Positions 1 to 40,236 of a stretch of DNA of 40,236 nucleotides are shown here, in pieces. The notes beneath the pieces are model-generated. The model made no database searches and was not told where the DNA came from. It saw nothing but the letters and a program-made list of their open reading frames with translations. Position 1 is the first letter of the stretch, and each line of letters starts with the position of its first letter. The position numbers and the translations under genes are program-made. Source of the DNA: an uncultured Bacilli bacterium (GTDB lineage: Bacteria > Bacillota_I > Bacilli_A > RF39 > UBA660); the NCBI GenBank assembly GCA_947589105.1, contig CANQBL010000008.1, forward strand, positions 1-40,236, given 5' to 3'.

Positions 1-103
1 CATTTAACTTATTATACTCTAATCAGACTTATTGCAGTTTTTTTCTATAAAACGGAATTCCAAATAAAAATTAACGTCGAGTTTTAAATAACGTAATTAA
101 AAT

Positions 104-132
104 TTGATTTAATTAGTAATTTATGCTAAAAT
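104..132 (+). promoter_or_regulatory. Sigma-A-type promoter for the 144-aa gene
   Basis: TTGATT at 104-109 and TAAAAT at 127-132 are separated by 17 bases, with a TG just upstream of the -10 box (TATGC). The upstream ATG at 123 lies inside this promoter, so translation should start at the later ATG at 159, which has its own ribosome binding site. Confidence 0.7.
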
Positions 133-158
133 ACAGCAGCATAAAAAGGAGTTACACT

Positions 159-593
159 ATGAATAGATATAAAACATATATTAAATACAATGAGATTTTA
201 GATATTGCACTTACAGGCGATATAAATGCAGCAAAAAAATATGAGCAAGAACAAAGTGATATAAAAAAACATTATATGTATATTACATTAGTAAATCAAT
301 TATCAAATTTATTAAAGTTAAAAGAAGAAAGTATTCCTAAAAAGAAGGTAGAATTTAATTATTCTGATAAAGATATTGAGTTTCTTAAACAATTTAAAGC
401 TTGTGACTTAACTCAAAAAGAAGCTGCTTTAACTGGTAAAAGCCTAGAATATCGAAAATATTGTAGAATTTTTGGAAATTTTAAAGATGACGATATGGTA
501 AAAATTGAAAAAGAATTAAATAACTTAAATGGTGATTTTACTCCAAGACTTGCATATTTATTTTATAAAAAAACTAAAAGACCAAAAACATAA
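159..593 (+). CDS. Small hypothetical protein, 144 aa
   Basis: I do not recognise the family. The protein is soluble, mostly helical by composition and rich in Lys, Glu and Asn, with no signal peptide or membrane segment. The second half (CDLTQKEAALTGKSLEYRKY) has a loose helix-turn-helix look, and the C-terminus is basic (KKTKRPKT), so nucleic-acid binding is possible but unproven. The start at 159 is preferred over the in-frame ATG at 123: it has an AAGGAG sequence about 9 bases upstream, whereas 123 overlaps the promoter. It is a single-gene transcription unit converging on the slipin gene, closed by a shared terminator. Confidence 0.75.
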   Translation: MNRYKTYIKYNEILDIALTGDINAAKKYEQEQSDIKKHYMYITLVNQLSNLLKLKEESIPKKKVEFNYSDKDIEFLKQFKACDLTQKEAALTGKSLEYRKYCRIFGNFKDDDMVKIEKELNNLNGDFTPRLAYLFYKKTKRPKT

Positions 594-619
594 AAAAAGA
601 AGTAATTTACTTCTTTTTT
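593..619. terminator. Bidirectional intrinsic terminator
   Basis: The stem AAGAAGTAA/TTACTTCTT is flanked by an A run on the left and a T run on the right, so it can end transcripts on both strands: the 144-aa gene (+) and the slipin gene (-). Confidence 0.8.
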
Positions 620-1389
620 GTTATTTTATTAACTACATCTTCTATTTGTTCATTAGAAATTGATTTTCCTTCAAAACTCTTTAAAATTTCTACTGGTACA
701 GCAAAAATAATAGTATTTGATTGATCAGACGATATATCACTTAAGGTAGATAAAGTTCTTAAATGCATTGCTCCTGGCGTAGAAGCCATTAATGATGCTG
801 CTTTTGCAAGATTTTTTGAAGCTTCTACCTCACCTGCTGCCTTTGTTATAACTGCCTGTTTTTCTCTTTCAGCTTCTGCTACACGAGCTATAACACGTTT
901 CATTTCTTCTGGCAAAGATATATCTTTTAATTCAACATCTTCAACTTTTATTCCCCATGGATCCGTTGCTTTATCAATTATTTTACAAATTTCTGATGAT
1001 ATTTTATCCCTTTCACTTAAAAGTTCATCAAGTGATACTGATCCTACTGCATTACGCATTGTTGTTTGAGCTAGTTGACCAACTGCAAAATAAAAATTTT
1101 CAACCTCTAAAACAGCTTTAGAAGCATCAAAAACTTTATAATAAATAACTGCATTTATTCTAACCGAAACGTTATCCTTTGTTATGGCATCTTGTTCTGG
1201 TACATCAACGGCCTTTGTTCTTATGTCAACTTTTCTATAACTTTGAAAAATTGGAAATACAAAATTCCATCCTGGATTCATTGTTTTACTGTATTTACCT
1301 AGGGTAAATTTAATTCCCCTTTCATACTGATTTACTTGCTTAATTGATATTAAAATAACTATCAATATAATAATTAATACTACAAACAT
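607..1389 (-). CDS. SPFH/band-7 membrane protein, slipin (stomatin-like)
   Basis: The protein has 260 aa. An N-terminal membrane helix (about residues 1-18) is followed by an SPFH/band-7 domain beginning NQYERGIKFTLGKY and containing NPGWNFVFPIFQ, then helices with the motif VIARVAEAEREKQA that is typical of bacterial slipins. Family members oligomerise at the membrane and scaffold lipid microdomains or proteases. The usual NfeD-type partner protease is not next to it. The ATG at 1389 (AGGAAGT 7 bases upstream) is preferred over the TTG at 1410. It lies downstream of scpB with a 54-base gap and may be co-transcribed with scpAB. Family assignment is secure; the cellular role is inference. Confidence 0.9.
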   Translation of the reverse strand: MFVVLIIILIVILISIKQVNQYERGIKFTLGKYSKTMNPGWNFVFPIFQSYRKVDIRTKAVDVPEQDAITKDNVSVRINAVIYYKVFDASKAVLEVENFYFAVGQLAQTTMRNAVGSVSLDELLSERDKISSEICKIIDKATDPWGIKVEDVELKDISLPEEMKRVIARVAEAEREKQAVITKAAGEVEASKNLAKAASLMASTPGAMHLRTLSTLSDISSDQSNTIIFAVPVEILKSFEGKSISNEQIEDVVNKITKKK

Positions 1390-1443
1390 TATTCTTACTT
1401 CCTTTCTCAATTTAATATATATAGTAATTATTAATAATATATT

Positions 1444-2004
1444 TTATTCATTTTCTTTATACTTAGAAATAAACAATTCCTTTTCTTCATCAGTAATATC
1501 TTCTTGAATTTTCAATTCTGGAAGTTCATTAATTGAAGATAAATTAAAATAATCCAAAAATTTATCAGTTGTTTTATAAAGCATAGGCTTCCCTGGTAAA
1601 TCACTTCTTCCAACCATATCTATTAGACCCCTAAAAAGGAGTTTTCTTACCATTTCCCTACTAGATACTCCTCTTATTTCATCAATCATTCCAACCGTTA
1701 TAGGCTCATTATAAGCAACTATTGCAAGTACTTCTAAAGCAGCTTGTGATAACAGTCCTGATACAGTTTGATCTGCTAGTACTTCATAATATTTCTTATG
1801 TTCTTCTTTTGTTGAAAGCTTATATTTATTTCCAAGGCAAACTAATTGAAGTCCCCTATCATCACTTTTTAACGATTCTTGATATTTCATTAATAAATCA
1901 TTAACGCTATTTTCATTTAATTCCAATAGTTTACCAATTTCTTCTTTGGATAAACCATCTTCACCAGTTACAAAAAGTAAACCTTCTAATATACCTTGTT
2001 TCAT
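1444..2004 (-). CDS. scpB: Segregation and condensation protein B
   Basis: The 186-aa product has the normal length for ScpB and its two winged-helix domains. The segment ALEVLAIVAYNEPITVGMID followed by IRGVSSREMVRKLL is diagnostic. ScpB binds the linker of the kleisin ScpA and helps the SMC ATPase organise and segregate the chromosome. The ATG overlaps the scpA stop codon in an ATGA arrangement, so the two proteins are translationally coupled, as expected for subunits of one complex. An AAGGTG ribosome binding site lies inside the end of scpA. Confidence 0.95.
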   Translation of the reverse strand: MKQGILEGLLFVTGEDGLSKEEIGKLLELNENSVNDLLMKYQESLKSDDRGLQLVCLGNKYKLSTKEEHKKYYEVLADQTVSGLLSQAALEVLAIVAYNEPITVGMIDEIRGVSSREMVRKLLFRGLIDMVGRSDLPGKPMLYKTTDKFLDYFNLSSINELPELKIQEDITDEEKELFISKYKENE

Positions 2005-2744
2005 TTTTGTTCACCTTCTTTTAACGAAATTAATATGGTTTTAAAGTTATTTTCCTGTTTAACTATAATTTCATCTTTTTTTATCATTTCTAATATAGAT
2101 AAAAAGCTAACTATAACCTCTTGTTTTGTTTGAACATCAAATAGTTCTTCAAATTTAACAGTTTTCTTATTAGAAAGAATTTTTTTAATACTTGCAATTT
2201 TATCACTTAATGATAATTCTTTTTTAGTTATCTTTGTTGTTATTGGAGCATCTAATTTTTTTCTTTCTATTATCGTGTTAAAAGCTTCAATAAGATTATC
2301 TAATGATACATCATCACTTTTTTCTGATTCCTTAGCATAAAAACTTAAATTTTCAGGTTCTTTCGTAATTATTAATCTTCTAGTCATTTCTAGATTTTTA
2401 AATTCACTGGTAATTTCTTTATACTTTTTGTATGCAAGTAATCGTTCAATTAAAACTTCCCTTGGATCTTCTTCATATTCTTCTTTAGAATCCTGCTTTT
2501 GCTTAGGTAATAACATTCTTGATTTCATTTCTATAAGTTCCGAAGCCATTACTAAATACTCACTTGCAATAGATAAATTAAGATCCTTCATTGCTTTAAT
2601 GTAATCTAAATATTGTTTAGTTATTTCCTCTATTTTTATATCATATATATCTATATCATTTTCTTTTATTAGATGCAAAAGTAAATCTAGTGGTCCATCA
2701 AAGTTTTCTATAGTTATTTTATATTGCATTTTTACCACTACCAT
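2001..2744 (-). CDS. scpA: Segregation and condensation protein A (kleisin)
   Basis: The product has 247 aa. The N-terminal FDGPLDLLLHLIKENDIDIY motif is the ScpA signature and contacts the SMC neck; the C-terminal winged helix contacts the SMC head. Together with ScpB it forms the bacterial condensin. Translation may begin at 2744 or at the in-frame ATG at 2729 (MQYKIT); the latter has GTGG 5 bases upstream and matches the usual start of the family better. No smc gene is in the window, which is common. Confidence 0.95.
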   Translation of the reverse strand: MVVVKMQYKITIENFDGPLDLLLHLIKENDIDIYDIKIEEITKQYLDYIKAMKDLNLSIASEYLVMASELIEMKSRMLLPKQKQDSKEEYEEDPREVLIERLLAYKKYKEITSEFKNLEMTRRLIITKEPENLSFYAKESEKSDDVSLDNLIEAFNTIIERKKLDAPITTKITKKELSLSDKIASIKKILSNKKTVKFEELFDVQTKQEVIVSFLSILEMIKKDEIIVKQENNFKTILISLKEGEQK

Positions 2745-3061
2745 TCCATTAAATTTTTGTTTTATATTTTTTATACTTTACTAGTAAACTATGACTTCTT
2801 AGATTCCGTAGGTTTTTAAAAAATTATATATTCAATTAAAACTAAACCAAGTTTTTTTTCATAGTTATTTATTTTTTTTTATTTATTTTATTTATTTTTA
2901 CTACATTAACTCTATAGAAAATTTTTTTAAATATAGAACATAACTATCAATAACTTTGTATAAAATTACCTTATTTTGTTATTCAACTAGTAAACTAATT
3001 TTGTTTTTCTACGTTCTTTATTACCATCTAATCACCTAATTCTTAATAATTATAACATATT
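2745..3061. repeat. AT-rich spacer with a 12-bp direct repeat
   Basis: This stretch between scpA and the RNHCP gene has no credible ORF. It contains two exact copies of ACTAGTAAACTA (2780-2791 and 2986-2997) and long T runs. A TATAAT read on the minus strand near 3050 could be the -10 box for scpA, but its -35 is poor and the leader would be about 300 bases. No recognised riboswitch or RNA was seen. Confidence 0.4.
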
Positions 3062-3090
3062 TAGACAATATTTAAAATATTTGTTATAAT
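3062..3090 (+). promoter_or_regulatory. Promoter of the RNHCP gene
   Basis: TAGACA (3062-3067) and a perfect TATAAT (3085-3090) are separated by 17 bases, about 18 bases upstream of the start codon. Confidence 0.75.
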
Positions 3091-3107
3091 TCCTATGGTG
3101 ATTTAAA

Positions 3108-3413
3108 TTGAAAAAGTTTAATATGATTGACGAAGAATTTATTTGTGAAAATTGTGGAAAAAAAGTTCAAAAATTAGGTTATACCGCAAGAGATCATTGT
3201 CCTTATTGTCTTTATTCTAAACACGTAGATATAAACCCAGGAGATAGAAATAATGCGTGTAAAGCAATGCTTAAACCTATTGGAATAGAAAAGTTTAAAA
3301 ACTCATTTAAAATTATATATAAATGCGAAAAATGTAATAAAACACATAAAAACATAATGGCAATTGATGATAACATGGATTTAATTATAGAGCTATCAAA
3401 AAAACTCAACTGA
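3108..3413 (+). CDS. RNHCP-domain zinc-ribbon protein
   Basis: The product has 101 aa and three Cys-pair knuckles: CENCGKK near residue 13, RDHCPYC near residue 29 (the RNHCP-type signature) and CEKC near residue 73. This is the arrangement of the small RNHCP family, presumed zinc-binding and of unknown function. The start is a TTG with GGTG about 9 bases upstream; an ATG five codons later (3123) is the alternative. It forms a monocistronic unit with its own promoter and a terminator whose loop contains the stop codon. Confidence 0.85.
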   Translation: MKKFNMIDEEFICENCGKKVQKLGYTARDHCPYCLYSKHVDINPGDRNNACKAMLKPIGIEKFKNSFKIIYKCEKCNKTHKNIMAIDDNMDLIIELSKKLN

Positions 3414-3428
3414 TCGGTTGAGTTTTTT
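3401..3428 (+). terminator. Intrinsic terminator of the RNHCP gene
   Basis: The stem ACTCAAC (3404-3410) / GTTGAGT (3417-3423) is followed by TTTTT. The TGA stop of the gene (3411-3413) sits in the loop. Confidence 0.85.
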
Positions 3429-3549
3429 AATATACCAAGTTATATTATCTATTTAACCAATAAACCATCTACTTTTTATACATTATTATGTCATAAAGTG
3501 TTGTTTTTTTATTATACGCGATTAATAGAATTTTACAGTTTTTTATCCA

Positions 3550-4620
3550 CTATTTTTCTTTATTTTCCAATTTTAATACATCAACATTATTTATAGCTTC
3601 AAAACGCTTAGAAATCTTATCAGTTGTTATATGAATATCATTAGCATCACGACTTACAGCCTCTATACTCCTAGATAACTTATCCCATCTTTGTTTATAT
3701 CTTAAAAAATCAGTTGATAATTTATTTAATTCTTCATGAATTATACTTGTATATTTATCTTTTTCTATGTTTTTAATTACAAGTTCAATTGTTGTTAACG
3801 TACTCATTAACGTGGTAGGCGATGCAATCCATACTCTTTTTTTATAAGCATATTCAATTATGTCTTGATGATAAGCATTAAGTTCCGCAAATAAAGCTTC
3901 CGCTGGTAAAAACATTATCGCTTGATCACTAGTTACCCCACTTATAATATATTTATTTGCAATTGCATCAATATGTTTTTTTACGTCTTGTTTAAATTGT
4001 TTTTCAGCATTTTGTCTTTCTATTATTCCTGCTTTTTTATCTATCATTAACCGGTAATTTTCTAGTGGAAACTTAGAATCAATGGCAATTGTTCCAAGAG
4101 GTTCTGGTGCAAAAAGTACGCAATCCGCTATAACCCCTGTATCAAATATATATTGCATTTTATATATTTTATCGTTATTTTCACCAAATACACTTACAAG
4201 AATATGCTTTAAATTTATTTCTCCAAAAATTCCTCTAGTTTTTTTATCTGTAAGAATTGACTGTAGAGATACTATATCAGTTGATAAACTATCTATTTTC
4301 TTTTGAGCTTCATCTATTTTAGATAATCTTTCTATAACCGATGTAAACGTCTTATTTGTTTTTTCAAAATTTTCATCCAATCTTTCGTTTACCCTATCAT
4401 TAATTAAATTTAGTTTTCTTTCCATTTTTTCGTTTAACTTTTCAAAATTACCATTAAGGTAAATATTTACATCATTTTTAAACTCTCCTAATTCCTTTAC
4501 CAAACTAGTTTCTAATTTTCCTAACCTTTCTGTTATATTGCTCTCATTTATGTTTTTTGATATTGAAAAAATAACTAAAATAACTATTAAAATTAATAAT
4601 CCTATAACTATATATTGCAT
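3550..4620 (-). CDS. rmuC: DNA recombination protein RmuC family
   Basis: The product has 356 aa. An N-terminal membrane helix (about 1-20) is followed by a long coiled coil (about 25-125) and then the RmuC nuclease-like domain with KKTRGIFGEINLKHIL and AIDSKFPLENYRLM. This matches the family order. In E. coli RmuC limits inversions at short repeats; the family has a restriction-endonuclease-like fold. TTGGAGGAG precedes the ATG. It appears to be a single-gene unit with an extended -10 (TTGTATAATG on the minus strand, near 4650). Confidence 0.93.
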   Translation of the reverse strand: MQYIVIGLLILIVILVIFSISKNINESNITERLGKLETSLVKELGEFKNDVNIYLNGNFEKLNEKMERKLNLINDRVNERLDENFEKTNKTFTSVIERLSKIDEAQKKIDSLSTDIVSLQSILTDKKTRGIFGEINLKHILVSVFGENNDKIYKMQYIFDTGVIADCVLFAPEPLGTIAIDSKFPLENYRLMIDKKAGIIERQNAEKQFKQDVKKHIDAIANKYIISGVTSDQAIMFLPAEALFAELNAYHQDIIEYAYKKRVWIASPTTLMSTLTTIELVIKNIEKDKYTSIIHEELNKLSTDFLRYKQRWDKLSRSIEAVSRDANDIHITTDKISKRFEAINNVDVLKLENKEK

Positions 4621-4662
4621 AATAACTCCTCCAATTTTACTACAATAACATTATACAATAGA

Positions 4663-4707
4663 TTTTAAAAAAGAATACATAAAAACTATATATTCTTTAT
4701 GTATTCT
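4663..4707 (-). terminator. Intrinsic terminator of the Rpn-family gene
   Basis: A perfect 12-bp inverted repeat, AGAATACATAAA (4672-4683) and TTTATGTATTCT (4696-4707), is followed on the minus strand by a T run. It overlaps the end of the nuclease gene. Confidence 0.75.
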
Positions 4708-5621
4708 ACTGGTATTTTAGTTATTTTACTTATCTTTTCAATTTCCATACCGCTATTTACTAAACTCTTTAAAATTTCTTTTTTGCCCTCTAGAACTCCT
4801 TCAGCAAGGCCTTCTGCATGACCTTCTGCATGACCTTCTGCATGACCTTCTGCATGACCTTCTGCAAAACCAGTCTTCCTTGCTTCTTGCCTTTCAGTTA
4901 AGGTTACGGCCCTTCTTACCTTTTCTTTATATTCTTCCTCATCATAACAAAGTATCATTGCATCTTCTTCAGATAATGTTATTATCTTATCTTTAACGTT
5001 TTTCATCATAACATCCTCACTAGAAATTTTTTGTAATTCCTCTTTACTATCCAATACTAACATTAACAGTCTTTTTTCAAAAATAGTTAATACTTCGTTA
5101 TTATAATACTTTTCCTTTATTTTTTTCAAGTTAATATGATATTTTTCATAGTTTTCTGTTTCTTTTATATGTCTTTCTTCATCCATTATCATGAATTTTA
5201 TGATTGTCCTTTCATCAAACATATCAAAATTATCAAAGTTGATTTGTATTATTTTATTTAAACCTTCGTACTCCTGTCCAATTTTTAAATTTCTTAGTGA
5301 ATTTAAATATATATCATTTCTTTCAATTAAACCATTATAATAATACTTATTCATCTCAAGATTTATTATGTTATTATCTATCGATATGACCAAATCCGTT
5401 ATTTTTCTTTTTTCATTAACATTTTTAACAGGAAATTCATTATTTTTTATAATTAAATTCTCTCTTACATAATCTCTTCTTAATTTTGTACATTCACATA
5501 TTATTTCAATTAAAAAATCCCTGCATTTTTCATCTTGCATTACGGATTTAAAAACAACGTCATATGTTGCGGGTACTACTTTACCTTCTTTTTTATACTT
5601 TTCTACTATTTGATTTTTCAT
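4686..5621 (-). CDS. Rpn/PDDEXK_2-family nuclease (transposase-associated)
   Basis: The product has 311 aa. The N-terminus (TYDVVFKSVMQDEKCRDFLI) and the core ITDLVISIDNNIINLEMN fit the PD-(D/E)XK_2 family, often annotated as a putative transposase or Rpn recombination-promoting nuclease. The C-terminal region contains tandem AEGH units encoded by a 12-bp DNA repeat, then a short helical tail (IEKISKITKIPVEYI) typical of the family. The start at 5621 has TTGGAGGG immediately upstream; the ATG further upstream lacks such a site. These genes are often copied within genomes, and a decayed piece of a relative may lie at 37.96 kb. The glutamine usual after the EXK position is replaced (EMNK), so activity is uncertain. 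Confidence 0.85.
   Translation of the reverse strand: MKNQIVEKYKKEGKVVPATYDVVFKSVMQDEKCRDFLIEIICECTKLRRDYVRENLIIKNNEFPVKNVNEKRKITDLVISIDNNIINLEMNKYYYNGLIERNDIYLNSLRNLKIGQEYEGLNKIIQINFDNFDMFDERTIIKFMIMDEERHIKETENYEKYHINLKKIKEKYYNNEVLTIFEKRLLMLVLDSKEELQKISSEDVMMKNVKDKIITLSEEDAMILCYDEEEYKEKVRRAVTLTERQEARKTGFAEGHAEGHAEGHAEGHAEGLAEGVLEGKKEILKSLVNSGMEIEKISKITKIPVEYIKNI
4810..4869. repeat. 12-bp tandem repeat inside the Rpn-family gene
   Basis: Four perfect copies of CCTTCTGCATGA (4810-4857) are followed by a partial fifth, CCTTCTGCAAAA. The unit is in frame and encodes AEGH on the minus strand, so copy-number change would lengthen or shorten the protein without a frameshift. Confidence 0.95.
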
Positions 5622-5734
5622 TTGTTTTCCCTCCAAGATGTAACAATACTTAATCATAAGAAAAAAAACAAATAGCAAAAACATACAAAAATTATTCTTT
5701 TGAAAATTTCTTTTTCTAAAAAAAGAATTTTGGT

Positions 5735-6022
5735 TTAGGAATTACCAACTTTTTCTTTTTTTATTCCCTCTATTCCACTTATTACACTATAACATTTATA
5801 ACCAAGTGCATTTAATATTCTTGCGCAAGATAAACTAACTTTTCCTGTATCACAAATTAAGTAATAACTATCTTTTTTATTCATATAATCCTGTGGATTA
5901 GACATTAATACAAGCCTTGGTATATTAATACTTTCTTTTATATGATATTCTTTAAAATCAATAGAATTTCTAATATCAATAATTTTAGTCTTATTAATTA
6001 TACTATTATACTCTATTTGCAT
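5735..6022 (-). CDS. Single-domain rhodanese-like protein
   Basis: The product has about 95 aa. It has the rhodanese landmarks: IIDIRNSIDFKEYHIKESINIP at the start (Asp-Ile-Arg, then His-Ile and Asn-Ile-Pro), and an active-site loop CDTGKVS with the catalytic Cys. Single-domain rhodaneses carry sulfane sulfur as a cysteine persulfide. The ATG at 6022, with GGGTGAT just upstream, is preferred over the GTG at 6031. It sits downstream of the secretion locus beyond a terminator, so it is probably a separate unit. The substrate is unknown. Confidence 0.88.
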   Translation of the reverse strand: MQIEYNSIINKTKIIDIRNSIDFKEYHIKESINIPRLVLMSNPQDYMNKKDSYYLICDTGKVSLSCARILNALGYKCYSVISGIEGIKKEKVGNS

Positions 6023-6045
6023 AATTATCACCCATTTTAATATAT

Positions 6046-6072
6046 GAAAAAAGCACTTTAAGTTAAGTGCTT
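6046..6072 (-). terminator. Intrinsic terminator of the secretion operon
   Basis: On the minus strand, AGCACTT/AAGTGCT (arms 6052-6058 and 6065-6071) is followed by TTTTTTC. It immediately follows the coupling-ATPase gene and marks the end of the secretion locus. Confidence 0.85.
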
Positions 6073-6073
6073 T

Positions 6074-8557
6074 TTACTCAAAGAATTCATCTAGCAAATC
6101 ATCATTTTCATCTTTGTCTTCTTGTTTCATTATTTTTTCTATTTCTTCTTTATTAGTATAAACCTCGTTATTATTTGATATAGTATCAACTTGTAACGTT
6201 TCTTTTGGAGTTTTATTTTCTTCTTCAACTTTTTCTTTAATATTTACAGGTTCATCATCAAATGATAAATCCTCTAAAAAATCATCCATTAAATTAAGTT
6301 TAGTACCATTATCATTTGAAGAAATAGTATTACTATCATTTTTTTCAAAGTTTGAAAAATCTATTTTATTACTAGGCATTATAACATCAGATGATAAAGG
6401 TTCATTTTTAGATAAAGAATCCTCAACCAAAGTTTTTTCTGAAGCTTTAGCTTCGTTATTTTGAGCTTCATTATCAGCTTTTTCCTCAGCTTCTAATTCT
6501 GCTATTCTAGCATCAATTTTCTTAATCATTTCATCTATGTTTAAATCTTCATCCATAGAATTAGATTTATTCAAATTACTGACTAAGCTACTTTCCCCGT
6601 TAGTATTACCAAATGGTGATTTAAAACCATTATTATTTGCTCCATAAGTTTCAAAAGGATTAGAGGTATTACCAAAGTTGTTTGTACCAAATGGACTAGA
6701 TGCACTTCCAGGTCCAAAAGGAGATGATCCAAATGGCGAAGGGCCCCCTCCAAACGGAGAACCTGCTCCAAAAGGAGAATTACCACCAAATAATTCATTT
6801 CTTTTTTCATCCTTTTTCTTTTGTACAAACTCTCTTATATCAAACAACTTAATAGATTGTTGTTCATGTGATGGCAAAGTTGCTTTAGGTACTTTCTCAT
6901 TGTTTTTACCATAACCAAAATCAGTATTCCAAAACGGTAAAAACTTTGTTCTAAGAGGTGGCAGACGATGCTTTAAAATAAGTACTTCATCTTGCGTGAA
7001 TCGTTGTAATTCAGTAACCGTTATAAGGGGTCTTGTTTCTTCTTTTTGGTCTTTACCTACCTTAACTATTTTATCACCACAAAGTTTACTTATTTCTTCC
7101 AAAGCTGATAACTCTCCTGTTAATAAGTAAAGAATATTACCACAGTTACCACGAATAGTTTCAGCATCTTCATTACCATAAACCTGCTTTAGCTGCGCAA
7201 AATTTTGAATAATCATAGTCATTCTAATTTGTCTTGAACGAGCCGCTGTTATCATCGTAGTAATGTCCTTAACCTTTGGCATATTAGCAAACTCATCTAG
7301 CAAAAAGTTTGTTCTTATAGGCAACTTTCCTCCATGCCTTTGAGCAACCGCAATCAAAGATTCATAACACTGCTTTACAAATATAGTTGCTAAAGCGTGA
7401 TACGTTGTTTTTTCATCTTGAATAATCATGAAAACAGCAGTTTTTTTCTCACCTATTGTTTCCATATCAAAATCACTACGTGATAACATTTCTGCTAAGT
7501 TTTGCGTTACTGCAAACACCTTAATCTTCTGTTTTAAAACTGATAAAATAGAATTTTTAGTATCTTGAGGCGCGTTTACAGTACCTAAAGCATTTATAGC
7601 AGCTGGGCTAGCTGGATCCTTAAATTTAAAATATTCTTTCATGTAAGTTGATGCACCAACTTTTTCTTCTCCAACGGTCATCATTAGGTTAACCGTTGAA
7701 ATACTTATTTCTTCTTCTTTTGCATCTTCAAACATACCTAAGGATAGTCCTGTTAAATAATCTGCTGCTGAATTAGTCCAAAATGGATCATCTGATTTTT
7801 CATCTGTTGCAATGTTAATAGCCATATCATTTAAAAGTTCATTTGCTTTATCTTGATTACCTTCCTTATAATATTTATAAGGTAAAGTATAAGGATTCCA
7901 ACAACTACCATTTTTTGGATCACGAAAGTTAACAACAATTACTTCGTAACCTAAGTCCCTAAGCATTTCTCCATTTTTTTCAAAAATCTCACCCTTAGGA
8001 TCAGTAATAACCATTGATTCACCCTTTTTTGCAAGTAAATTTACCAAAGGGTTTATTATCATTTGAGTTTTACCAGATCCAGTTGCACCAATAACTAGCG
8101 AGTGTGACTCTCCATTATCAACGTAAACTATGTTTTTCTTTTTATCATAAACTAACGGAAAACCCGCACTAACCGCTTCTTTAGCAGTTAATTCAACTGG
8201 TTCTACATCCTTAAATTTTTTATATTCATCTTCTTTAGCAAACCTACCAAAACCATCTTCTTTTTTACCTTCTTTAAAACCAAAACCTTTTTCTCTTGTA
8301 TAAAAATGAGATGAAACACTTACGGTAAGCAAAATAATAGATAAAATCCAAAATAAAATGGTATAAACTAAATAAGGTGGGAAAAAGCCCTTTATAAAAT
8401 TAAAAGTCCAAGTAAACTCTTTAGCTTCAGGTATATCTCCTAAACTACCCTTATGATAAAAATTAACAACGCACATAGCAACTACAATAAGAAGTAGTAA
8501 ACATGCCCATAAAAAAGCTACAACATCTTTATGATTCGCTCTAAACTTTAATTTCAT
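6074..8557 (-). CDS. VirD4/TraG-type type IV coupling ATPase with repetitive tail
   Basis: The product has 827 aa. Two membrane helices (about 13-34 and 60-82) precede a TraG/VirD4 ATPase with Walker A GATGSGKT (157-164), TDPKGE (185-190), Walker B LLDEF (419-423) and AARSRQIRMTMIIQNFAQLK (438-457). Such proteins are hexameric pumps that dock substrates to a type IV secretion channel. After the ATPase comes a low-complexity segment with six SPFG motifs (about 594-650), then a highly acidic tail of about 165 residues. GGAGG lies 5 bases upstream of the ATG. It is the last gene of the locus. Family assignment is firm; whether it moves DNA or protein is unknown. Confidence 0.95.
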   Translation of the reverse strand: MKLKFRANHKDVVAFLWACLLLLIVVAMCVVNFYHKGSLGDIPEAKEFTWTFNFIKGFFPPYLVYTILFWILSIILLTVSVSSHFYTREKGFGFKEGKKEDGFGRFAKEDEYKKFKDVEPVELTAKEAVSAGFPLVYDKKKNIVYVDNGESHSLVIGATGSGKTQMIINPLVNLLAKKGESMVITDPKGEIFEKNGEMLRDLGYEVIVVNFRDPKNGSCWNPYTLPYKYYKEGNQDKANELLNDMAINIATDEKSDDPFWTNSAADYLTGLSLGMFEDAKEEEISISTVNLMMTVGEEKVGASTYMKEYFKFKDPASPAAINALGTVNAPQDTKNSILSVLKQKIKVFAVTQNLAEMLSRSDFDMETIGEKKTAVFMIIQDEKTTYHALATIFVKQCYESLIAVAQRHGGKLPIRTNFLLDEFANMPKVKDITTMITAARSRQIRMTMIIQNFAQLKQVYGNEDAETIRGNCGNILYLLTGELSALEEISKLCGDKIVKVGKDQKEETRPLITVTELQRFTQDEVLILKHRLPPLRTKFLPFWNTDFGYGKNNEKVPKATLPSHEQQSIKLFDIREFVQKKKDEKRNELFGGNSPFGAGSPFGGGPSPFGSSPFGPGSASSPFGTNNFGNTSNPFETYGANNNGFKSPFGNTNGESSLVSNLNKSNSMDEDLNIDEMIKKIDARIAELEAEEKADNEAQNNEAKASEKTLVEDSLSKNEPLSSDVIMPSNKIDFSNFEKNDSNTISSNDNGTKLNLMDDFLEDLSFDDEPVNIKEKVEEENKTPKETLQVDTISNNNEVYTNKEEIEKIMKQEDKDENDDLLDEFFE

Positions 8558-8598
8558 AATTAGCCTCCAAATACAAGTTATTAATAAATATAGAAATA

Positions 8599-8629
8599 TT
8601 ATACCAAATATTTGAAATATTTGGTATAA
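8599..8629. repeat. 31-bp perfect palindrome within the secretion operon
   Basis: TTATACCAAATATTT and its exact reverse complement are separated by one base. It lies in the 78-base gap between the lipoprotein and coupling-ATPase genes. Neither side is followed by a convincing T run, so a standard terminator is unlikely. It could be an operator, an RNA-processing site or an mRNA-stabilising hairpin. Confidence 0.85.
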
Positions 8630-8635
8630 GTTTTA

Positions 8636-9355
8636 TTAATAATCTATTTTGTTATTTTTATATTTCTTAAATAATATAGCACCAATAATACAAATTATTA
8701 TAATCGGCAATACAAAACATAAAATAGTAAAAATTTTATTATTTATTTTATCTTTTTTTATTTTTTCTTCAATATTATCTTTGTTATTTTTTAACTTAGT
8801 TTTATCCAACTTTAAGTACAAGCTTTTATTACTTAAACTTTCCTTATCGTAGTTCCAAATATATACATTATCATTTACCAAATCAGCATTATTCTCTTCC
8901 GCTGGCAAAGGAAGTTGAACTTTTAATTCAAGTGATTCTACATTGAATTTTTTTTCATTTGAGGGTACAGAGACTTTTTGTTTACCAACACTTTTTATTT
9001 CTATAAAATTTTTATTTTCAGTACACTCTATTCTATCATATAAATAAATTGCAAATAAACTATAATTTATACTATCACAAATACTCTCACTTTTTTTTGT
9101 AAAAGTAACATAACTTATGTCATTTTTTTCTTCTATACTATATTTATAATCCTTAAGTTTAATAATTGAATTATAATAATCCAGATAACTTTTAGCATAA
9201 GATTTAGGAGAACTAAAATTAACAGCTAATTTATTATCAAATAAAACATCTATTTTCTCATCAACCGTATAGTCATAATTAATTTTTATATCAGCATTAA
9301 CAGAACAACCCGTTAAAATAATAAGTAATAGTAAAAATAATATATTTTTTTTCAT
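8636..9355 (-). CDS. Secretion-locus lipoprotein with C-terminal membrane helix
   Basis: The product has 239 aa. The lipoprotein signal peptide ends in a lipobox (LTGC, Cys17). The extracellular part is beta-rich and contains VSVPSNEKKF and LELKVQLPLPAEENN. A membrane helix (about 210-230) and a short basic tail follow. Lipid anchor plus C-terminal helix resembles the LppM/DUF3153 layout, but I cannot confirm that family. It is encoded 13 bases downstream of the wall-remodelling gene and upstream of the coupling ATPase, so it is probably a structural or accessory part of the secretion apparatus. Confidence 0.7.
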   Translation of the reverse strand: MKKNILFLLLLIILTGCSVNADIKINYDYTVDEKIDVLFDNKLAVNFSSPKSYAKSYLDYYNSIIKLKDYKYSIEEKNDISYVTFTKKSESICDSINYSLFAIYLYDRIECTENKNFIEIKSVGKQKVSVPSNEKKFNVESLELKVQLPLPAEENNADLVNDNVYIWNYDKESLSNKSLYLKLDKTKLKNNKDNIEEKIKKDKINNKIFTILCFVLPIIIICIIGAILFKKYKNNKIDY

Positions 9356-9368
9356 ATTAACCCCTTTT

Positions 9369-12300
9369 CTAATCTTCTAAGAAATACAAATAACCCTTTA
9401 ACATATATCCATTTGGATCATGATAAAAATTATAAAATTCTTGATAAGAATTAAAAACCTTGTTTCTAAACTCAACACAACTAAAATCAGAATAAGAAGA
9501 ACAATAAGTTTGTGGATTTTTCTTTCTCCATCCTTCCGTTATTATAATTTTATCCTCAGAAACATATTCAACTACCGCAACATGTCCATATTTTTTTCCT
9601 GCTGGTGATCTTTGGGATGACATACCTATAAATGCACCTGCTTTTAAATCTGCTATGTTAGAACTACCCTTATAACCGTTATCAGCTCTGCCTCCTGGAT
9701 AGAAATCAAAACCATTTCCAGCTGTTTTTGAAATTCTTTTTATATAGGTATTATATTGTTTTTTAGTTAAACTACCATTTTTATATAACTCTGTTATAAT
9801 TTCAGCAGCCCTGTTTTTTGCATACCAAGGACACTCTCCCATAAGTTTTGGCACACTTGGTTTAATAAACATTTTTGCTCCACCCCATTCAGCAGAAGTA
9901 GGCTTTGTTTGTCTTATCGTATAATTATAATTTTCATATTCAAACATATTAAGTCTTATAAACTTAGTTATTCTATCATCTGGAGCTGCTATTACGTTTC
10001 CACTTACTGAATCTTCTATAATCCATCTATTATCTCCAGCATATATTCCAGCAACTGTTTTATCTTCAGTATAGCCTATATCTCCCATTAGAAGTTTGTC
10101 TTGAGTTACCTCGTATGCATTTGAAATAATCGTATCTATATTATTAGAATTACCTAAATTATCATCTACTACAGACCAATAAACAAAATTTATAAATCCA
10201 ATATTACCTAGACCTTTTTTAGTTCTTCCTGAAGAATCAGGGGTAACTTCTGTTCCAAAATCATTACCTTCAAAACCGGCAGTTGTAGCAAGTCCTCCTT
10301 CATAATAAGGAATTTTTCCGACTTGTTCTAGACCAAAAGAAACTATTTTTGCACGTGTTGCAGTAAAGTTAGTTTCAGAATTAGTACATACTTGTGAACT
10401 TACTTTTTGTACCGTTTGAGAATCTCCATGAACTAAAGAAATAGAATAATCAGTATAAAATGCTGCCAAAATAGATTTAAAATCAACATTCTTATAATTT
10501 GGAAACTTTCCTGGATCCATACACTTACCTAAAGAACAACCTGCATAATATGCTACACTTGCAGCTTCACCCTCATCATTTATAATCCATACATCTTTAG
10601 AAAGTTCCCAAGCATTATCATATAAAGCCTTTTGTTCATCACTAGCAGGGCCCCTATTTGCACCATGTAATAATCTATCATTATTACCCCGTTCATACCC
10701 ATAGTGATCTTTTATATCCGGAGAATTACATCCCTTATCAACGTGACAAAAATCCTGATCAGCAGTAGACCAAAGCATAGGTATTACAAAAGAACCTGTT
10801 GAAGAATCTCTTGTTATGCTATCTTTTCTTCTACTTAACGTAAAGGTTTTTGCCGCAACCATTAGAGCAGCTATTTGATTTAAATCAGTATTCCCATAAA
10901 TTTCTTCGTAAACAACACCTTTAATATATTCTTCTAAACTTAAATAATTTTCATAATAACTTTCCGTACAAGCTTTCATGTTACTACAACCTGGTTTTTT
11001 TAAATCCACCAAAATGTTTGCTTTCATTAATTCAGAAATTGGGACTTGTCCAGCATCTATCAAAGTTGAAGCACATACTGCGTTTTCAAATACATAATTA
11101 ACAAATAAATTTTTATTATCATATATATCTTCTATAATTAAATTATAAAATTCATCATCAGCTCTTGAACCCGCTGCTTTAAATAAATCTTTATAACCAT
11201 TATAACCTGTTAATATGTCGCTATCATATCCCCACGTATAACCACCATCTTTTAAGAAATATTCTGTTTTAAGATAATTTTTAAAATCTTCCTCACTAGA
11301 ATCAGATAGGGATTTTAGCACTTTTTTTAACCTTTTCCTAACTTTACTTTTTCTTAATGGATACAAATAAGGATCATCTTCAATTAAATCTTCTTCTTGC
11401 TCTAAATCTTCATTATCATCAGAATCAGTTTCATCTTCATCTTGCTCATCCGATTCAGATTTATCAGTTTCCTCAACTAAATTACTAGTAACATTCCCAC
11501 TATGAAGATTATCAAAATATGGATATAAAACTACCGACATAGCAAGGGTTCCGTCTGCGTTTGGGTAATCCTCAAAAATATTTTCTAATTTTTCTAAAAC
11601 TTTTTTATCCGTCTTTGAATATTGTGAATAATTTTCTTCTTCATTAACGTCACCGCCAATGCCAGGAATAAAAGCGTAAACTAATACTATGATTAGTACT
11701 AAAAGCAATACGATAAGTAAAATAATTGCACTCCATGGTAATGTTGATACAAACAATTTAATTAAACCTTGAGCTGCTTTTACAGCTGCTTTACCAGCTT
11801 TAGCAGCCGCTTTACCTACTTTTTTAGCTCCTTTAGCAACTTTTTTACCTTTATCTATAGCATTTTTTGCCTTATCTATAGATTGACCTAAATCACTATT
11901 TTTAAAACCTTCTTTAGCACCATCTTTAGCTTTATTAGCTAAATTTTTTGCCCCCTGTGTTGCCTTATTTTTTATATTTTTTCCAGCATTTTTAAAACCA
12001 TCTTGAGCCCTTTGTTTAGCTTCTTTCATTGATTTTGGTCTATTATTCCATTTATCTTTAACGGCATCTTTTTTGTTTTTTAAATTTTCAGGAATTTGCC
12101 TTGCCTTTTCCTTAGCATTGTTTATCTTATTTTTAGCATCATTATATTTATTTTTTAAATTTTCGGGTGCATTTTTTATATTATCTGCTTTTTCCTTAAA
12201 GTTTTCTTTAGCATCTTGAGCCTTTTGTCTTAAACTCTTTTTTTCTTCCTGACTACCGGAATCAAATTCCGTTTGTTCACCTTCATTTTCTTCTGGAATT

Positions 12301-12566
12301 TGATCTTCATATTCCTGGTTAGAATTATTGCTATTATTTGATAAATCCTCAGAATCTTCATCTTGACTTAAACTAGTATCTTCTTTAGAATTATTTGTAT
12401 CATCTAAAATATCATCTTCTTGCATATCAAAATTTTTATCTGAAGAGGAACCGGTAATTTCTTGTACAGATGATTTAATATTAATGTCAACTTTATTATC
12501 ATCTATACTTAAATCTTCTATTTCAAATTCAAGCTCATCTTTATTATTATTCGGATTTTGGTTCAT
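9369..12566 (-). CDS. Secretion-locus wall-remodelling protein: SpoIID + degenerate NlpC/P60 + CHAP
   Basis: The product has 1065 aa. Residues 1-110 are acidic and disordered; 110-270 are a Lys/Ala/Asn-rich helical stretch; 277-300 form a membrane helix. A SpoIID/LytB-like domain follows (about 542-700) with LEEYIKGVVYEEIYG, where Glu555 aligns with the SpoIID catalytic Glu. An NlpC/P60-like domain (about 737-870) has GLGNIGF in place of the usual GLDCSGF, so the Cys position is Asn788, and VAGIY in place of HVGIY. The C-terminal CHAP domain (about 907-1045) keeps its Cys (GECPWYA, Cys912) and His (KYGHVAVVEYV, His995). The topology places the long basic helix inside the cell and three wall domains outside. 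It fills the VirB1-like slot that opens peptidoglycan for the channel. Confidence 0.88.
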   Translation of the reverse strand: MNQNPNNNKDELEFEIEDLSIDDNKVDINIKSSVQEITGSSSDKNFDMQEDDILDDTNNSKEDTSLSQDEDSEDLSNNSNNSNQEYEDQIPEENEGEQTEFDSGSQEEKKSLRQKAQDAKENFKEKADNIKNAPENLKNKYNDAKNKINNAKEKARQIPENLKNKKDAVKDKWNNRPKSMKEAKQRAQDGFKNAGKNIKNKATQGAKNLANKAKDGAKEGFKNSDLGQSIDKAKNAIDKGKKVAKGAKKVGKAAAKAGKAAVKAAQGLIKLFVSTLPWSAIILLIVLLLVLIIVLVYAFIPGIGGDVNEEENYSQYSKTDKKVLEKLENIFEDYPNADGTLAMSVVLYPYFDNLHSGNVTSNLVEETDKSESDEQDEDETDSDDNEDLEQEEDLIEDDPYLYPLRKSKVRKRLKKVLKSLSDSSEEDFKNYLKTEYFLKDGGYTWGYDSDILTGYNGYKDLFKAAGSRADDEFYNLIIEDIYDNKNLFVNYVFENAVCASTLIDAGQVPISELMKANILVDLKKPGCSNMKACTESYYENYLSLEEYIKGVVYEEIYGNTDLNQIAALMVAAKTFTLSRRKDSITRDSSTGSFVIPMLWSTADQDFCHVDKGCNSPDIKDHYGYERGNNDRLLHGANRGPASDEQKALYDNAWELSKDVWIINDEGEAASVAYYAGCSLGKCMDPGKFPNYKNVDFKSILAAFYTDYSISLVHGDSQTVQKVSSQVCTNSETNFTATRAKIVSFGLEQVGKIPYYEGGLATTAGFEGNDFGTEVTPDSSGRTKKGLGNIGFINFVYWSVVDDNLGNSNNIDTIISNAYEVTQDKLLMGDIGYTEDKTVAGIYAGDNRWIIEDSVSGNVIAAPDDRITKFIRLNMFEYENYNYTIRQTKPTSAEWGGAKMFIKPSVPKLMGECPWYAKNRAAEIITELYKNGSLTKKQYNTYIKRISKTAGNGFDFYPGGRADNGYKGSSNIADLKAGAFIGMSSQRSPAGKKYGHVAVVEYVSEDKIIITEGWRKKNPQTYCSSYSDFSCVEFRNKVFNSYQEFYNFYHDPNGYMLKGYLYFLED

Positions 12567-12622
12567 AAATACACCACCTACATTATAAAATACTATAGGA
12601 TAATTATAACATACTTAAGCTC

Positions 12623-12646
12623 AAAAAAAAAGATGCCATAGCATCT
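12623..12646 (-). terminator. Internal intrinsic terminator after virB4
   Basis: On the minus strand, AGATGC-tatg-GCATCT (12631-12646) is followed by a run of nine Ts. It separates the upstream block of secretion genes from the wall-remodelling gene. AT-rich -10-like elements follow before the next ATG, but no good -35 was found. Confidence 0.85.
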
Positions 12647-14442
12647 TATAAACCTCCTCCAGAACCAAATGAATCTAATTCTGGTTCCGTTACAACAACA
12701 TCTATACGCATTCTTCTACTACCACAAACAAGTAAAGCTTCTCCTTGATTATATTTTTTAATACTATCTTTTTCTTGTTCATTTAAATCAATTAATTGAG
12801 CTAAATCCTCTACCCCCTGTTTCTTTAATCCCATTACAAGGTAATAAGAGGCATTATCAAATATAGCTTTTCCTTGTGTTATAACAGAAGGATCTGCAAA
12901 ATCACTTGGTTGTTGTGTTATAAGAAGTGTTCCACTATTATATTTTCTAGCACGTCTTTGTATTTGAGCTAAGAAATCAGCTCCTATTGTGTTATTACCA
13001 GAAAGTAATATGTGGGCTTCATCAACCATCATAACAGTATTTATAGTTCTATCTAAACAATGACTCCAAGCATACTTTAATATGTTAAAGAATAATGCAT
13101 TTCGAATATTTTCATCAGCATTCATTAAGTCTCTAATATTAAATACAATAAATTTAGTAGTTGGTCTTATTGTTGTGTGACCATCAAAATAAAACTTTAA
13201 CTCTTTTACAAGAGGCCTTATTTTTAATTCTAGTCTTTCTAAAATATCCCTTTCGTGAGTCATTTGATCACCATAAGCTTCCAACCTTCTTGCTAAGGTT
13301 TCATAAAGATCAGAAAATGTTGGATATTGCTCAGGAGTTAAATTAGAAAAATCAGATTGAAAAGATATTCCAAAACGCTGATACGTAAGTTGTGCCATTT
13401 CACTAAACATAGTAAGAACATCCTCGGTTATCGTTGGATCATAATACTTCATAAAAGCCTTTAAAAACTGTAATGTCTTAGTTAATACGGTATAACCAAG
13501 GCCATCTTTTAATTCTTCCTCATCAGCTTCTAAAATGACCTCAAGTGGGTTTATCATTCCAAACATTCCGCCCTTACCTAGGTCAATAAAATCACCTTGC
13601 ATACGAGATACCATCTCTTCTAATTCACCTTCAGGGTCTATACAAACAACTTTATAACCATTTCTAATATATGTTCTTAAAAGAAGTTTTGCAGCAGTAG
13701 ATTTACCACTACCAGTAGTACCTAATATAATCATGTTAGCATCATTTCTATTAAATTCTTTTCGAGTTTGATATAAAAATTGATTAAATAATACTACTCC
13801 TCCAGAAAAATCAGTTCCAAGAAGGCAAGAAGGTCCTGGGTCCTTTAAACTATCAAATATAAAAGGATACATAGCAGCAATAGTTGGAGAAGTAATTGGG
13901 GTACCAATTTGTTCTTCTATATCCTGTTTAGGAAATATTGGAAGTATAGATTTAAGAACTTTTCTTTGTTCAAACATAAGAGGTATTGCTCTTAAATCCA
14001 TAGATGATAGAAAATTCTTCATCTGAAGTTTTTTCTGATCCAATTCTTCTTTACTATCAGCAGTTAGAACAATATGCATTTGAAAATCAAATATTTTAGA
14101 CTGATTTGTGGTAATCATCTGAATAAAATCATTTAAAGAATCATAATCTTGTCTTAATTGTTCTTGAGCAGTTTTATCATTTTCTTTTTCATAATTAGCC
14201 TTAAGTTCTGCAAGCTGTTTATTAAGCATCTTAGCCATAACAGAAAAAGGAAGAGGTATATGTTTAATAACAACTTTTACACCAGGATTACTAGTTAAAC
14301 TAGATAAAAATCCTGGGCTTATCCATCTAGGATAGGAAACTACAGTTAAAATAGTACACCACTTATCACTAATTATAAATTCTGAAGGTTTAAATTCTAA
14401 TCCCTTAGGAGCAAGCTCCTTTTTTATATTAATATTTGCCAT
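12646..14442 (-). CDS. virB4: VirB4/TraE-family secretion ATPase
   Basis: The product has 598 aa. The N-terminal docking region (about 1-200) is followed by the ATPase with Walker A GTTGSGKST (241-249), CIDPEGE (267-273), Walker B TVMMVDEAH (469-477) and LLITQQPSDF. VirB4 is the universally conserved energising ATPase of type IV secretion. It is about 200 aa shorter than many VirB4 proteins, and the adjacent 179-aa upstream gene could supply part of the N-terminal region. Its ATG overlaps the upstream stop codon (TAATG), giving translational coupling. Confidence 0.93.
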   Translation of the reverse strand: MANINIKKELAPKGLEFKPSEFIISDKWCTILTVVSYPRWISPGFLSSLTSNPGVKVVIKHIPLPFSVMAKMLNKQLAELKANYEKENDKTAQEQLRQDYDSLNDFIQMITTNQSKIFDFQMHIVLTADSKEELDQKKLQMKNFLSSMDLRAIPLMFEQRKVLKSILPIFPKQDIEEQIGTPITSPTIAAMYPFIFDSLKDPGPSCLLGTDFSGGVVLFNQFLYQTRKEFNRNDANMIILGTTGSGKSTAAKLLLRTYIRNGYKVVCIDPEGELEEMVSRMQGDFIDLGKGGMFGMINPLEVILEADEEELKDGLGYTVLTKTLQFLKAFMKYYDPTITEDVLTMFSEMAQLTYQRFGISFQSDFSNLTPEQYPTFSDLYETLARRLEAYGDQMTHERDILERLELKIRPLVKELKFYFDGHTTIRPTTKFIVFNIRDLMNADENIRNALFFNILKYAWSHCLDRTINTVMMVDEAHILLSGNNTIGADFLAQIQRRARKYNSGTLLITQQPSDFADPSVITQGKAIFDNASYYLVMGLKKQGVEDLAQLIDLNEQEKDSIKKYNQGEALLVCGSRRMRIDVVVTEPELDSFGSGGGL

Positions 14443-14981
14443 TATGCCAACACCGTCCCAAACTCAGTTTTCTCTCCACCGTTTAAAAAGTTATCTAAAA
14501 TACTTCTTAAATCCTCATTATTAGCCTGACTTGAAGATAGTCCAGCATTAGCAAGGCCATTTATCATAAGCCTTATTTTCTTTTGAATCATTTCTACGTT
14601 CTTATCCTTAAATAGAAAATAGAATTCAACATCAGAAACATCCTCATTAAAATCATCTGCTTTACTCAAATCCTGATTAATTAATTTTCTTATAACTGGA
14701 CTTTGAGCTTGGTTATACATCATTTGAAGTTCTGCTATATAAACAGATATATCAACAGGTCTATCCGCTATAACAAGCCAAAATTCAAAATCTAAAGCGT
14801 TATAAAAATCTTTTAAACTATCTATAACATTAAACTGCTCATTTTCATCCATTATAAATATGTTTTTAGGAGCTACTTTAACCCCTGCAACCTTAAAGCC
14901 ACTATCAAGCTCTATCATGTTATTAATAATAGCCTTTACCGGAACAAAACTTTCCGTTGTTCCACTAGTCTTTGTACTCAT
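14442..14981 (-). CDS. TraC-like/VirB4 N-terminal-like secretion protein
   Basis: The product has 179 aa, is soluble and has no membrane segment. A stretch such as ALDFEFWLVIADRPVDISVY resembles the N-terminal domain found in, or encoded just ahead of, VirB4/TraC-type ATPases in Gram-positive conjugation loci. The ATG at 14981 has GGATGGGGTG upstream and overlaps the previous gene by 17 bases; the virB4 ATG overlaps its stop codon. The tight coupling suggests it acts as a fixed partner of VirB4. The family assignment is moderate. Confidence 0.72.
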   Translation of the reverse strand: MSTKTSGTTESFVPVKAIINNMIELDSGFKVAGVKVAPKNIFIMDENEQFNVIDSLKDFYNALDFEFWLVIADRPVDISVYIAELQMMYNQAQSPVIRKLINQDLSKADDFNEDVSDVEFYFLFKDKNVEMIQKKIRLMINGLANAGLSSSQANNEDLRSILDNFLNGGEKTEFGTVLA

Positions 14982-15279
14982 ATTTAGCACCCCATCCTTT
15001 CCATACTAATTCATTTCTATCAACAAAATAAAAATTATATACGTTAGTTAAAACACATAGTACGTTATGATAATTTGGTATTGGCATTACCAAAAAAGCG
15101 CATGAAAGAAATGGTAAAAGTACTAATATTCCAGAAAATAAACTATCAGGTTGAAATATTAAAAATAATATAAACGTAATAACCGTACCACCACTTATTA
15201 TACCTAAATCAATTGGCCTAAAAACATTAAATATTAACTGACCTCTTTTGGTATTAGCCGCTATTAAATATTCATTCAT
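14965..15279 (-). CDS. PrgI/VirB3-like small membrane protein
   Basis: The product has 104 aa. It begins with a short hydrophilic N-terminus (AANTKRGQLIFNVFRPIDLG) and has two closely spaced membrane helices (about 27-45 and 49-68), then a soluble tail. Size, topology and position directly ahead of VirB4 match the PrgI/VirB3-type component of Gram-positive type IV secretion. It is preceded by GAAAGGGG. Confidence 0.8.
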   Translation of the reverse strand: MNEYLIAANTKRGQLIFNVFRPIDLGIISGGTVITFILFLIFQPDSLFSGILVLLPFLSCAFLVMPIPNYHNVLCVLTNVYNFYFVDRNELVWKGWGAKYEYKD

Positions 15280-15294
15280 AAATTATTCCCCTTT

Positions 15295-17751
15295 CTATTT
15301 TTTATCATCACTTGGTTTTTTTATACCCTCTAATGTTTTATCAAGTTTAGATAACTCAATTGCAAGAGTTTGTTCTTTTGCGGTAGTTGTGTTGCCATCT
15401 ATACCTTCAACAATAGGTTTAAGCTCATCAAAAGTAGATTTTAAAACATCCATAGATTGTTTAATTGCTCCTAATTGTTTTTCTGATTCATCATAATCAG
15501 ATGTATATTTAGATAAATCATTAAGCTTTTGCTTCAATAACTTTTGATCTTCAGGAGAAGCTGAATGAAGATTATTGGTTATAGTGTCAATAGCATTCTT
15601 AATTCCTGACATAGAACTTGTATCAAGTTTGATGCCTTGACCAAAAGCTTCTGTTATAGCATTAGGTAACGAACTAGATAAAGCTGCAGCAAGAACTTGG
15701 GCATTTTGAGCTGTTGCATTTTGAGTAGAAAGAATTGACTGATACGTTCCTGCTTGCTGCATATATTGTTCTTGAGAATGAGTTGAATTTGCAAGTGCAT
15801 TACTTTGATAAGTATTAAACATTTTCTTAAGATTTTCAGCTCCACCTGTTCCACTAACATATAATTCATCGTTTAAATTTACATTAGACTTTTTTACTTG
15901 ACCATCTGCGTCAACAATATCTGCAATAAACTTACCGTCAACATCAGCCCTAATTGTTTGTTTTGTTTTAGCTAAATCATAGCTTCCCACACCGGTTGTT
16001 TCAAGATATTGTGCTAACATAGCTTCACCTGAAGATGCAGCTTTATAATTATCAAATAGTTTTTTAGCATCACCATTACCTTCTACAATCTTACCTTTAC
16101 CAAGACCTGCTTGATATTTTCCACCAGAATGGAATTTTGCATTTTTATCATCCTCAAGGGCTTTTCTTTTATTATATAATTCATTCGGATTACCAAAAAC
16201 TCCTTCGACATTTGAAGGTATATCTCTAATCCATTTTCCTGCCTTAGTAGTATTTTTGGTAAATGCTAAACGATCAGCCTTTTCTTTAGCAGCATCTTTG
16301 CCTCCTTTAAAGGCTCCTTTTAAATCATTTGATGCTAAACCTACTTTACCTCCTGCTAAAGTACCAACAAATGTAGCAGCTCCAAGTTGTTTAAGTGAAT
16401 CGCCTAATCCAACATTATTTTGTTTATATTTTTCTCGTTTCATTTGACTTAAAGTTTTGCCTTGTTGTTTTGCATTTTGTCTAGCAGTTTTACGTCTATC
16501 TCTTGATTCTTTACTTAGTCCTCTATCATATTCAAGATCATCCCTAGCAGCCTTTTTTTGAGCTCGTCTATTCTGATTGTTTTTATGAATCATTGAAGCA
16601 GCTCCTCTTGCAGCACCAGCAGCGGCATGACCTGCCTTAGTAAGAGCACCACCAACTAATGCAGCCCCTCCAAGTTTCTTTCCGATTCCAAGACTTCCTA
16701 AACCAGTGTCTTCAACGCCTATCATATCTCCTATCCATTTTGGTGCTTTTTTAGCAAATATTAAAATGGCAAATAATAATATCAATTTTTTAAAGCCAGA
16801 TCCAGATAAATCTAGGTTACTACCATAATGATCAAGATTACCTACAATACTAATTAACAGTAACATAAACGATAATATCGCAAGTTTAATAAATAAACTA
16901 GCGTAAGTTTTACCAACAGTTATTAACCATTTATGAAAAGCTCCAGATTTAGCAGACTTAGGATCGATATATGTTGCAATGAATAAAGGTGCTAAAATCT
17001 CTAAAACCGTTAATTCAACCATTCTAACAGCAATATCTATACCAAAACTTAGTAAAACCCAAGTTATAAATATTCCAGCCGCAAAAGTTACAATAAACAT
17101 ATAATTATACACATATACTGTCTCTCCGGTGTCATCATCTTTTACACTTACACCAATATACTTTGATAATGTCGGAAAGGAAAAACCACTAGATTCCATT
17201 TCTCTGTACTTAGCTATAGCTTCTAGGGCATTTTTAGGACAAGTTCCTCCACTTCCACTTTCACACTGCTGTAAAACGGTTTCATCTAAAGTTATTAACG
17301 AACCTATTGCAATACTTCTCATTGCTTTACCAGGGTTTTTTCCTTCCAAATTATTTCCTTTTATAAAGAGTTTTTGAACATAATTACCATCAACTATAAT
17401 AGTTTGAAGATTAATAGCTTCTCTAAAAATAAACGGTGTCATAACAAGCAAAACAAACATTACAATAAAGTTTTTAAATATATTTCCTAACCCGTTTCCT
17501 TTTTCACTTAATTTATCAGGATTTATAATAGAATTAACCAATAATAAAGCAATTCTAAATAAAGCAAAAATTCCAATTATTACATATAAATTATTCATTA
17601 AAGAAACAACAAATTCTTCTTTAATTAAAGTTCCTTTTGAAAAAGTAGATATCAATTCATATGCATTATCAATAAGTGAATACGCTATTGAGTCTAACCA
17701 TATACCTATAAATCTGAACGGTGATAACCAACTAAATAGAATTTCAAGCAT
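15295..17751 (-). CDS. VirB6/TrbL-like polytopic channel protein
   Basis: The product has 818 aa. The N-terminal part (about 1-345) contains several hydrophobic helices (near 45-70, 93-115, 215-240, 245-262, 285-310 and 325-340) and an extracellular loop with a Cys pair (QQCESGSGGTCPKN). The remaining ~470 residues are soluble, first basic and Ala/Gly-rich (350-520), then helical and Gln/Ser-rich. This is the layout of Gram-positive VirB6/TrbL inner-membrane channel proteins, some of which have long C-terminal domains. GGAGGGT precedes the ATG. Confidence 0.85.
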   Translation of the reverse strand: MLEILFSWLSPFRFIGIWLDSIAYSLIDNAYELISTFSKGTLIKEEFVVSLMNNLYVIIGIFALFRIALLLVNSIINPDKLSEKGNGLGNIFKNFIVMFVLLVMTPFIFREAINLQTIIVDGNYVQKLFIKGNNLEGKNPGKAMRSIAIGSLITLDETVLQQCESGSGGTCPKNALEAIAKYREMESSGFSFPTLSKYIGVSVKDDDTGETVYVYNYMFIVTFAAGIFITWVLLSFGIDIAVRMVELTVLEILAPLFIATYIDPKSAKSGAFHKWLITVGKTYASLFIKLAILSFMLLLISIVGNLDHYGSNLDLSGSGFKKLILLFAILIFAKKAPKWIGDMIGVEDTGLGSLGIGKKLGGAALVGGALTKAGHAAAGAARGAASMIHKNNQNRRAQKKAARDDLEYDRGLSKESRDRRKTARQNAKQQGKTLSQMKREKYKQNNVGLGDSLKQLGAATFVGTLAGGKVGLASNDLKGAFKGGKDAAKEKADRLAFTKNTTKAGKWIRDIPSNVEGVFGNPNELYNKRKALEDDKNAKFHSGGKYQAGLGKGKIVEGNGDAKKLFDNYKAASSGEAMLAQYLETTGVGSYDLAKTKQTIRADVDGKFIADIVDADGQVKKSNVNLNDELYVSGTGGAENLKKMFNTYQSNALANSTHSQEQYMQQAGTYQSILSTQNATAQNAQVLAAALSSSLPNAITEAFGQGIKLDTSSMSGIKNAIDTITNNLHSASPEDQKLLKQKLNDLSKYTSDYDESEKQLGAIKQSMDVLKSTFDELKPIVEGIDGNTTTAKEQTLAIELSKLDKTLEGIKKPSDDKK

Positions 17752-17760
17752 AATACCCTC

Positions 17761-18624
17761 CTAAAAACATAAATAATTTTCTAATCCAAACCAAGTAAAT
17801 ACAACTGTTATAATCCATGGTAAAGCAAGTAATACAATAGCAGCTATAACTCTTTTTATTGCATTATCGGTACTCTTTTTAATTGCATCTGCATCACCAG
17901 AGGTCATTGCCTTTAAAAAATCTACTACAATCATAACAATAAGTAATAAAGGAGTTAAAAATACAACCCATTTCCAATACTTTTTAATTAAATCTCTTAT
18001 TTGTTGATCACATTCTAAATTATTAGTACTAACACATTCTCCTTTATCGTTTGTATCTCCATCTCCATTTTTATCAGTACATTCAACTCCTAACAAATCC
18101 CCAAGTTGTTCATCGTCACTGTCAGCACCACCATATTCACTTTCTGAAGCATTCTTTTTTATTCCCAAATCTTCTGCCGGAATGTCACTTTTTTTTGTTG
18201 AATCACTTCTTTTTACAGAAACTCCCGAAAAGCGAATTTTTTCAACGTATCCTTTGTCTATAACAACAGAAAACTTAACTGAGCCTTTATTATTTTCCAC
18301 TAAGCTACCAGTTATACTACCAGTACAGCTTTGATCCCCAAGTGAAGTTATTTTATAATTTACCTTTTGAACTTTATGACCCGAGCGAGCCTTTAGCTCA
18401 ACGTTAAAGGTAACAGTTTCAGTACTCCAACTTTTATTATTCTTTGGTTTAGAATAATCTACATTTCCTCTAAATGGTATGTTACTATTATCACTACCGC
18501 CTTCAACAAACGTTATACTACCAAACTTGGTTATACAATCACCATAATCTATATCAGCTGCTTTAGCCTTAAAAGGCATAAACACTAAAATTGATATTAT
18601 TAAAACTAATATAATTTTTTTCAT
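17761..18624 (-). CDS. Secreted domain fused to a VirB2-like two-helix module
   Basis: The product has 287 aa. A signal peptide (about 1-22) is followed by a beta-rich extracellular domain (about 25-145), then a calcium-loop-like segment DKNGDGDTNDKGE (184-196) flanked by Cys182 and Cys197. The C-terminus holds two membrane helices (about 217-237 and 256-280) around DAIKKSTDNAIKRVIAAIV. That C-terminal part clearly resembles the 106-aa protein encoded just upstream (IKKHQQTLIKRVIAAVIV), so the two are paralogues. The ATG at 18624 with AGAGGTG upstream is preferred to the TTG at 18627. The exposed domain could sit at the channel tip or act as an adhesin; this is inference. Confidence 0.78.
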   Translation of the reverse strand: MKKIILVLIISILVFMPFKAKAADIDYGDCITKFGSITFVEGGSDNSNIPFRGNVDYSKPKNNKSWSTETVTFNVELKARSGHKVQKVNYKITSLGDQSCTGSITGSLVENNKGSVKFSVVIDKGYVEKIRFSGVSVKRSDSTKKSDIPAEDLGIKKNASESEYGGADSDDEQLGDLLGVECTDKNGDGDTNDKGECVSTNNLECDQQIRDLIKKYWKWVVFLTPLLLIVMIVVDFLKAMTSGDADAIKKSTDNAIKRVIAAIVLLALPWIITVVFTWFGLENYLCF

Positions 18625-18690
18625 CAAAAAACACCTCTGCTTGCTATATTCTTCAATATATAATCATAATAACATTTTTTAGTTAAAAAA

Positions 18691-18708
18691 AAAACCCTTT
18701 TAGGTTTT
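18691..18708 (-). terminator. Intrinsic terminator after the VirB2-like gene
   Basis: AAAACC (18691-18696) and GGTTTT (18703-18708) form a short stem followed on the minus strand by a T run. It could reduce read-through so that the first gene is made in excess over downstream parts. Confidence 0.7.
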
Positions 18709-18730
18709 TTTTATTTTATTCTTTTAACAT

Positions 18731-19051
18731 CTAATCTAAATTATTAATATCAAATATTCCCTTAATTGTTCCGTTAGTGTTATTCCAGCAATTTCTCCAA
18801 TCTTCGTTTCCTAACCATCCCATTATAATAGATATAATAAGTGGTACTAAAAACACTATAACTGCTGCAATAACTCTCTTAATAAGAGTTTGTTGATGCT
18901 TTTTAATATCTTCATCCTTTCCTGCAATAACTGCTTTTACCAAATCAACAGTACCAAATACAATTAATATTATAGGTACAACCCATTGAACTATTTTCAA
19001 AGCAAACTTTACTATTGATACAAGATTATCTAACCCATTACAATAATCCAT
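18731..19051 (-). CDS. VirB2/TrbC-like small membrane protein (candidate pilin)
   Basis: The product has 106 aa. Two membrane helices (about 17-37 and 52-72) are joined by a short charged loop (AGKDEDIKKHQQTLIKR), the hallmark of VirB2/TrbC-type pilins. There are Cys residues near both ends (MDYCNG and RNCWN). No cleavable signal peptide is evident. It is the first gene of the locus, with a strong promoter, a GGAGG site and its own terminator, as expected for a subunit needed in high copy. Confidence 0.78.
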   Translation of the reverse strand: MDYCNGLDNLVSIVKFALKIVQWVVPIILIVFGTVDLVKAVIAGKDEDIKKHQQTLIKRVIAAVIVFLVPLIISIIMGWLGNEDWRNCWNNTNGTIKGIFDINNLD

Positions 19052-19086
19052 TTTTCTTTCCTCCTTATTTCTTACTCATACTTCAT

Positions 19087-19115
19087 ATATTAAACCATTT
19101 TTTATGCTTTGTCAA
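19087..19115 (-). promoter_or_regulatory. Strong promoter of the secretion locus
   Basis: On the minus strand, a perfect TTGACA (19110-19115) and TAATAT (19087-19092) are separated by 17 bases, about 30 bases upstream of the VirB2-like start codon. Confidence 0.85.
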
Positions 19116-19164
19116 TTAACAAACTTAAATTGTATAAACAAGTGTTAAGTTTTTATCAATTAAT

Positions 19165-19193
19165 TTGTATATTTAAAGAAATAGTGATAAAAT
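19165..19193 (+). promoter_or_regulatory. Promoter of the thioredoxin-like lipoprotein gene
   Basis: TTGTAT (19165-19170) and TAAAAT (19188-19193) are separated by 17 bases. It is divergent from the secretion-locus promoter, with about 50 bases between the two -35 boxes. Confidence 0.7.
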
Positions 19194-19210
19194 TATTTTA
19201 GGTGATTATA

Positions 19211-19627
19211 ATGAAAAAATTTTTAAAAACTATTGTGATATTATTTATCTTCTTTTTTCTTCTATGTGGTTGTTCAAAAAAAGAATACATAAAAGAAATA
19301 ACACTTGATGAATTTAAAGAAAAAATTTCTAATAAAGAAACCTTTGCTTTATATGTTGGAAATACTGGTTGTTCTCATTGTTTAAGTTATAGACCAATAC
19401 TAGAAAAAGTATTAGAAGATTATAATATAACTATTTATCACATTGATAATAGTAAACTAGATGATAAAGAATATGCTGAATTTAAAACTTACATAAGTAT
19501 ATCTGGAACCCCAACTGTTGCTTTTATAACTAATGGTGAAGAAGAAACTACTTTAAATAGAATAACAGGAGAAGTATCAAGAGATACAACAATAGAAAGA
19601 TTTAAAAGCAATGGTTATATTAAGTAA
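19211..19627 (+). CDS. Thioredoxin-fold lipoprotein
   Basis: The product has 138 aa. A lipoprotein signal peptide ends at LLCGC, followed by a thioredoxin-like domain with the redox motif GCSHC in NTGCSHCLSYRPIL, and the cis-Pro loop ISGTPTVAFI. It resembles thioredoxin-like accessory lipoproteins that act on disulfides outside the cell. The ATG at 19211 with AGGTGA upstream is preferred to the GTG at 19202. It is divergent from the secretion locus, whose extracellular proteins contain paired Cys, so a role in their folding is plausible but not shown. Confidence 0.85.
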   Translation: MKKFLKTIVILFIFFFLLCGCSKKEYIKEITLDEFKEKISNKETFALYVGNTGCSHCLSYRPILEKVLEDYNITIYHIDNSKLDDKEYAEFKTYISISGTPTVAFITNGEEETTLNRITGEVSRDTTIERFKSNGYIK

Positions 19628-19635
19628 AAATTTTG

Positions 19636-19680
19636 ATATGAACCTCGTTTCTTAAAAAAGAAATGAGGTTCATATTTTTA
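19636..19680. terminator. Bidirectional terminator between the lipoprotein gene and uppS
   Basis: A long stem, ATATGAACCTC...TTTCTT with GAAA...GAGGTTCATAT (19636-19675), has one mismatch and is followed by TTTTTA on the plus strand. It sits between convergent genes and can serve both. Confidence 0.85.
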
Positions 19681-20385
19681 TTTTTCTACTCCTCCAAATC
19701 TTCTATCCCTTTTAATATAAGATTCTATTGCTTTATCCATTTCTTTTTCATCAAAATCAGGCCATAATACATCTGTAAAATAAAACTCTGCATAAGCCAT
19801 TTGCCATAACATAAAATTACTAATTCTACATTCTCCACTTGTTCTAATAAGTAAATCTATTGGTGGCAAATCATTAAATAAATATTTATTAAATAAACTT
19901 GGAGTTATATCTTTAATATTTATATTGCCTTCTTTAATATCTAAACTAATTTTCTTAGTTGCATTTATTATTTCATCTTGTCCACCATAGTTTAAACAAA
20001 TATTAAATATTCCTTTTTCATTATCTTTGGTTTCTTCTGTCATTTTTTCCATAGCTGCTATAACTTTATTGCTTAGTTTATCCTTAACTCCAGAAAAAAT
20101 AACTTTAACACCTTTTTTCTTTACTACTTCAAAATTTTCTTTAAAAGCTTTAAGAAAAAGATTCATTAAATAATCAATTTCTTCCTTATCTCTTTTCCAG
20201 TTTTCCGTAGAAAAAGCAAAAACGCTTAAAACTTTAATATTTTTATCATAAACATACTCAGATATCTTCTTTAAAGCTTCAGCTCCTTTTTGGTGACCTT
20301 TAGTACGTTTAAGTCCTCTTTTTTGTGCCCATCTTCCGTTTCCATCCATAATTATAGCAACGTGATTTGGGTTTTTATTATCCAT
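19678..20385 (-). CDS. uppS: Undecaprenyl diphosphate synthase (cis-prenyltransferase)
   Basis: The product has 235 aa. It begins with the diagnostic HVAIIMDGNGRWAQKRG (catalytic Asp in MDGNGRW), and contains VFAFSTENWKRDKEEIDYLM, LIRTSGECRISNFMLWQ and the end motif RDRRFGG. UppS adds cis isoprene units to farnesyl diphosphate to make the C55 carrier lipid used for peptidoglycan and teichoic acid. The RTSGE motif is followed by CRISNF where RLSNF is usual, a minor change. The ATG at 20385 with GGAGG upstream is chosen over the TTG at 20403. cdsA does not follow it, unlike in many Firmicutes. Confidence 0.96.
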   Translation of the reverse strand: MDNKNPNHVAIIMDGNGRWAQKRGLKRTKGHQKGAEALKKISEYVYDKNIKVLSVFAFSTENWKRDKEEIDYLMNLFLKAFKENFEVVKKKGVKVIFSGVKDKLSNKVIAAMEKMTEETKDNEKGIFNICLNYGGQDEIINATKKISLDIKEGNINIKDITPSLFNKYLFNDLPPIDLLIRTSGECRISNFMLWQMAYAEFYFTDVLWPDFDEKEMDKAIESYIKRDRRFGGVEK

Positions 20386-20506
20386 TATAATGCCTCCTAA
20401 CAACCAAATAAATTATAACATATATTAATAATAATAAATACCCATAGTGTTATATTATCGACAAAATTAAAACTAATTCATTTAATTTAGTAGGAGTTGA
20501 AATATT

Positions 20507-20671
20507 ATGTGGTGTATATTTTTAATATTGTTTATACTTTTTATACCAGTTTTTATAATTTTGCTACCAATCGTTTTATTATTCATAATTATAAATGCTA
20601 TATTTTCTTGTTTATTTAATAATAATAGTTGTAAATATAAATGTAATAATAATTGTAACTGTAGAAGATAA
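20507..20671 (+). CDS. 54-aa membrane protein with Cys-rich tail
   Basis: The ORF starts MWCIFLILFILFIPVF, continues as one or two hydrophobic helices to about residue 34, and ends with a Cys/Asn-rich tail (NNNSCKYKCNNNCNCRR). The ATG is preceded by TAGGAG at 8-10 bases, and the stop codon lies in the stem of a good intrinsic terminator. Both signals support a real gene despite its size. I see no family match. It lies alone on the plus strand between uppS and the glycosyltransferase. The tail could bind metal, carry disulfides or be lipid-modified. Confidence 0.65.
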   Translation: MWCIFLILFILFIPVFIILLPIVLLFIIINAIFSCLFNNNSCKYKCNNNCNCRR

Positions 20672-20691
20672 AGATTTTTCTTTATCTTTTT
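20667..20691 (+). terminator. Intrinsic terminator of the 54-aa gene
   Basis: GATAAAGA (20667-20674) and TCTTTATC (20679-20686) are followed by TTTTT. The TAA stop at 20669-20671 lies within the left arm. Confidence 0.85.
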
Positions 20692-20737
20692 CATTTATAC
20701 TTAAAAAGAAATTATTTACTATAATTTATCTAAAGTA

Positions 20738-21736
20738 TTATAAACTTTTATATATTTTTTTTAATTTTTCGCCTATTATTCTTAAATCTCTTTGTTTAGC
20801 AACATCATAAGATTGCTCACTAACACTAGGAAGTTTACCATCAAAAAATAGTTTTATTTTCTTTTCGAAATCATCAACATCTTTTGCCTTGTAAACATTC
20901 TTACCATCAATAAGCCATCCATCAAAAATTGGAATATCTCTTATAATAGCATTTTGTTTACAAGCACAAGCTTCGATTATAGGAATTCCTTCAGTTTCTT
21001 CTAACGTAGGAAATAAAAATAAATCCGCTCCATTCATTGCCCCTTTTATTACATCTTGCTCAACATACCCAGCAAAAGTTAAATTATCTAGTTTCGTATT
21101 AACTGCTTTCCTAACCTTTTTAGTAGCAGCAATTAAAGGACTATAACCAAACCATATAAACTTATACTCTGGAAATCTTTTAGCAAGCTCAACAAAATCT
21201 ACAATTCCCTTTCTTTCTATATATAAACCAATTCCAAAAATAACCTTATCTTCTTTAGTAAATCCATAAATCTTACGAAAATTTTCCCCAAGTTTTCTAT
21301 CTTTTTTAAAAAAATCTAATTCAATACCATTAGATACAGCATATATTTTTTTATTTTCCAAACCTTTATAACCTTGTAAAAGTTTTTTTGAATATAAAGT
21401 TGGAGTTACTATAACATCGCCTAAACTATAACATTTAACTAACCATTTTTTAAATAATTTAGAAGTTAAGTTAGCAAAAATAAAGCCATTTTTATAATCC
21501 TCTTCTGTTGAATGAGCATGATATACTATTTTTTTACCTTGTTTTTTAGCTTTTTTTGCTAAAAAATATGATTTAAGAAAATAAGTATTTATATGTAAAA
21601 TATCATAATCATCTTTAGGATTTAAAGTATAGTTAATGCCTTTATATTCTAACGCTTTTACCTGGTGTTTTATTGCCTTTCCTAAGCCTGATTTACCAAC
21701 TACTTTTAATCCTTCTGAATATAATAATACTTTCAT
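20738..21736 (-). CDS. GT4-family glycosyltransferase, CpoA-like (glycolipid)
   Basis: The product has 332 aa with a GT-B fold: SGLGKAIKHQVKAL at the N-terminus, DILHINTYFLKSYFLAKKAK, VYHAHSTEEDYKNGF and the C-terminal EX7E-type motif LEETEGIPIIEACACKQNAI. The opening resembles Gram-positive CpoA-type enzymes that add a sugar to membrane glycolipids (glycosyl-diacylglycerols). It begins one base after the OapA-like gene, so the two are co-translated. Family assignment is firm; the lipid acceptor is inference from similarity. Confidence 0.82.
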   Translation of the reverse strand: MKVLLYSEGLKVVGKSGLGKAIKHQVKALEYKGINYTLNPKDDYDILHINTYFLKSYFLAKKAKKQGKKIVYHAHSTEEDYKNGFIFANLTSKLFKKWLVKCYSLGDVIVTPTLYSKKLLQGYKGLENKKIYAVSNGIELDFFKKDRKLGENFRKIYGFTKEDKVIFGIGLYIERKGIVDFVELAKRFPEYKFIWFGYSPLIAATKKVRKAVNTKLDNLTFAGYVEQDVIKGAMNGADLFLFPTLEETEGIPIIEACACKQNAIIRDIPIFDGWLIDGKNVYKAKDVDDFEKKIKLFFDGKLPSVSEQSYDVAKQRDLRIIGEKLKKIYKSL

Positions 21737-21737
21737 C

Positions 21738-22331
21738 TTACTTAACCTCCCTTTTAAATAAACTAACTATTTTAGCAAACTTAAAAACGATTACATCACT
21801 TTTATTAATTGCATAACTTTTACCCATTGCTTTACCACCTATCGTTAAAGCTGCTAAAACAGCAGTTAAAATAAGCGTTACTACGCTTTCATTAAAAGAA
21901 AATTCTTTTGCTATTACTAAAGATATAAGAATACCAATTGAACCCGATATTATTCCGCATACATCACCTATAACATCGTTACAAAAAGCAGAGACTTTTT
22001 CAGCATTATTTATTAAAAAAATTGCTGTTTTACTACCTCTTATCTTTTTTGCTGCCATAGAATTAAAAGGTTTTAAATCCGCGGCGGTAACCGCAACACC
22101 TACCATGTCAAAAATAACTCCGATTAAAATAATAGCAAGTACTATAATAATACCAATTATAGCATTTATGTTAGATACTACCGTTTCGGTTAAACTAGAA
22201 AATAATATTGATATTAAAAACGCCCAAAAAGTAACAGAAAAAACCCATTTAACATCTACGTAACGTTTTGGTACTTTATCTATCTTCTTTACCTTTTTTT
22301 CATATTTTTCATTAAAAGATTTAAACTTCAT
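21738..22331 (-). CDS. OapA-like four-helix membrane protein (OLE RNA-associated)
   Basis: The product has 197 aa and four membrane helices (about 28-46, 56-80, 120-142 and 148-170). The conserved loop GVAVTAADLKPFNSMAAKK and INNAEKVSAFCNDVIGD matches what I recall of OapA, the membrane partner of OLE RNA, which is also annotated as a short CorB/DUF21-like protein. OapA binds OLE RNA at the membrane and affects tolerance to alcohols, cold and magnesium. The ATG at 22331 has GGAGG 4 bases upstream. The gene lies downstream of a ~560-nt structured RNA gene on the same strand, as expected. Identification is from memory of the family and was not searched. Confidence 0.75.
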   Translation of the reverse strand: MKFKSFNEKYEKKVKKIDKVPKRYVDVKWVFSVTFWAFLISILFSSLTETVVSNINAIIGIIIVLAIILIGVIFDMVGVAVTAADLKPFNSMAAKKIRGSKTAIFLINNAEKVSAFCNDVIGDVCGIISGSIGILISLVIAKEFSFNESVVTLILTAVLAALTIGGKAMGKSYAINKSDVIVFKFAKIVSLFKREVK

Positions 22332-22346
22332 AAAACCTCCATACAT

Positions 22347-22372
22347 AAAAAGGAAAATCTAATTTTCCTTTT
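22347..22372 (-). terminator. Terminator or attenuator between the 191-aa gene and the OapA-like gene
   Basis: AAAAGGAAAAT (22348-22358) and ATTTTCCTTTT (22362-22372) form a perfect 11-bp stem with a three-base loop, which is the TAG stop codon of the upstream gene. On the minus strand it is followed by TTTTTATG. It may act as a partial terminator that tunes expression of the membrane protein. Confidence 0.7.
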
Positions 22373-22934
22373 CTTTATTTACATAAAAATTAATTGTTCT
22401 TTCTAGCGGCCCTTCTTTAACTTTTTTTAAATCTGTTTCATCAAGAACAACATCATTTACAACCCCACTTCTTTGCTTTAATTTATTATATTCATTTTTT
22501 ATTGAAATTAATTCAGATTCATATTTTGAAATTGTATTAATACATTCTTCTAACTTTTTTTGTGTTTTTTTCTTCTCTTTTTTATTAGTAGTAAAAATTC
22601 CTAATTTAATATTTTCTTTTTCAATTATAATTTTACTTATAATAGCTTCCACATCATTTATAGTATCATCTATGTTTTCTATATCATCTCTTATTTTTTC
22701 ATTAATAAAGTTGTTAATTAAAAGAAGTTTTATAATCTCTTTAACAATATTTGAAGTTTTTCCTGATAAAAAATTAATATCTTTATCAATTACACTTTTT
22801 AAAGCTTTATTAAATTCTTTTGAAGCTACTACTGGTTTAGATGAATCTAATCCTTCATTATTTTTTATTTTAGATAAATCTATTTTTTCACTTCCTAGAC
22901 TATAAAATTTTATTTTAGAATTGGTATCGTACAT
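22359..22934 (-). CDS. Unknown coiled-coil protein next to the OLE-like RNA
   Basis: The product has 191 aa, is soluble and lacks a signal peptide. Residues about 85-160 form a predicted coiled coil (KKKTQKKLEECINTISKYES) with a basic patch KKEKKKTQKK. The N-terminal part is helical around INNFINEKIRDDIENIDDTI. I do not recognise the family; it does not look like the known OLE partners OapB or OapC. AGGAGG is 8 bases upstream of the ATG. It lies between the structured RNA and the OapA-like gene, on the same strand. The basic coiled coil and position make an RNA-complex role possible; this is inference. Confidence 0.75.
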   Translation of the reverse strand: MYDTNSKIKFYSLGSEKIDLSKIKNNEGLDSSKPVVASKEFNKALKSVIDKDINFLSGKTSNIVKEIIKLLLINNFINEKIRDDIENIDDTINDVEAIISKIIIEKENIKLGIFTTNKKEKKKTQKKLEECINTISKYESELISIKNEYNKLKQRSGVVNDVVLDETDLKKVKEGPLERTINFYVNKEKEN

Positions 22935-22974
22935 ATCCTTTACCTCCTACTATCATACAAGATAATAATATCAC

Positions 22975-23003
22975 AAAAAAAAAAGATTGTACATAAGTAC
23001 AAT
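22975..23003 (-). terminator. Intrinsic terminator of the OLE-like RNA
   Basis: On the minus strand, ATTGTAC-TTAT-GTACAAT (22986-23003) is followed by C and then ten Ts. It fixes the strand and the 3' end of the RNA gene. Confidence 0.92.
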
Positions 23004-23010
23004 TAAAATA

Positions 23011-23572
23011 CCGTGGAATCTTCCATGACAAACTTTGCGTCTTAGGTCAAGTTGGATTTCCCACCCTTCCACCTTCTGTTACCATCCGGCCGTTCCCATT
23101 TAAGAAAGGGCATGTTTTCTCACGATTAACATTACTTGATTACCACTTAGTACGCACTGCAATTTCAAGAAAGTTACAGTCTAGGAAATTTCTTCAAATG
23201 AATAAATCACTATTAGCTCTTTTTTGCAAGATAAATTTCAGATAGCAATAACCTTTAACCTATGCCTAGGTTAAAAATTTGATCCATCTTCCCAATACTC
23301 TCACTCAAGGCAAGCTACACTACTCATAGCGCAAACCACATAGTAGGTTTAATCTTAAGCCGTACAAAGTCTATGCATTGCACGAACTTAAGTCTCCGCG
23401 TATTGATGGGTCAAATCTGTATGCCTTTACAGTATGCCCAGCAAACTCATATCCAGCACCCACCCCAATCTGGGCGAAAGAAGCAAGCACAAGACGTTTC
23501 ACAGGTATGCTCTTTAACGAATTTTTAGGCCCGTCTTCATAGTGCAATTCAAACTAGAATACTGCTCCACGG
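23011..23572 (-). ncRNA. ole: Large structured RNA, probable OLE RNA
   Basis: About 562 nt without a coding frame and with clearly higher GC content than its surroundings. The ends pair: CCGTGGA at the 5' end (23566-23572) with TCCACGG at the 3' end (23011-23017). Inner hairpins include arms 23254-23262/23267-23275 and 23354-23367/23381-23392. It has its own promoter starting transcription at the terminal stem, and its own terminator. Length, closing stem and the OapA-like gene downstream point to OLE RNA (ornate, large, extremophilic; about 600 nt), which forms a membrane ribonucleoprotein. The ROOL RNA class has a similar size and is the main alternative. RNA gene: near certain; OLE identity: likely. 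Confidence 0.75.
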
Positions 23573-23578
23573 CTAATA

Positions 23579-23607
23579 TTTATACCATATTTTATTAAAG
23601 TTGTCAA
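23579..23607 (-). promoter_or_regulatory. Promoter of the OLE-like RNA
   Basis: On the minus strand, a perfect TTGACA (23602-23607) and TATAAA (23579-23584) have 17-base spacing. The expected start site, 6-8 bases downstream, coincides with the first base of the terminal stem. Confidence 0.9.
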
Positions 23608-23632
23608 AAATTATAACTATAAAAATAAAGGA

Positions 23633-23666
23633 AATGTTAGAAAATAAATAATTTATTTCTAACATT
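23633..23666 (-). terminator. Terminator of the tagO-like gene
   Basis: An imperfect long stem (AATGTTAGAAATAAAT with ATTTATTTTCTAACATT) lies directly after the gene on the minus strand, followed by CCTTTATTTTT. It separates the polysaccharide operon from the RNA promoter. Confidence 0.6.
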
Positions 23667-23669
23667 CCA

Positions 23670-24788
23670 TTATTTTTTGCCACTTTTTAACTTCTTTTTA
23701 TCTTTAGAGTTTTTATTTTTAACATGTTTTTTTAAGGCACTAGGTACGTTAAGATGCACCTTTGCCTTATCCGTTAATATATCAGTTGTTAGTACTAGCC
23801 ATATTATTAGAATCATTATAACAACATATATCATAATGCCAGCTTTTTTGTCCTTTAATATATAAAAGATAGAAGCCAAAGAAAATAAAAAATTTACTGC
23901 ATATATTATTAAAACCGTAGTTTTTTGACTAAATTTTTTATTTAAAAGTTGGTGATGAATATGCTTTTTATCCGCAACATAAATAGGTTTTTTATGAATT
24001 ATTCTTCTAATTATAGCAAATAATGTATCAAGAATAGGAATAGCCAAAATAAGTAAAGGAACAACTAAAGAAGTTAACGTAACTGCTTTAAATCCCATTA
24101 AGCAAATAACCGCAATCATAAATCCTAAAAACATAGAACCAGTTTCACCCATAAATATTTTAGCAGGATTAAAGTTAAAGATTAAAAATCCTAAACATGC
24201 TCCAAGCATTATGAAAGTAATGGTTATTTCCAAGCTTCCTATGTTATGCATAATAAAAGCTATAACACCAATGGTTGCAAAGAAAATAGCAGAAATACCA
24301 CAAGCAAGACCATCTAAACCATCAATTAAATTAATGCAATTCATAAGCGCTATTATAAAAATTATGGTAATAGGATATGCGAAAATACCAAAGTCAAAAT
24401 AAAATCCAAAAAATGTTATATCATTAAGCAAAATATTACCATAAAAAGTTACTATTAAAGCAGCAATTATTTGTCCTATTAGCTTTTCTTTTGCTTTTAA
24501 AGGTTTTATATCATCAATAATTCCAGTTAAAATAACAATGAACCCAGCAATTAAAATAGCTAGCATTTGTGTATTTTGAGGGGCAAAATACATGTATCCG
24601 AATAAAAATCCAAAAAACATCATAAGGCCTCCCAATAAAGGCATTGGTTTTTTATGAATCTTTCTTTCATTTGGATAATCTAGTGCATCAATATGTTTTG
24701 CAATCCATTTTACAATTGGAAAAAAAATGCTAGTAATAGCCATCACTGATAAAACTATTTTCACAACTAACGTTATCTTGTCACTCAT
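23670..24788 (-). CDS. tagO: Undecaprenyl-phosphate GlcNAc-1-phosphate transferase (TagO/WecA)
   Basis: The product has 372 aa, a polytopic membrane protein of about 10-11 helices. Motifs: KIHKKPMPLLGGLMMFFGF, the aspartate-rich IDDIKPL, NLIDGLDGLACG, ETGSMFLGF and the KKHIHHQLL loop whose HIHH distinguishes GlcNAc-type WecA/TagO from MraY. It transfers GlcNAc-1-phosphate to undecaprenyl phosphate, the first step of wall teichoic acid or related glycans. The last ~25 residues are strongly basic. It follows two glycosyltransferase genes on the same strand. Confidence 0.93.
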   Translation of the reverse strand: MSDKITLVVKIVLSVMAITSIFFPIVKWIAKHIDALDYPNERKIHKKPMPLLGGLMMFFGFLFGYMYFAPQNTQMLAILIAGFIVILTGIIDDIKPLKAKEKLIGQIIAALIVTFYGNILLNDITFFGFYFDFGIFAYPITIIFIIALMNCINLIDGLDGLACGISAIFFATIGVIAFIMHNIGSLEITITFIMLGACLGFLIFNFNPAKIFMGETGSMFLGFMIAVICLMGFKAVTLTSLVVPLLILAIPILDTLFAIIRRIIHKKPIYVADKKHIHHQLLNKKFSQKTTVLIIYAVNFLFSLASIFYILKDKKAGIMIYVVIMILIIWLVLTTDILTDKAKVHLNVPSALKKHVKNKNSKDKKKLKSGKK

Positions 24789-24840
24789 TTAAATCACCAC
24801 TCTACAACAATTTTAACATAAACTTGTAAAAACGACCATA

Positions 24841-25749
24841 CTATTTATTTTCTTTATCAATAAATCCTATCTTTTTTCTTATTATATAACTTGGTCTTGA
24901 AAGTAAATTACTATATATTCTTGATATATAAAGAGCAATTATTCCAATACATAACATAAGTATCCCTATTAATAATATAATAGTTCTATTTGATAAGTTA
25001 CCCATTAATATAAAATTAATAAAACAAACTAAAAAAGATATAATACCAATTATAAAAGTAAAAATTAATGGCTTATTTGAAAAAGATATTATTCCTCCTA
25101 AAGAATATTTAATAAGTTTTGTAATGGACCACTTTGATTCTCCATATACTCTTTTAGCAGGTGAGTATGGCACGTATATGGTATTAAAACCTACCCAAGA
25201 AAAAATACCTTTTAAAAATCTTGTTTTTTCTGGTAAAGATATAATAGCATCTTTAACACATGATTTAAACACCCTAAAATCACTTGCTCCAGGAAGCAAT
25301 TTAACATCAGATAACATATTATTAATTCGGTAAAAAATAGAAGTTAAAGTTCTTCTAAGAGGTTTTTCATTACATCTTGATTCTTTATAAGATGCAACAA
25401 CATCATATTCAGGATTTTCTAAAAGTTTATTATACATATTTATTAAAACTTCTGGTGTATGCTGTAAGTCTGAATCCATGATTGATATATACTTACCAGT
25501 TGCATTTTCTAATCCCGCTAGCATAGCTGCTTCCTTTCCAAAGTTTTTAGAAAAACTAATTACTTTAACATTTTTATTTTCCTTTGCAATTAATTCTAGT
25601 TTTTCCATTGTACTATCACTACTACCATCATCAACCATGATTAATTCATACGTTATTTTCTTTTTTTTCAAAGCTTCACTAACAACTTTTTGAAATTCAT
25701 CTAGAGTTTGTGCTTCGTTATAACAAGGGACAATAACTGATAATTCCAT
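24841..25749 (-). CDS. GT2 polyprenyl-phosphate glycosyltransferase (GtrB/DPMS type)
   Basis: The product has 302 aa. A GT-A domain (VIVPCYNEAQTLDEF, IMVDDGSSDST, ISIMDSDLQHTPE with the DXD-like DSDLQ) is followed by YGESKWSITKLIKYSLGG and two membrane helices (about 230-250 and 262-285). This architecture belongs to enzymes that load a sugar onto undecaprenyl phosphate for later transfer outside the cell. The flippase and GtrC-like transferase that usually accompany it are not nearby. It is 8 bases downstream of the GT4 gene. Confidence 0.9.
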   Translation of the reverse strand: MELSVIVPCYNEAQTLDEFQKVVSEALKKKKITYELIMVDDGSSDSTMEKLELIAKENKNVKVISFSKNFGKEAAMLAGLENATGKYISIMDSDLQHTPEVLINMYNKLLENPEYDVVASYKESRCNEKPLRRTLTSIFYRINNMLSDVKLLPGASDFRVFKSCVKDAIISLPEKTRFLKGIFSWVGFNTIYVPYSPAKRVYGESKWSITKLIKYSLGGIISFSNKPLIFTFIIGIISFLVCFINFILMGNLSNRTIILLIGILMLCIGIIALYISRIYSNLLSRPSYIIRKKIGFIDKENK

Positions 25750-25757
25750 AATACTAC

Positions 25758-26885
25758 CTACTTTCTTTTATTTATTATTTTACTCCATTTATCTAATACA
25801 ACCTCATTACTATAATTCTTAGACTTTAATCGTGCGTTTTTACCAAGCTTATTCCTTAACTTATCATCACCTATTAATAATTCTATTTTAGATATCATTT
25901 CCTCTTCGTTTCTATCCTTAATTAGATATCCATTTTCATTATCATCTATTATTTCATTAGCTCCTTGCGCTGATGTATAAGATATACAAGGTAATCCATA
26001 ACTCATGGCCTCTATTAGTACAAGTCCAAAACTTTCAGTATGAGAAGTCATTACATATATTGAACTTTCAAGTAAAACATTATTTATATAATCCTTATTT
26101 TGATAACCATGAAAAATAACTTTATCTCCTAATTTTAACTCACTTGCCAAATCAAGAAGATTATTCTTTTCCATGCCATCACCAACAATATTAAGTTTCC
26201 ATTCAGGATATTTTAAACTTATTTTCTTAAATAATCTAAGTAAATCATCAAATGCCTTTTCCTTTGATAACCTTCCTATTGCGACTAAATTTTTAGAATC
26301 TAACTTCGATATTTTATTAGGTATTTTATCTAAACAATTTGGAATATAAAATACTTTATTTCCTAAATATTTTTTATAAAACTCGGCTAATTCATTGGAT
26401 ACTAAAACTAGATTATCAACGTTTTTACAAGATTTAACCAAAGCATTTATATATTTTCTTTTATTATTATGATGATTATGTTCCCAAGCTATTTTTTTTA
26501 TTTTATTATTAGCAAATTTAGATGCTAAAAAATTATGTACCGTACGAGTTGTTATAATTACGTCTGTATCAAGTTTTTTTAAAAATATAGGTGTTTTTAT
26601 ATATTTAACAAATCCCGTATTTATACTTTGACTAATGCCTTTAAAAAACATACTAAAATTTTTCTTTTTAAGATAATAAAGCATTTCTTTTTTATTTGGT
26701 TTAATGTTTGAGACATACGTTACCTTTACTTTTTCATCTAATTTATAGACTGGTTCATTATATAATCTATATACGCTTAAAATTTCAACATCATATTTTA
26801 AAACCAAAGTATTAGCAAGTGTAACTACCGCATTTTCTATGCCACCATAACCTAAATGAAGTGCTAATATAGTTATTTTTTTCAT
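25758..26885 (-). CDS. GT4-family glycosyltransferase
   Basis: The product has 375 aa with a GT-B fold. It begins ITILALHLGYGGIENAVVTL and has the nucleotide-sugar domain with LVAIGRLSKEKAFDDLLRLF, WKLNIVGDGMEKNNL and SHTESFGLVLIEAMSYGLP (the EX7E motif). It is likely to add a hexose or HexNAc to a lipid-linked glycan in the cytoplasm. It is encoded with the GT2 and TagO-like genes. Confidence 0.9.
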   Translation of the reverse strand: MKKITILALHLGYGGIENAVVTLANTLVLKYDVEILSVYRLYNEPVYKLDEKVKVTYVSNIKPNKKEMLYYLKKKNFSMFFKGISQSINTGFVKYIKTPIFLKKLDTDVIITTRTVHNFLASKFANNKIKKIAWEHNHHNNKRKYINALVKSCKNVDNLVLVSNELAEFYKKYLGNKVFYIPNCLDKIPNKISKLDSKNLVAIGRLSKEKAFDDLLRLFKKISLKYPEWKLNIVGDGMEKNNLLDLASELKLGDKVIFHGYQNKDYINNVLLESSIYVMTSHTESFGLVLIEAMSYGLPCISYTSAQGANEIIDDNENGYLIKDRNEEEMISKIELLIGDDKLRNKLGKNARLKSKNYSNEVVLDKWSKIINKRK

Positions 26886-26927
26886 ATCATCACCAACTTA
26901 ATTATACTAAAGTAATTATAAATGGTC

Positions 26928-26977
26928 AAAAAAAGCACTTTAAAGTGTAAAGTAAAAGAAAACTTAATAAGTTTTCT
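26928..26977 (-). terminator. Tandem intrinsic terminators after the Alg13-like gene
   Basis: Two hairpins read on the minus strand: AGAAAACTT/AAGTTTTCT (26957-26977) followed by TTTT, and then CACTTTAAAGTG (26936-26947) followed by CTTTTTTT. Confidence 0.8.
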
Positions 26978-26980
26978 TTA

Positions 26981-27460
26981 TTAAATAGAGTTTATATAAT
27001 TTCTTATAGCATTTCTAAACTTTTCAGCGTTAGATTCATACCTTTGTGGTTTAAATTTTTTAATTTCTTCTAAGACATTAGACAATTTATTCATGTTATA
27101 AAGTGGAAAAACATAATTTTTCATAGCAAACTCTTTTGTAATTTGAAGCTGATGATCATTGGTATGTTCTCCATACTTTTTAAGTCTTGGTACAACTATA
27201 ACTTTTTTACCTCTACTTATACATTCCGTTATGGTTCCAACTCCAGCATGAGTTATAATTATTTTTGCTTTATCGATTAAATTTTCTATTTCTTCTTTAG
27301 TTGCAAAATCAAATGTTTTTATATTTTTATCTTCATAATTAGTATACCCTATCTGAGCAATAACTTTATCTTTTATATTACCTTTTTTTATTTCTTTTGA
27401 TACCGCTTTAAGTAATCGTTCAAAAGGTTTATCTTGTGTTCCAAGTAAAATTAATATCAT
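26981..27460 (-). CDS. Alg13/PssE-like glycosyltransferase catalytic subunit
   Basis: The product has 159 aa and resembles the C-terminal half of a GT28 enzyme. It starts MILILLGTQDKPFERLL and carries the UDP-sugar-binding segment IITHAGVGTITECISRGKKV followed by VVPRLKKYGEHTNDHQ. It forms a two-gene enzyme with the upstream Alg14-like subunit (compare PssD/PssE and Cps14F/Cps14G). The ATG at 27460 overlaps the stop codon of that gene by one base, so stoichiometric synthesis is likely. Confidence 0.9.
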   Translation of the reverse strand: MILILLGTQDKPFERLLKAVSKEIKKGNIKDKVIAQIGYTNYEDKNIKTFDFATKEEIENLIDKAKIIITHAGVGTITECISRGKKVIVVPRLKKYGEHTNDHQLQITKEFAMKNYVFPLYNMNKLSNVLEEIKKFKPQRYESNAEKFRNAIRNYINSI

Positions 27461-27930
27461 TAAAAAATCCACCCTTCACATATAGCTTTAGGATATAATT
27501 TTAGCATTGAATGCCATTGTACTATAAACAAATCAGCGATAGGATAAACTAATTTTCCGGTTAAAGTTTTAGTTTCTATGTTTGCAAACGATTCAATATA
27601 AATAACTTTTTTTCTAAAAAATTTTGCAATGTAACACATGGCAACACATGTGTGGGCTCCTGTTGTAACAACAACCTCTGGTTTAAATTTTAAAAATAAT
27701 ACGAGGCTTTTAACAAAGTTATAAGGAATAATAAAAAGATACTTAAACATATGATCCTTATTACCTGCTAAAAGATAGTCTATCTTGCTTTTATACTTAG
27801 CTTTTAAACCTATTGTAGATTTATGTTTTTCGGTTACTATTTTATAATCGTAATCTTTAAAAATCTCTTTAAGCTGCATTATTTCAGTTAAATGCCCGCC
27901 CATGCTTGATATGAACATTACTTTTTTCAT
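27460..27930 (-). CDS. Alg14/PssD-like membrane-anchoring glycosyltransferase subunit
   Basis: The product has 156 aa. It begins MKKVMFISSMGGHLTEIMQL, where SSMGGHLTE is the Alg14/PssD signature, has PEVVVTTGAHTCVAMCYIAK and a KKVIYIESFANIETKTLTG segment. Alg14-type subunits recruit the catalytic Alg13-type subunit to the membrane and bind the acceptor lipid. It starts the polysaccharide gene block, upstream of the Alg13-like gene. Confidence 0.9.
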   Translation of the reverse strand: MKKVMFISSMGGHLTEIMQLKEIFKDYDYKIVTEKHKSTIGLKAKYKSKIDYLLAGNKDHMFKYLFIIPYNFVKSLVLFLKFKPEVVVTTGAHTCVAMCYIAKFFRKKVIYIESFANIETKTLTGKLVYPIADLFIVQWHSMLKLYPKAICEGWIF

Positions 27931-27965
27931 AACTAAACTCCTATGATTAAATTATATCATAAATA

Positions 27966-27990
27966 ATAAAAAGAAACCAATAGGTTTCTT
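27966..27990 (-). terminator. Intrinsic terminator of the cohesin-like gene
   Basis: On the minus strand, AAGAAACC-tatt-GGTTTCTT (27971-27990) is followed by TTTATT, directly at the end of the gene. Confidence 0.85.
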
Positions 27991-29539
27991 AAATATCATC
28001 ATCTTCCAAAGACACCCTTCTAAAAGAAGGCTTTGTTTTATCTAGTTTTTTCTTAGCTTCTTCAATTTCTTTTATCTTCTGCTTTCTTGTTTTTTTAGGT
28101 ACAACGTATTCATCTTCCTCTACCTTTTTTATAACAGGTCTTTCATCAACATCATCAATGTCATATCTATCTTTTTCTTCATCAAAATCATGATTAAGCT
28201 TATTTTTTAACTTATTTATCTTCTTTTCATATCTTTTGATTTTATCTTCTTTTGAAGACATCGCTTTAAATATTTTAATTATTATAATTAAAATTAATAT
28301 ACCAAGTAACCCTACTACCACATAAAACAAATATTTCATTTTTATATCTTTAAGGTCGAAGAAGTCTTTATAATACCTTTGAAATGTACCATCTTTTTTA
28401 TCGTATAAATAAAAGCCTTTCCCACCAGTTTCTAGGTTTTGTGCATAAACTAAGTAATAAATACCATCTTTATCTTCTTTTAGTTTATAACCATTTAAAG
28501 TTACGTTATTATGTTTAAACGTAGTTTTTATAAAACCTTTTGGAACTTTCTCTAACGGATTATCCAAAATAAATAAATTAAGCTCAGCACCCTTTACTTC
28601 AGTAAATGCTGTATAAGTTTTTTTATTTTTATCATAGATAAACAAACTAATTTGTCCTTCATCATCTTTTAAAGCTACTAAAATAAGTTTGGTAAGCTCA
28701 CTTTCATAAGCAGCTACTTCTTGATTTTCTATTTTTATTTTAGTTTCTGAAAAACCAACAGGAATATTTTCTACTAATCCACTTTTTCTTACTATGGTAT
28801 AATTTTTTCCATTTACCTTTACTTTTACTGGATCTAGTTCTTCTACCGTTAGATTTATAACATACGTTTTCTTTTCACCATGTTGGGCAGTTACGACTAT
28901 TTCTATTTTATTTAGTCCATCAACAACGTCTATTTCTCCTGCTCCCGTTATAGATGCAGTACTATCTTCCGCGGTTGCTAATATTTTAGCTTTTGTTGTA
29001 TCAACTGGTAAGGTTGCCGTATACTCTGTTACGTTTTTATCAAACGCTGGAGAAAGCTCTGCACCTTCAACTGATAGTGAGCCCAAATTATTATTTCTAC
29101 TATAACTTGCTTCTATTTCAGCTTGCGTTTTTATCGTAACGGACGCTGAGCCCGTACTAGATAAACATTCATTCGTACTTGTATAATCCAAAACTGAGGC
29201 ATTAACTGGTTTAAACGTTGCAACACCTGAGGTTAAAGCCGTAAAAGAATAAGAATAACTTGCGGATTTTTTGCTACCATTTCCATAATCAACAACATGT
29301 AAACTACCACCATTAAGTCTTACTTTAGAAGAATCATAACTAAGCGTGTACTCCCAAGAACCTATTGATGCGTTTGAAGATACACTAACGGTTACGGTAA
29401 AGCTTCTTCCAACAACAACAGAAGACGGCGCCGACACACCTATCCTACAACTTGCAGCACTAACATTTGGTAGTTTAATTAAGAAAACAAAAAGGAGGAT
29501 AAAAGCTCCAGTTAATATTTGTCTATATATTTTCTTCAT
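27989..29539 (-). CDS. Membrane-anchored cohesin-like protein with cadherin-like domain
   Basis: The product has 516 aa. A signal peptide (1-29) is followed by a cohesin-like domain (about 31-137) with SSVVVGRSFTVTVSVSS and GSWEYTLSYDSSKVRL. A cadherin-like beta-sandwich follows (about 152-233: LGSLSVEGAELSPAFDKNVT), then a region of unknown fold (240-395), a membrane helix (402-424) and a basic and acidic cytoplasmic tail of about 90 residues. Cohesins bind dockerins in calcium-dependent pairs; the gene directly upstream encodes a secreted hydrolase ending in a dockerin (10-base gap). The anchoring by a transmembrane helix rather than a sortase or SLH domain is unusual. Cohesin assignment is by pattern, not search. 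Confidence 0.8.
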   Translation of the reverse strand: MKKIYRQILTGAFILLFVFLIKLPNVSAASCRIGVSAPSSVVVGRSFTVTVSVSSNASIGSWEYTLSYDSSKVRLNGGSLHVVDYGNGSKKSASYSYSFTALTSGVATFKPVNASVLDYTSTNECLSSTGSASVTIKTQAEIEASYSRNNNLGSLSVEGAELSPAFDKNVTEYTATLPVDTTKAKILATAEDSTASITGAGEIDVVDGLNKIEIVVTAQHGEKKTYVINLTVEELDPVKVKVNGKNYTIVRKSGLVENIPVGFSETKIKIENQEVAAYESELTKLILVALKDDEGQISLFIYDKNKKTYTAFTEVKGAELNLFILDNPLEKVPKGFIKTTFKHNNVTLNGYKLKEDKDGIYYLVYAQNLETGGKGFYLYDKKDGTFQRYYKDFFDLKDIKMKYLFYVVVGLLGILILIIIIKIFKAMSSKEDKIKRYEKKINKLKNKLNHDFDEEKDRYDIDDVDERPVIKKVEEDEYVVPKKTRKQKIKEIEEAKKKLDKTKPSFRRVSLEDDDI

Positions 29540-29549
29540 CTTATACCTC

Positions 29550-31328
29550 CTACTGATTAATATTTCCAGTTCCTAATAAATATTTTTGAACTAATAATAA
29601 ATCTTTTATAGTTATAGCACCATCATGAGAAACATCTGATGCTTCTTTATATGATCCAGTTAAATCTTGTGATCTAAGTAAGTATTTTTGAACTAATAAT
29701 AAATCCTTAATACCAACTGTGCCGTCACCTGATAAATCACCATAAACAGCCACTTGGAAAGCTCTATTATCAATACTTATAATATCACCAGTTGCAACCG
29801 CACCACTCATTTTAGATCCCCAAGCACTATTTAAAGTACTAATTTCACCACCTTGTTTTTGAAGGTTAGCTTTAATTGCACTTATATCTTGTCCATAAGT
29901 AACACCTGTTATATACCCACTAGATAATCTATAACCACTATTTGATACTTTAGTCTCAGGAGTTATTGTTGGCTGTTTAGATTCGCTATTAGTACCATTT
30001 TGATTTGAATCTTTTTCTTGAGGAGTTGTTGAACCTCCAACGGTATCAGTTCTTGAAACCTTAAAAGCAGAATCAGGTCTATTGTTATACACTGGTATAA
30101 CAAAATTATAGTTTTCGTTTAACTTACCATTAGCACTATATGATTTAAAAATACTAGATGATTCTGATTCAGGCGCCATAATATTCGTCATGTACTGATG
30201 TGCATAGGCCGTATATACTTTTCCACTTGAAACGTTAAATTTTTGAAAGTATAACGTATCTTGTCCTTTGTTAATATAAGATGCACCAATCCATTTAGCA
30301 CCTTCAGTAATAGCCTTTTGAATAGAATCCCATCCATTATCCTTAGCATATTGTAATCCTTTTATATAATTATCAACCCCACTTGTTGCATATATGTTAT
30401 AAAAATTATAATATCCTTCATAACCAGGCACATTTCCACTTGATGCTGAAGAACCCTTTGTTCCCATCTCTTGAAGCGCACGAGATGCTAAATGAACGGA
30501 TGATACTCCTGATTCTTTTCCAGCCTCTATAAAAGCCTCAGCGTAAGTCTTACTTTTTTCATTTTCAGTAAATGAGCCCTCCATAAAAGTACCATTTAAT
30601 AATTTTTGTACCGATGAATCCTCGTTAGAATTATACTTTAAACTTTGAAACATAAATACGTTTTTTTCAGTTAAAAAGTTTCTTGGGTCCATAAAGTACT
30701 TAACTGCATCTTTACAAGGAGCATACCAACTTGTACCATCTACTACTATTCCATCAGGATTTAAACTATCTTTAAATTTTAAAGATGGATATAAATAACT
30801 AATCGCACTGGTACCCTTTTGGCTTTCCGCCTCAGCAGACGCCTCCCAATCAAGGTTAGTATAATCAGCTTTATAAGTCCAAGTAGGATGAATAGCATGT
30901 AACTTTCTTAAATAAGTTTTATAACTATCTGGAAATTCTTTTATGCTTTCTTCAAATGCTGCATCATCCGAATATGTATAAGTTGTTTTTTTTATACAAG
31001 CTTCAACTACATAACCAGTATACTCTCTTGCAGCATAATCAAACTTAACAGCGTACCAATTAGCGTTCTTCTTATTATTAATACCAGTTTCAGTTTTTAT
31101 GTATTCAAGGTTTTGATTTGCATAAACATATACATCATCATTACCATTTTTTATAATCGCATTATTTGTGCTAGGACCAGTTCTTACTGGGCAATCTTTT
31201 TTACCCATCGAACTTTTTACAGTGTATACGTCATACGAAGCTGCTTTTACTTTAGGAATCGCCATAAAGCATAAAAGCATGATAATAAAAATTAACATTA
31301 ATTTACGATTTTTAATATGCATCTTCAT
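29550..31328 (-). CDS. Secreted glucosaminidase with C-terminal dockerin
   Basis: The product has 592 aa. A signal peptide (about 1-30) is followed by an SH3-like region (35-113), then an N-acetylglucosaminidase domain (about 130-385) of the LytB/LytD type with VHLASRALQEMG (candidate catalytic Glu287) and GYYNFYNIYA. A Ser/Thr linker (about 430-465) and a small beta domain (466-528) lead to a type I dockerin (529-590): two calcium loops, GDLSGDGTVGIKD and SDVSHDGAITIKD, each followed by LLLVQKYLL. It likely cleaves peptidoglycan glycan chains outside the cell. AGGAG precedes the ATG. It forms an operon with the cohesin-like gene downstream. Confidence 0.9.
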   Translation of the reverse strand: MKMHIKNRKLMLIFIIMLLCFMAIPKVKAASYDVYTVKSSMGKKDCPVRTGPSTNNAIIKNGNDDVYVYANQNLEYIKTETGINNKKNANWYAVKFDYAAREYTGYVVEACIKKTTYTYSDDAAFEESIKEFPDSYKTYLRKLHAIHPTWTYKADYTNLDWEASAEAESQKGTSAISYLYPSLKFKDSLNPDGIVVDGTSWYAPCKDAVKYFMDPRNFLTEKNVFMFQSLKYNSNEDSSVQKLLNGTFMEGSFTENEKSKTYAEAFIEAGKESGVSSVHLASRALQEMGTKGSSASSGNVPGYEGYYNFYNIYATSGVDNYIKGLQYAKDNGWDSIQKAITEGAKWIGASYINKGQDTLYFQKFNVSSGKVYTAYAHQYMTNIMAPESESSSIFKSYSANGKLNENYNFVIPVYNNRPDSAFKVSRTDTVGGSTTPQEKDSNQNGTNSESKQPTITPETKVSNSGYRLSSGYITGVTYGQDISAIKANLQKQGGEISTLNSAWGSKMSGAVATGDIISIDNRAFQVAVYGDLSGDGTVGIKDLLLVQKYLLRSQDLTGSYKEASDVSHDGAITIKDLLLVQKYLLGTGNINQ

Positions 31329-31515
31329 ATAACCAACTCCTACTAAGAATAATTATAGCATAAAAATATTGGTTTTTTAGTGAAGTAAATATAATTTTGT
31401 TATATCTTGTAAAATTTTGTAAATTTTATTTAATAACAAATGTAATAAATCTTTATAATTAAAGGAAATATAATAATAACAAAATATTATTAATAATTAG
31501 ATAGTCTTTTAAAAA

Positions 31516-31544
31516 TTGTTTTTTGTAGTATTTTGTTGTATAAT
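31516..31544 (+). promoter_or_regulatory. Promoter of the LCP gene
   Basis: TTGTTT (31516-31521) and TATAAT (31539-31544) are separated by 17 bases, 23 bases before the start codon. The divergent dockerin gene has an extended -10 element (TGCTATAAT, minus strand) near 31355. The remaining bases between 31360 and 31515 are AT-rich with nothing recognised. Confidence 0.75.
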
Positions 31545-31567
31545 TACAAAGTATTTGAGGTGTTGTT

Positions 31568-33196
31568 ATGGAAAAGAAAAAAAAGAAATTTAAAAAAACA
31601 TCCATCTTGGTTTTGATATTTTTAATAATAAGCTATATATCAAGTGGATACTTTGTAAATGAAATATATTATTATAATTCATCAAAAAGTTTTATGACTT
31701 ACGTTGTATACGCAGTAATATTACTAATATCACTTATTTTAGTTATATTTACCTATCAAGGATTTAAATGTATAAAAAAGAATAAAACAAAAAGATATGT
31801 ATGTTACTTTATATTTATCTTTTTACTTATTGCATCAGAAGTTTTTATAACTATAAATATTAATAAGATAAATAATTCTATATCAAAAATAGTAAAAAAC
31901 GAAACTGGTTATTCAACTAGTTTAATAACTTTAAAAAACTCATCATTATCATCGATATCAGATATTAAAGATGAAAAAATAGGAATAATAAATGATTATG
32001 ATAACGTTGAGGGTTATACCCTTGCTATGGAAGCTGTTAAAGAAGAAAAAATAAATAAAGATAACTTAATAAAATATGATGATTATACTACCATGCTAAA
32101 TGATTTATATAATGACAAAATAGATGCTATGTTTGCAAGTTCATCATACGTATCACTATTTGCAAACGAAGAAGGTTTTGAAAATATTGCAAGTAAAACA
32201 AAAGTAATTTATGAAAAAAGTAAAAAAGTATCATCTAATAAAAAAACTACAACTAACAAAACACTAGATGAACCATTTACAATTCTTATCATGGGAGTTG
32301 ATTCAAGCTCAAACTCTTTATCAAAAAGCAATTCATTTAACGGTGATACTTTAATGTTAATAACCTTTAATCCACATACAATGAATGCTACCATACTAAG
32401 TATTCCAAGGGATACTAGGGTACCTATTGCTTGTACTAAGTATAAATCAAAAAATAAAATTAATTCAGCAGCATTATATGGTGCAGACTGCGTAATGGAT
32501 ACCATAACAAACTTTACTGGTATAAAAATCGATTACTGGGCAAAAGTTAATTTCCAAGGAGTAATTTCACTCGTTAACGCATTAGGCGGAATTGAAGTTG
32601 ACGTGCCATACGCTTTTTGTGAAAGTGATGCAAAAAGAAGATTTGGTAACAATACCATATATATAGAAAAAGGTTTACAAACCCTAAATGGAGATCAAGC
32701 GTTAGCCTTTGCAAGAAACAGACATCCTTGGCCTGCGTACTGTGGTAAGAAATATTCAAATTATACAAGTAACGATTTCGTAAGAGGACAAAATCAACAA
32801 CAAATAGTAAAAGCTATAATGAACAAATTAAAAAATATTAATAGTTTATCTAAAATATATGATATTTTAAACATAGTTGGAGATAACATTGATACCAACA
32901 TAGATAAAGATACGATGATAACAGGTTTTGATACCTTTAAAAACATAATATTTAACTCTAAAAACATTAATAATGATGATTTTATAGGTACTCAAAGATT
33001 ATACTTATCGGGTTATGATAATATGATAAATGGTATTTATTACTTCGAATACTACGATGGAAGTTTAAAAGAAATAACAGATGCAATGAAGATAAACCTA
33101 GAACTTAAAAAGCCAGAAATGGATAAAGAGTTTTCCTTTTCAATTAATAAGCCCTATGAAAGTACGCAAATAGGAAAAGGAGTATATAAAAAATAA
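31568..33196 (+). CDS. LytR-CpsA-Psr (LCP) transferase with solute-binding-like insert
   Basis: The product has 542 aa. Three membrane helices (about 11-31, 43-63 and 79-97) precede an extracellular region (about 115-215) that resembles part of a periplasmic solute-binding domain (DIKDEKIGIINDYDNVEGYT, LYNDKIDAMFASSSYV). The LCP catalytic domain follows (about 236-430) with ILIMGVD, NGDTLMLITFNPH, SIPRDTRVPI (Arg281, Arg284) and ALAFARNRH. LCP enzymes attach lipid-linked glycans such as wall teichoic acid to peptidoglycan. The extra domain is not in the classic TagTUV form. It is monocistronic. Confidence 0.92.
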   Translation: MEKKKKKFKKTSILVLIFLIISYISSGYFVNEIYYYNSSKSFMTYVVYAVILLISLILVIFTYQGFKCIKKNKTKRYVCYFIFIFLLIASEVFITININKINNSISKIVKNETGYSTSLITLKNSSLSSISDIKDEKIGIINDYDNVEGYTLAMEAVKEEKINKDNLIKYDDYTTMLNDLYNDKIDAMFASSSYVSLFANEEGFENIASKTKVIYEKSKKVSSNKKTTTNKTLDEPFTILIMGVDSSSNSLSKSNSFNGDTLMLITFNPHTMNATILSIPRDTRVPIACTKYKSKNKINSAALYGADCVMDTITNFTGIKIDYWAKVNFQGVISLVNALGGIEVDVPYAFCESDAKRRFGNNTIYIEKGLQTLNGDQALAFARNRHPWPAYCGKKYSNYTSNDFVRGQNQQQIVKAIMNKLKNINSLSKIYDILNIVGDNIDTNIDKDTMITGFDTFKNIIFNSKNINNDDFIGTQRLYLSGYDNMINGIYYFEYYDGSLKEITDAMKINLELKKPEMDKEFSFSINKPYESTQIGKGVYKK

Positions 33197-33203
33197 TATC
33201 TAT

Positions 33204-33233
33204 ACCTACTTTCTTTTAGATAGTAGGTTTTTT
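33204..33233 (+). terminator. Intrinsic terminator of the LCP gene
   Basis: ACCTACT (33204-33210) and AGTAGGT (33222-33228) are followed by TTTTT. Confidence 0.85.
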
Positions 33234-33245
33234 AATACTTTAATT

Positions 33246-33283
33246 ATTGTTTTATATTATTTTTTATAAAACAATGTTATAAT
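33246..33283 (+). promoter_or_regulatory. Promoter overlapped by an inverted repeat
   Basis: A TATAAT (33278-33283) precedes the acetyltransferase gene. The expected -35 position lies within the inverted repeat ATTGTTTTAT (33246-33255) / ATAAAACAAT (33266-33275). No good -35 sequence is visible, so an activator or repressor may bind here. Confidence 0.45.
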
Positions 33284-33304
33284 ACTTATATACTGGAGGT
33301 TGTT

Positions 33305-33844
33305 ATGAAATACTTAACTAAACTTAAGATGTACTTAACTGTTAGTGCGGATAAAAGAACCAATTATTTAATAAAAAAGAACGTGTTTAAAAGCGTTGGT
33401 GAAAACTTTTTTTTCCAACCAAGAATAATACCTGATGAACCTAGGTTAATTAGTTTCGGTAATAACGTTTGTGTTGCTTCTGGTGTTACTTTTGTTACTC
33501 ATGACGTAATTGATAAAGTATTAAATAAAATGGATTATAATTTTAACTTTAATTATAATTGCGCCCCTATTTATGTTGGTAATAATGTTTTTATAGGATG
33601 TAACGTAACTATCCTGCCAAACGTTAAAATTGGAAATAACGTTATTATTGCAGCAGGATCAGTTGTTACCAAAGATGTTTTAGATAATACCATAGTTGGC
33701 GGTAATCCCGCTAAAAAAATTGGTGAGTTTGAAAATTATGTTAAAGAAAGAAAAAAAATAAATGATATGTTAATTTACCCTAGCAGCGAAAACGAAGTAA
33801 ACATTATTTGGGAAAACTTTAAAAAAGAAAAAGAAATGAAATAA
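33305..33844 (+). CDS. Left-handed beta-helix (hexapeptide) acyltransferase
   Basis: The product has 179 aa. Hexapeptide repeats appear in ISFGNNVCVASGVTFVTHD and IYVGNNVFIGCNVTILPNVK, then IGNNVIIAAGSVVTKDVLDN and IVGGNPAKKIGEF, the classic end of CatB/NodL/WbbJ-type acetyltransferases. THDV carries the probable catalytic His. It may O-acetylate a sugar of the surface glycan made nearby. GGAGG lies 6 bases before the ATG. Confidence 0.9.
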   Translation: MKYLTKLKMYLTVSADKRTNYLIKKNVFKSVGENFFFQPRIIPDEPRLISFGNNVCVASGVTFVTHDVIDKVLNKMDYNFNFNYNCAPIYVGNNVFIGCNVTILPNVKIGNNVIIAAGSVVTKDVLDNTIVGGNPAKKIGEFENYVKERKKINDMLIYPSSENEVNIIWENFKKEKEMK

Positions 33845-33868
33845 CTATTTAACATTCATTTCTTTTTT
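33831..33868. terminator. Bidirectional terminator between the acetyltransferase and polymerase genes
   Basis: AAGAAATGAA (33831-33840) pairs with TTCATTTCTT (33855-33864), with A and T runs on either side, between two convergent genes. Confidence 0.8.
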
Positions 33869-35127
33869 ATATTAAACATAAAATATGAAATACCTATTAT
33901 GGTAACTACAAAAATCGAAACCGAAGGAGTCTCTAAAACATGCCCTGCTAATAATGCACTTAATATTGAAATAATAATGGAAATTATTAAAGAAGACTTA
34001 TTAATATCAAAGAAGTTTTCTTTAATTTTATTAAAATAAGATTTAATTATTTTATAAACAAACTTAAAGTATAAATAATAAATGATAATAAATCCTACTA
34101 TACCTTGATGAATTATCGTAACAAAAAAATCCATCTCAGAAGTCTTTAACTGCTCGTTTTTTAAAACGTAGCCTATACCAAATAGTTTCTGCATTAAAGA
34201 AGCTTTTTTAAAAGTACCAAACGAGTTTTTTAAAAACGTTAGTCTTGAGCTAAAGATAAAGTGATCGAAGTTCTTAAAGGTAAATAAATCTCCAATTGAT
34301 TTAATACCTAAAAAGTTTAAATGAATAACTAAATTTTTATAAAAGGCCGTTTTTGGTAATATTATAATTAGTAACACAACAGATAAGGTAACAAATAGAG
34401 TTAATAATATTAACCACTTATATTTTTTTTCTTTTATTAATTTAAGTAATACTAATATAAAATAATATAAAAGTACGATTATTAAGCATAATATAGGTGC
34501 TTTTGTTCCCATGGTTAAAATTGTATATAAATATATAATAGAAAATATACTTAGTAATATTATCTTTTTTTCTTTGATTAAATATGCTACTAAAATTGGC
34601 ATAATAAAACTTAATACACTTCCAACTGCGTTAGCAGAATAAAAAAAGCCTACGCTGCCTACTTTTGAGTATGCATATGATTTAAAACCAATGTTTAAAA
34701 CATCAGGAATAAATAAAAGAAATAAATATATGATTAAAACTCTACATAAATGTTTGATATTAAAATTATTATCATTAAATAAATTTAATACGTATACTAC
34801 CATTATAGGTAAATATATATTTTTAATTAACATAGATAATTCAAAAGTGATATTACCATCTTTTTTAAACAAAAAGTTAGTTAATAAAAACATCATACTA
34901 TATAGCAAAATTATAACTATATATTTAATATTGCACCTTTTTATAAAAAGAATATAGTATAAAAGATAAGCTAAAAATAATGTTTTAATAACGGAAGATA
35001 CTCCAAACGTTACGTTATAATTTAACATTATCCCAGTAATAGCATCAAGTACCGGCTGCATATATAAAAATATAGTAAATATTAAAAAACTTTTTTTATC
35101 AATAAACTTATTTATTTTACTAATCAT
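33856..35127 (-). CDS. Wzy/O-antigen ligase-like polysaccharide polymerase
   Basis: The product has 423 aa and about 10-11 membrane helices. A larger extracellular loop (about 260-335) is followed by the motif region FGIGYVLKNEQLKTSEMDFF and then HQGIVGFIIIYYLYF, as in Wzy/WaaL-type proteins. Such enzymes polymerise or transfer lipid-linked glycans outside the membrane. Sequence conservation in this family is low, so the fold is supported but the substrate is unknown. Confidence 0.82.
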   Translation of the reverse strand: MISKINKFIDKKSFLIFTIFLYMQPVLDAITGIMLNYNVTFGVSSVIKTLFLAYLLYYILFIKRCNIKYIVIILLYSMMFLLTNFLFKKDGNITFELSMLIKNIYLPIMVVYVLNLFNDNNFNIKHLCRVLIIYLFLLFIPDVLNIGFKSYAYSKVGSVGFFYSANAVGSVLSFIMPILVAYLIKEKKIILLSIFSIIYLYTILTMGTKAPILCLIIVLLYYFILVLLKLIKEKKYKWLILLTLFVTLSVVLLIIILPKTAFYKNLVIHLNFLGIKSIGDLFTFKNFDHFIFSSRLTFLKNSFGTFKKASLMQKLFGIGYVLKNEQLKTSEMDFFVTIIHQGIVGFIIIYYLYFKFVYKIIKSYFNKIKENFFDINKSSLIISIIISILSALLAGHVLETPSVSIFVVTIIGISYFMFNIKKK

Positions 35128-35193
35128 AAAGCACCTACCTTACGATATTTATTTTATCATTTATTACGTTATAAATAAAGAAATAATTGTAAT

Positions 35194-35216
35194 AAAAAAA
35201 GCTAGAATAACTAGCT
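35194..35216 (-). terminator. Intrinsic terminator of the LtaS-like operon
   Basis: On the minus strand, AGCTAG-ttatt-CTAGCT (35200-35216) is followed by TTTTTT, directly after the 203-aa gene. Confidence 0.85.
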
Positions 35217-35217
35217 C

Positions 35218-35829
35218 TTAGTCCATTTCAACTACGTATAATTTTTTATCTTGTTTTACGATTATCATATTAGCATTACTTTCATAACCTAAATCTTGTT
35301 TATAAGACCAACTAATAGTTACCTTATATGCGTTATTATCAACCGTCTTATCAGCATACTTAAATTCTGTTTTTTCTAACGTAACATCATCAATACTACT
35401 TACTTCTGGTAATTCTTGGTTACGATCATCAGTTTTTACTTGTAAATACTTATAAAACGTACTTCTTGCTTCTTCTATGAAATTATCTTTCATATCATCC
35501 TTAATAAACTCAGTACCACCGATATCATTTTTAGATAACTTATTACTTAAAGTATAAAAATCAATTATAAATAACTTAGCAACAGACTTAGCATACTCAT
35601 CATAATCAACCTCATCCTTAGTTAGTATATCGTTTAATTTATCAAATTCATCTTTGTATAATTCAGTTTCATTTTCTTTTAAATTATAACCATATTTATT
35701 TATTTTCTTTATTACCTTTACTTCTTTTTCATTCTCATTTGAAAATAACAATGTATAAGCAAAATAACCCAAAACTACGATTATAATAGCAACTAATATA
35801 AATATTAATATTTTTTTACTTTTCTTCAT
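35218..35829 (-). CDS. Membrane-anchored extracellular protein of unknown function
   Basis: The product has 203 aa. One N-terminal membrane helix (about 8-28) is followed by a charged extracellular domain, first helical (50-130), then beta-rich (150-203) with TISWSYKQDLGYESNANMII. I do not recognise the family; the fold outline resembles small NTF2-like secreted domains, but this is weak. Its start overlaps the end of the LtaS-like gene by 14 bases, so it is made together with that enzyme and may assist it. Confidence 0.75.
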   Translation of the reverse strand: MKKSKKILIFILVAIIIVVLGYFAYTLLFSNENEKEVKVIKKINKYGYNLKENETELYKDEFDKLNDILTKDEVDYDEYAKSVAKLFIIDFYTLSNKLSKNDIGGTEFIKDDMKDNFIEEARSTFYKYLQVKTDDRNQELPEVSSIDDVTLEKTEFKYADKTVDNNAYKVTISWSYKQDLGYESNANMIIVKQDKKLYVVEMD

Positions 35830-37867
35830 TTTTTTCTCCTGACTCTAAGTCATACACAATTATTGAATCAGATACGTCTAATAACTTATTAGCGTACGCC
35901 TTATTATTATCTATTTCTTCTTTGGTTACAACACTATCCTTAAAAAGATAATGTTCATCTTTTTGGGCATTATAATACATCTTATCAGTTATCCAGTTAC
36001 CATTAGGAAAAACTACTATGTTATCATTTTTACTAAAGATATCATGACCTAAAGCATACTTATAACTAAAGTTTAGCATGTTAGCTAAAGTTGGCATAGC
36101 ATCATACATTCCCATTACTTTATCAACTTTTTTGTTTAAAAGTTTATCTCCCTTACTGTTTTTAGTCCATATTATAAATGGAACTTTTCTATTTAACTCA
36201 TAATTATAATAATCTACGTCAACGTATCTTTCATCATCTTTATCATACTGTTTTCCTGTTTCAAAATCATAGTTATAAAAGTAACGATACTCACTTTTAG
36301 CTATTTTAGCATCATGATCTCCATATATAACTATGGCAGTATTTTCAAGTAACCCAGCGGAATCTAATTCATTAATAAATTCTCCTAAGGCAGAATCTGC
36401 ATAATGAACCGCCTTAAAATAATTTCCTAATTCCCTTCCTTCCATGAAAGGTAACGTAACTTCTTTTACACTTCCGTCTTCTTCGGTTACTTCTTTTTTA
36501 TAATCAACCGTATAATCTCCATACTTATCTCCTTCATCCCAAGGAGTATGGTTAGTTAACGTAATTAAAGTTATGTAATAGTTTTTATTTTCTTCACTAA
36601 TCTTCTTAATTTTATCTACTGATTGCCTAAAGAACTCTTTATCTGAAAGTCCCATACCTAATATTTTACTTTCATCAGAATAATCAAAACTACTTTTTGC
36701 ATAAAGTTTGTTATAACCTAAAGTTTTATGCATAACTTCCCTATTCCAAAATGACCCGTTGTTAGCATGCATACTTGCGGTATAATATCCTTTTTTACTT
36801 AGTATGTTAGGCATAGCCTCATATGTTCTATCCCAGTAATTAACAAACACCGTACCAATAGAAGCAGGAAGTAGTGACGTATTAAAAGTAAACTCTGTAT
36901 CACTAGACGTTCCAACGCTTACTTGAGGATAATAGTTTGAGAAAAATAATCCTTCACTTGCTAGTCTGTTTAAATTTGGGGTTAATTCTAGGTTATTAAA
37001 CGATAAAGTCATATCATGAGTCATAATACTTTCAGCATGAATAACAATGATATTTTTGCCTTCTAAAATATTTGAATACTCATTTTTTTCTATAGCTTCA
37101 GTATTTTTCTTTTCTTCATAAAATTCCCTTACCGTCTTTGATGCATTATCATAACCAAAAAGACTAGTAAACTTAGATTCAGTACTTTTTATTGCATCGT
37201 TTAACTGATATACGTAAATACCAAATCTTTCAACTAAATACTCTCTGTTCCATTGCTTTTTTAACCTACTATAATCTGCTGATTTCATTAAGACTATGGT
37301 AATAAAAATAGCAAAAGCACCTAAAATAATTGTATTTAAAAATCTTTTTTTACCTTTTTCTATTTTATCTACGAAATTATAATATTTCTTCTTTTTTAAT
37401 AAAATATGTACTACCGGAAGAACAATTAGTGGAAAAATTAATAATACGTCCTTAAACTTAATTAAAGTAGTTACGACTGCTCCATCCATTTCACCTAAAA
37501 AAGAAGCCGTTGATAAAAGAGAAAAAGACGCAAAAGAAACATAATTTTCATAATATACGGCATTTATTATGCAAGTTAATGTCATAACTATCGTAAGCGG
37601 CATTAATACTCTAAACTGTTTTTTTGGCTTTACTAAATAAGCAAAAGAACCAACAACAAGAATAAAAGCTAAATCCGCAATCATCGCTTTTATGCTAAAA
37701 TAATTACCCATCGTAACAATTCTAAGTAACCATGAATTTATTAAATTAATCAAAACAAAAGTAATAAACAAAACGTTAGTTTTAATATATAAAATAAAAC
37801 TAATGTTTCTAAATTTATTAATTATTTTATCCTTTATTTTGCATACAATATTTACTAATTTATTCAT
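35816..37867 (-). CDS. LtaS-like lipoteichoic acid synthase (sulfatase fold)
   Basis: The product has 683 aa. Five membrane helices (about 25-230) precede an extracellular sulfatase-fold domain (about 270-640). Metal and active-site motifs: IIVIHAESIM (Glu), SVGTSSDTEFTF (nucleophile region), LTNHTPW and VIYGDHDAKI (Asp-His). LtaS takes glycerol phosphate from phosphatidylglycerol to build polyglycerol-phosphate. The S. aureus enzyme uses a Thr just before Ser-Asp; here that position is Ser. The second ATG (37867) is better spaced from GGAGG than the first (37870). It heads a two-gene operon. Transfer of a different head group is possible. Confidence 0.88.
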   Translation of the reverse strand: MNKLVNIVCKIKDKIINKFRNISFILYIKTNVLFITFVLINLINSWLLRIVTMGNYFSIKAMIADLAFILVVGSFAYLVKPKKQFRVLMPLTIVMTLTCIINAVYYENYVSFASFSLLSTASFLGEMDGAVVTTLIKFKDVLLIFPLIVLPVVHILLKKKKYYNFVDKIEKGKKRFLNTIILGAFAIFITIVLMKSADYSRLKKQWNREYLVERFGIYVYQLNDAIKSTESKFTSLFGYDNASKTVREFYEEKKNTEAIEKNEYSNILEGKNIIVIHAESIMTHDMTLSFNNLELTPNLNRLASEGLFFSNYYPQVSVGTSSDTEFTFNTSLLPASIGTVFVNYWDRTYEAMPNILSKKGYYTASMHANNGSFWNREVMHKTLGYNKLYAKSSFDYSDESKILGMGLSDKEFFRQSVDKIKKISEENKNYYITLITLTNHTPWDEGDKYGDYTVDYKKEVTEEDGSVKEVTLPFMEGRELGNYFKAVHYADSALGEFINELDSAGLLENTAIVIYGDHDAKIAKSEYRYFYNYDFETGKQYDKDDERYVDVDYYNYELNRKVPFIIWTKNSKGDKLLNKKVDKVMGMYDAMPTLANMLNFSYKYALGHDIFSKNDNIVVFPNGNWITDKMYYNAQKDEHYLFKDSVVTKEEIDNNKAYANKLLDVSDSIIVYDLESGEKNEEK

Positions 37868-37894
37868 CATAACCTCCGAATTTCAAGTATTATA

Positions 37895-37923
37895 ATTATA
37901 GCACTAATAAACAAACTTGTAAA
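37895..37923 (-). promoter_or_regulatory. Promoter of the LtaS-like operon
   Basis: On the minus strand, TTTACA (37918-37923) and TATAAT (37895-37900) have 17-base spacing, with TGC just upstream of the -10 box. Confidence 0.8.
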
Positions 37924-37958
37924 TTATCATATACTCAATAATAAAAAATTAGAACACC

Positions 37959-38035
37959 CTACTGTCCTAATTTTCTTATTTCATCAAGAGATAAACCAAC
38001 AACGTTAATCTTGATAGTTTATAATCTTTTTGCCC
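37959..38035 (-). pseudogene. Remnant of an Rpn/PDDEXK_2 gene 3' end
   Basis: On the minus strand the last 15 codons read VVGLSLDEIRKLGQ followed by TAG, the kind of short helical tail that ends Rpn-family proteins. Upstream the frame breaks: FMGKKIINYQD is in another frame. No core domain remains. The assignment rests on a short motif and is tentative. The spacer from 38036 to 38535 otherwise holds two hairpins (listed separately) and no ORF that I can support. Confidence 0.35.
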
Positions 38036-38048
38036 ATGAACAATACTA

Positions 38049-38076
38049 ACCATTTTCCCCACTTGGGGAAAATGGT
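38049..38076. repeat. Perfect 12-bp inverted repeat
   Basis: ACCATTTTCCCC (38049-38060) and GGGGAAAATGGT (38065-38076) have a four-base loop. No T run follows on either strand, so it is not a standard terminator. Confidence 0.85.
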
Positions 38077-38360
38077 CTAAATTTATCACATTACTATTTA
38101 TACAAACCTTTAAAAATTTATCTATTCACTAAATTATTTATTAGTACTTCCTATATACTTATTTTCCTTTTCTAACTCTTTAAGACTTTTCTTAGTCGAA
38201 ATTTTTTATTACCTTTTTAGATTAAAACTTCACTTTTCCCTTGTTTTTAGTTTGATTTTACTTGTTTTTAATTAATAACAATTAGAAATTTTTAATAAAA
38301 ATCTAGAATTTTAAACCTAATTATTACCTAAAGCTTTTTTTGAAATGAACAAACCAGTAT

Positions 38361-38391
38361 AAATAAACAAAAATGGAGCGCTATGCGCTCC
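38361..38391 (-). terminator. Candidate terminator of the AbiE locus
   Basis: On the minus strand, GGAGCGC-ata-GCGCTCC (38375-38391) is followed by ATTTTTGTTTATTT. It lies about 145 bases downstream of the toxin pseudogene. Confidence 0.65.
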
Positions 38392-38535
38392 TTCAGGGGG
38401 CTATTAAATTTTAGTTTTTTATGTATCTTATTAGTATTTTTCACTTTAAAATCAAATGATTTTTCCCTTTTTCGATTATATTAATTTAAAACTTATTTAT
38501 ATTTCTCATAATATTGCTACCTAAAATATATTTTT

Positions 38536-39374
38536 TTATATAGCTACTGGTACTATTATGTCAATAAATTCTTCTAAGCATTTTATAGTTTCATCAAATT
38601 CTAGATTTCTAGCATAACTATTCTTTCTAGAATAGCTTGTCCATTTATCCCTTAGTATCTTACTATCCTTAAGTAAATTTAAATTTGCAATCAAATCTCC
38701 ATTAAATTCTCTTTTTTCAAAAGTTTTCTCTACTGCTCTCCTAAATTCAGTTTTATTAATTTTATTGAATTTAAATTTATGAATTAAATAAATATCATAA
38801 TAGTCTTTCATCCTACTACTTGTTTCTAACTTACTAAGTATAGTTTCTATTTTTTCAGATAGTACTGTTTCTAAATTATATGACTATACCTTATATACTT
38901 CATTTTCTATTAGTGATTCATATTTATAATCATCTGGACCAGGATATATTGGATCTCCTGTAGCTATATCAATATGAAAACTATCTCTTATATTTTCTAA
39001 CATAAAATTTATTGTAATTCTTAATCCACCATACTCATCTTCATCACGAATTGATTCAGTTTTTTCAATTACAAATTTTACATTATCATCTACATCTATA
39101 TTAATAATTTCTGTTATCATTTTAACAATATTTTCTTCAGTAAATTTTGTTTTCCTTATTGCAGTATCAATATCCATAGTACTTCTATTATCTAATCCAA
39201 ATAATTTACTTAAATAGAAACCACCTTTTAATATAAAATTATCTTTATATTTGCCTTTTGATAAACGTTCAACAAATCACACATATAAAATCTCATTACA
39301 GAGTTAAAATCCACATTTTTTTCTCTAGAAATATTTTTAAGTTTATCTTTTACTGCTTGGGAAGAATTACTCAT
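38536..39374 (-). pseudogene. abiEii: AbiEii-type nucleotidyltransferase toxin, disrupted
   Basis: Three consecutive pieces together make one AbiEii-like protein. The start is at 39374 (MSNSSQAVKDKLKNIS), overlapping the antitoxin stop by 8 bases. Near 39271 a one-base deletion shifts the frame; the other frame continues ERLSKGKYKDNFILKGGFYL and STMDIDTAIRKTKF, keeping the nucleotidyltransferase motif region. At 38884-38886 an in-frame TAG interrupts EVYKV and SYNLETVL, where relatives have a coding residue. The rest (SRMKDYYDIYLI) runs to 38536. With both lesions the toxin should be inactive. Sequencing error could explain one lesion, less easily both. Confidence 0.85.
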
Positions 39375-40236
39375 AATATATACCTACCATTTCCATTACT
39401 TTTTTACTTATTCCCATTCTTTTCGCATAATCAGATAGCTTTGCTACATTTTTGTCTTTGCTTTGAATATATTGTTTAATAGATTTTTTTACTTGTTCAG
39501 GATCCATTCTACCTTTTGATCTTATGATATCACAAATACATCTTTCTTTGTCATAAGCTCTAACTTTATTTCCACTTGGTGTTTCAACTTCAGTAACACC
39601 TATTTCATATATGTCATCTGATACATAAAAAACATTACATTTTTCATTTACTGTATCAACATGATAACTTTGTGGGACAGTTACTGTATAATTATATGGA
39701 AATTCCTCAGTCATACCATAAAAATATAGAGCATTCATATGTGAAAAAATAGCTTTTTTGTATTTTTGCTGAAAGGAAAAATAACTATCCTCAAAAACAC
39801 TTGGAGAAAGATAAATACCTCTTGAAATTTTTTCAATATCTTTATTTTTTTCCATAATTGATAGATATTGTCTGCTAATATTTAGTGGTTCTATCATTCT
39901 TGTAGAAAGCATTCCATTATTGGTATTTATTATTTGCTTTATAGTATCAGTAAATATTTTTGATTGTTCATTTGGATAATTTATTGATAGTTCCTTTATT
40001 GCATTAGACATAGTATTAATGCTTTTTAGTTGCTCTTGTATTGGTTTAAGTGATTCATTAAGCTGTCCTCCTATTTTTCTGATTGGTTCGAGAGATTTAG
40101 AAACAACTTTACTAGCTTCAACAATCGGCTTCATAGATTCATTAAGAGTTTTTTTTAGTTCTTGCATTGGTTTTGACAATTGATTAAGTTGTTCCTTAAT
40201 TTGACTCATAGGTTCTTTAATTGAATTAATAGCTTC
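39367..40236 (-). CDS. abiEi: AbiEi-type antitoxin with 14-residue repeat region (partial)
   Basis: The C-terminal ~190 residues match the type IV antitoxin AbiEi: a winged helix-turn-helix (MLSTRMIEPLNISRQYLSIM, then SRGIYLSP) followed by the domain with SHMNALYFYGMTEEFP. AbiEi represses its own operon and counters AbiEii. The N-terminal part is unusual: a helical region with Pro-containing units (SKPMQEL, MKPIVEA, LEPIRKI, LKPIQEQ) spaced exactly 14 residues apart. An ATG exists at 40209, but the frame stays open to the window edge and continues the repeat (INSIKEP), so the true start is probably outside the window. Confidence 0.82.
   Translation of the reverse strand, partial: EAINSIKEPMSQIKEQLNQLSKPMQELKKTLNESMKPIVEASKVVSKSLEPIRKIGGQLNESLKPIQEQLKSINTMSNAIKELSINYPNEQSKIFTDTIKQIINTNNGMLSTRMIEPLNISRQYLSIMEKNKDIEKISRGIYLSPSVFEDSYFSFQQKYKKAIFSHMNALYFYGMTEEFPYNYTVTVPQSYHVDTVNEKCNVFYVSDDIYEIGVTEVETPSGNKVRAYDKERCICDIIRSKGRMDPEQVKKSIKQYIQSKDKNVAKLSDYAKRMGISKKVMEMVGIYYE

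What the first reader, a model, noticed from the sequence alone, without database searches (positions are those of the whole stretch)
22975..23607. Large structured RNA gene with its own promoter and terminator, probably OLE RNA outside its classic hosts
A perfect -35 and near-perfect -10 with 17-base spacing, a ~562-nt non-coding body closed by a 7-bp terminal stem, and a strong terminator all agree on one minus-strand RNA gene. An OapA-like gene lies downstream. OLE RNA was first described in extremophilic and anaerobic Firmicutes; here it is next to wall and glycolipid genes in what looks like a gut-type Bacilli genome.
Basis: partly seen in the sequence, partly recalled or inferred. Interest (0 to 1): 0.9.

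Follow-up and report, generated by a model that had tools for sequence, protein, structure and literature searches.

The report
OLE RNA gene in gut Bacilli
The window holds a genuine gene for OLE, one of the largest structured RNAs in bacteria, next to its membrane-protein partner; that is a known kind of find, but following it up showed the RNA and its partner being gained or lost together without the expected replacement, and turned up the RNA's unsolved 3' half on its own inside the tRNA clusters of large phages.

Summary
Window 22997-23586 (-) is a full-length OLE RNA (RF01071, 365 bits against a cut-off of 50, E=6.5e-104). It has a promoter conserved in the genus, a 7-bp closing stem and a terminator. 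Its obligate partner OapA is two genes downstream (21738-22346). OLE in reduced gut Bacilli (RF39, TANB77) is already published, so the gene is a new member of a known kind.

Added here: (1) in the window's genus OLE and OapA sit on opposite sides of an unrelated gene, yet 6 genomes have both at this site and 12 have neither; two of the 12 carry a short 'variant 2' OLE-OapA pair elsewhere. Over 291 family genomes presence agrees in 281, and most exceptions are contig ends. (2) The proposed replacement, MpfA, is in 0 of 291 of them, so losing OLE here is not paid for by gaining MpfA. OapC and TerC/MeeY are absent in the genomes tested; bS21 is present. (3) The most novel lead lies outside the window: 13 contigs that IMG/VR calls viral carry a ~150-250-nt RNA that is OLE 'domain 2' alone, mostly within 9-18 nt of an upstream tRNA. 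It lacks domain 1 and OapA and shows strong covariation. I found no report of it.

The parts
22997..23586 (-). OLE RNA (full-length type, P7 and P8 present); the RNA body proper is about 23572-23011
   Evidence: RF01071 365.2 bits, model 1-616
23602..23607 (-). -35 element TTGACA
   Evidence: read directly; TTGACN kept in 5 other genus members
23579..23584 (-). -10 element TATAAA, 17-nt spacer
   Evidence: read directly; TATANN kept in 5 other genus members; not listed by the generic scan
22975..23003 (-). Intrinsic-type terminator (7-bp stem, 4-nt loop, U tract); also present at OLE-less alleles, where it follows the upstream gene
22359..22934 (-). 191-aa coiled-coil protein between OLE and OapA; present in all 18 genus genomes with or without OLE, so not an OLE-specific partner
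   Evidence: no Pfam family
21738..22346 (-). OapA, the CNNM-like membrane partner of OLE
   Evidence: weak CNNM match; 38-85% identity to proteins that accompany OLE in relatives; directly downstream of OLE in nearly all named loci
20738..21736 (-). IagA/BgsA-family glycolipid glycosyltransferase; right border of the variable site
   Evidence: NF053513 469.6 bits, cut-off 460
23670..24788 (-). WecA/MraY-like glycosyl-phosphate transferase; left border of the variable site
   Evidence: PF00953

Best explanation
The gene encodes a full-length OLE RNA. Transcribed from its own housekeeping-type promoter, it folds into the OLE architecture, dimerises and is held at the cell membrane by OapA, forming a ribonucleoprotein that affects divalent-cation (Mg2+) handling and stress tolerance. 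In this lineage the particle must work without OapC, and neither MpfA nor TerC/MeeY is there as a backup; OapA, and possibly bS21, are the known partners that remain. Shown here: family membership, promoter and terminator, co-occurrence with OapA even when the two are not adjacent, absence of MpfA family-wide, absence of OapC and TerC in the members tested. Inferred from work on H. halodurans and from cryo-EM of clostridial OLE: membrane location, dimerisation, role in Mg2+ and stress.
For: Covariance-model score and full coverage. OLE/OapA over 291 family genomes: 183 both, 98 neither, 3 OLE only, 7 OapA only (not corrected for phylogeny). Of the exceptions, G185 and G127 end at contig edges, and G253, G125 and G294 show a cut-off piece of OLE beside OapA at the contig edge. 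In the genus the two flank an unrelated gene at one syntenic site (6 genomes with both, 12 with neither), and G016 keeps a possible OapA 3' remnant. In 76 of 78 OLE loci compared OapA follows on the same strand, median gap 21.5 nt. MpfA marker PF03471 0/291; TerC 0/22 and L7Ae (OapC family) 0/22 in the family; bS21 in all 36 family genomes, one below the curated cut-off.
Against: No transcript, location or phenotype could be tested. The P9 loop that kisses in the cryo-EM dimer (GGCC in the consensus) reads GGCA in four of the six genus members, which may weaken that contact. Many relatives do without OLE, so it is dispensable in this niche. One recombination event spanning the coiled-coil gene could move OLE and OapA together without functional coupling.
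Confidence: 0.93

Rival explanations
1. The RNA is another large ornate class (ROOL, GOLLD) or an mRNA leader of the downstream operon rather than a stand-alone OLE gene.
For: Similar size, and a gene follows on the same strand.
Against: Only OLE passes the cut-off in the window; a terminator lies between the RNA and the next gene, which has its own promoter-like site; OapA is nearby.
Confidence: 0.02
2. It is a decaying, non-functional OLE copy on its way to being lost, as in sister species.
For: OLE is lost or absent in 10 of 18 genus genomes; P9 loop change GGCC to GGCA.
Against: Full model coverage at 365 bits, 83-92% identity to the five other genus copies at this site, promoter conserved, OapA intact.
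Confidence: 0.05

Closest known systems
OLE RNA, full-length type (RF01071; H. halodurans, Clostridium)
   Same: All 616 model positions spanned, OapA partner, own promoter and terminator.
   Different: 590 nt; OapC family absent from the host family as far as tested; OapA separated from OLE by a coiled-coil gene; neighbours are wall-glycan and glycolipid genes rather than the ispA/xse/dxs set.
OLE variant 2 (common in RF39; PMC11332333)
   Same: Found in the same GTDB family and even the same genus as the window (G008, G009).
   Different: The window copy keeps P7 and P8; variant 2 is about 491 nt, lacks them and here also the P9 tip, and sits at another locus (rlmN-prpC-prkC).
ROOL and GOLLD RNAs
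   Same: The OLE-domain-2 RNAs found in viral contigs lie in tRNA clusters, as ROOL and GOLLD do (PMC12286853); one contig (L243) carries both.
   Different: Sequence and fold of those RNAs match OLE domain 2, not ROOL or GOLLD.

Membership tests
OLE RNA (window copy) | Score above the RF01071 gathering cut-off over the whole model | tested here: met
   365.2 vs 50 bits, model 1-616
OLE RNA (window copy) | Encoded in a genome with OapA, usually next to it | tested here: met
   OapA 21738-22346, two genes downstream
OLE RNA (window copy) | Full-length type: P7 and P8 present | tested here: met
   Both hairpins align; absent in variant 2 loci L016 and L019
OLE RNA (window copy) | OapC (L7Ae family) in the host | tested here: not met
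   PF01248 0 of 22 family genomes including the own one; not a required feature: ~45% of OLE hosts have OapC (PMC11332333)
OLE RNA (window copy) | OapB (YbzG) in the host | not tested
   Published as largely missing in RF39/TANB77 (PMC11332333)
OLE RNA (window copy) | Expressed, membrane-bound, dimeric | not testable with these tools
   Needs RNA-seq, fractionation, cryo-EM
OLE RNA (viral-contig domain-2 RNAs) | Domain 2 (P1, P2, P10-P15) sequence and helices | tested here: met
   RF01071 68-124 bits in the 11 contigs run; 30 of 61 pairs show two-sided change, cells 99 vs 34.4 (sd 5.0) in shuffles and at most 20 when slid
OLE RNA (viral-contig domain-2 RNAs) | Domain 1 (P3-P9) | tested here: not met
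   5' segment joins P10 directly; a tRNA ends 9-18 nt upstream in most contigs read, leaving no room. They are therefore not filed as OLE members
OLE RNA (viral-contig domain-2 RNAs) | OapA encoded | tested here: not met
   No OapA relative confirmed in IMG/VR or in the flanks of the 11 contigs checked

The most novel reading that the evidence does not exclude
OLE domain 2, the 3' half whose structure is unsolved and which is modelled as lying outside the membrane, exists as a free-standing RNA of about 150-250 nt in tRNA clusters of large phages of gut and rumen bacteria, without domain 1, without the proposed membrane-spanning stem P3 and without OapA. It would be an autonomous module, used by phages either for its own function or as a decoy for a cytoplasmic domain-2 partner such as OapB. 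Existence as a conserved structured RNA is well supported here; phage origin rests on the IMG/VR assignment plus phage-type neighbours; function is conjecture.
Probability: 0.75. Interest if true: 0.8.

Novelty: new member of a known kind. Interest (0 to 1): 0.55.

Why it matters
The window gene places OLE in one more lineage of reduced gut bacteria and gives a fine-scale natural experiment: species of one genus with and without OLE-OapA at the same site. It shows that OLE loss need not go with MpfA gain, which limits the published clade-level anticorrelation. The domain-2-only RNAs in viral contigs, if confirmed, would give a small construct for the half of OLE that cryo-EM could not resolve. 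They would also bear on the transmembrane model, because they lack the P3 stem proposed to carry domain 2 across the membrane.

Tried and rejected
Coiled-coil gene 22359-22934 as a new OLE partner: rejected, it is in all 18 genus genomes regardless of OLE. A hidden OLE in the 565-679-nt gaps at OLE-less alleles: rejected, they hold ORFs of about 140-170 codons. MeeY/TerC as backup for OLE loss: absent in the genomes tested. Ro60-type identity of the phrog_850 neighbour by similarity to solved structures: no match. OLE in GenBank phages by blastn: none; in plasmids one partial match to the 5' region (H1), not followed. Most of the 45 first viral pattern hits are chance; the profile confirms 11 as domain 2. 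The rpoB tree was unreliable with short rows and was replaced by rpoB+rpoC, still with many weak branches.

Full report
OBSERVATION. The minus strand at 22997-23586 matches Rfam OLE (RF01071) over all 616 positions with 365.2 bits (cut-off 50; E=6.5e-104); nothing else in the window passes any Rfam cut-off. It is the only OLE in the 1.04-Mb, 92.5%-complete assembly. The generic scan did not list the promoter or the terminator because of its rules, but the promoter is conserved in the other five genus members that have OLE at this site. No ORF of 60 aa or more lies inside.

WHERE IT SITS. Order on the minus strand: WecA/MraY-like transferase (23670-24788) - OLE - coiled-coil protein (22359-22934) - OapA (21738-22346) - IagA/BgsA-type glycolipid glycosyltransferase (20738-21736). 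OapA shows a weak CNNM match and aligns with 16 OapA proteins of relatives at 38-85% identity. In 76 of 78 OLE loci compared (the window included) OapA follows OLE on the same strand with a median gap of 21.5 nt; the coiled-coil gene intervenes only in the window's genus. Upstream glycan-biosynthesis genes recur in this clade, though shared descent explains part of that.

CO-PRESENCE. All 18 genus genomes can be read at this site: 6 have both OLE and OapA, 12 have WecA - coiled coil - IagA with neither. The OLE-less alleles share the terminator stem or have a small ORF in the slot. G016 keeps ~85 nt resembling the OapA 3' end next to IagA (best score 41, shuffle maximum 35, against one relative; weaker against others), a suggestive scar of loss. 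G008 and G009 have instead a ~491-nt 'variant 2' OLE (no P7, P8 or P9 tip) with an OapA 38-42% identical, at a shared rlmN-prpC-prkC-rsgA-rpe locus. An rpoB+rpoC tree needs at least 5 changes of OLE presence over 20 genomes, but many branches are weak. Family-wide (291 genomes) OLE is in 186 and OapA in 190: both 183, neither 98, OLE only 3, OapA only 7. G185 and G127 are contig ends; G253, G125 and G294 show a cut-off OLE fragment beside OapA at the contig edge; G189 belongs to a genus in which OLE and OapA lie on different contigs (G020); G301 is a marginal hit; G074, G281 and G300 stay unresolved. [quoted passage not shown]

PARTNERS AND REPLACEMENTS. MpfA, proposed as the protein replacement of the OLE particle (PMC11332333), is missing in all 291 family genomes by its CorC_HlyC domain, although the same search finds it in 11 of 14 control genomes. 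So the species without OLE have not gained MpfA. TerC/MeeY (0/22) and L7Ae/OapC (0/22) are also absent in the family members tested; bS21, a reported OLE component, is in all 36, one below the curated cut-off. OapB was not tested.

MECHANISM. Most likely the OLE-OapA membrane particle described for H. halodurans, here without OapC. Shown: family, signals, coupling with OapA. Inferred: membrane location, dimer, Mg2+/stress role (PMC12265935, PMC12286853).

THE UNEXPECTED PART. A scan of IMG/VR with an OLE core pattern gave 45 loci; an OLE profile recognises 11 of them over the 3' part only, and Rfam itself calls those 11 at 68-124 bits, with tRNA genes around and, in L243, a ROOL RNA. A second pattern added L272 and L273. 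Aligned, the RNAs consist of the OLE 5' segment (AAUGGCACGNUAUUCUAGU, P1/P2) joined directly to P10-P15 and the 3' strand of P1 (UGCCAUU): exactly the published domain 2, with domain 1 (P3-P9) missing. A tRNA ends 10-18 nt upstream in seven contigs by ARAGORN coordinates; L263, L228 and L256 show the same arrangement when read by eye; L239/L241 leave 181 nt and L247 has a shorter 152-nt form. Folding ten distinct sequences gives 61 pairs, 30 with two-sided change; 96.2% of cells paired, 99 two-sided cells against 34.4 (sd 5.0) in shuffles and at most 20 when slid (the shuffle does not correct for relatedness and the structure was derived from the same alignment). In a tree of the ~210-nt core the ten form one group apart from bacterial OLE (support 99/97). 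No OapA relative was confirmed in IMG/VR. Neighbours include phage-type gyrase subunits, a phage tRNA-His guanylyltransferase, a lytic transglycosylase similar to tail proteins, and phrog_850 'RNA-binding protein' (DUF2828/DUF7788) 0.4-6 kb downstream in L239, L263, L269 and L272. No terminase or capsid gene lay in the stretches I could read, so the viral origin rests on IMG/VR plus these genes. The held papers do not report OLE or its domain 2 in phages; one Nature paper pooled phage and bacterial genomes in its OLE search without comment in the parts read. By the membership rule these RNAs are not filed as OLE, since domain 1 and OapA fail; they are OLE-domain-2 RNAs.

LIMITS. All genomes of the family looked at appear to be metagenome-assembled, so absence is partly assembly-limited; the readable empty sites argue that most absences in the genus are real. 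Nothing here is an expression or function test.

Noticed in passing
L243:11610-11830, L254:11501-11720, L266:11211-11435, L272:5362-5587, L239:1837-2056 and 8 further IMG/VR loci: Free-standing RNAs matching OLE domain 2 only, just downstream of tRNA genes in viral contigs, no OapA; 30 of 61 pairs covary on both sides.
   Followed up: yes
L272:5961-7517, L263:4253-5764, L269:9740-11257, L239:7992-9506: A phrog_850 'RNA-binding protein' (DUF2828/DUF7788) lies 0.4-6 kb downstream of the domain-2 RNA; possible partner.
   Followed up: partly
L046, L047, L048, L049, L051, L052, L054: At OLE-less alleles the OLE slot often holds a small ORF (about 140-170 codons) with promoter-like sequence upstream; it faintly recalls a J-domain start.
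   Followed up: no
window 23291-23240: P9 loop reads GGCA rather than the self-complementary GGCC of the OLE consensus, the same in L009, L010 and L013; this loop makes the P9 kissing contact in the cryo-EM dimer.
   Followed up: partly
L215 and L216: Variant-2 OLE-OapA pair sits beside the rlmN-prpC-prkC(PASTA kinase)-rsgA-rpe cluster in two species of the window's genus.
   Followed up: partly
window 18731-19051: Small protein matching type IV secretion system pilin (PF18895), near uppS.
   Followed up: no
NZ_AP023421.1:200851-200968: A 504-kb Pusillibacter faecalis plasmid has a partial match to the 5' part of OLE (hit H1), in a stretch with no listed gene.
   Followed up: no
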